A stretch of DNA of 64,000 nucleotides, from contig NZ_JAPHUF010000007.1 in NCBI RefSeq assembly GCF_026196735.1, forward strand, positions 248,001 to 312,000, in the 5' to 3' direction. Below are positions 1-64,000 of the stretch, piece by piece. This stretch comes from Sulfurimonas sp. (lineage in GTDB: Bacteria > Campylobacterota > Campylobacteria > Campylobacterales > Sulfurimonadaceae). Every line of letters begins with the position of its first letter. Position 1 is the first letter of the stretch. Below the pieces are notes generated by a model. The model did not search any database and was not told where the DNA came from. It saw only the letters and a program-made list of their open reading frames with translations. Made by a program: the position numbers and the translations under genes.

Positions 1-57
1 CACATTTAAAAACGAGCCAATAGCTACACCAAGTATAAAAGCAATAGTCAGTTCCAT
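1..57 (-). CDS. Prepilin peptidase (A24 family), N-terminal fragment
   Basis: Only the first 19 codons lie in the window; the gene continues past position 1. They read as a hydrophobic start ending in GVAIGSFLNV, which matches the N-terminal G-x-x-x-GSFLNV signature of type IV prepilin leader peptidases/methyltransferases (PilD/ComC family). Those are inner-membrane aspartyl proteases that process type IV pilin-like preproteins. The ATG overlaps the uppS stop codon by one base (TAATG), so it is co-transcribed with coaBC and uppS. Family assignment rests on a short but characteristic motif. Confidence 0.6.
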   Translation of the reverse strand, partial: MELTIAFILGVAIGSFLNV

Positions 58-734
58 TATTTCAATCCTCCAAATCTTCTCTCTATTTTAGTGAAATTTT
101 TGATAATTTTTTCCAATTCATTGGTTGTAAAGTCTGGCCAAAGCGTATCTGTGAAAAAGAGTTCAGCATAAGCAGATTGCCAAAGTAAAAAGTTGGACAA
201 TCTATGGTCTCCACCTGTTCTGATTAGTAAATCTACATTGTGCTTACAGTCAAGTGCATTGCCAAGCATTGCTTCTGTAATGTCTTTTTCAGAGTTTTTT
301 ATGCTATTTACGGCTCTTAGTATTTCATCATGTGCACCATAGTTGAGTGCTAGAGATTGTACCAAGCCATCGCAGTGAGAAGTTTTTTCTTCAACATCAT
401 GTACGGTTTTTTGTAGAGGTTTTGAGAATGCTCTTATATCGCCAATTGCTTCAAATTTAATATTGTTTTTGAGGTAATTTGGTAGCTCGTCTTTTAAATG
501 CTTATCTAAAAGTTTCATCAAAAACTCAACTTCCAAGCGAGGTCTTTTCCAGTTTTCAGTAGAAAAAGCATAAAGTGTCAGTCTCTCTATATCCTTGTTG
601 CTGGCACAATATGCAGTTATTTCTTTAACAACTTTTGCACCAGCCTCATGCCCTTTAACTCTTTTTTTATTTTCAAGCTCAGCCCAACGGCCATTTCCGT
701 CCATAATTATTGCTATATGCCTTGCTTGATTCAT
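57..734 (-). CDS. uppS: Undecaprenyl diphosphate synthase
   Basis: Cis-prenyltransferase that condenses isopentenyl diphosphate units onto farnesyl diphosphate to make the C55 lipid carrier for peptidoglycan and surface glycans; acts at the cytoplasmic membrane face. The family signature MDGNGRWA is at residues 11-18, with Asp12 the expected Mg-diphosphate ligand. FSTENWKRP follows near residue 55, and DLLIRTGGDHRLSNFLLWQ near the C-terminus is the conserved basic substrate pocket. At 225 residues it is a normal size for the short epsilonproteobacterial form. It sits one base after coaBC and overlaps the prepilin peptidase start by one base. Confidence 0.95.
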   Translation of the reverse strand: MNQARHIAIIMDGNGRWAELENKKRVKGHEAGAKVVKEITAYCASNKDIERLTLYAFSTENWKRPRLEVEFLMKLLDKHLKDELPNYLKNNIKFEAIGDIRAFSKPLQKTVHDVEEKTSHCDGLVQSLALNYGAHDEILRAVNSIKNSEKDITEAMLGNALDCKHNVDLLIRTGGDHRLSNFLLWQSAYAELFFTDTLWPDFTTNELEKIIKNFTKIERRFGGLK

Positions 735-735
735 A

Positions 736-2007
736 CTAGTTTAGACCCTTTGCATGCTCTAAAATCTCAAATGAAACACTTAGTTTATCAGATTGCGGTA
801 TTGCTTCTATCCTGTCTGGAAGTATAAAATCTACAGTGTTTGTGTCCGCACCAAAACTTGAAGAGTCTTTTAAAATATTTAGACACACAGCGTCAACATT
901 TTTGTTGTCTATCATTTTAGAAGCGTTTTTTAGGGCATGTTCTTCATCTATCTCTGCTTTAAAACCGATGGTTGTGATATCTGTTTTATCAATAGAATCC
1001 AATATATCTACATTTTGTTTTAGCTTCAAGTCCCACTCAGACCCGAGTGTCTCTTTTTTGAGTTTTCCCTCTTGTGCAAAAGCAGGCACATAGTCGCTGA
1101 TAGCTGCAGCCATAAACAAATAAGGCTTTTTCTGGATAAGGTGTATCTGCTCATCTCGCATAAGTGTTGCTTTTGAGAGTTTTCCTTTTTTGGCGATACG
1201 AATAGAGTCGTTAAGATACTCAAGCATTTCATCTGTACTCTGGACATCTATGGTATATAAATCTTGTGGTAAATCTGCATCAAATTTTGTTGAAATTAGG
1301 TTTACATCTGCACCCTTACAGTAAAGAGCCGTAGCTAAAGATGAAGCCATTTTTCCGCTTGAGTAGTTAGATAAAAATCGAACATCATCTATCTTCTCAA
1401 CTGTCCCGCCGCCAGTGACTATAACTCGTCTATCTGTCCAAAATTCATCTTTTAGCAGAGCTTTTGCGCAGTGCCAAAAAACCTCTAGTGGTTCAGCCAT
1501 AGCACCGTCACCTGTTGTTTTACATGCAAGCTCTTTAGTCTGTGTATCTATTGTTTCGTAATTAGAGATAGAGAGCATTTTCAAGTTTGCTTTTGTGATA
1601 GGATTGTGCAGCATATTTGTATTTGCAGATGGTGCAAGTACTTTGACATGTGGATATGCTAAAGCACATTGAAGCAGCATGTTGTCAGCTATTGCATTTG
1701 CAAGTTTTGCTATTGTATTTGCAGTTGCAGGAGCTATGACAAATAAGTCTGCCCACTCTCCGGCTTTGATGTGGTTATGCTCACTTACCCATGATTCGTT
1801 GGTGTCATCTAGAACTTGGTTTGAAGTAAGCGTCTCAAAAGTAAGAGGAGTGACAAATTTTTTAGCCGCCTCAGTCATTACAACCTTAACCTCTGCACCC
1901 GCTTTTACAAATAGTCTCACCAAATCAAACGATTTATATACTGCAATTGAACCTGTAACACCTAAAAGTATTTTTTTATTTTTTAATAAATCTGTCGGAA
2001 TAAGCAT
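736..2007 (-). CDS. coaBC: Bifunctional phosphopantothenoylcysteine decarboxylase/phosphopantothenate-cysteine ligase
   Basis: Catalyses two consecutive steps of coenzyme A synthesis: CTP-dependent joining of cysteine to 4-phosphopantothenate, then FMN-dependent decarboxylation. The N-terminal flavoprotein (CoaC) half has GVTGSIAVYKS near residue 17, the active-site His in NHIKAGEWAD, and the PATANTIAKLANAIADNML segment. The CoaB half begins near residue 190 with GGTVEKIDDVRFLSN and SSGKM, and carries the KLKK motif. Its 423 residues cover both domains with no break. The downstream gene uppS follows after one base, so the two are an operon. Confidence 0.95.
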   Translation of the reverse strand: MLIPTDLLKNKKILLGVTGSIAVYKSFDLVRLFVKAGAEVKVVMTEAAKKFVTPLTFETLTSNQVLDDTNESWVSEHNHIKAGEWADLFVIAPATANTIAKLANAIADNMLLQCALAYPHVKVLAPSANTNMLHNPITKANLKMLSISNYETIDTQTKELACKTTGDGAMAEPLEVFWHCAKALLKDEFWTDRRVIVTGGGTVEKIDDVRFLSNYSSGKMASSLATALYCKGADVNLISTKFDADLPQDLYTIDVQSTDEMLEYLNDSIRIAKKGKLSKATLMRDEQIHLIQKKPYLFMAAAISDYVPAFAQEGKLKKETLGSEWDLKLKQNVDILDSIDKTDITTIGFKAEIDEEHALKNASKMIDNKNVDAVCLNILKDSSSFGADTNTVDFILPDRIEAIPQSDKLSVSFEILEHAKGLN

Positions 2008-2142
2008 TTTAAACCTTATAATATTTTTTGTATTTTATCATAAAAGGCTTAAGTGATTAGATGTCCTCTATTTATTATTTTTGAGTTGAATATATTTAGA
2101 TTTGTATTGATCTTGTCATTGATGTCTACTTCGTTTATATTT

Positions 2143-2691
2143 TTAATGCTTTTTTACTATTCTTATCTCTATCTCTTTTATATTATTATTTTCCCTTGAT
2201 TCTTCTACTGCATTTGTTGAATCTGCAATTACTTTAATATAAAGTACATCGGGAGTGCCTTTGACTCTTCCATATACAACTCGTTTTGTTAGTGACTCAC
2301 CTGGTTCAAGATCTTCTTTTTTCACCAATATAATTTTTTCTTTGTGAACCGGGCCTGAATATCCATATTTGAATTGTACTTTTATCCTAAAATTATTTTT
2401 GATATAGCCGTACTCAGCAAATATGTTCTTAATCCTTATATTTAATTCAAGTGGTTCATTTGTAAACAACTTGTCGACAGACCCTACCATTGAACCTCTC
2501 TGGGTGTAAGGTATAATATCATCAACAATAATATCCGGTTTTCCAGTAGGGTGTGGATCGTATGCCTCTGGAACAACTGTACGGGGTTTTGACATCTTCT
2601 GCGGCACTATGTCAGTCTTCAAATAATTTGGTGCGCCAAATCCGATTGAAGGCAGAGCCAATACGATTAAATATAATGTGATTCTTTTCAT
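2143..2691 (-). CDS. Secreted CARDB-like protein of unknown function
   Basis: 182 residues. The first 19 or so form a signal peptide (MKRITLYLIVLALPSIGFGA), so the protein is exported to the periplasm or beyond. The rest is a beta-rich segment from about residue 50 (KPDIIVDDIIPYT) to AVEESRENNNIKEIEI. That last pattern is typical of CARDB domains, which are Ig-like modules often found in cell-surface proteins. A good ribosome-binding site (AGGAG) precedes the ATG. It appears to be a single-gene unit between coaBC and the EAL/HDOD gene. Ligand and role cannot be read from the sequence. Confidence 0.65.
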   Translation of the reverse strand: MKRITLYLIVLALPSIGFGAPNYLKTDIVPQKMSKPRTVVPEAYDPHPTGKPDIIVDDIIPYTQRGSMVGSVDKLFTNEPLELNIRIKNIFAEYGYIKNNFRIKVQFKYGYSGPVHKEKIILVKKEDLEPGESLTKRVVYGRVKGTPDVLYIKVIADSTNAVEESRENNNIKEIEIRIVKKH

Positions 2692-2760
2692 GTTTTCTCC
2701 TGATTAAAAATTAATATTTTTATTTATAAACTACTTGTGACTATTTAACCGTAATAATGA

Positions 2761-3975
2761 TTAAATTTTACTTCTATCTATTTCAACTCCGCCGTACTCT
2801 AAGGTGTAAATCAAGTCGGTTGTGTCAAGTTTTTCAAAATTTTCTAACATGATTTTTTTCAAATAATCTTTTTCTGCAACCATTGCTCTGTTTAAACTGG
2901 TGGCAAAAATTCCTTTATTTTCGAGCACTAAAGAGGTGATATTGTTATCCATTTGTATATGGTCCATCAACTCTTTTATGTCGGTTTCAAAAATAGAGCT
3001 TAGCATTGAAAACATACCGGCTAGGTAAGCTTGGTCTTTGTGCTTAAAATCAGCTTCTTCTTCCATCCTCTGGGCTCTTTTTATAGCTAACTCCAAGATA
3101 GTTTTAGAAGCCGGGTTTTTAGAGACTTCAGAATACAGATATACCAAAAGCCATCTTAGTAATTTGTCTCTACCCATCAGTGTTATTACCTGAGTCAAAG
3201 ATTCTATTTTTACATTGAATTTTTTGGAATTATTGAAAAACTGAACAAGTTTATAAGATAAATCGGGTTGTTTTTTTATAAAAAACTCTAGCTGTTGTGT
3301 GCTGTCATCCCCTTTTATGATTTTGATCAACTGCAAAATTATAAATTGAGCCGGCTCTTTTGAACCAATAATTTCTATGGTTTCAGGTTTGTCCAAATAA
3401 TAACCTTGAAAATAATCAAATCCCATATCCAAATATTTTTTATAATCCTCTTTTGTCTCGATATTTTCGGCTAAAAGTTTAATCCTTGTACCTTTAAACT
3501 TAGCCATAACTTTTTCAAGGTTTTCAGGTTCTGAGAGTACAACATCCATTTTTATGATATCAATATAATTAAAGAGTCTACTGAATTTTGTAATCATCTG
3601 GGCACTTGAGTCAAAATGCTCTATCGATAACTTAAATCCTCTTTTTTTATATTGTATAATCTTGGCAATTGTCTTTTCTGTTAAGTTGATATCGTCTAAT
3701 ATATTTATAACAAATCTCTCATTATCTAGCACATCTAAAATGCCTTTTGAGAGTGTTTCCTCATCCACATTTACAAAAGCTAGAGTCTTTCGACCCAGTA
3801 AAGCGTCCAATTCTTTGCTTGTTATTGAGCTGATGATTAGTTGCGATGTCTCTTTAACATTATTTGACATTGCTATTTCAGTGCTGTTTGAGCTGTCTTT
3901 AAAAACAAGTGCATAGGCATATAACTGATTCTTATTGTCAAATATTTTTTGTTTAGAAATATTGATTATATTCAT
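2761..3975 (-). CDS. EAL-HDOD signalling protein with degenerate EAL domain
   Basis: 404 residues with the YuxH-type arrangement: an N-terminal EAL-like half (to about residue 195) and a C-terminal HDOD half. The EAL fold is visible in LLAENIET near residue 160 and in GFDYFQGYYLDKPE. The catalytic E-x-L glutamate is missing, because the usual YELL(Y/F)R segment reads YAYALVFKD near residue 20. So cyclic-di-GMP hydrolysis is unlikely. The HDOD part (FIIKKQPDLSYKLVQFFNN onward) suggests a protein-interaction or signalling-output role, as in other EAL-HDOD proteins. Cytoplasmic; no signal peptide. It seems to be a single-gene unit. Confidence 0.75.
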   Translation of the reverse strand: MNIINISKQKIFDNKNQLYAYALVFKDSSNSTEIAMSNNVKETSQLIISSITSKELDALLGRKTLAFVNVDEETLSKGILDVLDNERFVINILDDINLTEKTIAKIIQYKKRGFKLSIEHFDSSAQMITKFSRLFNYIDIIKMDVVLSEPENLEKVMAKFKGTRIKLLAENIETKEDYKKYLDMGFDYFQGYYLDKPETIEIIGSKEPAQFIILQLIKIIKGDDSTQQLEFFIKKQPDLSYKLVQFFNNSKKFNVKIESLTQVITLMGRDKLLRWLLVYLYSEVSKNPASKTILELAIKRAQRMEEEADFKHKDQAYLAGMFSMLSSIFETDIKELMDHIQMDNNITSLVLENKGIFATSLNRAMVAEKDYLKKIMLENFEKLDTTDLIYTLEYGGVEIDRSKI

Positions 3976-4136
3976 TTGTTACTTCCTTGATTTTGTTTAT
4001 TATATCATTTTTTTATCTATCTAAATGTTTTTCTCACGCTCTGATAAAATGCCGTCTACACCTTTGTATGCGCCAATGACTGTTTTCGCTCATTATGTAC
4101 ATGTGAAAAATTGAGTTATTATAAGAATTCATAAGT

Positions 4137-4142
4137 TATAAT
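4137..4142 (+). promoter_or_regulatory. Putative -10 box for the ankyrin gene
   Basis: TATAAT 35 bases before the chosen ATG at 4177. A TTGAGT lies at 4111-4116, but the 20-base spacing is long. If used, transcription would begin near 4149, inside the longest possible reading frame, which supports the internal ATG at 4177 as the start. Inferred by eye only. Confidence 0.4.
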
Positions 4143-4176
4143 CATGCTTGTTTTTAATTTAACAACAGGACTGCAC

Positions 4177-4914
4177 ATGAAAGCTGTAAAACACCTAGTA
4201 ATATTTGGTTTGATATTTTCTTCTTTGCTTATGGCTAATGAGTCTGTTCTTGTATTGGCTGGAAAAAATAAAGATTTGACAAAACTTAAATCAGCTTTGT
4301 CTTCTGGAGAGAGTGTCAACAGCAGAGGCAATGGCGGTGCTAGTGCTTTGATGTGGGCTGCAAAAAATAATCAGTTGAATATGGTAGATTTTTTACTTGA
4401 AAAAGGTGCGGATGTTGATGCGCAAGACAGTGCAGGGTATAGTGCTTTGATATATGCATGCAGTGAAGGCAATCTCGATGTTGCTATTAGTTTGGTAAAT
4501 AAAAAAGCAGATGTGAACTTAGCTACTAAAAATTCTAAGACAGCACTTACATTTGCCATTAAAAAAGCAAAATATAAATTAGTGGAATTTTTGATAGATA
4601 AAGGTGCTTCTATCAGTATTGTTGATGATAGCGGCACTACTCTCTTAGGTTATGCTGTTCAGGGTGAATCAGAAGACATGCCTATCATTGCAAATTATCT
4701 TATACAAAATGGTGCAGATGTTAATGCAAAAGATGAAGATGGATACACTATTTTGATGGCTGCTGCTGAGAGTGGAAATACGCAGATTGTTTCACTGCTT
4801 ATAGGTCGTGGTGTAAATAAAAATGCAAAAGATTCAGAAGGACTCACTGCTCTTGATTATGCAAAAGCAGAAGAGCAAAATGAGGTAGTTGCACTTTTAA
4901 ACTATGATTTATAG
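4177..4914 (+). CDS. Exported ankyrin-repeat protein
   Basis: 245 residues from the ATG at 4177. This start is preferred over the in-frame ATG at 4144 because it has AGGA six bases upstream and begins a clear signal peptide (MKAVKHLVIFGLIFSSLLMA). A TATAAT box at 4137-4142 also lies too close for the earlier start. About six ankyrin repeats follow, with recognisable G-A-D-V-(D/N)-A-(Q/K)-D turns and ALMWAAKNNQ, ALIYACSEGN and ILMAAAESGN helices. The protein should act in the periplasm as a protein-binding scaffold; small periplasmic ankyrin proteins are sometimes linked to oxidative-stress enzymes, but no such partner is nearby. The 3' end overlaps the convergent CDSGH gene by six bases. Confidence 0.85.
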   Translation: MKAVKHLVIFGLIFSSLLMANESVLVLAGKNKDLTKLKSALSSGESVNSRGNGGASALMWAAKNNQLNMVDFLLEKGADVDAQDSAGYSALIYACSEGNLDVAISLVNKKADVNLATKNSKTALTFAIKKAKYKLVEFLIDKGASISIVDDSGTTLLGYAVQGESEDMPIIANYLIQNGADVNAKDEDGYTILMAAAESGNTQIVSLLIGRGVNKNAKDSEGLTALDYAKAEEQNEVVALLNYDL

Positions 4915-5184
4915 TTTAACACCTTTGCCTACATCATCGTCTGTGTAAAAGCTATGAGTTCCATCGCAAAAAGGAAAGTTTTTACTTGTCTTACACATAC
5001 AAATCTGATAAGGTTTAGTTTTTTCCACAGTTACTTTTTTAGGTAAACATTCGCTTCCCTCGTGACTTCCATCGCAAAATATCCCATCTTTGCTTTTTCC
5101 GCAACTACAAATAAAGTATGTAGTACCGGCTTCGAGTGTTACACCTTTAGGTTTGTTGTTAAATACGATTGCATCTTTACACAT
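4909..5184 (-). CDS. Tandem CDGSH iron-sulfur protein
   Basis: 91 residues. The ATG at 5184 is chosen over an upstream ATG because AAAGGGG lies just before it. There are two CDGSH-type motifs: CSCGKSKDGIFCDGSH, and CMCKTSKNFPFCDGTH. Each gives the three Cys and one His that bind a redox-active [2Fe-2S] cluster in this family. The two-motif arrangement matches the small monomeric bacterial (mitoNEET/MiNT-like) type. The likely role is electron or cluster transfer in the cytoplasm; the partner is unknown. Confidence 0.85.
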   Translation of the reverse strand: MCKDAIVFNNKPKGVTLEAGTTYFICSCGKSKDGIFCDGSHEGSECLPKKVTVEKTKPYQICMCKTSKNFPFCDGTHSFYTDDDVGKGVKL

Positions 5185-5349
5185 AATCCACCCCTTTAGT
5201 CTGTATTTAAAAGTATAGCATAAGTAGTTCATGTCATAGATTGTTTAAAAATAGATAAGCATATTTGCAAAGAGAATAGTAGAATTTTATTATTTTAGGT
5301 TGATTTGAAGTTGGATAAGTTGTTTAGAGAGGGGCTGCTAAAAATAAGA

Positions 5350-5369
5350 TGAGCGGAAAAATCCGCTCA
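5350..5369 (-). terminator. Rho-independent terminator of the cold-shock gene
   Basis: An 8-bp perfect stem (TGAGCGGA/TCCGCTCA) with a four-base loop lies 10 bases after the cold-shock stop codon on the minus strand. It is followed in that direction by a T-rich tract (ATCTTATTTTT). Confidence 0.8.
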
Positions 5370-5379
5370 CATGAAAAGG

Positions 5380-5598
5380 TTACAGACCTGTAACATTCTC
5401 TGCTTGAGGGCCTTTTTCGCCTTCACCAATTTCGAAAGTCACTTTTTGACCTTCGTTTAGTGAAACACGATCGTAACCATTGCTGTTAATTTGGCGGAAA
5501 TGTACGAATACATCTTTACCACCATCTTCTTGCTCGATAAATCCAAAACCTTTTTCGCTGTTGAACCATTTAACTGTTCCGTTTGTTAATGTTGCCAT
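5380..5598 (-). CDS. Cold-shock domain protein (CspA family)
   Basis: 72 residues, a single OB-fold cold-shock domain. RNP1-type KGFGFIEQ and RNP2-type DVFVHF are both present after the start NGTVKWFN. Such proteins bind single-stranded RNA and DNA and act as RNA chaperones in the cytoplasm. AAGGA precedes the ATG. The gene stands alone with its own terminator and a leader of roughly 150 bases, as is usual for cold-inducible csp genes, so temperature-dependent mRNA folding is possible. Confidence 0.95.
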
Positions 5599-5762
5599 TG
5601 TAAATCCTTGTTTTAATACACCTCATTGCTAAGGTGGTTGAAAATCTAATATGAAGCTTTATTTTAGGTGAATCTTACTGGTAACCGGAGGTCGTCAATG
5701 CAAAGCAGTCTAAAGATGTAACTTGAATCATCTTTCATTGGCAACAGTATAACTGAATTATA
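5599..5762 (-). promoter_or_regulatory. Promoter and long 5' leader of the cold-shock gene
   Basis: The minus strand shows two possible -10 boxes, TATACT (5751 to 5746) and TATAAT (5762 to 5757), giving an untranslated leader of roughly 140-150 bases. The leader contains a small hairpin (AAAGATG/CATCTTT arms) and a CGACCTCCGG stretch that could mask or mimic a ribosome-binding site. Long leaders are typical of cspA-type mRNAs; the regulation here is inferred. Confidence 0.4.
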
Positions 5763-5815
5763 AAAGAATAGATAGTATATATGAATAAATTTTATAATTC
5801 TAAGTATATTTTAAG

Positions 5816-6127
5816 TTAATTAGCTTGCAGACTAATAGACTTTGTTACATGTAGTTGTTGATCTTTAAACCATTTTGTCGTTTGTATTTTTGGAAATACT
5901 TCACTAATGATTTTAAGCGGAGTGTCATCCCAGCTGTTAGTGTCTTGGGACATATCCCAGCTAAGTTCACTCATAACATATGAAAAAATTTGGTTTATAA
6001 CTTTGTACGAAGACTCTTGTGCTTCTTTATCATTGCTCTTTTCATGCTGTAGCATACTCTTTACAACTTGCTTTCGCAAATCTCTACTGTATTGCTCTTT
6101 TAGTTTGTCTATAATTTGTTGTTGCAT
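5816..6127 (-). CDS. Small protein of unknown function
   Basis: 103 residues, charged and mostly helical by composition, with no signal peptide or membrane segment. It begins MQQQIIDKLKEQYSRDLRKQ and contains SWDMSQDTNSWDD. AAGG is present just upstream of the ATG. I do not recognise a family. It lies in a short accessory stretch next to the ORF6N gene, with the same orientation but a gap of about 100 bases, so co-transcription is uncertain. Confidence 0.55.
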   Translation of the reverse strand: MQQQIIDKLKEQYSRDLRKQVVKSMLQHEKSNDKEAQESSYKVINQIFSYVMSELSWDMSQDTNSWDDTPLKIISEVFPKIQTTKWFKDQQLHVTKSISLQAN

Positions 6128-6224
6128 TACATGTAACCTTGATAAATAATTATAGAATTGTACAATATTTCAATTACATAACTATTTAATCTTTTGATAA
6201 GCCTTTGAAGAAAAATAAAAATTT

Positions 6225-7112
6225 TTATTTTTGAAGTTTCATCAACATATCCAAAGCGTTCATTTCAAACTTAGAAAATGCAAACCATTTTTTGCCTAAG
6301 TCTTTCAAGCTAGCACCTATATGGTAAAGCTCTTTTTCATCAATTATCAAAAATCTGTCATGTGAAGAGTCAAACTTTTGCAACTCAATTTTTTCATACT
6401 GAGTATTATGTTTTTTTAGGTCTAGTTGCAGCTGTTTTGTGATGTTTTTTGTGTAAATATTAGCTTTGACATGTAGCTTTCTTTTTGAAAGCAAGGTAAG
6501 AACACTATCATCGCAATAGTTGTCAATAAGCACGATACTCACCTTCGCACACTTGATTAGGTCTGACACAAATATATAAGCATCATAGACCTGCCCATCA
6601 TAAAAGATTCCTTGCTTTGGTTTTATGGATTTATCCTCTATGGCATCAAAGAGTTTATTGAATTTTTCATCGTTATTATATTCGTTTAGTATTTGTCTTT
6701 TTTCTAGATTTTCAATTTTTTGAAATAATTCTGCATATTGATTTGAAATTCTTCTCATTTCTACAAAACTTCTAATTATTTTTACGCTTATATCTATTGC
6801 AATTTTACTTTTTAGTATTGCACTAAGCATAGATACACCTTGTTCTGTAAAAACATGAGGGTTTACTGAAGAGTGTTTAAGTCTATTTAACCGGTCACAT
6901 TTTGTGACCAGTTCATCTTTTTCTGCTGTTTTTAACTGAAACCTGAAATCAAATGGAAACCTATCTTCATTTCTTTTGACAGCTTGATTAAATACTTTCG
7001 TTTCAACACCATAAAGCTCCGCCAAATCTCTATCTAGCATCACTTGAAAACCTCGTATAGAGTAAATTTTATTTTTTATAGTATCTTCGTTTATAATTGA
7101 TACTTCATTCAT
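6225..7112 (-). CDS. ORF6N-domain protein with C-terminal phospholipase-D-like segment
   Basis: 295 residues. Residues 10-115 match the ORF6N domain seen in phage antirepressor-like proteins: IYSIRGFQVMLDRDLAELYG, then FPFDFRFQL and HVFTEQGVSMLSAIL. Residues 165-290 look like a phospholipase-D-type domain: VSIVLIDNYCDDSVLTLL, then SHDRFLIID, which resembles the H-x-(K/R)-x4-D core. This combination occurs in chromosomally encoded accessory genes of unknown role. The family suggests DNA binding through ORF6N, but nuclease activity of the PLD half is uncertain because only one HxK-like motif is present. Probably acquired. Confidence 0.7.
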   Translation of the reverse strand: MNEVSIINEDTIKNKIYSIRGFQVMLDRDLAELYGVETKVFNQAVKRNEDRFPFDFRFQLKTAEKDELVTKCDRLNRLKHSSVNPHVFTEQGVSMLSAILKSKIAIDISVKIIRSFVEMRRISNQYAELFQKIENLEKRQILNEYNNDEKFNKLFDAIEDKSIKPKQGIFYDGQVYDAYIFVSDLIKCAKVSIVLIDNYCDDSVLTLLSKRKLHVKANIYTKNITKQLQLDLKKHNTQYEKIELQKFDSSHDRFLIIDEKELYHIGASLKDLGKKWFAFSKFEMNALDMLMKLQK

Positions 7113-7249
7113 AATCTATCCTATATGCTTTTATAGATTATTACATGAAAAAAGGTTTTGGTTTAAAAATATGGCATTTTGTAATGTTTTTATTTTGACA
7201 TGTAGAAAAAGTGGGGATGCCACCCCTGAGATATACTTTTCGGAGTAAG

Positions 7250-7927
7250 CTAAATTGACAAAAATGTTTTCCCTGATAATCCAACCAAGGATAAACCTAC
7301 AAAACGATCAATTTTAGGTCTTAATATTTTATCCATAAATATTTGAAGTTCTGTAATGTCTTCTTTAGACATGAAAGTGGTGAAATCATTAAAAGCAACA
7401 ACTAACATAGTCTTGTTCGGATATTCTATTTTAGATTTTTTTTCTATTGCTTTCAAAATTAAAGCTTTTTGCTCTTCTTTCATGCCAGTATGAGAAACAG
7501 CGATATTTTCAAACTCCACAGTTTGATTGCCACTTGCTTTAGTGCCATTTACAATTATTCCTCCAATTCCAGGAACAGAACCAGTTTTATCTAATTCACT
7601 ATTTCGTAATTTTTCATTATGCCCATTTATAGCGTTTGTAATTTCTATAAATTCAAATTTTTCACAACCATCAACTTTTGCATCATATGATTGATTTCCT
7701 ACTTTTTGATTAATTTTTATTGAGTTGTCTTCAGCAAAAAAATACTTACAAAAAAGGGCTAAAGGGTACGATTCTTCTACAAAAATCTTAATTTCATCAT
7801 ACATCAATAATCGTAAGGATGTCTTTTCTGTTTTTAATGTGAAGTTATCAAATGTGGAAAAAACCCAATCATATATTTCTGAAGGCGATCTTTCAATTTC
7901 AATTTCTTCTTTTGTGATTTTATACAT
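7250..7927 (-). CDS. Unknown protein co-transcribed with SbcCD-type nuclease genes
   Basis: 225 residues, starting three bases after the SbcC-like stop, so almost certainly translated from the same mRNA. No signal peptide or membrane span is obvious. It has a charged N-terminus (EEIEIERSPSEIYDWVFSTF), a glycine-rich middle (GSVPGIGGIIVNGTKASG) and a hydrophobic C-terminus. I do not recognise the family. Its position suggests a link to DNA end processing, but it may equally be a passenger gene. Confidence 0.55.
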   Translation of the reverse strand: MYKITKEEIEIERSPSEIYDWVFSTFDNFTLKTEKTSLRLLMYDEIKIFVEESYPLALFCKYFFAEDNSIKINQKVGNQSYDAKVDGCEKFEFIEITNAINGHNEKLRNSELDKTGSVPGIGGIIVNGTKASGNQTVEFENIAVSHTGMKEEQKALILKAIEKKSKIEYPNKTMLVVAFNDFTTFMSKEDITELQIFMDKILRPKIDRFVGLSLVGLSGKTFLSI

Positions 7928-7930
7928 ATT

Positions 7931-10300
7931 TTACAACTCCACAACTCTTTCAAACATCTCTTTTATCTCCATCTCATGAGATATGATAAATATCTGTCGG
8001 TACTGCTCTTTGATGGTATGAAAAGCTTCTAGTATTTCCATACGGCGGCTCTCGTCCTGACTTCCGAAAACTTCATCAAAAGCCAAGAAGCCTATAGAGC
8101 TTGCTCCGTTTAGTTCTGTGAGTGTTTTTGAGATGGCGATTCTTAAAACAAGGTTTGCCAAGTCTATCTCTCCGCCTGAAAATCTCTCTATCGGGTACTT
8201 TTTGCCCTCATCGTATATGAAGAAATCAAAGTCGTTGCTTACCTCTATGTGTTGGTATTTGCCTTTTGTTATTTGTGAGTACATGTCAGAGGCAATGCTA
8301 GAAATGCGCGGTGCAACTTTTGCGTTTAGTTTTGTTTTAAACTCGGCTAGACTTGTCTTGATTTTCTCATAGTCGACAAGGTCAGCTTTTTTAGATTGGA
8401 CTTTTTTTAGTTGGGCTTCGTTGTTCTCAAGAGCATTTTGTATTGTTTTTATTTCGCCGTCAATCTTTGCTATTTGGACTTTTATCTCATTTATAAATGC
8501 TGTTTTTAACTCTATGGTTTTGAGTATGCTCTCATGTTCTTCAAGCAGATGCTTATGCTTCACATCATCGTAAACTACAGCTTTAAACTCAGCTTCTTTC
8601 TTTTTACATGTAAGAGCTAACTGTTCTATTTTTATAGTCACTTTTACCAGGTCAGCTTTTACGAGTACCACTCTTTTTAGCTCTGTTTCAAGGCTTAGTA
8701 CATGTTTATATTTTGGCTCTATCTCTTTTATAGAGTTTTTCACTTTGACATGTAGCTTTTCATCGTAGTTGTATTGCTCGAATTTTTTTAGCTCTTCTTT
8801 GTTTTTTAGACCTTTTTGCTCAACTATTTTAAAGTGATCTTTTTCTTTTTTCAAGACAGAAAGTTTGCTCTGTATAATGCTTATATTTTTACTAAGCTCC
8901 AAAAACTCTTTATCTTTTGCTTTTTTATCCGCTTCAAATGCCGCTTTTTGAGTCTTGACATTTTCAAGCTGCTTTTTATATTCGTCTATCTTTTTTTTAT
9001 GAGTGTTGTTTACAACTTCCACAAGAGAGTTGATGACATTGTCATACTCATCTAAAAGAGGTCTTGTACATGTAGGACACTCTGGCTCACTTCCAAGCTC
9101 TTTTAATTTTGCTATTTTTTGGTTTGTGATGTCTATCTGTTTTTGCTCGTGCGCCATCTCAGTTTTTAGTTCGTTTTCAATGGTGTGTTTTGTACTTATG
9201 GTGTCTTGAAGTGCAGCAATACTTATCTCTAAGTTTTTTGCATTTACCAAATATTCATCGTACGAAACACAAGCTTTCTCAAGGGAAGTGATGTCTGATT
9301 TGCTTTTTGTGTACTGGTCTCGCAGACTTGCTTGCTCTTTTTGCAGTCCCTCTTTTTTGAGCTGGAACTCTCTTAGTTTATCTTGCTCTTTTAGCTGCTC
9401 TTGCAAGTTTGCATACTCTGTTTTTACATTTGCAAATTTGCTTAGTTCATCTTGCTTGTGTTCTAGTTCATGAAGCTCGGCTGAGAGTTTTACCTGGTTC
9501 ATGATTTCTAAGCTTTTAGAGTTTTTTGCAAGTTCAAGTTCTGAAAATAGTTTTTGTTTCTGCTCTTTGGTTTTAGCAAATACCTCTAGCTCTTTTTTTA
9601 TACTCTGCTCTCTGGTTTTTATATGCTCTAGCTCTTCACTTTTACTCAGCACCTCTTTTTGCTCGGCCTCTTTGGCAGACTCATTGATTTGTATCTGCTC
9701 TTGTTTTGTTTTGACATCTTCGTCACTTAAAAGCACTTCTGCAAATGCGTTTATCTCTCGCTTGATTTCACGGCTCTTTTCTACAAGCTCTTTTTCTATA
9801 AAATCTATCTTCTGAAGTCCTAGAAGTTTTCGTATCATCCTCTTTCTGTCTTCATTTTTTAGAGAGCTTAGGCTTGTCAGCTCTTTTTGAGAAGCAAATA
9901 GCGTATGCATAAAAGCTTCTTTGCTCATTTTTGTGAGGTTTACTATGGCAGAAGTGACTTCTTTTGCTCCTGTAGTAGTTAAGTCGCCATTTTTATAAAA
10001 CTTTGCGTTTGCACTCATAGCTTTACCACGAAATTCTCTGATGACTTTATACTCAGTACCTTCAAACTCAAACTCAAGTTCTACGACAACAGCGTCTTTT
10101 GTACTTGCATTTGAGTTTCTGATAAGTTCTTTGTTTCCTCTATCTTTAAACTCTCCATAAAGGGCAAAAAGTATAGCTTCAAATATGGTAGATTTTCCGC
10201 TTCCGTTTTTGCCAATGATTCCTATCAAGCCTTCACCAAATTCTATTGTCTTAGAGATGTACTTTTTAAAGTTTTCAAGTTTAAGTTTACAGAGTATCAT
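7931..10300 (-). CDS. sbcC: SbcC/Rad50-like ATPase of the DNA-end nuclease complex
   Basis: 789 residues. Walker A is GKNGSGKST near residue 31. Two long coiled-coil arms flank a zinc hook, CPTC, near residue 410. The C-terminal lobe has the ABC signature RFSGGEIDLANL and the Walker B region FLAFDEVFGSQDESRR. With SbcD it forms an ATP-driven nuclease that opens hairpins and trims blocked double-strand ends. It is shorter than E. coli SbcC (about 1,050 residues) and closer to Rad50 in length. It overlaps the upstream sbcD-like gene by 14 bases, showing translational coupling. Cytoplasmic, nucleoid associated. Confidence 0.9.
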   Translation of the reverse strand: MILCKLKLENFKKYISKTIEFGEGLIGIIGKNGSGKSTIFEAILFALYGEFKDRGNKELIRNSNASTKDAVVVELEFEFEGTEYKVIREFRGKAMSANAKFYKNGDLTTTGAKEVTSAIVNLTKMSKEAFMHTLFASQKELTSLSSLKNEDRKRMIRKLLGLQKIDFIEKELVEKSREIKREINAFAEVLLSDEDVKTKQEQIQINESAKEAEQKEVLSKSEELEHIKTREQSIKKELEVFAKTKEQKQKLFSELELAKNSKSLEIMNQVKLSAELHELEHKQDELSKFANVKTEYANLQEQLKEQDKLREFQLKKEGLQKEQASLRDQYTKSKSDITSLEKACVSYDEYLVNAKNLEISIAALQDTISTKHTIENELKTEMAHEQKQIDITNQKIAKLKELGSEPECPTCTRPLLDEYDNVINSLVEVVNNTHKKKIDEYKKQLENVKTQKAAFEADKKAKDKEFLELSKNISIIQSKLSVLKKEKDHFKIVEQKGLKNKEELKKFEQYNYDEKLHVKVKNSIKEIEPKYKHVLSLETELKRVVLVKADLVKVTIKIEQLALTCKKKEAEFKAVVYDDVKHKHLLEEHESILKTIELKTAFINEIKVQIAKIDGEIKTIQNALENNEAQLKKVQSKKADLVDYEKIKTSLAEFKTKLNAKVAPRISSIASDMYSQITKGKYQHIEVSNDFDFFIYDEGKKYPIERFSGGEIDLANLVLRIAISKTLTELNGASSIGFLAFDEVFGSQDESRRMEILEAFHTIKEQYRQIFIISHEMEIKEMFERVVEL

Positions 10301-11405
10301 CTGTGACCTCTTCGTACTGTGCGAACAGCTCTTGTACTTTGTCTTTTAGTCTGTCGTATTCTTGGGTTTTAGAGTCTTGTTTTAAATGCTCTAGGAAAAA
10401 CTCTTGCAAAGAAAGAGCTTCCACTCCGTTTACTTCTGCTTCGTTAACACCCTTTTTAAACTCTCTTTTTATACTCACACTCATGGCTTCAGGAAATAGC
10501 TTTTTTATCTCAGAGTTTTGGATGTCTATAGATTGAAGTGCCGTTAGGTGTGTAAGTCTTACTTCTACTATTGCGTCTTTAGTATCAGTGCTGTCTATGT
10601 TTTGTATAGAGTTTTCATAATACTCACAATGTATCTCTTTAAGCACAATTGGGCGTATTTTTATCTCTTTATATTGTACATCCAGCTTGTTTTTTAAATC
10701 GATTAGGACAAAACCTTTTGAGTTTCTTTTGTCGTTTAGTGATGTTCTCTCAGTCGAGCCGCTATAGTAAACATTGGTATGTTTGCCAACATGTCCAAAC
10801 CCATGCCAGTGACCAAGAGCTACATAATCCATCATCTCAAATATATACTCTTTATCTCTTGGATAAACCCACTCTCCAAACTCCTGCATTAGATAGCCCG
10901 CTCCAACAGAGCAGTGCATCATCATGATGTTTTTTTTCTTTTTATCTATGTTTTTTTCGCAAAGTTCTATCTGCTGTAAAGCCTTTGAATCATCGTTCAT
11001 GTGGGGCAGGGTGTGAAATACAACATCGTCAAACAATACCTTTTTATACTCTTGCTTGTAAGATACATGTATGTTTTTAAAGTTTTCAAATATCTTTAAA
11101 ATAGGACTACTTAGGTTTGTTCTGGGAGTTGAATGATTTCCGGCAATGAGAATAAAAGGAATATTTAATTCTTCTATGACTTTAATCTGCTCTAACGCAA
11201 AAGTTATGGCACGGTTTGAGGGGCTTGAGCGGTGAAAGAGGTCGCCCGTGTGTATGATGTAATCAGGTTTTATAATTTTTATCTGCTCAATCACCTGAGA
11301 AAAAGCATCATAAAAGTCCGCTTCTCTTTGGTTGATGTTCTCATCATTTAAGATGTCTAAGTCACTGTATCCAAGATGAGTATCGCTGAAGTGAAGTATT
11401 TTCAA
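10287..11405 (-). CDS. sbcD: SbcD/Mre11-like DNA repair exonuclease
   Basis: Calcineurin-like metallophosphoesterase with all the metal motifs in order: FSDTHLGYSD, HTGDLFHRSSPS, IAGNHSTPR, MMMHCSVG and LGHWHGFGH. It is the nuclease partner of the overlapping SbcC-like gene. The start is placed at a TTG at 11405, because AGGAA lies five bases before it and the phosphoesterase fold begins there (LKILHFSDTH). An ATG at 11456 would add 17 residues with no visible ribosome-binding site. It is the first gene of a three-gene operon. Confidence 0.88.
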   Translation of the reverse strand: MKILHFSDTHLGYSDLDILNDENINQREADFYDAFSQVIEQIKIIKPDYIIHTGDLFHRSSPSNRAITFALEQIKVIEELNIPFILIAGNHSTPRTNLSSPILKIFENFKNIHVSYKQEYKKVLFDDVVFHTLPHMNDDSKALQQIELCEKNIDKKKKNIMMMHCSVGAGYLMQEFGEWVYPRDKEYIFEMMDYVALGHWHGFGHVGKHTNVYYSGSTERTSLNDKRNSKGFVLIDLKNKLDVQYKEIKIRPIVLKEIHCEYYENSIQNIDSTDTKDAIVEVRLTHLTALQSIDIQNSEIKKLFPEAMSVSIKREFKKGVNEAEVNGVEALSLQEFFLEHLKQDSKTQEYDRLKDKVQELFAQYEEVTDDTL

Positions 11406-11527
11406 ATAATTTCCTGATTGTTTCAAATATTTTATCACAAACATCCTATGAAGCAATTAAACCCGAAAATATTGCTTATTTGATGTATGTCAAGTTGTTT
11501 CAAAAAAAGTTTGATAGAATTTCAACT

Positions 11528-11533
11528 TATAAT
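11528..11533 (+). promoter_or_regulatory. Putative -10 box for the pentaheme cytochrome gene
   Basis: TATAAT 20 bases upstream of the ATG at 11553, followed by AAAAGGATT as the ribosome-binding site. No well-spaced -35 is visible. It argues against an in-frame start further upstream. Confidence 0.35.
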
Positions 11534-11552
11534 TATTAAAAGGATTCATTAT

Positions 11553-12656
11553 ATGAAAACACTGCTTTACATTTTAGCCCTCTCTTCAATACTCTTTGCA
11601 AATGCTGATACAGCATCTTGTAAAAAGTGTCACCCGCTTATCGTTGCTGAGTTTGAAACCTCCATGCATAAGAAGTCTTCTATATATGAGGACAAGGTTC
11701 ACAAAGCTGTGTGGGATTTGCATCCGGCAAAAGCTAAAGGCGACTACAAGTGTGCAAAATGTCACACACCAAATGCTACTACGGCAGAAGAAGAGCATGA
11801 AGGTATTACATGTATTAGTTGTCACACAATAATGGATGTAGAAAAACATGCTCAGGCAAACAAAAATGTTTATTTAAAAAAACCTAAAACATTCTTTTCG
11901 GCTGAACCGGGCAGAGAAAGCCAAAAGGTTGAATACAAACAGGTTACTTCATGGTTTGGTATGAACAAGACAACAGTAGGCTCAGCTTATCATGACATAG
12001 ACTACACAAATGAAAAATTTTATAATGGTGAGATGTGTATGGGATGTCATTCTCATAAGCAAAACTCGCATGAATTTTCTGTATGTACTACTGATGAAGC
12101 GGGTGCTAAAGATAAAAAATCAAACTGTATAACTTGTCATATGCCTAAAGTAGATGGAAGTGCTACAACAGTCGTTAAAACTAAACAGCACGCATATCAT
12201 GGTTTTGCAGGCGCAAGAGTAAAACCTGAAATGCTTAGTCAATATGTTGAACTGAATTTCAACAATAAACAAAAGGGTTTTGAGGTCATCATAGATAACA
12301 AAGCACCGCATAACCTTATGACTCACCCTCTAAGAGTGGTTCAGCTTAGAACTGTTTTAGTTAGAGACGCAAAACAGATAGCACTTAAAACACATACTTT
12401 TGTAAAAGTAATAGGTAAAGATGGTAAACCCTCTATGCCTTGGATTGCTACTGAAGTGGTCAAAGACACTATGATAAAAGCAAATGAAAAAAGAGTTGTT
12501 GAGTTTGATGAAACTCTAAAAGCCGGCGATAAGATAGAAGTTAAATTGGGCTTTTTCGTTGTAAATCCTAAGGTTCTCAAAAAACTAAATCTTCAAGATG
12601 ATAAAGAACTAACTAAATTTACAACACTAAAGAGTACACATTTCAATGTAGAGTAG
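11553..12656 (+). CDS. Periplasmic pentaheme c-type cytochrome
   Basis: 367 residues from the ATG at 11553, which has AAAAGGA upstream and begins the signal peptide MKTLLYILALSSILFANA. Five CXXCH heme sites are present in order: CKKCH, CAKCH, CISCH, CMGCH and CITCH. All lie in the first 210 residues, and a beta-rich heme-free half follows. The layout resembles cytochrome c554-type multiheme electron carriers. It should be exported by Sec and heme-loaded in the periplasm, passing electrons to or from an unidentified partner. The gene stands alone, and its stop lies inside a perfect palindrome that probably terminates transcription. Confidence 0.85.
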   Translation: MKTLLYILALSSILFANADTASCKKCHPLIVAEFETSMHKKSSIYEDKVHKAVWDLHPAKAKGDYKCAKCHTPNATTAEEEHEGITCISCHTIMDVEKHAQANKNVYLKKPKTFFSAEPGRESQKVEYKQVTSWFGMNKTTVGSAYHDIDYTNEKFYNGEMCMGCHSHKQNSHEFSVCTTDEAGAKDKKSNCITCHMPKVDGSATTVVKTKQHAYHGFAGARVKPEMLSQYVELNFNNKQKGFEVIIDNKAPHNLMTHPLRVVQLRTVLVRDAKQIALKTHTFVKVIGKDGKPSMPWIATEVVKDTMIKANEKRVVEFDETLKAGDKIEVKLGFFVVNPKVLKKLNLQDDKELTKFTTLKSTHFNVE

Positions 12657-12670
12657 CAATTGCTACTCTA
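12649..12670. terminator. Bidirectional terminator between cytochrome and glmU
   Basis: A perfect 22-base palindrome (arm TAGAGTAGCAA) overlaps the cytochrome stop codon and lies 10 bases from the convergent glmU stop. It is A-rich on the right and T-containing in the opposite direction, so it could serve both genes. Confidence 0.65.
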
Positions 12671-12680
12671 AAAACTAATG

Positions 12681-13985
12681 CTATTTTTTACTAAAAAACT
12701 TGTAATAAAAATCTTTTATAGTTTTAAATTTAGCTGTGCTTACGGCCAAAGAACCGCTCTCAATCTTGCCGCTTCTAACAGTCGTACCTGCTGCAATCAT
12801 GACATCATCTTCTAATGTGATTGGTGCGATTAGCTGAGAGTCACTCCCTACAAAAACATTTTTGCCTATGATTGTTTTGTGTTTTTTTATGCCGTCATAG
12901 TTACATGTTATTACACCTGCACCTATGTTTGTTCCCTCATCGACCTGAGCATCACCTATATAGCTTAAATGTCCGGCTTTTACACCTTTAAGAGATGATT
13001 TTTTAACTTCTACAAAATTACCTATATGAGTGTCCTCTATGTATGAAGCGGGGCGAAGATGCGCCATCGGGCCAACATCAGAATTTTTAACGATGGAATC
13101 TTCTATGACACTTCCGGCTTTGACATGTGAGTTTACAATGAGGCTATTTCCTGTTATACGACAGCCGTTTTCAACTATACATTCACCCTCAAAAGTAACA
13201 CCTTCTTCGATGTAAATTGTTGAAGGAAGCTGCATGATTACGCCTTCATTCATCAACTTTGTTTTTATTTTGTCTTGCATAATAATTTCTGAATCAGAGA
13301 GGTCTTTTTTAGAATTTACACCTTTGAAAGTGTGCTCGTCAACTAAAAGAGGAGAGATTCTTAACCTATCAGCTCGCGCCATTGATATAACATCAGTCAG
13401 GTAGTATTCCTTTTGTTCATTATCATTGCTAAGTAGAGGAATATATTTTTCTATGACAGCCTTTGAAAAAGCATAAATACCTGCATTTACTGTTGTTATC
13501 TTTATCTCATCCAATGATGCGTCTTTTTGTTCTACTATTTTTTGTACCTGTCCATTTTCTATTACAACACGACCATAGCCATCTGGATTTTGCAAATCAA
13601 ATACAGACATGACAATATCAGAGGTACTATCTAAAAATCCCTCTAAAGCTTGGGCTGTAATAAGAGGCATGTCACCATTTAAAACTAAGATTTTTTCATG
13701 TTTTATAGAGACATTTTTCATAGCCCCGCCGGTCCCAGGAAAGTTTTTAGCATCTTGAACAACAAAGTTTATATTGTTAAAAAAAGAGCTTATCTGCTCT
13801 ATAACAGCTTCTTTTTGATGAGCAACAACCACAGTTATATCATCACTGATTTCAAGAGAAGATTTTATAATATGATACAGCATAGGCTTACCGCTTATAG
13901 TATGCAAGACCTTTGCTTTTGGAGACTTCATTCGACTGCCTTGACCTGCGGCTAAAATTACTATACTTATTTTATCATTGTTCAT
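12681..13985 (-). CDS. glmU: Bifunctional UDP-GlcNAc pyrophosphorylase/glucosamine-1-phosphate acetyltransferase
   Basis: Makes UDP-N-acetylglucosamine for peptidoglycan and surface glycans in two steps, acetyl transfer and then uridylyl transfer. The N-terminal nucleotidyltransferase has [19 protein letters not shown] at residues 10-28 and LNGDMPL near residue 100. The C-terminal half (from about residue 240) is a left-handed beta helix of hexapeptide repeats, with [12 protein letters not shown] and [12 protein letters not shown] near the acetyltransferase active site. 434 residues is a normal epsilonproteobacterial length. It is transcribed alone, divergent from the stator genes. Confidence 0.95.
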
Positions 13986-14129
13986 AAATTACTCGTTAAG
14001 TTAAATTACTCAAATTATACCCTTTTAGAGGTTATATTTAAAATAAAACTTATAAAAATTAACTTTTAGTGTTGGGGCTAATATTTTTTGTGGTATTATA
14101 AGCGTAATATTTTGTTATAAGGTATTTGA

Positions 14130-14894
14130 ATGGATTTAGGTACGGTTATTGGTATTGTTTTCATCTTAGCGCTTCTTGCAGGTGCTATGAGTATGGGTGT
14201 TGGAGTTGGTGCATATATCGATATTCCTTCTGTTTTAATTGTTATCGGTGGTAGTATTGGCGCATTGATGATTTCATTTAAGCCAGAACAGATGAAAAAT
14301 TTTACAAAAATATTTATGATTGCTATTAAGCCTCCCACAGATGATAAAGCTGAACTTATTAAGAAGCTTGTAGGTTTCGCAACAAAGGCAAGAAAAGACG
14401 GTATATTGGCACTTGAGAGTGAAGTAAATGAGGAAGAAAACGAATTTTTAAAAAAAGGTCTGTCAATGGCAATTGATGGAAATGAACCTGATAATATACG
14501 AGACCTTTTAGAGATTGAGATGGAACAAACATATACGCGACATAAAGTAAATGGCTCAATATTTTCTCAGTGGGCAGCACTTGCAGGAGCGATGGGTATG
14601 GTTGGTACACTTATCGGTCTTGTTGCAATGCTTTTAAATATGGCTGATCCATCTGCAATTGGTCCATCTATGGCAGTTGCCTTACTTACTACGATGTATG
14701 GTGCTATTATCGGTAATGTTGTCGGTACGCCTATTGCAATCATATTGGGCATCAGAAACGATGATGAGACATTAGTAAAACAGCTTATTCTTACTGGAAT
14801 TATGTCAATACAATCAGGAGATGCACCAAGGGCACTAGAAGCGAAACTTCTTAGTTTCTTAGAACCAAAAGAACGCGTGAGTCAATTTAACTAA
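14130..14894 (+). CDS. motA: Flagellar stator protein MotA (PomA-like)
   Basis: Inner-membrane stator subunit that forms the ion channel around MotB and pushes on the rotor. 254 residues with four hydrophobic segments and a cytoplasmic loop. The C-terminal pair GAMGMVGTLIGLVAML and AVALLTTMYGAI closely resembles sodium-type PomA, including the threonine pair near its ion path, and the start MDLGTVIG also resembles PomA. So Na+ coupling is likely but inferred. Its stop overlaps the motB start by one base, and fliP follows, forming a motA-motB-fliP operon. Confidence 0.93.
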   Translation: MDLGTVIGIVFILALLAGAMSMGVGVGAYIDIPSVLIVIGGSIGALMISFKPEQMKNFTKIFMIAIKPPTDDKAELIKKLVGFATKARKDGILALESEVNEEENEFLKKGLSMAIDGNEPDNIRDLLEIEMEQTYTRHKVNGSIFSQWAALAGAMGMVGTLIGLVAMLLNMADPSAIGPSMAVALLTTMYGAIIGNVVGTPIAIILGIRNDDETLVKQLILTGIMSIQSGDAPRALEAKLLSFLEPKERVSQFN

Positions 14895-15673
14895 TGGCTA
14901 AAAAAACAAAATGTCCAGAATGTGAGAGATGTCTCCCCGGTTGGCTAGCGGCCTTTGGAGACTTGATGTCTCTTTTGTTATGTTTCTTTGTTCTTCTTTT
15001 ATCCATGTCCACAATGGATGCCAAGAAAATTTCAGAAGCTATCGGTTCACTCTCGGGTGCGATGAGCGTACTAGAAGGCGGTATAAAAACTGAAGTTTCA
15101 AAACGACGCATACAAGAGTCAACACCTATAGAGTCAAGAGATGAAACTTCTGAGCAGGTAAATAGAGTCCAAGCAGCTGTTGGAGATGCAAATGAGCTTA
15201 TGGAAAAGGGTAAAGGACCTGCTATAACTATTGAAGAAGCACAAGAAGGCTTTGTCATTGAATTGCCCGCAGCACTACTTTTTAAAGCCGGAAGTGCAAA
15301 AATCTACAATAGTGATGCTTTGCTGTTTTTGAAAAGAATAGCTTTGATTATTGATGAACTCCCCAATAGTACTAAAGTAAGTGCGCGAGGGCATACAGAC
15401 AATCAAGGTCCAGGAGCGGATAGTATCTATAAAGATAATTGGGAGCTATCATCTGCTAGAGCAATATCAGTAGTACAAGAGTTGCTTCTTAATGGAGTAG
15501 ACCCCAAACGAATTAGTGCTTCAGGATATTCTGAGTTCTCTCCAAAAGCTACAAATGCTACAAAAACAGGTAGAGAAAAAAACCGTAGAGTTGAATTACA
15601 CTTTTTTGGCTCAGAGGAAGATACTAAAGCAAAAGTGCAAAAATCTGTTTTAGACAAGGCAGTAACTAAGTAA
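14894..15673 (+). CDS. motB: Flagellar stator protein MotB (PomB-like)
   Basis: 259 residues with one transmembrane helix near the N-terminus (FGDLMSLLLCFFVLLLSMS). It contains the essential ion-carrying Asp23, and the preceding CPEC segment resembles PomB. The C-terminal OmpA-like domain (ARGHTDNQGPG, then LSSARAISVVQELL and NRRVELHF) anchors the stator to peptidoglycan in the periplasm. It overlaps motA and fliP by one base at each end, so translation is coupled. Confidence 0.93.
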   Translation: MAKKTKCPECERCLPGWLAAFGDLMSLLLCFFVLLLSMSTMDAKKISEAIGSLSGAMSVLEGGIKTEVSKRRIQESTPIESRDETSEQVNRVQAAVGDANELMEKGKGPAITIEEAQEGFVIELPAALLFKAGSAKIYNSDALLFLKRIALIIDELPNSTKVSARGHTDNQGPGADSIYKDNWELSSARAISVVQELLLNGVDPKRISASGYSEFSPKATNATKTGREKNRRVELHFFGSEEDTKAKVQKSVLDKAVTK

Positions 15674-16407
15674 TGATAAGAGCATTTCTATTAGTTCTTG
15701 GTTTGGTCTCTTTTTTAGGGGCTGAAGTTGTACAAGTTCCAACTATGAACTTTGAACTAGCAGCTCCTTCTTCTCCACAGCAGCTTGTTAGCTCATTAAA
15801 TGTTTTAGTTCTTTTAACACTACTGTTTTTGGCACCAAGCATGGTACTGGTTATGACTACTTTTACAAGATTCGTCATCGTCTTTGGTTTTTTAAGACAA
15901 GCTCTTGGTACTCAGCAAGTTCCTCCAACTCAACTTTTAGTTATGCTTGGAATGGTTTTAACATTTTTTGTGATGGAACCGGTTGGTACAAAGGCCTATG
16001 AGATGGGAATTAAACCATACATAGAAGAGAAGATAGGCTACGAAGAGGCTTTTGATAAAACAACTCTGCCATTTAAGAATTTTATGATCAGAAACACAAG
16101 AGAAAAAGACTTAGCACTATTTTTGAGAATTAGAAATATGGAAAATCCAAAAACAGTCGAAGAAGTGCCTTTATCTATAATTATTCCATCATTTGTAATA
16201 AGCGAGCTTAAAACTGCTTTTGAGATAGGTTTTTTATTATTTTTGCCATTTTTAGTCATAGATATGGTCGTTGCATCTATCCTTATGTCTATGGGTATGA
16301 TGATGCTACCGCCTGTTATGATAGCGCTGCCCTTTAAAATACTGGTATTTGTTCTCATAGATGGATGGAATTTGCTTATCGGCAATCTGATTTCTTCAAT
16401 AAAGTAG
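15673..16407 (+). CDS. fliP: Flagellar type III export apparatus protein FliP
   Basis: 244 residues. A signal-like N-terminus (MIRAFLLVLGLVSFLGAEVV) is followed by the conserved MVLVMTTFTRFVIVFGFLRQALGTQ block and a C-terminal pair of membrane segments (DMVVASILMSMGMMMLPPVM, ALPFKILVFVLIDGW). FliP builds the core pore of the flagellar export gate with FliQ and FliR in the inner membrane. It overlaps the motB stop by one base, an arrangement that ties stator and export genes together. Confidence 0.95.
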   Translation: MIRAFLLVLGLVSFLGAEVVQVPTMNFELAAPSSPQQLVSSLNVLVLLTLLFLAPSMVLVMTTFTRFVIVFGFLRQALGTQQVPPTQLLVMLGMVLTFFVMEPVGTKAYEMGIKPYIEEKIGYEEAFDKTTLPFKNFMIRNTREKDLALFLRIRNMENPKTVEEVPLSIIIPSFVISELKTAFEIGFLLFLPFLVIDMVVASILMSMGMMMLPPVMIALPFKILVFVLIDGWNLLIGNLISSIK

Positions 16408-16416
16408 AGCGATATT

Positions 16417-17553
16417 ATGGATTGTAAACATTTTGGAGAGTGCGGCGCTTGTAGAATCTATGAAAATGGTTACGAGTACCAACTAAATCAAAAATTAGAA
16501 CTAAATATAGAGAGATTTAAGCCATTTTATAGCGGTAAAATATCTGTGTATGAATCACCAGAGCAAAACTACCGTTCAAGAAGCGAGTTTAAGATCTGGC
16601 ATGCGAAGTGCCTCGATACTGGTAATGGCGATATTATGCGGTATGCTATGAATCATATTGATAAAAAAGGCGTTGTATTTATAGATGAGTGTCCTCAAGT
16701 AAGTGAATCTATATCTCTTTTAATGCCAAAACTTTTACAATCAATAACTGAAAAAAAAATGGGTTTTAAGCTATTTGGCGCTGACTTTTTAAGTTCAAGC
16801 AGTGGTGAGATAGTTGTTTCACTTCTTTATCATAGAAAACTAGATGAAGAGTGGCAAGCTAAAGCTGCTGACATTGCTGGTGAACTCGGTATTTATATTA
16901 TTGGGCGTTCTCGCAAGCAAAAAGTTGTAATAGGGCAGGACTATATTACGGAGTCATTAAAAATAAATGATGAAATATATAAGTTTAAGTACATAGAAAA
17001 TAGTTTTACACAGCCAAACTCCAAAGTCAATGAGCAGATGATATCATGGGCTTTAAATAATTCTAATGATGGCGGAGACTTGCTAGAGCTTTATTGTGGT
17101 GCCGGAAACTTTACTATACCATTTGCAAAAAAGTTTGACAAAGTATTGGCAACAGAAATTTCAAAATCATCAATAAATGCGGCAAAAGCTAACATGATTT
17201 TAAATGATGTTCACAATATCGAGTTTGTTAGAATGAGTGTGGAAGAGTTTGTTCAAGCTTTAGACGGTGTTAGAGAGTTTAGAAGAATGAATGATATAAA
17301 TATAAACTCATATGACATAAAAAGTATCTTTGTCGATCCTCCAAGAAGCGGTATGGATGAAGCTTCATGCAAGTTTTCATCAAGATATGATAATATACTT
17401 TATATATCGTGCAATCCAGAAACCTTGGCAAGAGACTTAGCAATATTGTCTAAAACTCATGTAGTTGAAAATATGGCTCTGTTTGATCAGTTTCCATACA
17501 CTCATCATGTTGAGATGGGTGTTAAACTAGTTAAAAAAGGTAGTGATAAATGA
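16417..17553 (+). CDS. trmA: tRNA (uracil-5-)-methyltransferase
   Basis: Forms 5-methyluridine (ribothymidine) at position 54 of tRNA using S-adenosylmethionine. 378 residues. It has the SAM-binding motif LYCGAGNFTIPFA near residue 228, the DPPRSGMD motif near 308, and the nucleophilic cysteine in ISCNPETLARDL near 330. The N-terminus has a CKHFGECGAC cluster reminiscent of the iron-sulfur site of the related RumA/RlmD enzymes, so the exact uracil target could differ. It lies nine bases after fliP; its TGA overlaps the next gene's ATG. Confidence 0.88.
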   Translation: MDCKHFGECGACRIYENGYEYQLNQKLELNIERFKPFYSGKISVYESPEQNYRSRSEFKIWHAKCLDTGNGDIMRYAMNHIDKKGVVFIDECPQVSESISLLMPKLLQSITEKKMGFKLFGADFLSSSSGEIVVSLLYHRKLDEEWQAKAADIAGELGIYIIGRSRKQKVVIGQDYITESLKINDEIYKFKYIENSFTQPNSKVNEQMISWALNNSNDGGDLLELYCGAGNFTIPFAKKFDKVLATEISKSSINAAKANMILNDVHNIEFVRMSVEEFVQALDGVREFRRMNDININSYDIKSIFVDPPRSGMDEASCKFSSRYDNILYISCNPETLARDLAILSKTHVVENMALFDQFPYTHHVEMGVKLVKKGSDK

Positions 17554-18200
17554 AAATCATATTTATAACATTAGCCTTAGTGTCATTTGTATATGCAGAT
17601 GAAATGCAAAGAATTGAAGCAATAGTTAAAGATATAACGGAACTTCGAGGAGATTATGAGGAGTGTCAGGCTCAATTAAAAGATAAAAAAATTACTAATA
17701 GCCTTTTAAATGATTCTACATGTAAAAAGTACGAAGACTTGTATAAGCAAGAGAAGAATAAAAATATAATATTAAAAGCTCAAACAGACTATAACGATGA
17801 TTTACTTAAGAGCAATAAAAGTTTGGCAGCGTCAGTAGAAACACTGAAAAAACAAATAAAAAAACAAAAAAAACTTTTAATATCCAAAGATAATGAGATA
17901 AATAAACTACTTAATAATAAGAAAATCTGTAAAAAAGAAAATGTTTTTCCAAAACTAATGATGAAGCAAGAAGTTACAACTACAAAATTTAAAGCAAGGC
18001 CATTTCGTTTGAAAATAGATAGTGATATTTATGATTCTATTGATGGTAATAAAATTGATGAGTGGAGTAAAGGTACTTCTTTTACATCAAATGAGAAAAC
18101 AGATGCCTGGGTTAAGATTACAGGTTATTTTGTTAATAAAAAATGGAAAAAATCACAAAAAGACATGTGGATTAAAAAATCGCAAGTATCACAAAGATAA
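17550..18200 (+). CDS. Exported coiled-coil protein with SH3-like C-terminus
   Basis: 216 residues. A signal peptide (MKIIFITLALVSFVYA) is followed by a lysine-rich coiled coil (about 20-135). The C-terminal 75 residues look like a bacterial SH3-type domain: PFRLKIDSDIYDS, then WSKGTSFTSN, and DAWVKITGYFVNKKW. Bacterial SH3 domains often bind peptidoglycan, so a periplasmic envelope role is possible. The ATG overlaps the trmA stop (ATGA). I do not recognise a named family. Confidence 0.65.
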   Translation: MKIIFITLALVSFVYADEMQRIEAIVKDITELRGDYEECQAQLKDKKITNSLLNDSTCKKYEDLYKQEKNKNIILKAQTDYNDDLLKSNKSLAASVETLKKQIKKQKKLLISKDNEINKLLNNKKICKKENVFPKLMMKQEVTTTKFKARPFRLKIDSDIYDSIDGNKIDEWSKGTSFTSNEKTDAWVKITGYFVNKKWKKSQKDMWIKKSQVSQR

Positions 18201-18243
18201 CTTGATAAATGATATAATGCTAAAAATTTAAATAAGATTGTAT

Positions 18244-19650
18244 ATGAAAAAGATATTAGTTATTTGTGATGGTGATACTGGTAATCACTTTATTAATAGA
18301 ACAATAGAGACGCATACAAGTGAAAATATTTACTATGTTGTTCAGCGTAAAGCTAAAGAATATGAAAATGCAAACCCAAAGCGTTTTAAATTTTATGAAT
18401 TTGACGCTACAAGTCTCTATAAGATAGCCAATTTACTTAAAATGGATTTTGTTCAAGTCATTATTGCCATGGAAAATCAGCTTGATGTTGAACATACAAT
18501 CAAAAATATTAGAACTATTAAAAAGCAGCTTCGTGTTATTGTTTTGGATAAGTGGAATTTAGTGAGTGAAGATTCTAATGTCATTTTTATAAATACAAAC
18601 GAAATATTAGCTTCAAGACTTTTGGATTATCTGCCAAATGTACCGGTAATTGCTCAAAATGTCGGTATTGGTGAAGGTGAAATAATGGAAGTTTTAGTTC
18701 CATTTGGAAGCTCATTTGTGTATCGACATGTAGGTGTGATTGAACAAAAAGATTGGCGAATAGTAGCCATGTATAGAAACAGAAAACTAATTATGCCAAA
18801 TCGCAGAAGAATGATTCAGCCAAATGATCTTCTTGTATTAATTGGTGAACCTACGGTTTTAAAATCAGTATATAAAGCTATTAAAAGGGAACTTGGGCAG
18901 TTTCCAGAACCATTTGGTTCTAATCTTTACCTCTACCTTGATATGAACATTGTAAACCATTCAACAGTTGAAGAGTTTGTTAGAAGAGCGGTTTTTGCAC
19001 ATAAAAAGCTTGAACATAGATTAATTATAAAGATAGTAAACCCCAATGATATATCTCTTTTATGGAAAATTAAAGAGTTTAGAAGTGAAGATGTAGATAT
19101 TGATATAGAGTATGATAGCAGTGATTTAAAAGAAAAATTCTTTGAAGACATCAAAGTATATCATGTAGGCTTAATAATGGTTTCAAAAGAGATGTTTGAA
19201 GATTTCCATATGAGAACTACGCTATATGAATCACATGTGCCTGTTCTTAAAATTGCAGACAGGTCTTTTTCAAGTGTTAAGGATGCTGCCCTTATTTTAG
19301 GAGATAATCGTGATTTAGAGAAGATATCTTCAACAATATTTGATATATCTGAACAGATGAGTTTTAATATAGAACTTTACAATTACATGAGTGAACACCA
19401 AGAAGATAAAGAGATTGTTATAGAGCATTACAACAACCTATCAACAATTTTTTCAAAAAGTATTAAAGTTATTAAAGAGAACGAGAATCCTATTAAAATC
19501 CTAAGAAAAAAAGATAATTTTGTTCAACTTTTACCATTTACGAAAAAATTAACTAAAAGAAAAATTTACTCTCTTTTATCGACAGACAGTGAAAAACTTT
19601 ACCATAAGCTTGATGGTTACCATCAAATTTTTATTCCTGTTCAAATATAG
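18244..19650 (+). CDS. TrkA-like regulator (COG3400 type) with RCK_C domain
   Basis: 468 residues; the ATG at 18244 is preferred to a TTG two codons earlier. The N-terminal 130 residues look like a nucleotide-binding fold (KKILVICDGDTGNHFINR), and the middle (about 135-215) looks like a TrkA C-terminal domain (GEIMEVLVPFGSSFVYRHV, then IQPNDLLVLIGEP). The rest has a repeated hydrophobic and charged pattern without known motifs. Such proteins may gate ion transport or sense nucleotides in the cytoplasm, but no channel gene is adjacent. It stands alone between the trmA pair and aroB. Confidence 0.65.
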   Translation: MKKILVICDGDTGNHFINRTIETHTSENIYYVVQRKAKEYENANPKRFKFYEFDATSLYKIANLLKMDFVQVIIAMENQLDVEHTIKNIRTIKKQLRVIVLDKWNLVSEDSNVIFINTNEILASRLLDYLPNVPVIAQNVGIGEGEIMEVLVPFGSSFVYRHVGVIEQKDWRIVAMYRNRKLIMPNRRRMIQPNDLLVLIGEPTVLKSVYKAIKRELGQFPEPFGSNLYLYLDMNIVNHSTVEEFVRRAVFAHKKLEHRLIIKIVNPNDISLLWKIKEFRSEDVDIDIEYDSSDLKEKFFEDIKVYHVGLIMVSKEMFEDFHMRTTLYESHVPVLKIADRSFSSVKDAALILGDNRDLEKISSTIFDISEQMSFNIELYNYMSEHQEDKEIVIEHYNNLSTIFSKSIKVIKENENPIKILRKKDNFVQLLPFTKKLTKRKIYSLLSTDSEKLYHKLDGYHQIFIPVQI

Positions 19651-19727
19651 AGTATTGATTTAGCGATTTTTTAGTCTTTTTTAAGTAATATATATTCACT
19701 TATAAAATTAAAAATTTCGGACTAATA

Positions 19728-20777
19728 ATGCAAGTAAACATAGCTCTTAAAAAAGTTGTTGATGACTCATATGATATAACCATAGATACTCTTCCAAAAC
19801 TACATTTCGACACAAAAGTAGCAATAGTTACTAATGAAACTGTGTCTAAATTGCATTTAAAATATCTTCTAACAAAAATTTCTGCAAAAGAGTTACATAT
19901 AGTGACTTTAAAAGATGGTGAAGAGTATAAAAATCAAGAGAGTATAGATACGATTTTAGAGTCACTTTTTGAGAGCCGTTTTAACCGTTCATCTATGCTT
20001 ATAGCATTTGGTGGCGGCGTAATCGGCGATATGACGGGATATGCCGCAAGTATCTACCAAAGAGGTATAGATTTTATTCAAATTCCAACTACTCTTCTCT
20101 CTCAGGTCGATGCAAGTGTCGGCGGAAAAACCGGTATGAATAATAAATATGGAAAAAACCTTATAGGAGCATTTCATCAGCCAAAAGCTGTTTATATTGA
20201 CCCGTATTTTTTAACTACACTTCCCGCGCGGGAGTTTGGTGCAGGTGTTGCTGAGATAGTTAAAATGGCAGTTACATTCAACAAAAAGTTTTTTGAGTTT
20301 TTAGAAAGTGCCGATTTGAAGAATCCGGAGGTTTTGCAAGAGTGCATAAAGCAGGCTGTACAAACAAAAGCTGATGTTGTATCTAAAGATGAGAAAGAAC
20401 ACGGTGTAAGAGCTGCTCTGAACTATGGACATACTTTTGGACATGTTATAGAAAATGAAACAAAATATAAAAAATTTCTTCATGGCGAGGCTGTGGCCAT
20501 TGGTATGGTTATGGCTAATGAAACAGCTCTAAAAATGAATCTTATGAATGAAAAAGAGGTATCGAGAGTAAAAACTTTACTAGAAAAATATGATTTACCG
20601 ACATCTTACAAAATTGAAAATCCTCATTCTTTTTATGAAACATTTTTTTTAGATAAAAAAAGTTCTGACTCTTCTATAACTTTTATTTTGCCAGTAGGTA
20701 TTGGTGATGTTACCATTACAGACAAGGTTGATAAAGAAACAGTTATGTGTGTATTAAACAAATTTGGAGAGTCTTGA
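19728..20777 (+). CDS. aroB: 3-dehydroquinate synthase
   Basis: Second step of the shikimate pathway: NAD- and metal-dependent cyclisation of DAHP to 3-dehydroquinate. 349 residues with FGGGVIGDMTGYAAS near residue 90, PTTLLSQVDASVGGKTGMN near 125, and metal-ligand segments LNYGHTFGHVIE and LHGEAVAIGM. It is the first gene of a tightly packed operon; its TGA overlaps the ATG of the mechanosensitive channel gene (TGATG). A TATAAAAT-like box lies about 30 bases upstream. Confidence 0.95.
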   Translation: MQVNIALKKVVDDSYDITIDTLPKLHFDTKVAIVTNETVSKLHLKYLLTKISAKELHIVTLKDGEEYKNQESIDTILESLFESRFNRSSMLIAFGGGVIGDMTGYAASIYQRGIDFIQIPTTLLSQVDASVGGKTGMNNKYGKNLIGAFHQPKAVYIDPYFLTTLPAREFGAGVAEIVKMAVTFNKKFFEFLESADLKNPEVLQECIKQAVQTKADVVSKDEKEHGVRAALNYGHTFGHVIENETKYKKFLHGEAVAIGMVMANETALKMNLMNEKEVSRVKTLLEKYDLPTSYKIENPHSFYETFFLDKKSSDSSITFILPVGIGDVTITDKVDKETVMCVLNKFGES

Positions 20778-22426
20778 TGAAAAATATAGTTCTATTTATA
20801 CTGCTTGGTTCATCGTTATTACTTGCTGATAATGTTAAAAATAGCAAACTAATTGATAAGCAAGAACAGACGCGTATAGAGCTTGAACAAGAAGACCTTA
20901 AAAAAGAAAAAATAGCCCAATATGTAGCAGAATTAAAAAAATTAGAAGAAAAAATAGCTAATAAAGACAGTGTATGGATGAAGAGTTATGCATCTTATCT
21001 TACTTCGCTTGATGTTAGAGAGAGTCTTGAAAAAATAACAAAAAGAATAAATTATCTTAAGAAAAAAAGAAAAAAATCTCTGACAGAAAACGATGAACTA
21101 AATGCACTTATTTCAAGAGAGAAGATACTGACATCGCAAATAGAAAAACTTAAGAAAAAAGACAGCTCACCTTTTTCCAATCTTTTAACCCCGCCAAATA
21201 TTGATGAAATACCTGCTATTACAAATCCATTTGATATATTTACAGGTATTTCACTTGTTAAAACATTGAATGAAAGCTACAATGATTATATTTTAAAAAA
21301 AGATGAATTGGCCTCTTTAATCTCTCTTTTAAGAGCAGAAGGACGAATATATAAAGAGATAGAAGCAATTGATACAGACTCTATATATAAAGAAGAGGCT
21401 CAAAGTAAAGCAAAACAGCTAGAGAGATTTGAAACAGCTTTAGATACGATTAGTGTTACAGCAGATGTTTATCAAAAAAGACTAGAAATCAGTAAAACGA
21501 ATATCAATAAAGATGTCAATAATCAAATCGTTAAAATAGCAAAAATAGGTGTTATCGTTGCAATAGTTTTTGTTATATTTTTCTTACTTAAGTTAGTTGT
21601 TAAAAAGTACATAACCGATCATGAACGATTTTATATGGCAAATAAGATAATCACATTTATGAACTTTACTCTTATTATTATAATTTTGTTTTTTAATTAT
21701 ATAGAAAATGTCAGCTACTTGGTAACCATACTCGGGTTTGCATCAGCCGGTATAGCAATTGCCATGAAAGACTGGTTTATGAGTATCCTTGGCTGGCTTG
21801 TAATAGTTATTGGCGGCAGTATACATGTAGGAGACAGAATACGCGTAGATATGGATGGAATGAAGTATGTAGGTGATGTAATGGATATCTCGCTTCTTCG
21901 TATGACAATCTTGGAAGATATAACGCTTACATCAGTTCTTGAAAATAGAAGAGCGGGAAGAATCGTATTTGTTCCAAATAACTATGTGTTTACTCGAATG
22001 ATTGCCAATTATACGCACTCTACTTTAAAAACTGTTTGGGATGGAGTACATATAACTATCACATATGATTCTAATCATAAAAAAGCGATGCATTTAGCTA
22101 AAGAGATAACAAAAAAATACTCCAAGGGCTATACTGACATTACAAGAAAGCAACTAAATAAATTGAGAAATCAGTACAGCTTAAAAAATACAAATGTTGA
22201 GCCTAGAATTTTTTCTTTTATAGAATCTAATGGTATATCAATTGATGCTTGGTATTTGACTAATGCTTATGCAACCCTCACCCTTAGAAGTATTATCTCA
22301 ACTGAGATTGTCGATGCATTTATGGCAGAAGATGATATAACAATTGCATACCCTACACAAATGTTACATATGGAAGAATCAGCAAAGAAAAAGCCTCCAT
22401 TTGCAACAAACGATGAAGTAGTTTAA
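20777..22426 (+). CDS. MscS-family mechanosensitive ion channel
   Basis: 549 residues from the ATG at 20777, which has GGAGAG upstream, overlaps the aroB stop, and begins a signal peptide (MKNIVLFILLGSSLLLA). A periplasmic coiled-coil region (30-250) precedes three membrane helices. The last, GFASAGIAIAMKDWFMS, is the small-residue pore helix typical of MscS. A beta domain follows (GGSIHVGDRIRV, FVPNNYVF). It should relieve turgor during osmotic downshock. Its place between aroB and mtaB matches what I remember of H. pylori HP0284. Confidence 0.88.
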   Translation: MKNIVLFILLGSSLLLADNVKNSKLIDKQEQTRIELEQEDLKKEKIAQYVAELKKLEEKIANKDSVWMKSYASYLTSLDVRESLEKITKRINYLKKKRKKSLTENDELNALISREKILTSQIEKLKKKDSSPFSNLLTPPNIDEIPAITNPFDIFTGISLVKTLNESYNDYILKKDELASLISLLRAEGRIYKEIEAIDTDSIYKEEAQSKAKQLERFETALDTISVTADVYQKRLEISKTNINKDVNNQIVKIAKIGVIVAIVFVIFFLLKLVVKKYITDHERFYMANKIITFMNFTLIIIILFFNYIENVSYLVTILGFASAGIAIAMKDWFMSILGWLVIVIGGSIHVGDRIRVDMDGMKYVGDVMDISLLRMTILEDITLTSVLENRRAGRIVFVPNNYVFTRMIANYTHSTLKTVWDGVHITITYDSNHKKAMHLAKEITKKYSKGYTDITRKQLNKLRNQYSLKNTNVEPRIFSFIESNGISIDAWYLTNAYATLTLRSIISTEIVDAFMAEDDITIAYPTQMLHMEESAKKKPPFATNDEVV

Positions 22427-22427
22427 T

Positions 22428-23672
22428 TTGAAAAAAGTCTACTTTAAAACTTTTGGTTGCAGAACAAATCTGTATGACTCTCAAGTAATGATGAGTGCCA
22501 TGCAAGAGTATGAAGTTACTGAGAATGAAAATGAAGCAGATGTTGTTGTTGTGAACTCTTGCACAGTTACAAACGGGGCGGATACACATGTTCGCTCTTA
22601 TCTTTCACATGTAGAAAAAATAGGTGATGCAAAAGTTTTTTTAACAGGCTGTGGAGCACATACAAAAGGTGAGAAATTACTAGAGCAGGGTAGAGTGGCC
22701 GGAGTTTTTGGTCAGAGTGAAAAACTAAAAATAGACGCTATGCTCTCAAAGGAAGAACCTTTTTACGAGCCTGGTGATTTAAACTATATTGATGAAGCAG
22801 TTGTTGATGATTTTATTGGTAAAAGCAGAGCATTTATAAAAATCCAAGAAGGCTGTAATTTTCGCTGTTCATACTGTATCATCCCATTTGTTCGCGGTGA
22901 TGCGAGAAGTATGGATGAAAAAAGAATACTAGAACAGATTACAAGACTGGCTCTTAATGGTTTTGGTGAGTTTATTTTAACCGGAACTAATGTTGGAAGC
23001 TATGGACAAAAAACAGACAGCTCAATTGCTAAACTTATGAAAAAAATCTCTCAAATAAGAGGTGTAAGACGCATTAGACTCGGCAGTGTTGAACCTATCC
23101 AGATTACAGATGAATTTAAAGAGATACTAGGTGAACCATGGCTTGAGAAGCATCTTCATATTGCCCTTCAGCATACATCGCCTCAAATGCTAAAGTTTAT
23201 GAATAGAAGAAATGTTTACAAACAAGATAGAGAACTTTTTGAACTTCTTGCAAGCAAAGGCTTTGCAATCGGTACAGATTTTATAACAGGTCATCCGGGT
23301 GAGAGTGAAGAACTTTGGGATGAAGCTATGAAAAATGTCAGAGATTTGCCATTAACGCACTTACATGCTTTTACCTATTCAAAAAGAGACGGCACACCAT
23401 CCGCTACAATGAAACCTGAAGTAAACGGTAAACTTGCAAAAGAGAGATTGCATGAGCTTGAAAACATAGTTAAATCTAAAAATCTTGAGTTTAGAAAAGC
23501 TTTTAATGGTGAGTTGGATGTTCTTGTTGAGAGTGAAAAAGATGGTCTGTATGTAGGACATGATCAACACTTTAATAAGATTTTAATTGAGTCTGATGAA
23601 GACTTAATCGGTAATTGGGTAAATATTAAAAATTACACCGTAAAAGAGGAGTCTAACTATGGCCGAGTCTAA
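22428..23672 (+). CDS. mtaB: MtaB-type tRNA t6A37 methylthiotransferase
   Basis: Radical-SAM enzyme of the MiaB family that adds a methylthio group to N6-threonylcarbamoyladenosine in tRNA. 414 residues. The N-terminal UPF0004 domain has KTFGCRTNLYDSQVM and NSCTVTNGAD with two cluster cysteines. The radical SAM motif is CNFRCSYCIIPFVRG near residue 143, and a TRAM-like C-terminus follows. KTFGCRTN and SCTVT favour MtaB over MiaB. The start is a TTG one base after the channel stop. It overlaps the next gene by 14 bases. Confidence 0.88.
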   Translation: MKKVYFKTFGCRTNLYDSQVMMSAMQEYEVTENENEADVVVVNSCTVTNGADTHVRSYLSHVEKIGDAKVFLTGCGAHTKGEKLLEQGRVAGVFGQSEKLKIDAMLSKEEPFYEPGDLNYIDEAVVDDFIGKSRAFIKIQEGCNFRCSYCIIPFVRGDARSMDEKRILEQITRLALNGFGEFILTGTNVGSYGQKTDSSIAKLMKKISQIRGVRRIRLGSVEPIQITDEFKEILGEPWLEKHLHIALQHTSPQMLKFMNRRNVYKQDRELFELLASKGFAIGTDFITGHPGESEELWDEAMKNVRDLPLTHLHAFTYSKRDGTPSATMKPEVNGKLAKERLHELENIVKSKNLEFRKAFNGELDVLVESEKDGLYVGHDQHFNKILIESDEDLIGNWVNIKNYTVKEESNYGRV

Positions 23673-25299
23673 GTCAAACAGAGTAGCACTTTATGCATCA
23701 GCTTTTTTAGTAATTATACTGGTTTTATTTGCAATACTAAGAGATAACTCAGAAAGTATCTCTTTAAAAGATGCGACAAAAATTTTACAAAATCACACAG
23801 TCAAGAGTGTAGTAGCCTCAAAAGATTATGTTTATCTTAAAACAGATAAAAATGTTTATAAGATTGCATCTTCTCAGGTTACTCCTCAAATGTTTTTAGA
23901 GTATGAAGTAGAGTCAAAAGGTGGTTCCAGTATTGTTGTGTATCTCCTATCTTTAGTGCTTATTTTAGGTTTAGGAACACTCATATATAGATGGTATCAA
24001 AAAAACGGCTTATCTATTTCCCAAGCAACAAAAAGTGCAGGTAATAGATCTTCTATTGATTCAACTCAACCGATAGTCTCAATAAGAAGTGATGTGACAT
24101 TTAGTGACATCGGCGGGATAAGTGATGTTAAGATAGAACTTGAAGAGATTTTGGACTTTATGAGAAACCCAAAACGATATAAAAGTTTTGGTGCACGAAT
24201 GCCAAGAGGTGTACTTTTAGTTGGACCTCCGGGAGTTGGTAAGACTATGATTGCTAAAGCTGTTGCCAATGAAGCAGGTGTGCCATTTTATTATCAAAGT
24301 GGTGCTTCGTTTGTTCAGATTTATGTTGGAATGGGTGCAAAAAGAGTACATGAGCTTTTTCAAGCGGCTAAAAACAACTCACCATCAATAATTTTTATTG
24401 ACGAGATAGATGCGGTTGGTAAAAAAAGAGATGGACAAAGAAATGATGAGAGAGAATCTACACTAAATCAACTTTTAACAGAGATGGATGGTTTTGAAAA
24501 CTCTAGCGGAGTGATTGTTGTAGCTGCCACAAACAAGATAGATGTACTAGACTCTGCACTTCTTCGTTCAGGTAGATTTGACAGAAGAGTTTTTGTGGAG
24601 CTTCCTACAAAACGCGAAAGAGAGTCTATTTTATCTAAGTATCTAAATAAAATACCTCACGAATTAGATGTTAAAGCTGTAGCAAATATGACAGTAGGAT
24701 TTAGTGGTGCTTCTTTGGCTGCGCTTGTAAATGAAGCAGCTCTTCTTTCGCTACGACAAAAAGATTTTCAAGTAACTATAGATCATATTCATATGGTAAA
24801 AGACAAAGTAATGTTTGGAAAGAAAAAACTTCAAATACTAAGTGAAAAACAAAAAGAATATCATGTATCCTATCAAGCGGCCAAAGTAATATGTGCAACT
24901 TACTTTGATTTGCCGTTTGAAAAACTAATGCTCTCAAATGAGAAACTTACTCCAACAACCAATGACCCGCTTATAAAACATGAGTTAGAATCAAGAGTTA
25001 AAATGCTTTTAGCCGGTATGGCAGCTTGCGATATAAAATTTACAGAACATGCTAGCAGTGCTAAAGCAGACTTAGATGAAGCAAAAGTTATTGTTTCAAA
25101 TATGATTAATGATTACGGAATGGGTACATCTTTAATAGCATTAGAGCATGAAGAAGAAAATCTGATGAATAGATTGTACCAAGAGACAAAACTTCTTTTA
25201 GAGTCTATGATGGATGTTATGTCCAGTGTAGAGAGTGTTCTCATTGAGAGAGAAAGTATTACAAAAGCAGATGTTAAAAAGTTAATCGATGCTGTTTAA
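23659..25299 (+). CDS. FtsH-like AAA+ ATPase with a degenerate protease domain
   Basis: 546 residues with FtsH architecture: two membrane helices (about 9-26 and 93-110) around a short periplasmic domain, an AAA+ module, and a C-terminal protease-like domain. ATPase motifs are intact: GPPGVGKT, IIFIDEIDAVG, and the arginine-finger segment SALLRSGRFDRR. The zinc site is lost: where FtsH has HEAGH, residues 406-410 read QAAKV. The distal acidic position (KADLDEA) is kept. It probably unfolds, assembles or holds membrane proteins without cutting them. It overlaps both operon neighbours, and H. pylori HP0286 appears to be the syntenic equivalent. Confidence 0.85.
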   Translation: MAESKSNRVALYASAFLVIILVLFAILRDNSESISLKDATKILQNHTVKSVVASKDYVYLKTDKNVYKIASSQVTPQMFLEYEVESKGGSSIVVYLLSLVLILGLGTLIYRWYQKNGLSISQATKSAGNRSSIDSTQPIVSIRSDVTFSDIGGISDVKIELEEILDFMRNPKRYKSFGARMPRGVLLVGPPGVGKTMIAKAVANEAGVPFYYQSGASFVQIYVGMGAKRVHELFQAAKNNSPSIIFIDEIDAVGKKRDGQRNDERESTLNQLLTEMDGFENSSGVIVVAATNKIDVLDSALLRSGRFDRRVFVELPTKRERESILSKYLNKIPHELDVKAVANMTVGFSGASLAALVNEAALLSLRQKDFQVTIDHIHMVKDKVMFGKKKLQILSEKQKEYHVSYQAAKVICATYFDLPFEKLMLSNEKLTPTTNDPLIKHELESRVKMLLAGMAACDIKFTEHASSAKADLDEAKVIVSNMINDYGMGTSLIALEHEEENLMNRLYQETKLLLESMMDVMSSVESVLIERESITKADVKKLIDAV

Positions 25300-25810
25300 G
25301 AGTGGCTTTTCTTTAAAAGATGAAGAATCTTTATTTGAAGAGTATATAAACAGTTCTGAGTATAGTGTTTGCGGCTTTAGTTATGGTGCTATTAAAGCTT
25401 TTAAATATGTAAAAGAACAATTAAACCATGGAAAAAGAATAGATACTCTGCAACTGTTTTCCCCAGCATTTTTTCAAAACAAAAGTAAAAAATTTAAAAA
25501 ACTTCAAATAATCGCTTATACAAAAGATAAAGATAAATATTTAATAAATTTTATTGATTTGTGCTTTTATCCGCATTCTAAAAAAGATACACAGCATTAC
25601 GAAACTGATGTTTGTGAACTTGAAGAGTTACTTAACTATGAATGGAATCTGCAAGAGCTTAAGTCATTATCCAACAGAGGTGTTAAGATTGAAGTTTATC
25701 TCGGCGGTAATGACAAAATTATAGATGTAGAGTCTGCTAGAGAGTTTTTTTTACATGTAGCTACTGTGACATACATAAAAAATGCAAATCATTTTTTACA
25801 AATAAGGTAA
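25289..25810 (+). CDS. bioV: BioV-like pimeloyl-ACP methyl ester esterase
   Basis: 173 residues, a compact alpha/beta hydrolase. The nucleophile motif GFSYG is near residue 30, and candidate Asp and His residues are in GGNDKIID and NANHF near the C-terminus, giving a plausible Ser-Asp-His triad. Length, the FKSGFSLKDEESLF start and the position after the FtsH-like gene match the epsilonproteobacterial BioV family as I remember it. BioV frees pimeloyl-ACP from its methyl ester for biotin synthesis. It overlaps the upstream gene by 11 bases. If not BioV, it is another small esterase. Confidence 0.65.
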   Translation: MLFKSGFSLKDEESLFEEYINSSEYSVCGFSYGAIKAFKYVKEQLNHGKRIDTLQLFSPAFFQNKSKKFKKLQIIAYTKDKDKYLINFIDLCFYPHSKKDTQHYETDVCELEELLNYEWNLQELKSLSNRGVKIEVYLGGNDKIIDVESAREFFLHVATVTYIKNANHFLQIR

Positions 25811-25815
25811 TTGAC

Positions 25816-25946
25816 ATTTACTAAGCAGATTTATTAACTCATTCTCGAAACTACATCCTTGTAGTTTCTGTGAGGCTAAAAATTGATAAAACCTCTTGTT
25901 TTATCTTTTTAATTTTTAGAACCGTTAATAAATCTACTCAGTAAAT
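25816..25946. repeat. Large nested inverted repeat (three-way-junction element)
   Basis: Outer arms of 23 bases (25816-25838 and 25924-25946) are complementary except at two positions. Those two positions become G-U pairs if the minus strand is transcribed. Inside are two hairpins. Hairpin 1: GAAACTACA/TGTAGTTTC (25847-25855, 25860-25868). Hairpin 2: CTAAAAATT with GATAAAAC (25876-25892) against GTTTTATC (25898-25905) and AATTTTTAG (25911-25919). The whole intergenic space between bioV and mogA is this structure. It could be a dispersed palindromic repeat, a structured RNA or a complex terminator/attenuator. Confidence 0.6.
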
Positions 25947-25975
25947 TAATATATAAAAAGCAAAGGAAAAAAAGT

Positions 25976-26509
25976 ATGAGTGAAATTAAAATAGGCGTAA
26001 TTACAGCAAGTGATAGAGCTAGTAAAGGTATATATGAAGATATATCAGGAGTTGCTATTCAAGATACTATGAAAGATTATTTGATTAGTGAATTTGAGAT
26101 AGTTTATAGATGTATCCCGGACGAACAAGATGTATTAGAAGCTACTATGAAAGAGCTTTGCGATGAGGCAGGGTGCTGTTTAGTTGTTACAACAGGTGGT
26201 ACAGGGCCGGCACTTCGTGATGTTACACCGGAAGCTACAGAGAATGTTTGCCAGAAGATGATGCCGGGCTTTGGTGAACTTATGCGTCAAGTTAGTTTGC
26301 AGTATGTTCCTACAGCTATACTTTCTCGTCAAACAGCGGGCATAAGAGGAAAATCTCTGATCATTAATCTACCTGGAAAACCAAAATCAATTAGAGAGTG
26401 TTTAGATGCAGTTTTTCCGGCAGTTCCATACTGTATAGACTTAATTGAAGGTCCATTCATTGAAACTGATGAAAAAGTCATAAAAGCCTTTAGACCTAAG
26501 GCTAAATAA
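25976..26509 (+). CDS. mogA: Molybdopterin adenylyltransferase
   Basis: 177 residues. It activates molybdopterin with AMP before molybdenum insertion, for molybdoenzymes such as nitrate or formate-oxidising enzymes. Visible motifs are GVITASDRASKGIYED at residues 7-22, VTTGGTGPALRDVTPEAT near 75, and LIINLPGKPKSIRECL near 130, the typical MogA/MoaB fold. Assignment as MogA rather than MoaB is by overall likeness. AAGG lies upstream of the ATG; the gene follows a large structured intergenic element and ends in a strong palindrome. Confidence 0.9.
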   Translation: MSEIKIGVITASDRASKGIYEDISGVAIQDTMKDYLISEFEIVYRCIPDEQDVLEATMKELCDEAGCCLVVTTGGTGPALRDVTPEATENVCQKMMPGFGELMRQVSLQYVPTAILSRQTAGIRGKSLIINLPGKPKSIRECLDAVFPAVPYCIDLIEGPFIETDEKVIKAFRPKAK

Positions 26510-26513
26510 TATT

Positions 26514-26541
26514 ATAACTCTCTTTTATAAAAGAGAGTTAT
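26514..26541. terminator. Bidirectional terminator between mogA and the next gene
   Basis: Perfect inverted repeat with 13-base arms (ATAACTCTCTTTT and its complement) around an AT centre, five bases after the mogA stop. It overlaps the stop codon of the convergent small gene at 26538. T and A runs within the arms suit termination in both directions. Confidence 0.75.
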
Positions 26542-26807
26542 CTATAGATAAAAGCAGAATAGTAGCCATTTTTATTGGCATCTTCTGTCATGTTAAAGCG
26601 TGCACCTACATGGCTTGCCCAATGATCTAAAACATAGTATTCAACTTCCCAATCATCTGAAAATTTATGTTCTACGCACTTTCGTTGTTTGTTCCAGTCA
26701 AGATTGACTTCATCTTGATTTACATTATGAAGCTCATCCTCAAGCCATTGTAAATCTACTAATTTTTGTGGGTATCCACCTAAATTTTCTACAACCGTGT
26801 TTTGCAT
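26538..26807 (-). CDS. Small soluble protein of unknown function
   Basis: 89 residues. The ATG at 26807 is chosen over an upstream ATG because AAAAGGAG lies seven bases before it. It has aromatic and acidic motifs (DDWEVEYYVLDHWASHVGAR) and no signal peptide, membrane helix or cysteine pair. I do not recognise the family. Although in the same direction as frdCAB, it follows frdB by 63 bases with its own strong ribosome-binding site, so it may be read from that operon or alone. Confidence 0.6.
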   Translation of the reverse strand: MQNTVVENLGGYPQKLVDLQWLEDELHNVNQDEVNLDWNKQRKCVEHKFSDDWEVEYYVLDHWASHVGARFNMTEDANKNGYYSAFIYR

Positions 26808-26869
26808 GATAACTCCTTTTATAATCAAAGGTTATACAGCAAGTGGTGTTCCAATTTATAATATTAAAT

Positions 26870-27607
26870 TTACTTCAAACCTGTTTTAATCATCATGCGT
26901 CTAAGATATGCAATTTTACTCTGCAGAGGCAAATCTTTTGGACATACATCCTCGCATCCAAGAAGTGTCATACACCCAAAAACGCCATCTTCATTACCTA
27001 TGAGCTCGTAATACTCTTCGTCACTGCGTTTATCTCTTGGATCTAAATGATATCTGGCTATTTTGTTTAAGCCTACGGCTCCTGTAAATTTTGGGCGCAT
27101 CTGAATGGTACCGCAACCTGCGACACAGCATCCGCACTCAATACATCTGTCAAGCTCATATATCTCATCAGCTAGATCAGGATCCATTCTCTCTTCTATC
27201 TTATCAACATTTAGCTCACTCTCTTTGTCATGTATCCAAGTCTCAAGATGTTCGTTAAGATAACGCATCCACTCACCACTGTATATGGACAAGTCTTTAA
27301 TCAACTTAAAAAGAGGAAGTGGTGCCAGAGTAATGTTTTCATCAAGCTTAGAGGTAAGTGTTCTGCATGCCAGAGTAGGACGACCATTTACAAGCATAGA
27401 ACAGCTACCGCAGATTCCTGCACGACATACAAAATCAAACATTAGTGAATTGTCGTGATGTTCTCGTATTGCATTTAAAACTATATAAAGAGTCATTCCG
27501 TAAGCCTCTTGTATCTCAAAAGTCTCCATGTGTGGAAAATCATCAGGGTCATGCGGATCGAAACGAAGTATGTTTATTTTTAAAAGTCTTGGTTTTTTGT
27601 CACTCAT
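26870..27607 (-). CDS. frdB: Fumarate reductase iron-sulfur subunit
   Basis: Relays electrons from the cytochrome b subunit to the flavoprotein through [2Fe-2S], [4Fe-4S] and [3Fe-4S] clusters. 245 residues. The plant-ferredoxin cluster lies in CRAGICGSC with the fourth Cys in PTLACR. The second and third clusters are in [11 protein letters not shown] and [16 protein letters not shown]. The ATG overlaps the frdA stop by four bases, giving the frdC-frdA-frdB order of Wolinella and Campylobacter. It works at the cytoplasmic face of the inner membrane. Confidence 0.95.
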
Positions 27608-29592
27608 ACATTTTCTCCTAATCTCTCGTTAATACCTTGATATTTTTTAGGTAGTTTATCAATAAATGGCATAAGAGCATTTTGAATCTCCATACGAGAA
27701 GCTCCCTCTTTTTTAAGTTTATCCGTTACAGCATCGACAATGATCTGTCTTGTGTGTGTATCTGTATTGTGCTTTGTCAAATCTTTTCCGTAGCCTCTAA
27801 AACCAGGGGGAAGTTCCATTTTGGATATATCTATATCTTCATAGTTTACCGTTGGAAGGGTCTGCTCTTCATTTTCCCAGCTTGTTATAGTTCTTTTAAG
27901 CCAATTAGCATCATCTCTAGAAGGATAATCTTCTCTAGAGTGTGCACCACGACTCTCTGTTCTTAGAAGTGCTCCATAAGCTACTGTTAACGCAATCTTA
28001 ATCATCTTCTGGGTTCTGTAAGCATTTACCAAAGCTGGATTTGCAGCGCGACTTTTTGAGCGAAATACCTCTATGTTTTTACTTCTTTTTAAGAGTTCTT
28101 CAAGTTCATCTACAGCATCTTTTAAATCGTCACCATTTCTAAAGATTCCGACTTTATCCATCATAATCTCTTCCATACGGCGACGAAGTACATAAGCATC
28201 TTCACCATTTTCTTTTGTTAAAAGTGCTGTTATTTTGTCTTCTTGTATTTTTAAAAATTTTTCAATTGTTGAAGAATGAATATTGATAGAACTCTCCTGA
28301 GAGTCACAAAAATCAGAAATATATTCAGCTACTAACATTCCCGATACTACGGTTTCACTTACAGAGTTTCCGCCTAGTCTGTTAAACCCGTGCAGGTCCC
28401 AGCAAGCTGCTTCACCACACGAGTAAAGACCTTTTAAAGTTTGAGATTCACCTGTGTATTTTGTTCTGATACCACCCATGGAGTAGTGTTGAGTAGGGCG
28501 TACCGGTATCCAATCTACAGCCGGATCTATTCCAAGAAAGTTTTCACAGATTTCTTTTACCTCTCTAAGATTTTTTTCTATGTGTTCTCGTCCAAGTATA
28601 GTTATATCTAGCCATAAATGATCTCCATAGCGGGATTTAACGCCTTTGCCTTTTCTTATATGTTCAGTCATTCTGCGGCTTACAACATCACGAGATGCCA
28701 GCTCTTTTTTTTCCGGCTCATAATCTGGCATAAACCTGTAGCCATCTTTATCTAAAAGAAGTCCTCCATCACCGCGACAGCCTTCAGTAGTCAAAATCCC
28801 AACGGGAACGATTGCAGTTGGATGAAACTGAATTGCTTCCATATTCCCTAAAGTTGCTACTCCTGTCTCAAGTGCTATAGCTTGTCCCATGCCTTGACAT
28901 ATGATAGCATTTGTTGAAACGCTGTAGATTCGTCCATATCCGCCTGTAGCTATAGTTGTTGCCTTGCTTACATATGCTACCAACTCACCGCTCATTAGAT
29001 TCCTCGCAATAGCACCGCAACAGCGTCCATTTTCATGGATTAGTGACATCGCTTCAAGTCTTTCATGAATCTCTACTTTATCTTCATGAGCCTTGTTGTC
29101 CATTGCATAAAGCATACTATGTCCTGTTCCATCTGATGTGTAGCAGGTTCTCCATTTTTTAGTACCACCGAAATCTCTTGCAGTAATAAGTCCGTGAGCC
29201 TCATCTTTTTCTGTAATAGTTACTTTTTGAGCATTAATGATAGCCGTTCTGTCTCCTCGCTTAACTCTACTCCAAGGAACGCCCCAATGTGCCAGTTCTC
29301 TTATGGCTTTTGGAGCACAATGGGTAAACATTCTAGCTACCTCTTGGTCGGCTCCCCAGTCACTTCCCTTGATGGTATCGCTAAAGTGGACATCTTCGTT
29401 GTCACCTTCACCCATTTTTGAATTTGCCAAAGATGCTTGCATCCCGCCTTGAGCTGCTGCAGAGTGTGAACGCTTTGGAGGAACAAGTGTTAGAACAACT
29501 ACATCATGTCCACGCTCTTTAACACCCGTAGCAACCCTAAGACCAGCAAGACCACCACCAATGACTAGTACATCCGTGTAAATAATATTCAT
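27604..29592 (-). CDS. frdA: Fumarate reductase flavoprotein subunit
   Basis: Reduces fumarate to succinate with menaquinol-derived electrons; needed for anaerobic respiration and the reductive TCA cycle. 662 residues, close to Wolinella FrdA. The FAD-binding start is [12 protein letters not shown], and the covalent-FAD histidine segment is [15 protein letters not shown]. The catalytic region includes [21 protein letters not shown] and [11 protein letters not shown]. No Tat signal, so cytoplasmic. It overlaps frdC by one base and frdB by four. Confidence 0.95.
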
Positions 29593-30323
29593 TAATGATT
29601 CTCCATAATAATAGTTTCAGACTTATATTTAACACCATCACTAAAGTCATGTGTATTGCCTATATAAATATATTTTGCTAAAGTGAAAATACCAAGGAGT
29701 AAGTACACAACTATCAAAAACTTCATTAAGAATTTAAATCTTTTTCTTGAAGTTTTTGTACTTTTCCCCTCCATGAATCCCCATTTAAGAGCTAGTCTAT
29801 ATAAGCCTATAAAAGCATGTGTAACAACAGAAAAAAGAAGTAAAAAATACAGAGGCCACATATGCTCTGAAACTACCCTGTATGAACTGGCGTATGGACC
29901 GATATCTGAGGGTTCTGCCATCATCATGTAAAGATGAACCGAACCTATAAAAAACATGATAAAACCTGTTGTTAGCTGAACTATCCATAAAGAGGTGTCT
30001 TCATGTTTCATTCTGATTATATGCTCTTTCATCACCTTGTGCTGCCTATAGTTGTCCGGAAACTTTCTTAGTGCTATAGCTGCATGAATTATAAATATGA
30101 CAAAAATAAATCCTGCTAAAAAAGAGACAATACCCGGATATGTTTCTCCAAAAAAGTAATACCCTTCAAACATAATTGTAACTTTGTACATCAACTCATT
30201 AGATATCAAGATAGATGCCTCAAAGATAAGATGTCCCATAATAAATATGGCTAAAATCAACCCTGTTAAGCTTTGTGTAAAATCTAATTTAGCCGGTGTC
30301 TTGTCTATTTTGTTTTTTTTCAT
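29592..30323 (-). CDS. frdC: Fumarate reductase diheme cytochrome b subunit
   Basis: 243 residues with five hydrophobic helices. It anchors FrdAB and oxidises menaquinol. Four histidines placed as heme b ligands in the Wolinella type can be seen: [28 protein letters not shown] and [12 protein letters not shown]. This marks the type B diheme enzyme rather than the heme-free E. coli FrdCD pair. It is the first gene of frdCAB; the upstream gap to xth is 45 bases. Confidence 0.93.
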
Positions 30324-30368
30324 ATCTTCTCGGTTTTATTTATATGTTTTATTATATTATATTTTGCT

Positions 30369-31145
30369 TTAAATGCTAATTCTTATCCCCACCGGACAGT
30401 GGTCTGAACCTTCTATATGGTCCAATATAAAGGCATCTTCTAAATTTTCGCATAAGTCTTCAGATATAAAGAAGTAATCTATCCTCCATCCGACATTTTT
30501 AAGCCTAGCACTTGAGCGGTAAGACCACCAGCTATATCTATCAACTTCGTCACCGTTAACATATCTAAAGGTGTCTATATAGCCGTGATCAACTAGTTTA
30601 TCAATCCACTCTCGCTCAATTGGCAAGAAGCCTGATGTTTTAGAGTTTGCTTTTGGGTTTTTAAGGTCAATCTCTTTGTGAGCTGTATTTACATCCCCAC
30701 AAATAATTATGCTTTTACCATCTTCCCTTAATGTTTCACAGTGAGATAAAAAATTATCATAAAACTTCATTTTATGAGCTAATCGTTCCTCATCTTTTTG
30801 ACCATTAGGAAAATATACATTAAAAAGTACAATATCATCGTAGTGAGTCTCTACAATTCGACCTTCACTTGTTGTATCCACATGTTGACATGTAGAGTTG
30901 TAGTCAGACTTTAGTGTACCCCAAGTCATAGTCCCGCTATAACCTTTTTTTGTTGCAGAATTAACTAAAATATCTTGGTATTGTTTATCAAATAGATTAT
31001 CGGGAATTTGCTCTTGTAGAGCTTTTATCTCTTGTAGACATAATATATCAGGTTCTCTCTCATCAATCCATTTAAGAGCTTCTTTATTCCCAACGGCACG
31101 AATTCCATTAACATTCCAAGATATGATTTCGATTGAGTTTGACAT
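30369..31145 (-). CDS. xth: Exodeoxyribonuclease III (AP endonuclease)
   Basis: 258 residues. It cuts DNA 5' of abasic sites and removes 3' blocks in base-excision repair. Family motifs are all present: WNVNGIRAVGNK, LCLQEIKA with the metal-binding Glu, FNVYFPNGQ, CGDVNTAH, RIDYFF and the terminal GSDHCPVGI with the catalytic Asp-His pair. The gene sits between frdCAB and sdhABE in the same direction, with a terminator-like hairpin upstream, so it starts its own or the frd transcript. Confidence 0.93.
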   Translation of the reverse strand: MSNSIEIISWNVNGIRAVGNKEALKWIDEREPDILCLQEIKALQEQIPDNLFDKQYQDILVNSATKKGYSGTMTWGTLKSDYNSTCQHVDTTSEGRIVETHYDDIVLFNVYFPNGQKDEERLAHKMKFYDNFLSHCETLREDGKSIIICGDVNTAHKEIDLKNPKANSKTSGFLPIEREWIDKLVDHGYIDTFRYVNGDEVDRYSWWSYRSSARLKNVGWRIDYFFISEDLCENLEDAFILDHIEGSDHCPVGIRISI

Positions 31146-31190
31146 GTAAATTCCATTTTAAAAAATAAGTAGTAGATTAGAGAAAGAATC

Positions 31191-31208
31191 TCCCGCGTAA
31201 ACGCGGGA
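31191..31208 (-). terminator. Terminator of the sdhABE operon
   Basis: An 8-bp perfect stem, TCCCGCGT/ACGCGGGA with a two-base centre, 15 bases after the sdhE stop on the minus strand. It is followed by GATTCTTTCTC. GC-rich in an AT-rich setting. Confidence 0.7.
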
Positions 31209-31222
31209 AAGAAAGAAGTCTA

Positions 31223-32104
31223 TTAAGCGAAGTCAACTTCTGTAACATGATGCTTAAGTCCCAGCTCTGCAGATGTACATCCCAGAGCAAGACCAATCAT
31301 TTGTTGCATATGAAGAACAGGAAGCTCAACTTCACGACCGATAGCTTCAGAAGCATGGTCAGTTTGAGTATCTAGTTTTAAATGACAAAGTGGACAAGGA
31401 GTTACCATCATATCTGCGTTACCATCAACTGCACCGGCAATTGCATTACCTGTTAAAACTGCAGCAGTATGAGGAGCTTGAAGTTCAACATGGAAACCAC
31501 AACATTTGGTTTTCTCTTCATAATCAACATTAACACCACCACAAGCAATAATTAAATCATCAAGTGAAGTAGGGTTGTATGGGTTTTCTTTTGTCTTGTG
31601 AGACTCATTATGAAGCTCAGACGGACGAATATTATGACATCCATAAAATGGTGCAATATTAAATTTGTTTAGAGGCTTAACAACCATCTCTTTAATCTTA
31701 TCAAGACCAAAATCATCAATAATAGCATACAAAAAGTGAGTTACAAGAGAGGTGCCTTTGTACTCTAAGCCAACTTCTGCTAGTTTTTCATTTACCCTAG
31801 CTTTTAGATCAGCATTATTATCTAGTCTATGTTTTGTCATTGCAGTGTTTAACTGACATGTATTACAGATTGTAACCATAGTAAGTTCATGTTTTTCAGC
31901 ATAGGCGATATTTCTTGCATTTAAAACTAAAGATAAAAAGTCATCATAATCCTGTAGGTGAGAAGCTCCACAACAAGAAGCTTCCGTTAGTTCTATCAAC
32001 TCAATATCAAGTTTTTTAGCAACCGCCATTGTAGACATCATTTGCTCAGGAGTACTTTGTTTTGCAGTACATCCCGTAAAAAGTGCGTATTTTAATTTTC
32101 CCAT
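31223..32104 (-). CDS. sdhE: Succinate dehydrogenase HdrB-like anchor subunit (SdhE type)
   Basis: 293 residues with two CCG domains, as in heterodisulfide reductase subunit B and the E subunits of MfrABE/SdhABE enzymes. First domain: CTAKQS, SCCGAS and CNTC. Second: FYGCHN, ACGG, KCCGFH and CPLCH. It has no transmembrane helices and probably binds an unusual iron-sulfur cluster and attaches the enzyme to the membrane for quinone exchange. It is the last gene of sdhA-sdhB-sdhE (gaps of nine and ten bases). The name sdhE here means the HdrB-like subunit, not the FAD-assembly factor. Confidence 0.88.
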   Translation of the reverse strand: MGKLKYALFTGCTAKQSTPEQMMSTMAVAKKLDIELIELTEASCCGASHLQDYDDFLSLVLNARNIAYAEKHELTMVTICNTCQLNTAMTKHRLDNNADLKARVNEKLAEVGLEYKGTSLVTHFLYAIIDDFGLDKIKEMVVKPLNKFNIAPFYGCHNIRPSELHNESHKTKENPYNPTSLDDLIIACGGVNVDYEEKTKCCGFHVELQAPHTAAVLTGNAIAGAVDGNADMMVTPCPLCHLKLDTQTDHASEAIGREVELPVLHMQQMIGLALGCTSAELGLKHHVTEVDFA

Positions 32105-32114
32105 TTAGTGACTC

Positions 32115-33095
32115 CTAGAACTTTACAGTTGATGATGATTTAACAAGTTTTTGAATTTCATCAAGATTATCAGATTTTGGCATATTCCAAGGCATAACTA
32201 TTTTACCTTTTTTGAACATTTTAAATGCAACCGGTATGTGTTTAACAATCCCTGCACCCTCAGAGTATAGAACAAGCTGACCTTCATCAAGCACACCGTG
32301 TTTTTCAATTGAGTGTTTAAATCCAACAGCATGACGAGTAGCTACATTACTTGTTGCAACTCCCTCAGCAAATAACATCTGATGAAGTTTAGTGATTTTT
32401 TCAATTGGGTTAACCTCTTTTGGACAAACTTCAGCACATTCAAAACATTTTACACAGTCCCAAAGACCTTGTTTTTCTTCGTGAAGTTCAAGAAGTCTCT
32501 CTGTATGAGCATCATCACGAACATCAGCTTCAAAACGGTAAGCTTTAGCAAAAGCAGCAGGGCCAAAGAAATCTTCATTGATTTCTACAACAGGACAAGC
32601 GTAGTGACAAGCACCACATTGGATACAAAGATCTGAATCAAGAAGTTCTTCTGATTCTTCCGGTGTTACAATATGCTCGTTTTCTGGGTGCTCTTGGACA
32701 TCAGAGATTAAGTATGGATGAATAGCATCATGCTTCTCCCAGAAATCACCTTTGTCAATGATCATATCTTTAACAGCTCTTTTAGTGCTTAACGGCTCAA
32801 TAGTAAGCTCGTTGCCAAAGTACTCTAGCATTGTTGTCATACTCTCTTTACAAGCAAGAGTTGCACGACCGTTTACTTTGATAGCACATGCACCACAGAT
32901 ACCGTGACGACAGCTACGACGGTAAGAAAAACTACCATCATGGTCCCATTTAATTCTATTTAAAATATCTAAAACAACTTCTTCTGAAGTAACATCCATG
33001 CTGTAGTCTTCATAGTATGGAAGATAATCTTCATCTGCATTAAAACGAAATACCTTGAAGTTTACTTTTTGTGTAGTAATTTTATTTGTACTCAT
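32115..33095 (-). CDS. sdhB: Succinate dehydrogenase/fumarate reductase iron-sulfur subunit
   Basis: 326 residues, longer than FrdB because of a C-terminal extension that meets the HdrB-like subunit. The [2Fe-2S] ligands are in CRHGICGAC with PTLACKES nearby, and the other clusters are in CIQCGACHYAC and CVKCFECAEVCPKEVNP. It passes electrons between the flavoprotein and the E subunit. The start region FRFNADEDYLPYYEDY recurs almost unchanged in the odd protein encoded just upstream at 34997-36073. Confidence 0.93.
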   Translation of the reverse strand: MSTNKITTQKVNFKVFRFNADEDYLPYYEDYSMDVTSEEVVLDILNRIKWDHDGSFSYRRSCRHGICGACAIKVNGRATLACKESMTTMLEYFGNELTIEPLSTKRAVKDMIIDKGDFWEKHDAIHPYLISDVQEHPENEHIVTPEESEELLDSDLCIQCGACHYACPVVEINEDFFGPAAFAKAYRFEADVRDDAHTERLLELHEEKQGLWDCVKCFECAEVCPKEVNPIEKITKLHQMLFAEGVATSNVATRHAVGFKHSIEKHGVLDEGQLVLYSEGAGIVKHIPVAFKMFKKGKIVMPWNMPKSDNLDEIQKLVKSSSTVKF

Positions 33096-33104
33096 AAGTT
33101 CTCC

Positions 33105-34817
33105 TTAGTATGTTCTTGCTTTAAGTTCATGTTTGCCAAGTACTACATCCATGTAATCAAGTGAAATATCACCATTTTCTTTCATATAAGCCATTGTATG
33201 TTTTAGAAAGTTTTCATCATCACGAGTATTAAAGTCCTCTCTAAAGTGAGCACCACGACTCTCTTTTCTAGCAATAGCACTCTCAACAATAAATGCAGAG
33301 TAGTCAATCATATGTCCAAACTCTATTGCTTCTTGAAGTTCAGTATTAAATACTTTTGATTTATCTTTTATGCGAATATTTTTAAATCTAGCACGAAGTT
33401 CTTTGACTTTTTCTACAGCAATTTCTAAAGTCTCTTTAGTTCTAAATGCACCGGCATTAGCCGTCATGCATTGTTGTAGTTCTTCTCTTAAATTTGTAAT
33501 AGTCTCATCCCCATTGTTATTTAACATGAAGTCTATCTCAGCCAAAGCTGTAGCTGCATCTTCTTGTGTAGCTACACGAAGCTCAATATCGTCAACTTCT
33601 TTAACCATTGTTTTTCCAACAAAACGACCAAAAAGTAGAGCTTCAAGTACTGAGTTAGCCCCAAGGCGATTTGCTCCGTGAACTGATACACAAGAACACT
33701 CACCCGCTGCATAGAAACCTTCAACAAATTCAGTGTTATTTTTACGAACATTTCCAGCAATGTTTACTGGTATACCACCCATAGAGTAGTGAGCAGTTGC
33801 AGAGATAAGAATAGGTTCTTTAATCATATCAAGACCTAAAAAAGTGATAGCTAAATCACGAAGTTCAGGAAGCCTTTCCATAATAAGGTCTTTTCCTAAA
33901 TGAGTTACATCTATATAAACTGCATCTTTTCTTGGACCAACACCGCGGCCTTCTCTGATCTCATTAAGGATTGCACGAGAAACAACATCGCGAGATGCAA
34001 GTTCCATCGCATTTGGAGCGTATTTTTCCATAAATCTTTCACCAAGAGAATTGAAAAGTTTTCCACCTTCACCGCGAGCAGCTTCAGAGATTAAAACACC
34101 ATTTCCTGAAAGTCCAGATGGATGAAACTGTACAAATTCCATATCTTCTAAAGGAAGACCGTGTCTTGCTACAATAGATAGTCCATCACCGGTGTTTGCA
34201 TGTGCATTTGAATTGATTTTGTATGAACGAGCATATCCTCCAGTTGCAAACATAACAGATTTTGCATTAAATATTGCCATTTGCATGTCACGGATATTAA
34301 ATGCGATTACACCAGAAACTTTACCGTCTTTGTAGATGATATCAGCAGCGTACCACTCATCCCAAAATTTTACACCGGCACGGTGAGCTTGCTCATAAAT
34401 AGTTTGTAATAGTGTAAGACCGGTTCTGTCTTTAGCGTAGCATGCACGAGGTGATGACTGTCCGCCAAAAGGTCTTTGAGCAATTTTTCCATCAGCAGTT
34501 CTGCTAAATGCTGCACCCATTCTCTCCGCCCAGCGAATAGTCTCCGGAGCTTTTTCGCACATAAATGAAACAGCATCTTGGTCTGCTAAATAATCAGACC
34601 CCTTAACTGTATCATACTCATGCAATTCAACACTATCTTCATCACTAAAAGCAGCATTAATACCACCTTGAGCAGCACCTGAGTGGCTTCTAAGTGGATG
34701 AAGCTTAGTAATAACAGCGACCTTCTTCCCTGCGTTTTGTAACTCTCTTGCAGCAGCACAGCCGGCAAGACCTGCTCCTACAATAACGGCATCGTAAGTA
34801 TAAATGGGAATACTCAT
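33105..34817 (-). CDS. sdhA: Succinate dehydrogenase/fumarate reductase flavoprotein subunit
   Basis: 570 residues. FAD fold [16 protein letters not shown], covalent-FAD histidine segment [10 protein letters not shown], and active-site segments [30 protein letters not shown] and [10 protein letters not shown]. No twin-arginine signal is present, unlike periplasmic MfrA of Wolinella and Campylobacter, so this SdhABE complex should face the cytoplasm and most likely oxidises succinate. It is the first gene of the operon, divergent from the cofactor-free paralogue gene 179 bases away. Confidence 0.93.
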
Positions 34818-34952
34818 TTAGCTTTCCTTTGTTTATAAGAATAAAATAATTTTGGATTATACAATCTTTACCCTTTGTATAGTCTAAAATGGGTGTTTTG
34901 TAAAGAATTTTTTCTTACATTTTCAAGCAAGAAATTTTTTAATAATTTGTGC

Positions 34953-34958
34953 TATACT
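34953..34958 (+). promoter_or_regulatory. Putative -10 box for the SdhB/SdhE-like gene
   Basis: TATACT (in GTGCTATACTTC) 39 bases before the ATG at 34997. On the opposite strand TATACA near 34900 could serve sdhA. The 179-base gap would thus hold back-to-back promoters. Confidence 0.35.
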
Positions 34959-34996
34959 TCAACCTTATTTTTATTATAAATATTGCAAGGAAAGTC

Positions 34997-36073
34997 ATGA
35001 TAAAAGAAGTACATGTAGAACTGTTTAGATTTGACTCTAAAGTTGATTATTTACCATATTATAAAAAATACACTCTTGAGTACAAGGATAAAGATACGAT
35101 TCTTAGTCTATTGAATAAAATAAATTCTATAGAAAAGTTTGCATATGAGCCTAGTGTTGATTTTAATCTAAAGATAAATAATCTATATTTAAACTCAAAC
35201 GAGTTTATAGCTAACATAGTGGATAAAACATCGAATGAATTTATTATTGAACCGATAAGTAAATTTAGAGCTATCAATGATTTAATTATTGATAAGAAAG
35301 ATTTTTTACAAAAGATAGCTGCATTTGAGAGTTATCTAACTTCTATGGACATGGATAAGTATGCAAAAAATTATGAACTAGATTATTATGCATCAAATAC
35401 ATACAATATAAAAAGAGATTACATCGGAGATCACTCTTTGCTCATTGCTAGTGATATAATTGAGCAAAATCCTGAACTTACAGATGAAATATTAGAAATG
35501 ATATCTAAAAAAGATGATGGTATTTGGTATCACACATCGTTAGAAAATAGAGTTTTTAACTATGATGTTACTAAAGAGCACAAGATAAAAGCTCTTTTTG
35601 CAAAGCTAAAAAAAGTTCAATTTTCCGGTATAGACAACTCTAGCGTCGATAGCATAGATAATGTAGATATATCTCAATACTTTGAAGGTTTCAATGTAGC
35701 ATCGTATGATGGCTTAGATAAAAGCTCTTGTGCCTCTGTTATAAAAGATTCAAAAGCAAACTACATAGATATAAGCTTAAAGAGTGAAGATTTGGCACCG
35801 CACTCAACTCTTGTAAGTGATGACTTTTCATTGAAAATAGCGGGAGAAATTTTACTTCAAGCTAAAGATAACAACGCTGATTTTATTGTTGTTAGAGGAA
35901 AAAAAGATATTTTGCTGTTTGATGGAGAACAGAGAAAAATTGAAAAAACAACAGGCAGAGAGATAAATCTACCGGTTGTTTCTCAAGAACAGTTTAAAAG
36001 ACTTTTAGAGGGAGATAAAGATACAGCCGCAATGGGCTTGGATAGCCATAAAGTAAAGGTTTCTTTCTTATAG
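34997..36073 (+). CDS. Cysteine-free SdhB/SdhE-like chimeric protein
   Basis: 358 residues from the ATG at 34997 (AAGGAAAG upstream); an in-frame ATG at 34949 precedes the likely -10 box. Residues 4-111 follow SdhB: FRFDSKVDYLPYYKKY beside FRFNADEDYLPYYEDY, and IEPISKFRAINDLIIDKKDF beside IEPLSTKRAVKDMIIDKGDF. Residues 128-211 follow its bacterial-ferredoxin part (KKDDGIWYHTS beside EKQGLWDCVKC). Residues 228-358 follow the second CCG domain of SdhE (FNVASYDG beside FNIAPFYGC, GREINLPV beside GREVELPV). Every cluster cysteine is gone; one cysteine remains in the whole protein. It cannot carry electrons; assembly, regulation or decoy roles are guesses. Confidence 0.8.
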   Translation: MIKEVHVELFRFDSKVDYLPYYKKYTLEYKDKDTILSLLNKINSIEKFAYEPSVDFNLKINNLYLNSNEFIANIVDKTSNEFIIEPISKFRAINDLIIDKKDFLQKIAAFESYLTSMDMDKYAKNYELDYYASNTYNIKRDYIGDHSLLIASDIIEQNPELTDEILEMISKKDDGIWYHTSLENRVFNYDVTKEHKIKALFAKLKKVQFSGIDNSSVDSIDNVDISQYFEGFNVASYDGLDKSSCASVIKDSKANYIDISLKSEDLAPHSTLVSDDFSLKIAGEILLQAKDNNADFIVVRGKKDILLFDGEQRKIEKTTGREINLPVVSQEQFKRLLEGDKDTAAMGLDSHKVKVSFL

Positions 36074-37267
36074 CTCATCCTCTGCTATATCTCTTATCTG
36101 AGTGATTTTGTTTGTCCATTTGGCTTTAGAATACGCTAAAACTTTTTTTGCTTCTCTTGATGCTTCTTCAAGAGAAACATTATTTGGTTTAATAACAAAT
36201 CCACCACTTATGGTTACCGTTACGGGACCTGTTTGAGCAGATTTTAATTTTAATTCAGAGATACTTTGACGAATAATATCTACATCTTTAAAAGACTGTT
36301 CCTTGCTTGGACGAGAAAAAATAAGTGTAAATTGATTGTAGTCTGTTCTAGCTATAACATCAGTAGCTTGTTCATGCAGTGAAATAGTAAAAGCAACTTT
36401 TTTTAGTATACTTTGTGTAAATTCTTGAGAGTATATTCTGTTGGTTTTTGAGAAATTATCGATTTCAATTACGGTCACAGATGTAAAATTACCCTCTTTC
36501 ATACCTTTTTTCTCAGAATAAGAGTTCATCATTCCTTTAAGATTGTTAAGCCCTGTAATAGGATCTAACATAGATGGATTATCAGAAGTGGTTGGCTTTC
36601 TTCTCATTCTAAGAGCGATAGAATCTACTTCTTCAGAAAATATAGTAAAGTTTTTTTGATCAACATTATACAGATATTTTATATCGGCGTATATTACGCT
36701 AAGTCTTTTTCTGTACCAAATAACACCCAATAAGATTACTATAAACGAGATGTATGACACTATCTTTTGAAATTTAAATTTAGATTGGTCGTAGTATAAG
36801 CTTTTTATCATTATAGAATCAATTTGATTATTGATAGAATAAAATATCTTATCTAGCTCTTGTTTTTTTATATCATTGTTTTTTTCATCTTTAGAGTAAT
36901 ATTCATGCGCTTTATCGTTAAATAAAGTAGTTAGTGAATCTAATTTTTCCAAATCAGATAAGTATTCCTTTTCATTTGAAACAATAAATTGTTCCGTAAA
37001 ATTGTACTTGTAAGAGTTTTTTAATTTTTCAATATCAGTGTGAAGTTGAGTGCTTTTTCCATTAAACTGTATCAAGGCAAGCTCAATATCATCCCTTGAT
37101 AGATGGATTAGACTAGAAAGAATGGCTTTTTGATTCTTTAAATTATCTATTTTATCATATGAAGTGCTTTGCTGTGATGTTAAAAATGCTTCAGATGCAC
37201 TAAATAGAGCTAGAAAAATAAGGAATATTGATAAATTACTAAAAATTTTTTTAATTGAGTGTTTCAT
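36068..37267 (-). CDS. Membrane protein with degenerate GGDEF domain
   Basis: 399 residues. N-terminal membrane anchor (IFLIFLALFSA), a periplasmic helical sensor segment (about 33-165), a second membrane helix (IVSYISFIVILLGVIWY), then a GGDEF-fold domain from LDPITGLNNLKGMM. The active-site loop reads RTDYNQF where R-x-GGDEF is expected, so diguanylate cyclase activity is improbable, though the fold could still bind partners. It converges with the SdhB/SdhE-like gene, overlapping its stop by six bases. The signal it senses is unknown. Confidence 0.78.
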   Translation of the reverse strand: MKHSIKKIFSNLSIFLIFLALFSASEAFLTSQQSTSYDKIDNLKNQKAILSSLIHLSRDDIELALIQFNGKSTQLHTDIEKLKNSYKYNFTEQFIVSNEKEYLSDLEKLDSLTTLFNDKAHEYYSKDEKNNDIKKQELDKIFYSINNQIDSIMIKSLYYDQSKFKFQKIVSYISFIVILLGVIWYRKRLSVIYADIKYLYNVDQKNFTIFSEEVDSIALRMRRKPTTSDNPSMLDPITGLNNLKGMMNSYSEKKGMKEGNFTSVTVIEIDNFSKTNRIYSQEFTQSILKKVAFTISLHEQATDVIARTDYNQFTLIFSRPSKEQSFKDVDIIRQSISELKLKSAQTGPVTVTISGGFVIKPNNVSLEEASREAKKVLAYSKAKWTNKITQIRDIAEDEL

Positions 37268-37354
37268 TAAAATTTTCCTAATACATGGTATAATTTTATG
37301 CTATTTTATATACATTGGCATTAATAGCAACTTAAGCCATTTTAAGAAGTTTTA

Positions 37355-38176
37355 TTGAATTTAGAAAATTATTTTATATCGCAATTTAAAAGCAATCATA
37401 TCGGAGATGACGGCGCAGTAATTAAAAAATCTGTGTATACCAAAGATGCATTTTTTGAAGATGTTCATTTTAAGAAAAAATGGATGAGTCATTATCAAAT
37501 TGCATCTAAGGCGATGCTGATAAATATTTCCGATGCTATTGCTATGAATGCTAAACCAAAATACGCACTTTTAAGTGTTGCTATGCCTAAAAATATCACA
37601 AAAAAAGAGATGAAAGAGCTAGTTGCCGGTTTTAAAGATGTGGCCGATAAGTATGGAGTTGAGATTATAGGTGGTGATACGATAAGTAATATCAAGCTAG
37701 ATATTACTATAACAATAATTTCTCAAACAGATAAGCCGTTGCTTAGAACTAAGATAAGAAAAGGTTATTTACTTGGCTTTACCGGCGAACTTGGAAAAAG
37801 TGCAAAGGATTTGAAAAAGCTTGTTAACCTAGGTAAAATTCATAAAAAATCCAAATTTGTAGATATTAAACTAAGAGACAAATTTGTATCAAACTGTGAG
37901 CGGTTTTTGAGTTCAGGTATGGACATATCAGATGGTCTCTTTAGTGATTTAGATAAACTTTCATCAGCAAACAAGATAGGTTTTAGATTTAAAGGCTACA
38001 TGTCAAAGCATATAGGGTGTAGTGGAGAAGAGTATGAGATGCTTGTTGCATTTGACAAAAGAGATGCAAAAGCTGTAGTGAGGCGTGCTGCTCAGAGCAG
38101 AACACCTCTGACTATTTTTGCAAGCAGTGTTAGAAACAGATATACAAACAGGTGTAAAGCACACCATTTTAATTAG
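37355..38176 (+). CDS. thiL: Thiamine-monophosphate kinase
   Basis: Phosphorylates thiamine monophosphate to the active cofactor thiamine diphosphate. 273 residues, shorter than E. coli ThiL (about 325) but with the ATP and magnesium motifs: GDDGAVI near residue 18, FFEDVHF, NISDAIAMNAKP, GGDTI near 108, and SSGMDISDGLFSDL near 190. It starts at a TTG (37355); AAGAAG lies a few bases upstream. It leads a thiL-truD-psd gene string. Confidence 0.88.
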   Translation: MNLENYFISQFKSNHIGDDGAVIKKSVYTKDAFFEDVHFKKKWMSHYQIASKAMLINISDAIAMNAKPKYALLSVAMPKNITKKEMKELVAGFKDVADKYGVEIIGGDTISNIKLDITITIISQTDKPLLRTKIRKGYLLGFTGELGKSAKDLKKLVNLGKIHKKSKFVDIKLRDKFVSNCERFLSSGMDISDGLFSDLDKLSSANKIGFRFKGYMSKHIGCSGEEYEMLVAFDKRDAKAVVRRAAQSRTPLTIFASSVRNRYTNRCKAHHFN

Positions 38177-38203
38177 AACTATTTATGATTAAGGACTTAC
38201 AAT

Positions 38204-39295
38204 ATGGATAGATTTTATTCACTGAACCACTCTTCAATTGACTTTCTTTTTAAACAGACTCCACGGGATTTTGTTGTTGAAGAATTACCTCTGTATGAAT
38301 TTTCAGGTGAGGGTGAGCATCTCGTTTTGTTCGTAAGAAAAAAGAGTCTCTCCACGCTAGAACTGGTAAGTTTGATTGCTAAATATTTAGGAATTAAAAA
38401 CAAAGAGATAGGCTATGCCGGACTAAAAGACAAGCATGCCATGACAAAACAGTATATATCTATACATAAGCAGTATGAAGAGGCTATGGAGAATTTTTCG
38501 CATGATAATGTGAAAATCATATCAAAGACATATCATAATAATAAAATCAAAACAGGACACTTAAGAGGTAATAGATTTTATATTAAACTCAAAAAAGTTA
38601 ACCCAACTTCTGCACAAAAAATAGATGAAGCTCTTAAGAATATATCTAAAGACGGTATGCCAAACTTTTTTGGTTATCAGCGTTTTGGAAATGATGGCGA
38701 TAATCATATAGAGGGTGAGAAGGTTGCAAAAGGTGAGAAAAAAGAGCGAAATCCAAAGATAAAAAAATTACTGATTAATGCTTATCAAAGTCATCTGTTT
38801 AATCTTTGGCTTAGTAGAAGATTAGAGATAAATACACTTGTTCAAAACTTTAAACCCCAAGAGCTGGAATCGCTCTTAAATATGCCAAATAGTGAACTTG
38901 TTAGCATGAAAGCACAAAAGCATCCATTTAAGCTTATCAGTGGCGATATTATGGAGCATTATCCACATGGTAGACTTTTTGATTTTGATGGGAAAGAGGA
39001 TGATTGTAAAAGATTTAATGACAGAGACATCTCTCCAACAGGACTTTTATGCGGTAAAAAAGTAAAACAATCTTCAGGTAGTGCAAGGCTTATCGAGAAA
39101 GATTTTGATGATGAGATTAATGCTGATGGAGCTAGAAGATATGCCTGGGTATTTCCAGAAGAGGTAGAGGGCAGGTTTAAACCAATTGAAGCGCAGTATG
39201 AACTTAACTTTTCACTTCCAAAGGGTTCGTACGCAACTGTGCTGATTGAAGAATTAGCAAAGAGAAAAATAAATGATAAGAAAGATATTAGATGA
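38204..39295 (+). CDS. truD: tRNA pseudouridine(13) synthase
   Basis: 363 residues. It converts U13 of certain tRNAs to pseudouridine. The family signature around the catalytic Asp is GYAGLKDKHAMTKQYIS near residue 72. The conserved NFFGYQRFGN segment is near 150, and the inserted TRUD domain follows (KLLINAYQSHLFNLWLS). It lies 27 bases after thiL, and its stop overlaps the psd start by four bases. Confidence 0.95.
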   Translation: MDRFYSLNHSSIDFLFKQTPRDFVVEELPLYEFSGEGEHLVLFVRKKSLSTLELVSLIAKYLGIKNKEIGYAGLKDKHAMTKQYISIHKQYEEAMENFSHDNVKIISKTYHNNKIKTGHLRGNRFYIKLKKVNPTSAQKIDEALKNISKDGMPNFFGYQRFGNDGDNHIEGEKVAKGEKKERNPKIKKLLINAYQSHLFNLWLSRRLEINTLVQNFKPQELESLLNMPNSELVSMKAQKHPFKLISGDIMEHYPHGRLFDFDGKEDDCKRFNDRDISPTGLLCGKKVKQSSGSARLIEKDFDDEINADGARRYAWVFPEEVEGRFKPIEAQYELNFSLPKGSYATVLIEELAKRKINDKKDIR

Positions 39296-40110
39296 GTAGA
39301 CATATAACTTCGGCAATTTCACAAACATTTGGTAAATTTGCAAACAGAGAGTTTCCTAAAGGGATTCAAAACTTTATAAACAACGGCTATGTAAAAATAA
39401 TGGGATTAGATATGAGTGAATTTCACTCTCCGGAGACATACCGCAGCTTAAATGCTCTTTTTACTAGAAAACTTAAAGAAGATAGAGCGTATTCTCTAGA
39501 TGCTGATGACTTTATCTCTCCTTGTGATTCTTGGATATCAGAGTGCGGAAACTTAGATAAAGAGTATGCTCTTCAGATAAAAGGAATGAGCTATAAATGT
39601 GATGATTTTATAGGTGATGAGTTTACTCAAGAGGAAAAAAACATAGTTCATGACGGTACTTTTGTAAACTTTTATCTTTCTCCAAAAGATTATCACAGGT
39701 ACCATATACCAACAAACTTAAAAGTTTTAAAAGCAGTACATGTACCTGGAAAATTTTATCCGGTAAATGTTCCGTCATTAAACAAAAGAGTAAATTTATT
39801 TATAGAAAATGAGAGAGTTGTTTTACATTGTGAGACAAGTTCAGGAAAAAGATTTTTTATGATTTTGGTAAGTGCTTTAAATGTTGGCGTAATGCAAGTT
39901 AGTTTTGAGCCAAAGATAAAAACAAATGCCGATGCAGTTAAAAGTAGTGCATACAGTTATGAGAATTTACATCTAAACAAGGGTGATGATTTTGGTTGTT
40001 TTGAGATGGGTTCTACTATAGTTATATTGGCTGAAAAAGAGACACTAGAGTTAAATATTAAAGCTGGTGATAATGTCAAATATGGGGAAACTATCGCAAA
40101 AATAAGCTAG
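39292..40110 (+). CDS. psd: Phosphatidylserine decarboxylase proenzyme
   Basis: 272 residues. It makes phosphatidylethanolamine at the inner membrane. The proenzyme cuts itself at the Gly-Ser bond of FEMGSTIVI near residue 236 to form the pyruvoyl group. Other conserved parts are FYLSPKDYHRYHIP, HVPGKFYPVN and NERVVLHC. It overlaps truD by four bases (ATGA). Confidence 0.95.
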   Translation: MSRHITSAISQTFGKFANREFPKGIQNFINNGYVKIMGLDMSEFHSPETYRSLNALFTRKLKEDRAYSLDADDFISPCDSWISECGNLDKEYALQIKGMSYKCDDFIGDEFTQEEKNIVHDGTFVNFYLSPKDYHRYHIPTNLKVLKAVHVPGKFYPVNVPSLNKRVNLFIENERVVLHCETSSGKRFFMILVSALNVGVMQVSFEPKIKTNADAVKSSAYSYENLHLNKGDDFGCFEMGSTIVILAEKETLELNIKAGDNVKYGETIAKIS

Positions 40111-40119
40111 CTTTTTAAA

Positions 40120-40141
40120 GGAAGTTTATTGTTAAACTTCC
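40120..40141. terminator. Terminator between psd and ychF
   Basis: A 9-bp perfect stem, GGAAGTTTA/TAAACTTCC with loop TTGT, between the two convergent stop codons. Preceded by TTTTTAAA on the plus strand, which becomes an A/T-rich run after the stem on the minus strand. Confidence 0.65.
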
Positions 40142-40154
40142 ATGTGTCGGCTAT

Positions 40155-41273
40155 TTAAACATTAAATCTAAAGTGCATGACATCGCCGTCTTGCACGATG
40201 TATTCTTTACCTTCGAGTCTCATTTTGCCGGCTTCTTTCGCTTTTGCTTCACCGCCACACTCAATGTAATCATTGTATGAGATGACTTCAGCACGAATGA
40301 AACCTTTTTCAAAGTCATTATGGATAACTGCGGCAGCTTTAGGTGCAGTTGTGTTTTTACGAATTGTCCAAGCACGAACTTCTTTAACACCTGCTGTAAA
40401 GTAACTCATTAGACCTAACTTGTCAAAACCTTTATGGATAATTTGATCAAGCCCAGACTCTTCAATACCGAGTTCATTTAAAAAGTCTTCAGCTTCTTGC
40501 GGCTCAAGTCCAATTAATTCTTCTTCAACCTTTGCACAAAGTTTTATGATTTCACAATTATTTTTTTGTGCATGCTCTGCTAATGCTGCAACATATGGAT
40601 TGTCATCCATTGAATCACCCTCATCAGTCAGACTTTCCTCATCAACATTTGCACCATACATAATCTCTTTATTGGTTAAAAATCTAACTTCATGATTTAG
40701 TTGTTGATACTCTTCTGTATTGGTTTTTTCAAAGTTCCTAGCTAAATTACCTTCTGCTAAAAACTCTAAAAGTTCTTCTGCTATACCTAAAATCGCTTTA
40801 GCACTTTTATCGGCTTTAGCTTGTTTTTTTAGTCTCTCTATTCTATTTTGTAAAACTTCAATATCAGCTAAGATTAGCTCAGTCTCAATAATCTCAACAT
40901 CTCTTAATGGATCTATGCTTCCCTCGTTATGGACAATATTGTCATCATCAAAACATCTTACGATTTGTAAAATAACTTCTGTCTCACGAATGTTTGATAA
41001 GAACTTATTTCCCAAGCCTTCACCTTTTGATGCACCCTTAACAAGACCTGCAATATCAACAAAATCAAGTGTTGAGTATTGGATTTTTTCAGGGTTTACT
41101 ATTTTGGCAAGCTCTGCTAGTCTTGAATCAGGAACTGGAACTACCGCTTTATTTGGCTCTATCGTACAAAAGGGATAGTTTGCCGCTTCTGCATTTTGTG
41201 CTTTTGTCAGTGCATTGAAAGTTGTTGATTTGCCTACATTTGGAAGTCCCACAAGACCGATACTTAAACCCAT
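40155..41273 (-). CDS. ychF: Ribosome-associated ATPase YchF (Obg-like)
   Basis: 372 residues. P-loop GLPNVGKSTTFNALTK at 9-24, switch region FVDIAGLVKGASKGEGLGNKFL, a coiled-coil insert, and a C-terminal TGS domain ending DVMHFRFNV. YchF binds ATP rather than GTP and interacts with ribosomes, with links to redox stress and translation quality. It is a single-gene unit, divergent from the type I secretion operon. Confidence 0.95.
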   Translation of the reverse strand: MGLSIGLVGLPNVGKSTTFNALTKAQNAEAANYPFCTIEPNKAVVPVPDSRLAELAKIVNPEKIQYSTLDFVDIAGLVKGASKGEGLGNKFLSNIRETEVILQIVRCFDDDNIVHNEGSIDPLRDVEIIETELILADIEVLQNRIERLKKQAKADKSAKAILGIAEELLEFLAEGNLARNFEKTNTEEYQQLNHEVRFLTNKEIMYGANVDEESLTDEGDSMDDNPYVAALAEHAQKNNCEIIKLCAKVEEELIGLEPQEAEDFLNELGIEESGLDQIIHKGFDKLGLMSYFTAGVKEVRAWTIRKNTTAPKAAAVIHNDFEKGFIRAEVISYNDYIECGGEAKAKEAGKMRLEGKEYIVQDGDVMHFRFNV

Positions 41274-41598
41274 ATTTTCTCCGATATTATTTTATAAATT
41301 TACATTTAAACTACAAATTTAATAATTTGTGGAATTATACTGAATAAACCTTATAAACTACAAACCACTTATTGATATATAGACAGAGTTTTGTTCAATA
41401 AGTAAGTTATAATTATATTGAAAATCTTTATATTTAAAGATGTGATAGAATAATCAAATAAAATGCAATAATATAAAACATATAAATTTGAGTTTAATTG
41501 TACAAAGTAGTGAATTCTTTTATGTTTTTTATAATTATTTAAGAATGTCTTTAGAATATGAATAGTACACTTATAGTATATAACAAAAAGGATATAAG
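41274..41598. other. Intergenic region between ychF and the secretion operon
   Basis: 325 bases, very AT-rich, with no convincing gene. It contains a small perfect hairpin, ATCTTTA/TAAAGAT (41425-41442), and TATAGT at 41572-41577 as a possible -10 box for the TolC gene. A possible 90-codon frame on the minus strand overlaps the TolC start and looks like chance. Regulatory sites for a biofilm-adhesin exporter would be expected here, but none is recognised. Confidence 0.5.
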
Positions 41599-42915
41599 AT
41601 GAAACAATATACATTACTATCGGTGGCTTTGGTACCTGCACTTTTAAGTGCTATGACCGTGACTGAAGTTGTTCAAAAAACAATTGAAACACATCCTCAA
41701 ATGACAATGAAGAGGGAGACGCATAATGCACAAAAAGAGTTGCTCACATCAGCTAAGTCCGGTTATCTGCCAACGCTAGATATATCGTATTCAGTTGGTC
41801 CTGAACACACTAGAACAATAGCAAATGGTAGAGAAACTGAAAGTTTAACGCGTCAAGATGCTTCAGCTACTTTGGCCTTAAATGTATTTTCTGGTTTTGA
41901 TACAAAGTATGGGGTTGAACAGCAAGAAGCGCTTATCTTGTCTGCAGGTAATTCGGTTATGGAAAATGCAAATAATTTAGCACTAGAAACTGCTTCATAT
42001 TATCTAGATGTACTTAGATACCATGAACTGCTTCAAATTGCTAAAGAAAACACAGAAGTTCATAGAAAGTACCTTTCACAAATCAAAGAAAAAGTTGATG
42101 CCGGAGTTGGTCGTGCGTCTGATTATAAGCAGACTCTTTCTCGTTATGAGGGTGCTTTAAGTGTTCAGTATTTAGCGCAGCAAAACTATGATAACTCAAT
42201 CGCAAGTTTTCAGCGTATATTACCAGGACCTGTATCTGCTGCGGATTTAGAGAAACCGACAATTGGAAATATTCCTGCTGATAACATGGAGTCTTTAGTT
42301 GAGATTGCTTTGCAATACAATCCTACTATAAATGTTTCTAGAAATGATATAACAGTAGCTAAAGCAGCTTTGAGACGCTCTAATTCAGCTTTTTATCCAA
42401 GAGCAGATATTGTTGCTACAACTTATTGGAATAAAAATGTACATGGTATCTCTAGCAGTACAAGTGCTGTAAATCCACTAGGTCACGAGATAGACTCTGG
42501 ACAAAATGCTCTCTTGGTACTTAGTTATAATATCTTTAACGGTATGTCAGATAGAGCAAATGCACAAGCAAATCAACATAAACTACTTAACAAAAGAAGT
42601 ACACTTGTAGATTCAGAGCGCTATATCAAAGCTTATACACAAATTGCATGGCAAACATTTGAGTCAACAAGAGAACAGTTGGTTCATATTGAGAAAAATA
42701 TTGACGCAAGTGCTGAGACAGTAGCTGATTATAGAAAAGAGAATGAACTAGGTCGTAGAAGTATTATTGACCTTTTAAATATTGAACTTGAATATAACGG
42801 TGCAAGAAATCTTAAAGTCACAGCAGAATATGATCGCTTGTTGGCTTACTACCAAATCTTATCATACACTGGCAAAATAATGGAAGAAATGAATGTCATC
42901 CAAGTTTGTGACTAA
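41599..42915 (+). CDS. TolC-family outer membrane channel of type I secretion system
   Basis: 438 residues with a short signal peptide (MKQYTLLSVALVPALLSA). Two tandem OEP repeats follow, helical with beta segments: ETHPQMTMKRETHNAQKEL near 30 and YNPTINVSRNDITVAKAALR near 235, ending GRRSIIDLLNIELEYNGARN. It resembles LapE/AggA channels paired with adhesin exporters. It forms the outer-membrane exit of a tripartite pump with the two genes downstream. AAAAAGGAT lies before the ATG; the 3' end overlaps the ABC gene by 23 bases. Confidence 0.88.
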   Translation: MKQYTLLSVALVPALLSAMTVTEVVQKTIETHPQMTMKRETHNAQKELLTSAKSGYLPTLDISYSVGPEHTRTIANGRETESLTRQDASATLALNVFSGFDTKYGVEQQEALILSAGNSVMENANNLALETASYYLDVLRYHELLQIAKENTEVHRKYLSQIKEKVDAGVGRASDYKQTLSRYEGALSVQYLAQQNYDNSIASFQRILPGPVSAADLEKPTIGNIPADNMESLVEIALQYNPTINVSRNDITVAKAALRRSNSAFYPRADIVATTYWNKNVHGISSSTSAVNPLGHEIDSGQNALLVLSYNIFNGMSDRANAQANQHKLLNKRSTLVDSERYIKAYTQIAWQTFESTREQLVHIEKNIDASAETVADYRKENELGRRSIIDLLNIELEYNGARNLKVTAEYDRLLAYYQILSYTGKIMEEMNVIQVCD

Positions 42916-45076
42916 AGATCCGATACTTGAGTGCTTGGTGATTTTCACCAAGCTCTACAATCGTCCATTTAGTGCAGATGCTCTTGTTGCCGACCTTCCA
43001 GTTGCTCCTGGCAGGGTTACTCCTAAGCTTTTTTCACTTGGGACAAAAGGTTCAAAATCAGCTTTTCATCGTGCAGCACAGCGTGCAGGATTTAGCTCTA
43101 AGTTAGTAAATTACTCACTTAAAGATATATCCCCTTTGCTTTTGCCTGTTATCTTGATCTTAAAAGGTGATAAAAACAATGAGAAAGCTTGTATTTTAAC
43201 AGAAATAAGCCCAGACAAAAAGTATGCAAAAATTATTTTACCCGAAGTAGGAGAGGGTGAAAACTGGATTGAAACAGAGTTTTTAGAAGCAGAGTATATT
43301 AATTTTGCTTATTTACTAAAGCCTGAACATCACTACAAGGATGCACATAAACGCTTATTAAAACATGAAAAGAACCATTGGTTTTGGGGAACTCTCTCCT
43401 TTTCTAAAGGTATCTATATGGATGTGATTGTTGCCTCTTTTTTGATAAATCTTTTTGTTATGGCAAGTCCGATTTTTACTTTAAATATCTATGACAGAGT
43501 TGTACCAAATAATGCTATAGATACCATGTGGGTCTTTGCTACGGGTATTGCGGTAATTTATGTATTTGATATAATTTTAAAATTTTTGCGCTCGTATTTT
43601 CTTGAAAATGCAGCTAAAAAAAGTGATGTTATTATGTCATCAATGATATATGAACATGTAATGAATCTTAATATGGCATCAAAACCTGGTTCTGTTGGAT
43701 CATTTGCTAGTAATTTGAAAGATTTTGACTCAATTAGAGGTTTTTTTACTGCATCTTCGATTGCTACAATGATAGATCTTCCATTTACGATTATATTTTT
43801 ATTTATTATTTATATCATTGGAGATTGGTTAGTAGCAATTCCAATGATTAGTGCTTTAATTATAATTATTTATAGTTCCATTGTTGAAAGACCAATGCGA
43901 CATAGTGTTCAGAGCACATATGAGGCATCTGCACGAAAAAATTCTGTATTAATCGAGTCAATAGCGGCATTAGAGACTATTAAAGCTTTAGGAATAAGCG
44001 GGCAGTATCAATGGAAGTGGGAAGAGGCAACCGGTGATGTTGCACAAAAAGGTCTAAACTCTAAAATATTGTCAAATTCAATTTCAACATTTGTCAATTT
44101 TGTAGTTCAGTTAAATACTGTCGCTATCGTAATTGGCGGTGTTTATGCAATAGGCGAAAAATCCTTGAGTATGGGTGGATTGATAGCTGTTGTTATGTTG
44201 GGTTCAAGAACGCTGGCGCCTCTAGGACAGGTTGCATCTTTAATAGCTAATTTTCAACAAACAAAAACGGCATACGATGGTATTAACAACATAATGCAGC
44301 TGTCTGTTGAGCGTGATGAAGCTAAAAAATTTGTTCATCGTCCAACATTTAAGGGTAAAATCGAATTTCAACATGTAAGTTTAATTTATCCAAATACAGA
44401 AAAAAAGATTTTAGATGATGTTAGTTTTGTAATAAACCCTGGAGAATCTGTTGGTATCATAGGTACAAATGGTTCTGGAAAAACAAGTATTGAAAAACTT
44501 ATATTGGGACTATATGAACCTACTGAGGGCTCTATTTTGATTGATGGAATTGACATTAAACAGATAGACCCTGCTGATTTAAGAAGAAGTATATCTTATG
44601 TACCGCAGGATGTTGTTTTATTTCAAGGTACTTTAAAAGACAACATTATTTTTCGGTCTCCTGACGCAAGTGACGAAGATATATTGTATGTTTCAAAACT
44701 GAGCGGAATAAGTGATTTTGTTGATAAACATCCTATGGGATATGACATGCCTATCGGTGAGAGAGGTGATGGTCTCTCTGGCGGGCAGAAACAGTCTATA
44801 AGTGTTGCTAGAGCTTTTATCCATCCTGCACCGATTATTTTGCTTGATGAGCCAACAAATTCAATGGATAGTATGCATGAGAATAACTTTATAAATACGC
44901 TGGCTTCTTATAAAAAAAATAAAACCACACTATTAATATCACACAAAAATAATTTATTGGCACTCAGTCAAAGACTTATTTTGTTAGATCAGGGTAGGGT
45001 AGTTCTAGATGGAACATATGCTGAAGTTGTCAAAAAACTAAATAGACCAAAAAAAAGAGTAAATCATGAGTCTTGA
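42893..45076 (+). CDS. Type I secretion ABC transporter, LapB-like
   Basis: 727 residues. The N-terminal 130 residues are a C39-peptidase-like domain without the catalytic cysteine (DPILECLVIFTKLYNRPFSA), as in LapB/HlyB exporters that bind rather than cut the substrate. Six membrane helices span about 155-420. The nucleotide-binding domain has GTNGSGKTS, signature LSGGQKQS and Walker B IILLDEPTNSMD. It powers one-step export of the large adhesin. It overlaps TolC by 23 bases and HlyD by 11. Confidence 0.92.
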   Translation: MSSKFVTKDPILECLVIFTKLYNRPFSADALVADLPVAPGRVTPKLFSLGTKGSKSAFHRAAQRAGFSSKLVNYSLKDISPLLLPVILILKGDKNNEKACILTEISPDKKYAKIILPEVGEGENWIETEFLEAEYINFAYLLKPEHHYKDAHKRLLKHEKNHWFWGTLSFSKGIYMDVIVASFLINLFVMASPIFTLNIYDRVVPNNAIDTMWVFATGIAVIYVFDIILKFLRSYFLENAAKKSDVIMSSMIYEHVMNLNMASKPGSVGSFASNLKDFDSIRGFFTASSIATMIDLPFTIIFLFIIYIIGDWLVAIPMISALIIIIYSSIVERPMRHSVQSTYEASARKNSVLIESIAALETIKALGISGQYQWKWEEATGDVAQKGLNSKILSNSISTFVNFVVQLNTVAIVIGGVYAIGEKSLSMGGLIAVVMLGSRTLAPLGQVASLIANFQQTKTAYDGINNIMQLSVERDEAKKFVHRPTFKGKIEFQHVSLIYPNTEKKILDDVSFVINPGESVGIIGTNGSGKTSIEKLILGLYEPTEGSILIDGIDIKQIDPADLRRSISYVPQDVVLFQGTLKDNIIFRSPDASDEDILYVSKLSGISDFVDKHPMGYDMPIGERGDGLSGGQKQSISVARAFIHPAPIILLDEPTNSMDSMHENNFINTLASYKKNKTTLLISHKNNLLALSQRLILLDQGRVVLDGTYAEVVKKLNRPKKRVNHES

Positions 45077-46448
45077 AGATAAATTTGTAGAGTACTCATA
45101 TAAAAAAAAAGATATTAAAAATCTTCGTGTAAAAGACGATGACGATTTGGAGTATATGAACTCTGTTAGTTCAGCAATGTTGATGCATACATCATTAAGC
45201 ACTAAGCTAATGTTATGGACAAGTGCATTTGTAATTGTATGGTTGATATATTGGGCTTATAATGCTGATATTGACGCGTTAACCCGCGGTCAAGGTAAAG
45301 TTATTCCTTCTCAACAGATACAAGTAATTCAAAATCTAGAAGGTGGTATTGTTAGTGAAATTCTAGTTAAAGAAGGAGAGGCTGTAAAAAGAGGAGATAT
45401 TCTTATCAAAATTGATGATACAAGTTTTCTCAGTAATTTTGCAGAGAATCAACTTCGCTACAATGAACTTCAAGCAAAAACAACCAGACTTTTAGCCGAA
45501 TCAACCGGCAAGCCGTTTAAAGCATCTAAAAGAATAAAGCAAGAATCACCAGAGCTGATCAAGCATGAACTCTCTTTATACAGAAGTAATAAAGAACAGT
45601 TAGAAAACAATATACTTATTTATAACCGTCGTTTGCAGCAAAAAAGAAATGAGCTTACGGAGGCTCAAGCAAAATTGGTTCAACTTACCAATAATTTCAA
45701 TCTAATCTTAAGAGAAGTGGAACTTAATAAACCATTAGTCAAAAAGGGCATTGTATCGGAGGTGGAATTTCTGCAACTTCAAAGACAAGCAAGCAGTATA
45801 GAAGGCGAAATGAAAGCTATAAGTCTATCTATACCTCGTCTTATTTCTGTGCTGGAAGAACAAAAAAATAATATAAAAGAGGTTGAGTTAGCCTTTAGAA
45901 ATGCAGCAAAAGAGGCATACAATGAGGCTAAGGCTGAAATGGAGAGAATTGAGAGATCAAATATTGCCCGTGAAGACAAGGTAAAGCGTACATTTGTTCG
46001 TTCTCCGGTGGATGGAACAATAAAACAATTATTGGTTAATACTGTCGGTGGTGTCGTTAGACCGGGAATGGATATGCTCGAAATAGTCCCAGTTGATGAT
46101 AAACTTTTAATAGAAGCAAAGGTAAGACCTGCTGATATTGCGTTTTTATTTCCAGGACAAAGAGCAATAGTGAAATTTTCTGCTTATGACTTTGCAATAT
46201 ATGGTTCTCTAAGGGGCACATTAACACACATAAGTGCGGATACCATTATTGACCCAATTGATAAGCAAAGTTATTACCTTGTACGAATTAAAACCGATAA
46301 AAATTACTTGGGCAATGAAAATAAAAAGCTACATGTCATGGTTGGTATGACGGCAGATGTAGATATTATTACAGGAAAGAAAACTGTTTTAGACTACATA
46401 TTGAAACCAATTTTGAGAGCAAAAGAAAATACATTAAGCGAAAGGTGA
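45066..46448 (+). CDS. HlyD-family periplasmic adaptor of type I secretion system
   Basis: 460 residues. A cytoplasmic head of about 50 residues, one membrane helix (LMLWTSAFVIVWLIYWAY), a split lipoyl domain (GKVIPSQQIQVIQNLEGGIV and RSPVDGTIKQLLVNTVGGVV), long coiled coils between, and a beta-barrel end (PGQRAIVKFSAYDFAIYG). It links the ABC transporter to the TolC channel. It resembles LapC. Overlaps the ABC gene by 11 bases. Confidence 0.92.
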   Translation: MSLEDKFVEYSYKKKDIKNLRVKDDDDLEYMNSVSSAMLMHTSLSTKLMLWTSAFVIVWLIYWAYNADIDALTRGQGKVIPSQQIQVIQNLEGGIVSEILVKEGEAVKRGDILIKIDDTSFLSNFAENQLRYNELQAKTTRLLAESTGKPFKASKRIKQESPELIKHELSLYRSNKEQLENNILIYNRRLQQKRNELTEAQAKLVQLTNNFNLILREVELNKPLVKKGIVSEVEFLQLQRQASSIEGEMKAISLSIPRLISVLEEQKNNIKEVELAFRNAAKEAYNEAKAEMERIERSNIAREDKVKRTFVRSPVDGTIKQLLVNTVGGVVRPGMDMLEIVPVDDKLLIEAKVRPADIAFLFPGQRAIVKFSAYDFAIYGSLRGTLTHISADTIIDPIDKQSYYLVRIKTDKNYLGNENKKLHVMVGMTADVDIITGKKTVLDYILKPILRAKENTLSER

Positions 46449-46453
46449 CAGTT

Positions 46454-47065
46454 ATGCAAAAGATAATACTATTTACAAATATGTCTTCTATTAGAAAACA
46501 TTGGGAAAATGCTCTTACACAAACTTATCAAACTGTATGCATAGATGATTGTAACAAACTGGCATCATACTTAAACAAACATACAACGCCAATAATTATA
46601 CTTTTTGATGAGATGAGTGTTGCTGATATTCATAAGTCACTACAAATATTAAAAAAATACAATTTTATATCAGTTTTGCTTTTTAATGCTGCACCGGAAG
46701 TACATCATGCATCTACCCTTTTAGGAGAGGGTATTAGAGGGTATGAAAATTCATACATACATAAAGACAATTTACTAAAAATGATTGAGAGTGTTAACAA
46801 TGGGCACAATTGGCTTTTTAGTGATTTAACGCATTATATTATCAATAAATATATTCAAAAAAATGCTGAAGACGAACCTGACTTTATGCCAACTTTAACG
46901 GAAAAAGAAAAAAGTATCGCACTTATGGTAGCAGATGGATTATCAAATAAAGAGATTGCAAAACTCGAAAGAATAGCCCTCTCAACGGTCAAAGGACACA
47001 TAAGACATATATTTGAAAAAGCAAATGTAACGGATAGAATATCACTTGCGTTAAAATTTAAATAA
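46454..47065 (+). CDS. LuxR-type response regulator in secretion operon
   Basis: 203 residues. The ATG at 46454 (GAAAGG eight bases upstream) is preferred to a GTG at 46445. The N-terminal receiver-like domain keeps an aspartate at the end of a beta strand (IIILFDEMS), but the threonine strand reads LLFNAA, so phosphorylation is uncertain. The C-terminal LuxR HTH has LTEKEKSIALMVADGLSNKEIA and STVKGHIRHIFEKANV. It likely controls the secretion operon or the convergent adhesin gene. The HlyD stop lies just upstream of the ATG. Confidence 0.82.
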   Translation: MQKIILFTNMSSIRKHWENALTQTYQTVCIDDCNKLASYLNKHTTPIIILFDEMSVADIHKSLQILKKYNFISVLLFNAAPEVHHASTLLGEGIRGYENSYIHKDNLLKMIESVNNGHNWLFSDLTHYIINKYIQKNAEDEPDFMPTLTEKEKSIALMVADGLSNKEIAKLERIALSTVKGHIRHIFEKANVTDRISLALKFK

Positions 47066-47142
47066 TAAGCCTCACAACTCAAAGTTTTTAATTAATATTT
47101 GCGATAATTTAGAAGGAAAAATTTAAATAGTTTGTGAAGTAG

Positions 47143-47166
47143 ATTCCCACGCTTTTGCGTGGGAAT
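47143..47166. terminator. Bidirectional terminator between luxR and adhesin genes
   Basis: A 10-bp perfect stem (ATTCCCACGC/GCGTGGGAAT) with a TTTT loop between the convergent stop codons at 47065 and 47182; GC-rich arms in AT-rich DNA. Confidence 0.75.
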
Positions 47167-47181
47167 TAGTAAAACTATAAC

Positions 47182-50100
47182 CTAGTCTACATCAATTGGT
47201 ATTTCAATATCAATCAATAATTGTACACTAGTATCAGCTACATTGGTGTATGTGTTATAACCACTTTCAGTTACTGTAGGAGATGTGTCGACTACCCAAC
47301 CGTTAGCAGCTATGTCATTGACTGAATCACCTGCATCGCCTGTGATTTTAAGTACATTATCGGCATCGGATAACTCAATAACATCAGCTAATGTAATATT
47401 TGATAAATCGTGATTACCAACAGTTAAGTCTATCTCATCTAAAGAATCTGGTATGCCAGTTTCAATAGTACTAGTATCATTATCAAGATCAAAATCATTA
47501 GCTTGATCTACTAATGCTTCTACATCAATTGTGCCCTCAGCAGAAGTATCAAAAGTAAGAGTCTGATTTTCAAAATTGATTTCAAAGTTGTCTAAATACC
47601 ACACCTCAGCCCAACTATCCCCGCCTTTAGTGTTAGAATCTAAAGAGACATCTACTTTACCATCTTCATCAGCTATAACTTGCATAACTACATGGTATAC
47701 ACCATCGCCGCTAGTTGCATAAAGTGTTTGCGCAGAATCATTTGCTGTAATCTCTATAGAATCGTTACTATTCCAACTATAATATTTGCCTGGTTGATTT
47801 AGTATTAAATCAAATTCTACTGAGACTTCTAGATTTGCATAATCGCTACCCAAATCAAACTCTCTATGTACTACAGTGTTTTCATCAAATGGACCAAATT
47901 TATTTTTCGATAAATCCCAGTCGCCACTAGCACTAAATCCACCTTTTGTGTAGTCCCAGCTCCAGCCTTCATTATCCCAGTTAGAAAAATCTTGCGATAC
48001 AAGATTGCTAACATTAGCGGTTACAACTCCTGTAATATCATTAACACTAACTTCCAAAGTTTTCATATCAGAAGCACCGAACTGATCTGTCACTCTTACA
48101 TCTAAATTGTACGATGGAGCAAGTTCGTAATCTAAAGATTGACCATCTTTTACAAAAATACTCCCATTATTGTCAATATCAAAGATACCGTAATCATTAT
48201 CTAATGAGTATGTTAAGACAGCACCCGCATCAACATCATCACCAACAACATTTCCAACTATGCCAGATGTAGTTTCGTTAAAACTAGTAGCTGCATAAAG
48301 CTGTACATTATCAAGAAGTGGACCGTAATTGTCTGAAGATTCCTCGGCAAACATCAATGTATTTGCACCATCTACAGCATCTACTTCAAAAGTAAATGTT
48401 TTCCATGTGCCATCAGTTTCATGCATATCTGCTTCAGTAATAGATGCTATTTGAGTACCATTCCAAAGAACTATAAATGCATTGTCTTTTGTTGCCGCAT
48501 CTCTTGTTGCTGCATCAAAATTTAAGATGAATTTTCCTTCTTTTAAATTAAGTGTTTGTGATAATGTATCAACCACTCCGTTATAGTCTAGCTCTGCATG
48601 CTGATCACCATCTGACGCAGCATAACCGTATGTGCTAAGGTGATCCCATATTTCAACTTGATCTGCAGCTACCCAACCTGGAACTCCAGTTGCAAAATGT
48701 GCCCATGTTCCTGATGAAATATCAGGATTTTCAAAACTTCCATTAACAACTAGATTATCTCCACCGAACACGCTAAGAGTTGGTGCATCATTTGTACCTT
48801 GTATTTCAACTACTACAGGTTGTGTATCTGTAGCACCATGCTCATCAGTTACAAGAACATTAAATACTTCAGTAACAATTTGATTTTCATTAAGCGCTTC
48901 TGTCGCTGGTAAATCATTGTTTAGAGTATATGTCCATGTTCCAGTTGTAGAGTCTATAGTAAATGTTCCATATGTGTCACTTGGATCTATTACGCTCCAT
49001 GTCAATATTGCTCCATTGTCTTCATCGGTTGCGTCTAAGTCTCCAGAGACTGTAGGTATTCCATCTACTACAACACCTGAGTCAGTTGTTCCGGCTTCAA
49101 TAACAGACGCTGCTGCTTCGGCTCTAAAGTCAAAGTTTTCAGATGAGAATGCTATATATTCTCCCTCTGCCTCAATATTACCTATTTTGAGTTCTGGTTG
49201 GAATATATACTCGATACCTTGATCCCACCAATATATCTCAATATCGTGAAATCCATCACTATCTAAGCTAAAGCTATGATAATGAGTTTGAGGTGATTGA
49301 TTAGCAGTTCTTGTTGCAACCGCCGTACCATCAATAATTATCTGGTACCCATCATCTGATAAAATTTTAAATGTATACTCACCGGCATCAAGTTCAACTT
49401 GACCTGTTAAACGAACTCCACCATCACTAGTATTGCCTGGATCAGCACTTAGAGTATGTGCATCAGCTTTGAGAAATGTTTGTAAACTCTCATCTGTAGA
49501 AACATGATATGTATCACCGTTTGAAAAGCCATGTGTTGTAATACCTAGTTCTCCATAATCAATATTTGTAGCTCTAAAGGTTGCATCTGGATCTTGATCC
49601 AAGATTTTTGCTTGAAAATCAGCTAAACTGTGAATTTGACTTCCTATGCCATAATACTCTCCGTTTAATCCGTTAAAGATATTAGGATTTGTACTATCTG
49701 TAATCTCTGGTGCATCATTTGTACCCGTTACAGTAATGGTAACTGTTTTTACTTCTGACATTGATGCTTCATTATTACTATCACCATCTAAAGGTGCACC
49801 GCTGTTATCTAAAGCATAATAATCAAACGAGACTGTTGCTGTTTGACCAGCTGCTAAAGCATTAAAGTTACCACTCATAGTGTAAGAACCATCGCTGTTC
49901 ACTTCTATATTTAAATCGGTTACTCCCGGGGCACCTGTAACTGAAGGCTCACCATTCATATGATAAGTATGTAAGTCATTAAAATCATCATCTACAAGTG
50001 TTTCTGAAAGAGTTCCTGCAAATGTAGTTAATACATCTGTTTGATCAAAATCTGTCAAAGGATCTCCAGAGCTAGTTGTTTCAAGTAACTCTTCACTAAT

Positions 50101-52854
50101 ATCACTTACAATCGGCTGATCATTAGTACCAGTGATAGTTAATGTAACAGTTTTAGGTTCTGATATTGAAGATTCATCGTTATCTGTTCCAGTTCCAACA
50201 CCGTTATTGTCAACTGCATAATAGTCAAATGTTACGGTAGCTGTCTCACCCGCTGCTAAAGCGTTGAAATTACCTGTAACTGTATAATCTCCATCTGTAT
50301 CAACAACTACATTAAGCCCTGTAATAAGAGCTGGGTCTATAGCTTCTGACGCTACATCTGCTGTCTCTGCGCTGAGGAAATACTCATGTGTATCATTTGT
50401 ATCATCGTCTTGAGCTGTTGCCAAGCTTGCATTAAATGTTGTAAGAACATCATCTTGTGTATCATCCACACCATTTTGGTAAGCATCGTCATCATGTGAT
50501 TCATAGATTGCAGTTGCGGCAATAATAACTTCTTGTGAAACATTTCCTACTGTTTGAATATCAGTTACAGTACCACCCGATACATGTTGAATGTTTAATG
50601 CCGAATCTACAACTGTATCTCCAGAATTCATAACACCGAAAGTTATCGTATGAGTACCGGCTGTTGTAAAAGTGTGACTCAGTATTGTGTTTCCATTAAC
50701 ATCAGTATCAAAAACATCTTCAAGTGTTGTTAATACACCATCAATAACAACAAATGAAAAATCATTATAATAACTACTGTCATTTTCAGCATCAAAGAAA
50801 TCCCAGTTAAAACTAACAGTCTCATTCGCAGCACTTGTTAAAGTAAACTTAATCGCCGAACCGTCAGTAGGAGAAGAACCAGTGTTTGAAATACCCATCT
50901 CGGCTAATGCTTCAATGGTAGCCAGAGTAGCCCCGCTAGCAACTAAACTCCAAAGTGAAACCTCTTCACCATTCGCATTTATGTCACTTACTATCGGCTG
51001 ATCATTAGTACCGGTAATAGTAAAGGTAATAGTAGCCGGCTCAGATGTGTCAGACTCATCATACGGGTTTGCAGGGTCTGTCCCAACTCCACTATCATCA
51101 ACTGCATAGTAGTTCACTGTAACTGTTGCTGTTTCACCGGCAGCCAATGCACCGAAATTTCCTACTATTTCATAATTAGCTGAATGTGGAGTTGCATCTT
51201 CATACGCATTATCTGTTAAAGTAATACTCTCAATAGTAACATCAACTGGTGAATCTATTGTTATACTTTCTTCATCTACAACAAATACATGTGTATCGTT
51301 TGTATCAACATCATATACACTTAACTCACCTGTTAAAACATTGTTTCCATCATCTGTTGTATCATCTACAAGAGGCACATCTGTATCGTCATGAGTTTCA
51401 TAAATAATATTGTAAGTATTTACAAAATCTTCAAGAAGATTTGCAGCATAAATTTTCATATTAGCAACCACATTAGAAGGACCACCGTTGTTAAGATAAT
51501 AATCTAATGGAATTGTTGAATATATAACAGTACCTTCTCCATAAGTGTATGCAAAAGTAACTACATGTGAAGGGTCTCCATCAGTCATAAGAACTTCCGC
51601 CCCCTCAGGTAAACTTTCTAAATCAACATATCCATGGTTGGAAGATGTTCCGCCATCTAAAGATGTATCATCAATGTCTCCACCAACGCCAGTTTCTAAA
51701 TCATCATCAATTATTTCAATCTCGTCGTCATTTCCAAAATATCTATGAAAAACTATAGAACCTCCGTCTGGAAGTATTAGTGAACCACCTGTAACATATC
51801 TATCATGTATAATTAAAGTCATCCCACTATTAACAGCATCAGCTATACTTCCTAGCTGACTAAGATATTCCGATCCGTAACTTGAATTGCTTGGATTTTG
51901 AACATAAAGAGTATCTATACCTTCAAGTTCTGCAGAACTAAGGTGAAATAGTTGAATATCATCCAAACCAGCAGCATTAATACTTTCGACTTGTGTACTA
52001 ACTCCTTCTCCCTGATTCATATCGTAGTATCCAACAACACCACCTGTTGATTCACCATTTATATTTATATCAGCAACATACGGCTGATCATTAGTACCGG
52101 CAACTGTAATAGTAACAGTAGCTGGATCACTTTCAAAACCTTCTGGAGTGTGAGTTTCTACAGTCTTATATGTAAAAGTAACATCTCTTGTCTCGCCAAC
52201 ACCTAAATCTTGGAAATCATCTTCAGTATTGTAAATATATCTACCATCAGGAAGCAAGATAAGAGAACCTTCGCTTGGTCCATCTACTAAAACAAAATGA
52301 AAAGGGTTTCCATCAGCATCATGACCTAAAAGTTGTCCAACAACATTATTTGGATTATCTTCCATTGCCGTATTGAAAGCATCTTGGGCTGTTGGAGCAT
52401 TATCATTTGTTTGATCATCCATCGTACCGACATCAACACCATCTAAACCTGCAAGGCCAGGGTTTGGACCTCTACCAAAACCCTGCACACTTGATTCAGC
52501 AACGATGTCACTAGGAGTAAATTTTCCGCTTCCTTCAGCAGCCTCTTCACCGGCTGCTGTCTCTAAATTAAATATATCAGCTAAGTTTTTATCACTAGCC
52601 AAGCTATCCATAACATCTGCACCGGCAATAACAGAACCATCTGTTAAAACTCTAAAGATACCATCATACGCAGTTGCTTCGGGAAGAGCCGTGTACTTAA
52701 CCTGAAATAGCGCTTCAGGATCGACACTGATAATCTGCTCACCCTCATATATGAAACCATCATACGCTGGCTCACGCGCAACACCGTCAATACCGATAAT
52801 CTTAACAGAACCTTCAGAAACCTGAACCTGTCCAATTGTTTTTCCACTAGCCAT
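47182..52854 (-). CDS. Giant LapA-like surface adhesin with retention module
   Basis: 1,890 residues, strongly acidic. Residues 1-110 match the LapA-type retention module (GSVKIIGIDGVAREPAYDG), with a TAAG at 99-102 where LapG cuts in Pseudomonas. VCBS/cadherin-like repeats follow, each with a GTNDQP or GTNDAP signature near residues 257, 618, 913, 1046 and 1356. A PA14-like domain is at about 1058-1230, a DUF642-like carbohydrate-binding segment (NGSFENPD) at about 1368-1518, and the C-terminus carries ADVIELSDADN. No RTX nonapeptides are seen. It is probably exported by the convergent type I system and tethered at the outer membrane. GGAGGTG lies before the ATG. Confidence 0.85.
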   Translation of the reverse strand: MASGKTIGQVQVSEGSVKIIGIDGVAREPAYDGFIYEGEQIISVDPEALFQVKYTALPEATAYDGIFRVLTDGSVIAGADVMDSLASDKNLADIFNLETAAGEEAAEGSGKFTPSDIVAESSVQGFGRGPNPGLAGLDGVDVGTMDDQTNDNAPTAQDAFNTAMEDNPNNVVGQLLGHDADGNPFHFVLVDGPSEGSLILLPDGRYIYNTEDDFQDLGVGETRDVTFTYKTVETHTPEGFESDPATVTITVAGTNDQPYVADININGESTGGVVGYYDMNQGEGVSTQVESINAAGLDDIQLFHLSSAELEGIDTLYVQNPSNSSYGSEYLSQLGSIADAVNSGMTLIIHDRYVTGGSLILPDGGSIVFHRYFGNDDEIEIIDDDLETGVGGDIDDTSLDGGTSSNHGYVDLESLPEGAEVLMTDGDPSHVVTFAYTYGEGTVIYSTIPLDYYLNNGGPSNVVANMKIYAANLLEDFVNTYNIIYETHDDTDVPLVDDTTDDGNNVLTGELSVYDVDTNDTHVFVVDEESITIDSPVDVTIESITLTDNAYEDATPHSANYEIVGNFGALAAGETATVTVNYYAVDDSGVGTDPANPYDESDTSEPATITFTITGTNDQPIVSDINANGEEVSLWSLVASGATLATIEALAEMGISNTGSSPTDGSAIKFTLTSAANETVSFNWDFFDAENDSSYYNDFSFVVIDGVLTTLEDVFDTDVNGNTILSHTFTTAGTHTITFGVMNSGDTVVDSALNIQHVSGGTVTDIQTVGNVSQEVIIAATAIYESHDDDAYQNGVDDTQDDVLTTFNASLATAQDDDTNDTHEYFLSAETADVASEAIDPALITGLNVVVDTDGDYTVTGNFNALAAGETATVTFDYYAVDNNGVGTGTDNDESSISEPKTVTLTITGTNDQPIVSDISEELLETTSSGDPLTDFDQTDVLTTFAGTLSETLVDDDFNDLHTYHMNGEPSVTGAPGVTDLNIEVNSDGSYTMSGNFNALAAGQTATVSFDYYALDNSGAPLDGDSNNEASMSEVKTVTITVTGTNDAPEITDSTNPNIFNGLNGEYYGIGSQIHSLADFQAKILDQDPDATFRATNIDYGELGITTHGFSNGDTYHVSTDESLQTFLKADAHTLSADPGNTSDGGVRLTGQVELDAGEYTFKILSDDGYQIIIDGTAVATRTANQSPQTHYHSFSLDSDGFHDIEIYWWDQGIEYIFQPELKIGNIEAEGEYIAFSSENFDFRAEAAASVIEAGTTDSGVVVDGIPTVSGDLDATDEDNGAILTWSVIDPSDTYGTFTIDSTTGTWTYTLNNDLPATEALNENQIVTEVFNVLVTDEHGATDTQPVVVEIQGTNDAPTLSVFGGDNLVVNGSFENPDISSGTWAHFATGVPGWVAADQVEIWDHLSTYGYAASDGDQHAELDYNGVVDTLSQTLNLKEGKFILNFDAATRDAATKDNAFIVLWNGTQIASITEADMHETDGTWKTFTFEVDAVDGANTLMFAEESSDNYGPLLDNVQLYAATSFNETTSGIVGNVVGDDVDAGAVLTYSLDNDYGIFDIDNNGSIFVKDGQSLDYELAPSYNLDVRVTDQFGASDMKTLEVSVNDITGVVTANVSNLVSQDFSNWDNEGWSWDYTKGGFSASGDWDLSKNKFGPFDENTVVHREFDLGSDYANLEVSVEFDLILNQPGKYYSWNSNDSIEITANDSAQTLYATSGDGVYHVVMQVIADEDGKVDVSLDSNTKGGDSWAEVWYLDNFEINFENQTLTFDTSAEGTIDVEALVDQANDFDLDNDTSTIETGIPDSLDEIDLTVGNHDLSNITLADVIELSDADNVLKITGDAGDSVNDIAANGWVVDTSPTVTESGYNTYTNVADTSVQLLIDIEIPIDVD

Positions 52855-53015
52855 AACACACCTCCAAAATATAATTATAACTGCATGTTAACATATGTGT
52901 TTTAGTATGTAAATAGTACTTTGGTATTATTCTACAATTAAAGAACATATTAGTGTTTGTAATTGTTTTTTTATATTAATAAAACTTTTGATTTGTTAAA
53001 GAAAAAGGGAACTTG

Positions 53016-53032
53016 CTCTCCAAGATGGAGAG
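53016..53032 (-). terminator. Possible terminator of pepA
   Basis: Stem CTCTCC/GGAGAG (loop AAGAT) about 20 bases after the pepA stop on the minus strand, followed there by CAAGTTCCCTTTTTCTT. A short stem but a fair T-run. Confidence 0.5.
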
Positions 53033-53051
53033 ACTTAAGTTTTGGTTTAGG

Positions 53052-54464
53052 TTATATAGTTTTTAAAAAATGACTCATTAAACGGACGCCGGCACCGGTT
53101 CCGCCGTAAACATTACAATCCCATGGTGATTCCGTATAAGCAGAACCTGCAATATCAAAATGCATCCATCTGTTTTTATTTTCTTCTTTAATGAATTTAT
53201 CTAAAAACATACCTGCAGTAATAGCACCGCCAAAAGGCTTTGAAGCAACATTTGAAATATCTGCTATCTCACTTTTTAGAAGTTTTTTTAGGTGTTTGTT
53301 AAATGGAAGAGAGCTGATAAGTTCACCAGAAGCCGTCCCGGCCTTTGACATGTCATGCTTTAATTTATGAGAATGTCCCATAAGACCTGTAGTGTACTGA
53401 CCAAGAGCTACCATACATGCACCTGTAAGTGTTGCAAAGTCAAAGATATAGTCAGCTTTAACTGTGTCTTGTGCATAAGATAAAACATCAGCTAAAACCA
53501 AACGGCCTTCAGCATCTGTGTTTCTAACTTCAATAGTAGTTCCACTTCTTGATACAAGAACATCATCAGGTTTGTAAGCATCACCGCTTATCATATTTTC
53601 AACTGCACCGACAAAAGCGTGAATCTCAACATCAAGTTTTAACTCACTTGCAGCTTTAATCATACCTAAAACAGCACATGCGCCGGCTTTATCCATTTTC
53701 ATAGTAACCATTGAAGTAGCAGGTTTTAAGCTAAGTCCGCCACTGTCATAAGTTAAGCCTTTTCCAATAAGGGATATAACTTTTTTAGGATTTGCAGGTT
53801 TGTATGCTAGATGAATCAATGCACTTCCGTGAACTGATGCGCGGCCAACAGCAAGCATAGCACCCATGTTCTCTTTTGCAAGACCTTCTTCATGAAGTAT
53901 ATTGCACTCTAAAGAGTTGTCGTTTGCAAGTTTCATAGCTAAAGCAACCATAGTTTGGGGATTTACTTCTTGAGGAGCATTATTTACAATATCACGAGTA
54001 AAACAAGTGGCATTTGCCACTATAAGTGCTTCATTGAAAGTTGTTTGCAGTTCGTCAAAATCAAGTTCATTGGCAGCTAGAGAGATCTCTTTTAAAGTCA
54101 TCTCTTTTGGCTCAGATTTATAATTATTGAACTCATAGCCACCCAAAACAATACCTTCAACTAATCCAGTTAAGGAAGAGTTGCTTGCAACACTTATCTT
54201 TGCACTTTTATAATTTGAAGTTTTGAGTACTTTTATCATGCATGCAACGGCACTTCTTATCTCATCGTTCTTCTTTTTTTCTACACCACAAAACAAAATT
54301 CTTTTTTCATATAAAAAACATGTAGAATCTTGTTCTGCTTTAAAACCGGCACTCTCTAGTGTTTGGCTGTATTCATGCTCTGCTAAATCGTTAGGTGCTA
54401 AAAATTCTACCAATATCTCTGAGTCTATATCAGATATATTCTTGTTTATTAGTTCAATATTCAT
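53052..54464 (-). CDS. pepA: Leucyl aminopeptidase (M17 family)
   Basis: 470 residues. Two-metal aminopeptidase that removes N-terminal residues from peptides in the cytoplasm; some relatives also bind DNA. The catalytic domain has IGKGLTYDSGGLSLKP near residue 233 (Lys and Asp ligands) and the family signature NTDAEGRLVLAD near 315. It is a single-gene unit next to the adhesin gene. Confidence 0.95.
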   Translation of the reverse strand: MNIELINKNISDIDSEILVEFLAPNDLAEHEYSQTLESAGFKAEQDSTCFLYEKRILFCGVEKKKNDEIRSAVACMIKVLKTSNYKSAKISVASNSSLTGLVEGIVLGGYEFNNYKSEPKEMTLKEISLAANELDFDELQTTFNEALIVANATCFTRDIVNNAPQEVNPQTMVALAMKLANDNSLECNILHEEGLAKENMGAMLAVGRASVHGSALIHLAYKPANPKKVISLIGKGLTYDSGGLSLKPATSMVTMKMDKAGACAVLGMIKAASELKLDVEIHAFVGAVENMISGDAYKPDDVLVSRSGTTIEVRNTDAEGRLVLADVLSYAQDTVKADYIFDFATLTGACMVALGQYTTGLMGHSHKLKHDMSKAGTASGELISSLPFNKHLKKLLKSEIADISNVASKPFGGAITAGMFLDKFIKEENKNRWMHFDIAGSAYTESPWDCNVYGGTGAGVRLMSHFLKTI

Positions 54465-54567
54465 ATTATTCCTATATTAGTTTATTTTAAATGCGGATGA
54501 TAACCAAAAGTGTATAAAGTTGAGTTAATATTTTCATCTAATATATTTTCATAAACTCTTTTAATCA

Positions 54568-55770
54568 TCAATCATCAAAGTGCAGTAAATCTTTAGCTTG
54601 AATCATATCTTTATCGCCTCGACCGGATAGATTTACGATAATTAATTTATCTTTTATATTTGGTAGTTTTTTTAGATATGCAACCGCATGTGCACTTTCA
54701 AGAGCAGGGATAATTCCCTCTTTTTGAGAAAGCCATACAAAAGCATCGAGTGCTTCTTTGTCAGTAATAAAATCATAACTAACTGATTTGTTGTCTTTAT
54801 GAAAAGAGTGCTCTGGACCTATGCCTGGATAATCAAGTCCGGCACTGATTGAGTGAGCTTCTTGTACTTGACCGTCATCATCTTGGAGTAAGTAGCTCAT
54901 TTGACCATGTAAAACACCTGGGCGACCTTGATTTAATGAGCATCCATGCTCTTTTGAGTCTATACCGTGCCCGCCAGCTTCAATACCTATGCATTCAACT
55001 TCCTCATCTTCTAAAAAGTGTTGAAACATCCCTATTGCGTTTGAACCACCGCCAATACATGCAATAACATGATCCGGAAGACGATTTTCTTTTTCTAGTA
55101 TCTGTGCTCTTGTTTCATAACCTATGATAGCTTGAAAATCTCGAACCATCATAGGATATGGATGAGGACCGGCAACAGTTCCTATGATATAAAAAGTGTC
55201 TCTTGCATTAGTCACCCAGTGGCGAATTGCATCGTTCATGGCATCTTTTAAACTTCTTGAACCACTCTCAACCGCATTTACTTTAGCACCGAGAAGTTTC
55301 ATGCGAAAAACATTAAGTTCTTGTCTTACAGCATCTTTTGCACCCATAAAGATTTCACACTCTAAATCTAAAAGCGCACAGATTGTAGCAGTAGCAACAC
55401 CGTGTTGACCGGCACCGGTTTCAGCAATGATTTTTTTATAACCAAGTCTTTTTGCCATAAGTCCTTGAGCTATAACATTATTTACTTTATGAGCGCCGGT
55501 ATGGTTTAAATCTTCTCTTTTAAAGTAAATCTTTGCACCAAGCTCTTTTGACATGTTCTCAGCATAGTAAAGTGGAGAAGGGCGACCTACATAATCTTTG
55601 AGGTAGTAATGTACTTCTTCCCAAAAATCTTTGTCAAATCTAATCGCATCATATTCATCACGAAGTTTTAAAAGTGCAGGCATAAGAGTTTCTGGAACAT
55701 ATCTGCCGCCAAAAATTCCAAAATGTCCATTTTTATCAGGATCAAACTTTGAAGGAGAGGGTATATACAT
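54568..55770 (-). CDS. trpB: Tryptophan synthase beta subunit
   Basis: 400 residues. PLP enzyme that joins indole and serine to tryptophan. Lysine of the Schiff base in [15 protein letters not shown] near residue 92; the phosphate-binding loop is [12 protein letters not shown] near 240. It lies apart from other trp genes, with no trpA in the window, and is preceded by apt with a one-base overlap. The last codons are near a 100-base gap before pepA. Confidence 0.96.
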
Positions 55771-56318
55771 CAGTTAACCTCTATCAGGGAATAAACATCA
55801 GTCTTTGTTTTTAGATTGTCAATACCATCTAAAAAGCTAAGACCAATTATAAAGCAGGCCTCAACACACTCTGCTCCAGTTTGGTTTATAAGTGTTGCAG
55901 CGGCATTTGCTGTTCCGCCGGTTGCTATCAAATCATCAATCATAAGTACTTTTGCATTTTTAACTTTTGAAAAAGCATCTATATGAACTTCAATCTCGTC
56001 CACACCATATTCGAGTGAGTATTTTTCACTTATAGTAGTATATGGAAGTTTGCCTTTTTTACGGATGGGAACAAAGCCAAGGCCAAGCATCTGTGCAAGT
56101 GCAGCTCCAAATATAAAACCTCTAGCATCAATGCCCGCAATATAGTCTAGATTATATTCTTTGTATCTTTGGTATAAATGATTCATTAAAACGCTGTAAG
56201 CTTCTTTGTCATTTAAAAGAGTAGTTATGTCCTTAAACACAATTCCAGGCTTAGGAAAGTCTTTTATGTCTCTGATAGAGTCTTCGATTATTTTTCTTTC
56301 TATTTTGCTTAATGTCAT
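55770..56318 (-). CDS. apt: Adenine phosphoribosyltransferase
   Basis: 182 residues. Purine salvage: adenine plus PRPP gives AMP. The PRPP-binding motif is [18 protein letters not shown] near residue 125; [16 protein letters not shown] near 60 and IRKKGKLPY near 83 are typical. It overlaps trpB by one base and follows the coiled-coil membrane gene by 10 bases, within a long minus-strand gene string from folD to trpB. Confidence 0.95.
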
Positions 56319-56328
56319 TTTTTCTCCT

Positions 56329-56661
56329 TTATAGTAAAGCGTCTATACGACCCTCAAGTGCTTTTATTTTGTTATTTAGGCGGTCAACATCACCTCTATG
56401 CTTCGTATTTCTTTGTTTAAGTATTTTAAGCTCATTTCTGAGTTTAGTTAATTCATCACTCAAAATATCAACATTACCCAAAGCGCGTTGTAGTTGAATC
56501 TGATACTTTCTAATTAGTATTTCTGCTTCTTGCAAAGTGAGCTTCATTAACTCATTGCTTCTTTGTTCTTTGCTAGTGATGCTTTTAAAGTAAAACATCT
56601 TAACGAATAGATAAACAGATACAATAGATAAAATTGTTAAAAGAGACCATTCCCAAAACAT
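56329..56661 (-). CDS. Small membrane-anchored coiled-coil protein
   Basis: 110 residues. One N-terminal membrane helix ([19 protein letters not shown]), then a heptad-rich helix to the end ([32 protein letters not shown]). So a short inner-membrane protein with a cytoplasmic or periplasmic coiled coil. No family recognised. It lies between rpiB and apt with small gaps, so probably shares their transcript. Confidence 0.65.
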
Positions 56662-56678
56662 AAGCTTTCCTTTATTTT

Positions 56679-57116
56679 TTAAGAGTTTATTGCTTCAATC
56701 TTTGCTACTCTGCCAGTATGACGACCGCCATCAAAACTACCTGCACACCATGCATCAAGTATGGACTCAGCTACACCGCGACCTACGATTCTCTCACCAA
56801 AACATAGTATATTTGCATCATTGTGTCCGCGTGCAACTGTTGCAGTATATGCATCATGGCAAAGTGCTGCACGAATGCCGTGATGTCTATTTGCTGCCAT
56901 ACTCATGCCAATACCGGAACCGCAGATAAGAATACCTTGAGAGTCACTATCTGCTAAAACAGACTCTACAACTTTAACAGCATAATCAGGATAATCAACT
57001 CTATCTTTATTAAATGGACCAAGGTCTATTACTTCATGACCTTTGTCTTTAAGCAGTTCAACTGTGTAGTCTTTTAAATCAATACCGGCATGGTCAGTCG
57101 CAATATAAAACTTCAT
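56679..57116 (-). CDS. rpiB: Ribose-5-phosphate isomerase B
   Basis: 145 residues. Interconverts ribose-5-phosphate and ribulose-5-phosphate in the pentose phosphate route. The RpiB motif is ATDHAGIDLKDY at the start, with the active-site cysteine and loop in ICGSGIGMSMAANRHHGIRAAL near residue 65, and ARGHNDANILCFGERI. It follows the M50 protease gene by 11 bases. Confidence 0.95.
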   Translation of the reverse strand: MKFYIATDHAGIDLKDYTVELLKDKGHEVIDLGPFNKDRVDYPDYAVKVVESVLADSDSQGILICGSGIGMSMAANRHHGIRAALCHDAYTATVARGHNDANILCFGERIVGRGVAESILDAWCAGSFDGGRHTGRVAKIEAINS

Positions 57117-57127
57117 TTTTTTTCCTT

Positions 57128-57805
57128 TTATGATAATAGCAGATTTAAAACTGTCTGTACAGGCATTAATAGCAAATAATCTTTAAGCGGTGTCATTAAA
57201 ATTATTAAAACAACAATTATTCCATATCTCTCATTTTTATAAAAAAATTCTGCAACTGCATTTACTTTGTATTTTAATGCCAAGTGCATTAAAAAATGAG
57301 CTCCATCAAACTGAGGAATAGGAAGCAGGTTAAAAACTCCCAGAACAACATTTATGATAAGCAGTTGAAATACAAATAGATAAGCGAAAATATATACCAA
57401 ACTGTCAGCGTTTGTAGGTTGACTCATAGAGACTATAGCTATTGAAGCAAAAACTGCGAGAGTAAAGTTATATACAATTCCAGCTAAATCAACCTGCATT
57501 GCACCGTTGTATCCAGCATTTCTTATCACTGTTGCGGTGTTTATCGGTACAGGTTTAGCCCAGCCAAATAAAAAACCACTTTCTCCACCTAAAAGCATTG
57601 GTAAAAAGTACATAGCTGCAGGAACAATAATAGTACCAACCAGGTCTACATGTACAAGAGGGTTTATAGATAATCTGCCTGCATTTTTGGCAGTTGTATC
57701 ACCGTACTTGTAAGCAACCCATCCATGCATTATCTCATGCCCAATGATTGCAACAGCCAGTGCTAAAACAGCTGCTAAAATTTTTAGTAAATCAATAGAT
57801 TCCAT
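57128..57805 (-). CDS. Site-2 protease family (M50) membrane metallopeptidase
   Basis: 225 residues, several hydrophobic helices. The zinc motif HEIMHG is in the first helix region (AIIGHEIMHGWVAYKYGD) and the third ligand in VFNLLPIPQFDGAHFL near residue 160. This is the compact PDZ-free S2P type, which cuts membrane-embedded substrates; the substrate is unknown. It overlaps lepB by 14 bases, suggesting a link with protein export or membrane-protein turnover. Confidence 0.88.
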   Translation of the reverse strand: MESIDLLKILAAVLALAVAIIGHEIMHGWVAYKYGDTTAKNAGRLSINPLVHVDLVGTIIVPAAMYFLPMLLGGESGFLFGWAKPVPINTATVIRNAGYNGAMQVDLAGIVYNFTLAVFASIAIVSMSQPTNADSLVYIFAYLFVFQLLIINVVLGVFNLLPIPQFDGAHFLMHLALKYKVNAVAEFFYKNERYGIIVVLIILMTPLKDYLLLMPVQTVLNLLLS

Positions 57806-58601
57806 AATCGTCTTTATCTGTTTTTATTCTCTCTTGAACGGCTCTGTTTAAAATAGAAGGAGCTTCTAAGTCCGTTGGAGTCTTTCCTATACGATCCCAT
57901 CTGATTTCCCAGTCTTTGTCAACACTAAAGTAAACAAACCATGGCGTTCCTTCTATGTTTTCATAAGGAACTGCTCCCCAGAAACGGCTGTCATTTGAGT
58001 GATCACGGTTATCACCCATCATGAAATAATTGTCTTCGTCAACTTTAATTGGAGCGTAATTAAATAGCTGCATAGGGTATTGTCCGTTATTTATGATTTT
58101 TTCATCATTATGAATACCGGGATGTTTCTTCCTGTATGGATTTTTAACCCAAAGTTTTTGGGCAAAAACTACAAGTTCATGGTCTTTAAAGTTCTCTTTT
58201 ATCCACTCGTCACCTTCGCTGTGGTGTATAAAAAGATCTTTCTTTAAAAGAAAAAGCTCATCTCCAGGAAGGGCAACACATCTCTTTACAAAGTGTGTTT
58301 TTGGATTGTGTGGAGGTCTAAATATAACAATATCACCTCTTTTTGGCTTGTCTCCATCCATAAGACGAAGAGAATCACTCCATGGCATGATAGATACTTC
58401 CAAAAATGGAAGATGCGGCATAGGTATGCCGTATGCAAATTTTTTAGCAAAAAGATGATCACCAATAAGAAGAGAGTCTTTCATTGAGCCACTAGGGATT
58501 CTGAAAGCCTGTGCAATGAAAAATATAACAAAAAGAACTATAATGATAGTTCCAGTCCATGAGTTAGAGAATTTATATGTTTTGTGTAAAAATTCTTTCA
58601 T
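57792..58601 (-). CDS. lepB: Signal peptidase I
   Basis: 269 residues. Removes signal peptides from exported proteins at the outer face of the inner membrane. One membrane helix, then the catalytic serine in IPSGSMKDSLLIGDH near residue 37, the general-base lysine in HFVKRCVALPGDEL near 105, and MGDNRDHSNDSRFWG near 195. It overlaps folD by one base and the M50 gene by 14. Confidence 0.96.
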   Translation of the reverse strand: MKEFLHKTYKFSNSWTGTIIIVLFVIFFIAQAFRIPSGSMKDSLLIGDHLFAKKFAYGIPMPHLPFLEVSIMPWSDSLRLMDGDKPKRGDIVIFRPPHNPKTHFVKRCVALPGDELFLLKKDLFIHHSEGDEWIKENFKDHELVVFAQKLWVKNPYRKKHPGIHNDEKIINNGQYPMQLFNYAPIKVDEDNYFMMGDNRDHSNDSRFWGAVPYENIEGTPWFVYFSVDKDWEIRWDRIGKTPTDLEAPSILNRAVQERIKTDKDDYGIY

Positions 58602-59476
58602 TAAATATTAGTCTCCATATCTGCTTTGGCTTTTGCATTTACTTTTGCAGCTTTTAGGGTATTACTTAAAAGCATTGCAATAGTCATAGGACCGACTCCA
58701 CCGGGGCTTGGTGTAATGTATGAGCTTTTTTTACTTACATTTTCAAAGTCAACATCACCGACAAGTTTTCCCTCTTTGGTTCTGCTTACACCGATATCGA
58801 TGATTACAACATCATCTTTAACCATATCTTGTGTTATAAGATTGATAACACCTACACCAACAAAAATCATATCAGCATTAAGAGTGTGTTTTTTCAAATC
58901 ATCAGTAAAAATATGACATATTTCAACCGTAGCATTAGCATTTAAAAGTAGGGCAGCCATAGGTTTGCCGACAATATTTGATGCACCTACAACTACACAG
59001 TTTTTACCTTTTACATCAATGTTGTATTCTTCTAAAAGCTTCATAACTCCAAGCGGTGTACATGGCACAAAACCATCAAGGTTAGTGGCTAAGCGACCAA
59101 CATTAAATGGATGAAAACCATCAACATCTTTCTCAGGAGCAACAAGTTCTAAAAGCTTAGTTGTATCAATGTGCTCCGGCAGAGGAAGTTGAATTAAAAT
59201 ACCATCAACATTCGTGTCATTGTTTAACATTGTGATTGTTTTTTCTATTGCTTCTTGCGAGATACTTTGAGGCATATCATGTGTAATAGAATAAAAACCA
59301 ACTCTATCACATGCTTTTTTCTTCATATTTACATAAGCAGCACTTGCCGGGTCTTGACCAACTAAAACAACTGCTAAACCGGGTGTGCATCCACAAGTGT
59401 CTTTTAGTTTTTTTACTTCATCCGCTACTTGTATCTCTATTTTTTTTGAAAGTGCTCTACCATCAAGAAGTTGCAT
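58601..59476 (-). CDS. folD: Methylenetetrahydrofolate dehydrogenase/cyclohydrolase
   Basis: 291 residues. Makes 10-formyl-THF from 5,10-methylene-THF, with NADP. Active-site lysine in YVNMKKKACDRVG near residue 55; QLPLPEHI near 97; GASNIVGKPMA near 165; and the terminal TPSPGGVGPMTIAMLL. It leads the minus-strand gene string folD-lepB-M50-rpiB-(coiled coil)-apt-trpB. Confidence 0.96.
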   Translation of the reverse strand: MQLLDGRALSKKIEIQVADEVKKLKDTCGCTPGLAVVLVGQDPASAAYVNMKKKACDRVGFYSITHDMPQSISQEAIEKTITMLNNDTNVDGILIQLPLPEHIDTTKLLELVAPEKDVDGFHPFNVGRLATNLDGFVPCTPLGVMKLLEEYNIDVKGKNCVVVGASNIVGKPMAALLLNANATVEICHIFTDDLKKHTLNADMIFVGVGVINLITQDMVKDDVVIIDIGVSRTKEGKLVGDVDFENVSKKSSYITPSPGGVGPMTIAMLLSNTLKAAKVNAKAKADMETNI

Positions 59477-59534
59477 TTAAACCCCATAAATTATTTTTTT
59501 GTTATTATACCGTTATATATTAAAAGGTCGCTTT

Positions 59535-59885
59535 ATGAGATATGTCTTGTTTTTATTATTACCATTTTACTTATATGCAGCTAGCAGTTTTATCACTCCT
59601 ATGGAATACTCTTCATCATTATATAAAAATCCAAGAGGAATAGGCTGTAACAACTGCCATGGTAAAAATGGTGAGGGTAAATTAGTTGCTACTTATATGC
59701 ACAAAGGCGAAAAAAAAAGTTTTGGCGGTCCTGCAATTAACAGTATGGATTTTGATAGATTTCATGAAGCCTTAAACAAAAGAATAAATGGAATGCCTAG
59801 ATATTTTTTAACAAAAAAAGAGATTCAGGCACTTTATTTCTATTTGCAGCAAAAAGATAAGAAAAGTAAAAAAAATGAAAAATGA
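59535..59885 (+). CDS. Periplasmic monoheme cytochrome c
   Basis: 116 residues from the ATG at 59535 (AAAAGG upstream); the signal peptide MRYVLFLLLPFYLYA begins there. A single heme site CNNCH near residue 40, then a likely Met ligand in NGMPRYFLT near 90. Class I small cytochrome c, an electron shuttle in the periplasm. It overlaps the CitE-like gene by 11 bases, an unusual pairing. It is divergent from folD. Confidence 0.82.
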   Translation: MRYVLFLLLPFYLYAASSFITPMEYSSSLYKNPRGIGCNNCHGKNGEGKLVATYMHKGEKKSFGGPAINSMDFDRFHEALNKRINGMPRYFLTKKEIQALYFYLQQKDKKSKKNEK

Positions 59886-60819
59886 TTTACTTCAAAAAAT
59901 AAAAACAGCTTATGAAAATAGAGACTTAAAAGCTCTGGACACACTTGCTACTCCTGCATTTAGAGAAATCAATAAAAATAATGATTTTCGTTCTGTCTTA
60001 ATGCTCTCATGTAATAATATAAAACACTTAAGTAAGATAGAGCAGCTTGAAGCAGAGTGTATTATGTTAAATTTAGAAGATGGAGTAAGTCCGCAAGACA
60101 AGTCTTTTGCCTTGGTATTATGTGCCATATTTTTAAAAGAACATCAAGAGAGTAATAAAAAAATTGTAGTAAGAGTCAATGCACTTGATGAAGGCGGATA
60201 CGAAGAAATTACCTATTTAAATCAGTTTATGCCTGATGCTGTAAGAGTCCCAAAAATTAGAAATAAAGATGAAGTAAAAAGAATTCGTGCTCTATTACAT
60301 GATGATATTGAGCTTCATCTTTCTATAGAAACTGCTGATGCATGGCATAATCTCTCTTCATTGAAGATTGACAAAAGAGTAACAACTTTTTATCTTGGCA
60401 TATTGGATTTGTTTGCAGATATAAAATTATCCCAAAGTCTTATAAGAAGAGATAACCCAACAATGCTTTATATGCTTTCACACTTCTTAATTACATGTAA
60501 AACAATGGGTGTAAAACCAGTCTCATTTGTATATCAGGATTTTAAAAATTTAGAAGAGTTTAGTAAATGGGTTGAACTTGAAAAAAATATGGGCTATGAT
60601 GCAAAAGGCTGTATATCTCCCCAGCAAGTTCTACATGTCAATAGTATATTTGTAGATGAAGAAAAAGAGCTAGAGAGAGCGCAAATAATTATAAAACTGT
60701 ATGAGATGCATGCGCAAGAAGGCGTTACAGGCTTTGTAGATGAAGAGTTTGGATTTATCGATGAACCTGTCTACAAAGGTGCTTTGGCTTTAATATCAAA
60801 AGTTTCAATATCTAGCTAG
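59875..60819 (+). CDS. HpcH/HpaI aldolase/citrate lyase family protein (CitE-like)
   Basis: 314 residues. A TIM-barrel enzyme of the CitE/malyl-CoA lyase group: LMLSCNNIKHLSK near residue 42, the metal-binding ECIMLNLEDGVSPQDKSFA near 62, VVRVNALDEGGYEE near 97, VRVPKIRN, and IETADAWHN near 155. The substrate is probably a CoA or acid ester, but no citrate lyase partner genes are present. Cytoplasmic. It overlaps the cytochrome stop and converges with tonB, sharing 15 bases. Confidence 0.75.
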   Translation: MKNDLLQKIKTAYENRDLKALDTLATPAFREINKNNDFRSVLMLSCNNIKHLSKIEQLEAECIMLNLEDGVSPQDKSFALVLCAIFLKEHQESNKKIVVRVNALDEGGYEEITYLNQFMPDAVRVPKIRNKDEVKRIRALLHDDIELHLSIETADAWHNLSSLKIDKRVTTFYLGILDLFADIKLSQSLIRRDNPTMLYMLSHFLITCKTMGVKPVSFVYQDFKNLEEFSKWVELEKNMGYDAKGCISPQQVLHVNSIFVDEEKELERAQIIIKLYEMHAQEGVTGFVDEEFGFIDEPVYKGALALISKVSISS

Positions 60820-61701
60820 ATTGTAAAATACGTTATATCTGATTAGTATTTTCTCTTGCGGTCTTGGATATCTGCTGTAAGCGTATTCAATAGTCTCTTT
60901 TGTTGTGTCGTCCAGTACAAAATAGCCACTTGTTTTTATAAACTTAAAGTCTGTCATATCTCCATTTGGATGAAGGTAAAACTCTATTACATTGGTTCTG
61001 TTTACGTTAAGGTCTTTGGAAAGGTTTACTCTTGCTACTCTAGTTAATATTTGTTGTGTAATCCTTCTCATAATCTCTCGATTATCTAAAATATATTGTT
61101 GTTGACCAGGAGTAAGTTTGCCAAACTCGTCACCATATAACTCTTTTATATCATTGGTTATGTTGCTGCCGCTGCTTACCGTTTTCTTCTCTTTTTTAAC
61201 TTCTTCATCTGATTTATCTTCTAAAAGCCAGTCATAAGAGTCATACTTAGGTTTTTTGACTTCTTTTGGTACTTTAGGCTTTAGTTCTACATATGGTTTA
61301 GTAGGCGGAAGAGGCTCTATCTTTGGTAAAGGTTCCGGCTCATGTTTTTCTTCTATTTTCTCAGGAGGGTTTATAGGCATCTTTTTAACAACCGGCATCT
61401 TCTCTATTTTCTTTTGGTCATATTTAACAGGTTCTTTTTTTGCAGGTTTAACTATCTCTTTTAGTTGTTTACCTTTTGGCATTGGCGGTGCAATATTTCT
61501 TGGTTGTTCAACAACTTTTTTAACCTCTCCTAAATCTTTGATTTTTTTTGGCATCTCTTTTAGAGCAACCTTTATCCTTTTTTCTTGGGGTTTTTTATCT
61601 TCTTTAATCTCTGGTAACATGCTCCCCAGTAGCCAAAATAGAAGAAGAAATATAAAGTGAATTAAAAGTGCTACAAAAAGTGCAAAATATGAACGATTCA
61701 A
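60805..61701 (-). CDS. TonB-like energy transducer
   Basis: 298 residues. One N-terminal membrane helix (ALFVALLIHFIFLLLFWLLG), a long proline/lysine-rich periplasmic spacer (about 35-165, rich in PxxK and EPEPLP), and a folded C-terminal TonB-type domain (NRTNVIEFYLHPNGDMTDFK). It passes proton-motive-force energy, via ExbB/ExbD, to outer-membrane receptors; exbBD are not in the window. TolA-like function is an alternative. Divergent from hemL. Confidence 0.8.
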   Translation of the reverse strand: MNRSYFALFVALLIHFIFLLLFWLLGSMLPEIKEDKKPQEKRIKVALKEMPKKIKDLGEVKKVVEQPRNIAPPMPKGKQLKEIVKPAKKEPVKYDQKKIEKMPVVKKMPINPPEKIEEKHEPEPLPKIEPLPPTKPYVELKPKVPKEVKKPKYDSYDWLLEDKSDEEVKKEKKTVSSGSNITNDIKELYGDEFGKLTPGQQQYILDNREIMRRITQQILTRVARVNLSKDLNVNRTNVIEFYLHPNGDMTDFKFIKTSGYFVLDDTTKETIEYAYSRYPRPQEKILIRYNVFYNLARY

Positions 61702-61794
61702 ACGATTCCATTTATTTAAAGATATTTGAATTATTATAACTAATATAAATTAATACTTCTTAGCTATAATAACAAAAAAATATTAAGGTTATTT

Positions 61795-63087
61795 ATGAGT
61801 ATTGATAATTCACTTAAAGCTTTTGAGCAAGCACAAGATTTAATCCCAGGTGGAGTAAACTCTCCAGTAAGAGCATTTAGCAGTGTTGGAGGTTCTCCTA
61901 TCTTTATAGCTGAAGGTGAGGGCGGATACTTAAAAGATATAGACGGCAACAAGTATGTAGATTTTGTGCAGAGTTGGGGGCCGCTTATCTTTGGTCACAG
62001 AGATGAGTCGATTGAAGCTGCTGTTATAGAGGCTGTTAAGCATGGTTTGAGTTTTGGTGCACCAACAAAGGCAGAGACAGAACTTGCAGAGCTTGTGGTA
62101 TCTATGTTTGATTCTATAGACAAGATAAGATTTGTAAGCAGTGGAACAGAAGCGGTTATGAGTGCAATTCGTTTGGCTAGAGGTTACACGGGTCGTGATG
62201 ATATTGTAAAATTTACGGGTTGTTATCATGGTCATAGTGATTCACTTTTAGTTGAAGCAGGAAGCGGGGCAGTTACATTTGGTAATCCAAGTTCACCAGG
62301 GGTTCCAGCCGATTTTACAAAACATACACTTTTAGCTACATACAATGACATAGAAAGTGTAAAAAAATGTTTTGCAGATTCAAAAGATATAGCATGTGTT
62401 ATTATTGAGCCAATAGCAGGAAATATGGGTCTTGTTCCTGCTGATAAAGAGTTTTTAGCCCAGCTAAGAAAGATTTGTGATGAAAATGGAACGCTTCTTA
62501 TTTTTGATGAAGTTATGAGTGGTTTTAGAGCTACAATAAATGGTGCTGAGTCTATTACTGGAACTAAACCTGACATAGTTACTCTTGGTAAAGTTATCGG
62601 TGGCGGTATGCCGGTTGGTGCTTTTGGTGCAAGAAAAGAGATTATGGCACAGCTTTCTCCTGAGGGACCGGTATATCAAGCCGGTACATTAAGCGGAAAT
62701 CCGGTTGCGATGGCAGCGGGACTTGCAGCACTTTCAAAATTAAAGAAAAATGCATCAGTTATGTCTGTTTTAAATGCGCGCGCAACTAGACTTGTTGAGG
62801 GAATGCAAAAAGAGGCTGAGGCTTGTGGAATCACAATGCAGATAGATACAAGAGGAAGCATGTTTGGATTTTTCTTTAATGAAAAGCCTGTTAAAAACTT
62901 CGCAGATGCATGTAACTCAGATGCAGCACTTTTTGCAAAATTTCACTCTGGCATGCTTAATGAAGGTTTTTATTTTGCGTGTTCACTTTATGAGACAGGT
63001 TTTATTTCAACTGCAACTACTGATGAGATGATTGAAGATACTATCAAAGCAAGTGCAAGAGTATTTAAAGCGATAACGAATGCCTGA
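61795..63087 (+). CDS. hemL: Glutamate-1-semialdehyde 2,1-aminomutase
   Basis: 430 residues. PLP enzyme that makes 5-aminolevulinate for heme. Start [18 protein letters not shown] at 18-35; [21 protein letters not shown] near 120; PLP-lysine in [17 protein letters not shown] near 265. AAGG lies before the ATG and TATAAT at 61765-61770 may be the -10 box. It overlaps the AtpZ-like gene by eight bases. Confidence 0.96.
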
Positions 63088-63418
63088 AGACAAAGAAGAA
63101 CACACAGAAGAAAAAAAGCCTAAAATAAAACCGATTATTGAGGCTGCTGACAGTCTTTCACTCGGGATATCAATGGTCGTAGCAATTGTTATGGGCATTG
63201 GAATAGGCTATCTTCTTAGAAGTCTCACTGAAATATCTTGGACTTTTTGGATTGGTGTTTTTATCGGTATTGCTGCTGCAATTTTAAATGTATACAAAGC
63301 TTATTCAAAGCAGTACAAGGCGTATGAAGAGTTAGCAAAAGAACCTCGTTATGCAATGAAAAAACAGCTTGATAACAAAGATGACGATGATGAGGATTAT
63401 GGTGAAAAAAACTATTAG
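63080..63418 (+). CDS. AtpZ/AtpI-like membrane protein
   Basis: 112 residues with charged ends and two membrane helices (about 30-50, [16 protein letters not shown]; and 55-75, [19 protein letters not shown]). This shape, with G-x-G-x-G in the first helix, fits the AtpZ/AtpI family linked to F1F0 ATP synthase assembly or Mg transport, though no atp genes are adjacent. It overlaps hemL by eight bases and the next gene by 20. Confidence 0.72.
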
Positions 63419-63911
63419 ACTTTTGTTTATAGTTGAGGCACTAATCTTATCTACAAATATAATATCATTTGAATTTTTTATTAATTTACAAATAGCCTTC
63501 CTTAGTAGTTTTTTTATTATTATGGGCTCAATGTATGCTTATAATAAAATGATTAAGACTCAGGTTGCTCAAGATAATATTGATGAACAAAGAGATGTCC
63601 TTGATGAAATAGAGGACCCTCATGAACTTTACGATGATGAACCTATAAATAATACTCCAGTAGAAGAGTTAGATTTAAAGGCCATAGTTAAACAAGAGAA
63701 GAAAAAGATAAAAATTTTAAATATAAAAGATATGAAAAAAGGCGGTAAAGCGAGTGTTTCACTTTATAGACTCGCACCTTATCTATTTTTGATATTAGGG
63801 TTTATCGCGCTCAAAAACAATGAACTATTGAATATTGGCATATATCTTCCATCACTGCTTGTTGGAATTGTTATAGGTTATAGTAGCTCTAAGAGTCTAT
63901 ATAGCACTTAA
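63399..63911 (+). CDS. Membrane protein of unknown function
   Basis: 170 residues; the ATG at 63399 or the GTG at 63402 are both possible, with GAGG just upstream. Four likely membrane segments: an N-terminal pair (LLFIVEALILSTNIISFEFF, LQIAFLSSFFIIMGSMYAY), an acidic loop with EDPHELYDDEP, then a C-terminal pair (LAPYLFLILGFIAL, IYLPSLLVGIVIGYS). I do not recognise a family. Co-transcribed with hemL and the AtpZ-like gene. Confidence 0.6.
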   Translation: MVKKTIRLLFIVEALILSTNIISFEFFINLQIAFLSSFFIIMGSMYAYNKMIKTQVAQDNIDEQRDVLDEIEDPHELYDDEPINNTPVEELDLKAIVKQEKKKIKILNIKDMKKGGKASVSLYRLAPYLFLILGFIALKNNELLNIGIYLPSLLVGIVIGYSSSKSLYST

Positions 63912-64000
63912 GATGTAATCATAGGAATATTGATAGTTACGGATTTTTTGATATCCATGTAAAAGCTTGTGTCTGTAGTTAAAACTTCCAATTCATTTAT
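63908..64000 (-). CDS. C-terminal fragment of an unidentified gene
   Basis: Open for 30 codons from the window edge to a TAA at 63910-63908, ending YMDIKKSVTINIPMITS; its stop overlaps the convergent membrane-protein gene by four bases. Too short to identify. Confidence 0.35.
   Translation of the reverse strand: MNELEVLTTDTSFYMDIKKSVTINIPMITS

Follow-up and report, generated by a model that had tools for sequence, protein, structure and literature searches.

A cofactor-free SdhB/SdhE paralogue of the DUF5644 family beside the sdhABE operon of a Sulfurimonas species

Introduction

What is a gene whose product resembles two subunits of the operon next to it and lacks all of their cluster cysteines, and what may this product do? 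The question is raised by a locus in Sulfurimonas sp., within a stretch of 64,000 nucleotides (contig NZ_JAPHUF010000007.1, positions 248,001 to 312,000) that was analysed as a whole and is called the window here. A first-pass annotation, made from the letters of the DNA, had read the gene as a redox-dead fusion of SdhB and SdhE and had proposed that it serves the neighbouring SdhABE complex as a scaffold, an inhibitor or a switch. We have followed up this reading by profile and structure comparison, by a survey of Campylobacterota genomes, and by analysis of trees and substitution rates.

Results

The locus and the start of the gene

The features considered here are as follows.

31223..32104, minus strand: genuine sdhE carrying two CCG domains; paralogue of the parent type for aa 219-358 of the protein under study
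32115..33095, minus strand: genuine sdhB carrying 12 cluster cysteines; paralogue of the parent type for aa 1-210
33105..34817, minus strand: sdhA of the cytoplasmic type, without Tat signal and oriented divergently to the DUF5644 gene
34987..34993, plus strand: Shine-Dalgarno-like AAGGAAA, just 5' of the ATG at 34997, read from the sequence
34997..36073, plus strand: DUF5644-family protein, a cofactor-free SdhB/SdhE fusion of 358 aa (Pfam, PDB search, profile-profile comparison, AF2 model)
34997..35626, plus strand: SdhB-like part, aa 1-210, a 2Fe-2S ferredoxin-like domain from which the Cys loop has been deleted, and then a Cys-free helical ferredoxin domain
aa 111-204, plus strand: DUF5644 proper, the helical ferredoxin domain of the window protein
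35651..36070, plus strand: SdhE/HdrB-like part, aa 219-358, corresponding to CCG domain 2 but devoid of cluster Cys
within 35651..36070, plus strand: HdrB-like_C match, aa 275-352
37355..39295, plus strand: thiL (AIR-synthase related) and truD, landmarks found conserved next to the DUF5644/sdhABE locus throughout the order

The divergent orientation relative to sdhABE is as first described, with 179 bp separating the starts of the DUF5644 gene and sdhA. We place the start at ATG 34997, where AAGGAAA stands upstream and the N-terminus of the family aligns; GTG 34949 was rejected, as the extension is not common to the relatives. A promoter scan gave no more matches than were found in shuffled sequences. 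A GGDEF-like gene (36068-37267, minus strand) converges on the DUF5644 stop with a 6-bp overlap, and the same gene stands between sdhA and thiL also in congeners without DUF5644.

The sdhABE genes of the window do not encode an 8-methylmenaquinol:fumarate reductase (MFR), since SdhA has no Tat signal and SdhB and SdhE score far under the MFR equivalog cut-offs. The frdB-frdA-frdC and sdhE-sdhB-sdhA sets share one 8-kb stretch (26870-34817, minus strand) with only an exonuclease III-like gene between them, so that two complex II enzymes are encoded side by side.

SdhB and the second CCG domain of SdhE in one chain

In the Pfam search, the window protein matches Fer2_3, the 2Fe-2S domain of SdhB, on aa 7-104 (34.8 bits, cut-off 27) and DUF5644 (PF18712) on aa 111-204 (29.7 bits, gathering threshold 25), while a match to HdrB-like_C on aa 275-352 stays under the Pfam cut-off (E 6.4e-6). 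In NCBIfam, SdhB models come out best (E about 1e-9), all far below their cut-offs; TIGR00384 SdhB, for example, gives E 1.9e-9 and 37.3 bits against a curated cut-off of 88. Among PDB sequences only one matches clearly (E 1.9e-19), that of 3KWL, an H. pylori protein of 514 residues and unknown function with a structure available since 2010.

Profiles were compared by hhalign. The family profile of aa 1-210 and a cytoplasmic SdhB profile align over 206 columns (E 2.5e-33); for the C-terminal 137 residues and the second half of SdhE, the alignment spans 133 columns (E 2.8e-16). The controls (SdhA, ThiL, TruD, a GGDEF-type protein and swapped halves) give E 0.02 or worse. An AF2 model built from 31 family members (pLDDT 91.4, pTM 0.85) superposes on 3KWL with Z 28.1 over 347 aligned residues; its aa 1-208 match FrdB (1qlb_B, Z 17.1) best among the FrdB/SdhB chains, and aa 214-358 match HdrB (5odc_B) with Z 16.2. 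Profile and fold matches thus agree that one chain combines counterparts of the two SdhB domains and of CCG domain 2 of SdhE, which is the architecture first read by eye, and the landmarks on which that reading was based are all found in the window protein: FRFDSKVDYLPYYKKY, IEPISKFRAINDLIIDKKDF, DDGIWY, FNVA and GREINLPV. A chance resemblance to SdhB/SdhE is ruled out by the Pfam and NCBIfam scores, the profile comparison and the fold matches. It is therefore nearly certain that the window protein is a cofactor-free SdhB/SdhE paralogue of the DUF5644 family.

Loss of the cluster ligands

The absence of the cluster cysteines of both parents is borne out. With 12 cysteines conserved in 18/18 cytoplasmic SdhB proteins as the reference, the window protein retains none of the 12 ligands of the three SdhB clusters, and its lone cysteine (SSCASV) is at no cluster position. 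The 2Fe-2S loop is deleted, and the cluster cysteine sets are gone in all 31 relatives; stray cysteines occur at only two SdhB ligand positions, in a few relatives and never in the window protein. In the SdhE-like part there is no CCG motif, the second-domain cysteine positions are substituted, the first CCG domain is missing, and PF02754 gives no match. CCG is changed to SDG in several split partners (see below), and a stray cysteine is left at one SdhE ligand position in a few relatives.

The replacement residues are themselves conserved (C157 of SdhB is Tyr in 28/31 relatives, and C167 is Ser in 28/31), which argues that the loss is old and settled. As judged from its sequence, the window protein cannot carry electrons as its parents do, in agreement with the redox-dead reading.

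Two-gene and one-gene forms

The family is not always encoded by a single gene. In the Arcobacter-like (f10), several Helicobacter-like (f2), some Campylobacter-like (f3) and the f13 genomes, two adjacent genes are present instead, encoding an SdhB-like protein of 212-270 aa and an SdhE-like protein of 234-303 aa. A profile of the latter, built from f3, f10 and f13, aligns with SdhE over its full two-domain length (279 columns, E 6e-36). Two kinds of fusion are found: the form of the H. pylori group, of about 500 aa, keeps both CCG-like domains, and the window form, of about 350 aa (358 aa here), is without the first. Since the split relatives keep both SdhE domains, the window gene is a fusion that has lost the first CCG domain. 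The tree calls for five or more switches between the fused and the split state, which suggests that the two halves act together as one unit. In several loci (L076 8701-8704, L069 8243-8246, L054 8063-8065, L053 7972-8021) the split genes adjoin directly or share a few bases, a pattern expected of coupled translation.

Origin and selection

In the trees, each half of the family forms one clade (support 100/100), apart from SdhB/FrdB/MfrB and SdhE/MfrE, respectively, and both halves attach nearest to cytoplasmic SdhB and SdhE. DUF5644 is hence an ancient, single-origin paralogue of the sdhB-sdhE pair, and the kinship with the neighbouring operon stands. As the B-like gene precedes the E-like one, just as in sdhBE, block duplication of sdhBE appears to be the simplest origin.

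The birthplace was probably the thiL/sdhABE/sor locus, where sor denotes the superoxide reductase gene (Desulfoferrodox, PF01880). In one genome (L105) truD-thiL faces sdhA-sdhB-sdhE-sor, in another (L072) it faces DUF5644-sdhA-sdhB-sdhE-sor, and in four more (L054, L053, L074, L089) thiL faces the split DUF5644 pair with sor directly after. The parsimonious reading is that DUF5644 outlived sdhABE in the Arcobacter and Campylobacter lines. The superoxide reductase gene follows sdhABE (L105, L072, L081) or the DUF5644 pair (L054, L053, L076, L089) in several families, a placement that would be compatible with a tie of the locus to oxygen stress. In f5 genomes there is a second SdhE-like/SdhB-like set, diverged in sequence, next to a further complex II cluster that includes an SdhA-like gene (for example L094, G040 C2), and similar second matches are seen in G006, G028, G039 and G224.

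We have calculated dN/dS for the window gene against two congeners (0.13 and 0.15) and for two other pairs (0.11-0.13); true sdhB and sdhE give 0.09 and 0.04. Values of 0.11-0.15 indicate that the DUF5644 gene is maintained by purifying selection, and a pseudogene is thereby rejected. That the family is a decaying relic of duplicated sdhBE genes is accordingly very improbable: the catalytic ligands are lost, the fusions have lost the first CCG domain and the distribution is patchy in some families, but these dN/dS values, together with the occurrence of the gene in 190 of 298 genomes and nine families, and in every f10 genome, refute it.

Distribution in Campylobacterota

We have surveyed 298 Campylobacterota genomes with a family-specific profile (A2). 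DUF5644 was found in 190 of them, belonging to nine families, and is universal in f10 (17/17). Not counted are 25 weak matches (E 1e-7 to 1e-4), of which those checked are genuine SdhB (G105, G003, G266); weak matches were still counted for a 356-aa frame beside truD (G257) and for three genomes with a PF18712 match too (G236, G014, G022). In G285, the PF18712 matches on contig 19 (L043) were not reproduced by phmmer, and a genuine copy is located next to sdhABE on contig 9.

SdhE occurs in 116 genomes, comprising 44 with the periplasmic MFR type (f2, f3, f10) and 72 with the cytoplasmic type; typing was based on the Tat signal of representative SdhA proteins and extended from the representatives to the families, and the f2, f3 and f10 enzymes were assigned to the periplasmic MFR type (PMC2680327). 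In two Campylobacter-like genomes the MFR-type sdhE match contains one in-frame TAA (G102 C1:411007-411855 and G194 C1:1908109-1908957). In G279 (L082, around 6200-9000), where DUF5644 is present, no intact sdhA ORF is called beside sdhE, and sdhA may be disrupted.

Cytoplasmic sdhABE is absent from 175 of the 190 DUF5644 genomes (92%) and present in 15, and 136 of the 190 lack any SdhE, the periplasmic MFR type included. Conversely, DUF5644 is absent from 57/72 genomes (79%) with cytoplasmic sdhABE. The association is thus inverse, with DUF5644 in 15/72 genomes with and 175/226 without cytoplasmic sdhABE (Fisher 8e-18), and so it is by genus (8/28 versus 26/30, Fisher p 1e-5). The counting was done by hand from lists, and with related genomes not being independent these p-values overstate the case, while the direction is clear. 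In the window genus, 4/18 genomes have DUF5644 and 17/18 have sdhABE.

When both are present, they tend to be close: the two are directly adjacent in 11 of the 15 genomes and share a locus in 13. This adjacency is in part an inherited locus, because thiL-truD adjoins sdhABE also in genomes without DUF5644. In the window genus the DUF5644 gene diverges from the operon; in f4, f6 and f7 it stands before sdhA in the same direction, and in two loci (L007, L008) it is convergent and lies beyond sdhE. In f6 it overlaps sdhA by 4 bp (G007) or closely precedes sdhA in the sdhABE operon (G117). In the lineages without sdhABE, its neighbours (pepF, murA, an HNH nuclease, rsmD/flgI) show no common function or pathway.

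SdhB/FrdB is present in 296/298 genomes. The DUF5644-bearing genome G148, without FrdA/FrdB, was considered and rejected as proof of independence from complex II, since the frd region is missing jointly with its flanks, most likely through an assembly gap. In the draft genome G174, where DUF5644 is present, no SdhB/FrdB was found and an SdhA-like match lies under the cut-off.

Discussion

Relation to known proteins

The window protein belongs to the same family as DUF5644 (PF18712) and 3KWL. We take 3KWL to be HP0468, on the basis of tables in papers and of the gene order pepF-HP0469-DUF5644-HP0467-HP0466. Proteins of the HP0468 type carry DUF5644 and HdrB-like_C, and the 3KWL type (about 500 aa) retains both CCG-like domains whereas the window type (358 aa) lacks the first. 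With SdhB/FrdB (TIGR00384), the window protein shares the fold, the two-domain alignment and the landmark motifs, but it has no Cys at the 12 ligand positions, its 2Fe-2S loop is deleted, and it scores 37 bits against 88. Similarly, its C-terminal half has the fold of the second CCG domain of SdhE, the anchor of type E complex II, and of HdrB (PF02754), while in DUF5644 proteins the CCG motif is replaced (by SDG in split partners) and the cluster cysteines are lost.

The order of an SdhB part and an HdrB part in one chain is found also in TfrB, of the CoM/CoB fumarate reductase (NF004898, which scores 34.5 bits on aa 3-123, in the SdhB part of the window protein). TfrB, however, is a catalytic subunit with clusters and the window protein is cluster-free, and the fusion is probably separate from that of TfrB, since DUF5644 relatives are split. 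To the flavinylation factor SdhE (YgfY)/SDHAF2 (PF03937) there is possibly an analogy only, as a protein free of redox cofactors that docks on the flavoprotein where SdhB does; the sequences are unrelated, with no PF03937 match in the window protein.

What is already known is the family as DUF5644, with the Pfam HdrB-like_C match as a hint at the C-terminal half. The two-gene form in many relatives, in which an SdhB and a full-length SdhE are both cofactor-free, is new. In the open-licence literature we found no paper describing DUF5644 as a cofactor-free SdhB/SdhE pair, and nothing on Cj1459 as the C. jejuni locus of DUF5644, which is our guess for that locus.

What the protein may do

With its fold retained and all metal-binding sites gone, the DUF5644 protein probably holds or guides other proteins rather than carrying electrons, and it may act as a scaffold, inhibitor or switch for the complex II flavoprotein generally (FrdA or SdhA). 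Such a role for SdhABE in particular, as originally proposed with divergent expression, is unlikely. In its favour, the gene stands directly next to sdhABE in 11 of the 15 sampled genomes that carry the two, and in the same locus in 13; but adjacency is in part inherited, 92% of DUF5644 genomes lack cytoplasmic sdhABE and 79% of sdhABE genomes lack DUF5644. As a general function, the SdhABE-specific role is therefore largely refuted, and this by the very observation that the first-pass annotation had named as fatal to it, occurrence of the gene in many genomes that lack sdhABE; a lineage-specific role could survive. Of the first reading, then, the chimera, the full cluster loss and the kinship with the neighbouring operon hold.

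A broader reading, which we favour but regard as tentative, is a redox-silent docking module or placeholder, perhaps for complex II flavoproteins (FrdA/SdhA). The DUF5644 pair would have been kept for protein docking after the loss of all Fe-S and CCG cluster ligands. Its SdhB-like half would still show the surface that SdhB/FrdB uses to grasp the flavoprotein (SdhA, or FrdA in genomes without sdhABE), so that the cluster-free placeholder could hold, mature or reserve the flavoprotein until the real Fe-S subunit takes over, while the SdhE-like half would anchor or position it. This docking is suggested by 18 positions that are conserved in both SdhB and DUF5644 while the ligand positions are lost (F10, R11, F12, D17, Y22, P86, D95, D102 and F103 among them), and by the overlap with, or closeness to, sdhA in the f6 operon; the common positions may, on the other hand, serve the fold alone.

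A precedent is offered by E. coli, where the assembly factor SdhE, which is unrelated to the anchor SdhE of the window operon, binds FrdA on the surface used by FrdB and promotes covalent flavinylation, to which FrdB itself contributes (PMC5773532). PF03937, the model of this factor (SdhE/SDHAF2), is absent from 121/121 Campylobacterota genomes. The precedent and the absence of the factor in the phylum make a cluster-free SdhB mimic on FrdA/SdhA attractive. Carried furthest, DUF5644 would be the complex II flavoprotein maturation factor of Campylobacterota, a mimic that holds FrdA/SdhA and aids covalent FAD attachment until the real Fe-S subunit displaces it; this stronger version we consider doubtful. 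Thermophiles without the SdhE/SDHAF2 factor flavinylate unaided (PMC9557727), and the absence of DUF5644 from 57/72 sdhABE genomes and from whole Frd-bearing genera (g15, g17, g25) argues against a general requirement for it in the assembly of complex II.

About equally likely as the complex II placeholder is that the fold pair was co-opted after duplication as a redox-silent scaffold or adaptor of another complex, with contact to complex II lost. This would fit the retention of the gene in 175 genomes without cytoplasmic sdhABE, the inverse association by genera (8/28 versus 26/30), and its location next to pepF in Helicobacter-like genomes and next to murA in f7. In H. pylori, HP0468 is reported to be upregulated by H2 (PMC6090961), and it is listed among the proteins enriched in species with sheathed flagella (PMC9570263); these hints can be listed for another complex, but they fit neither the placeholder nor the other-complex model specifically. 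Against a role in another complex, the neighbours of about 45 loci include no conserved alternative partner gene, and DUF5644 adjoins sdhABE in most genomes having both. A further idea, that the remodelled cluster sites bind another ligand or cofactor and the protein itself works as a sensor or an enzyme, could draw on the conserved new residues at former ligand positions (Tyr122 and Ser133, each in 28/31) and on the GIxxH motif and C-terminal His common in the alignment. It seems improbable, as no conserved set of metal-binding residues was found and, apart from the SdhB/HdrB relatives, no enzyme family came up in Pfam, NCBIfam or the PDB.

Overall, these results give an ancestry to a conserved protein of unknown function that is widespread in Campylobacter, Helicobacter and their relatives, major gut pathogens included. 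Two respiratory subunits have been stripped of all cofactors and retained for another job, and a redox subunit pair has turned into a non-redox module that outlived its source enzyme. The finding bears on complex II maturation in a phylum without the usual flavinylation factor: if the maturation model is true, paralogue mimicry by DUF5644 would do here what SdhE/SDHAF2 does elsewhere.
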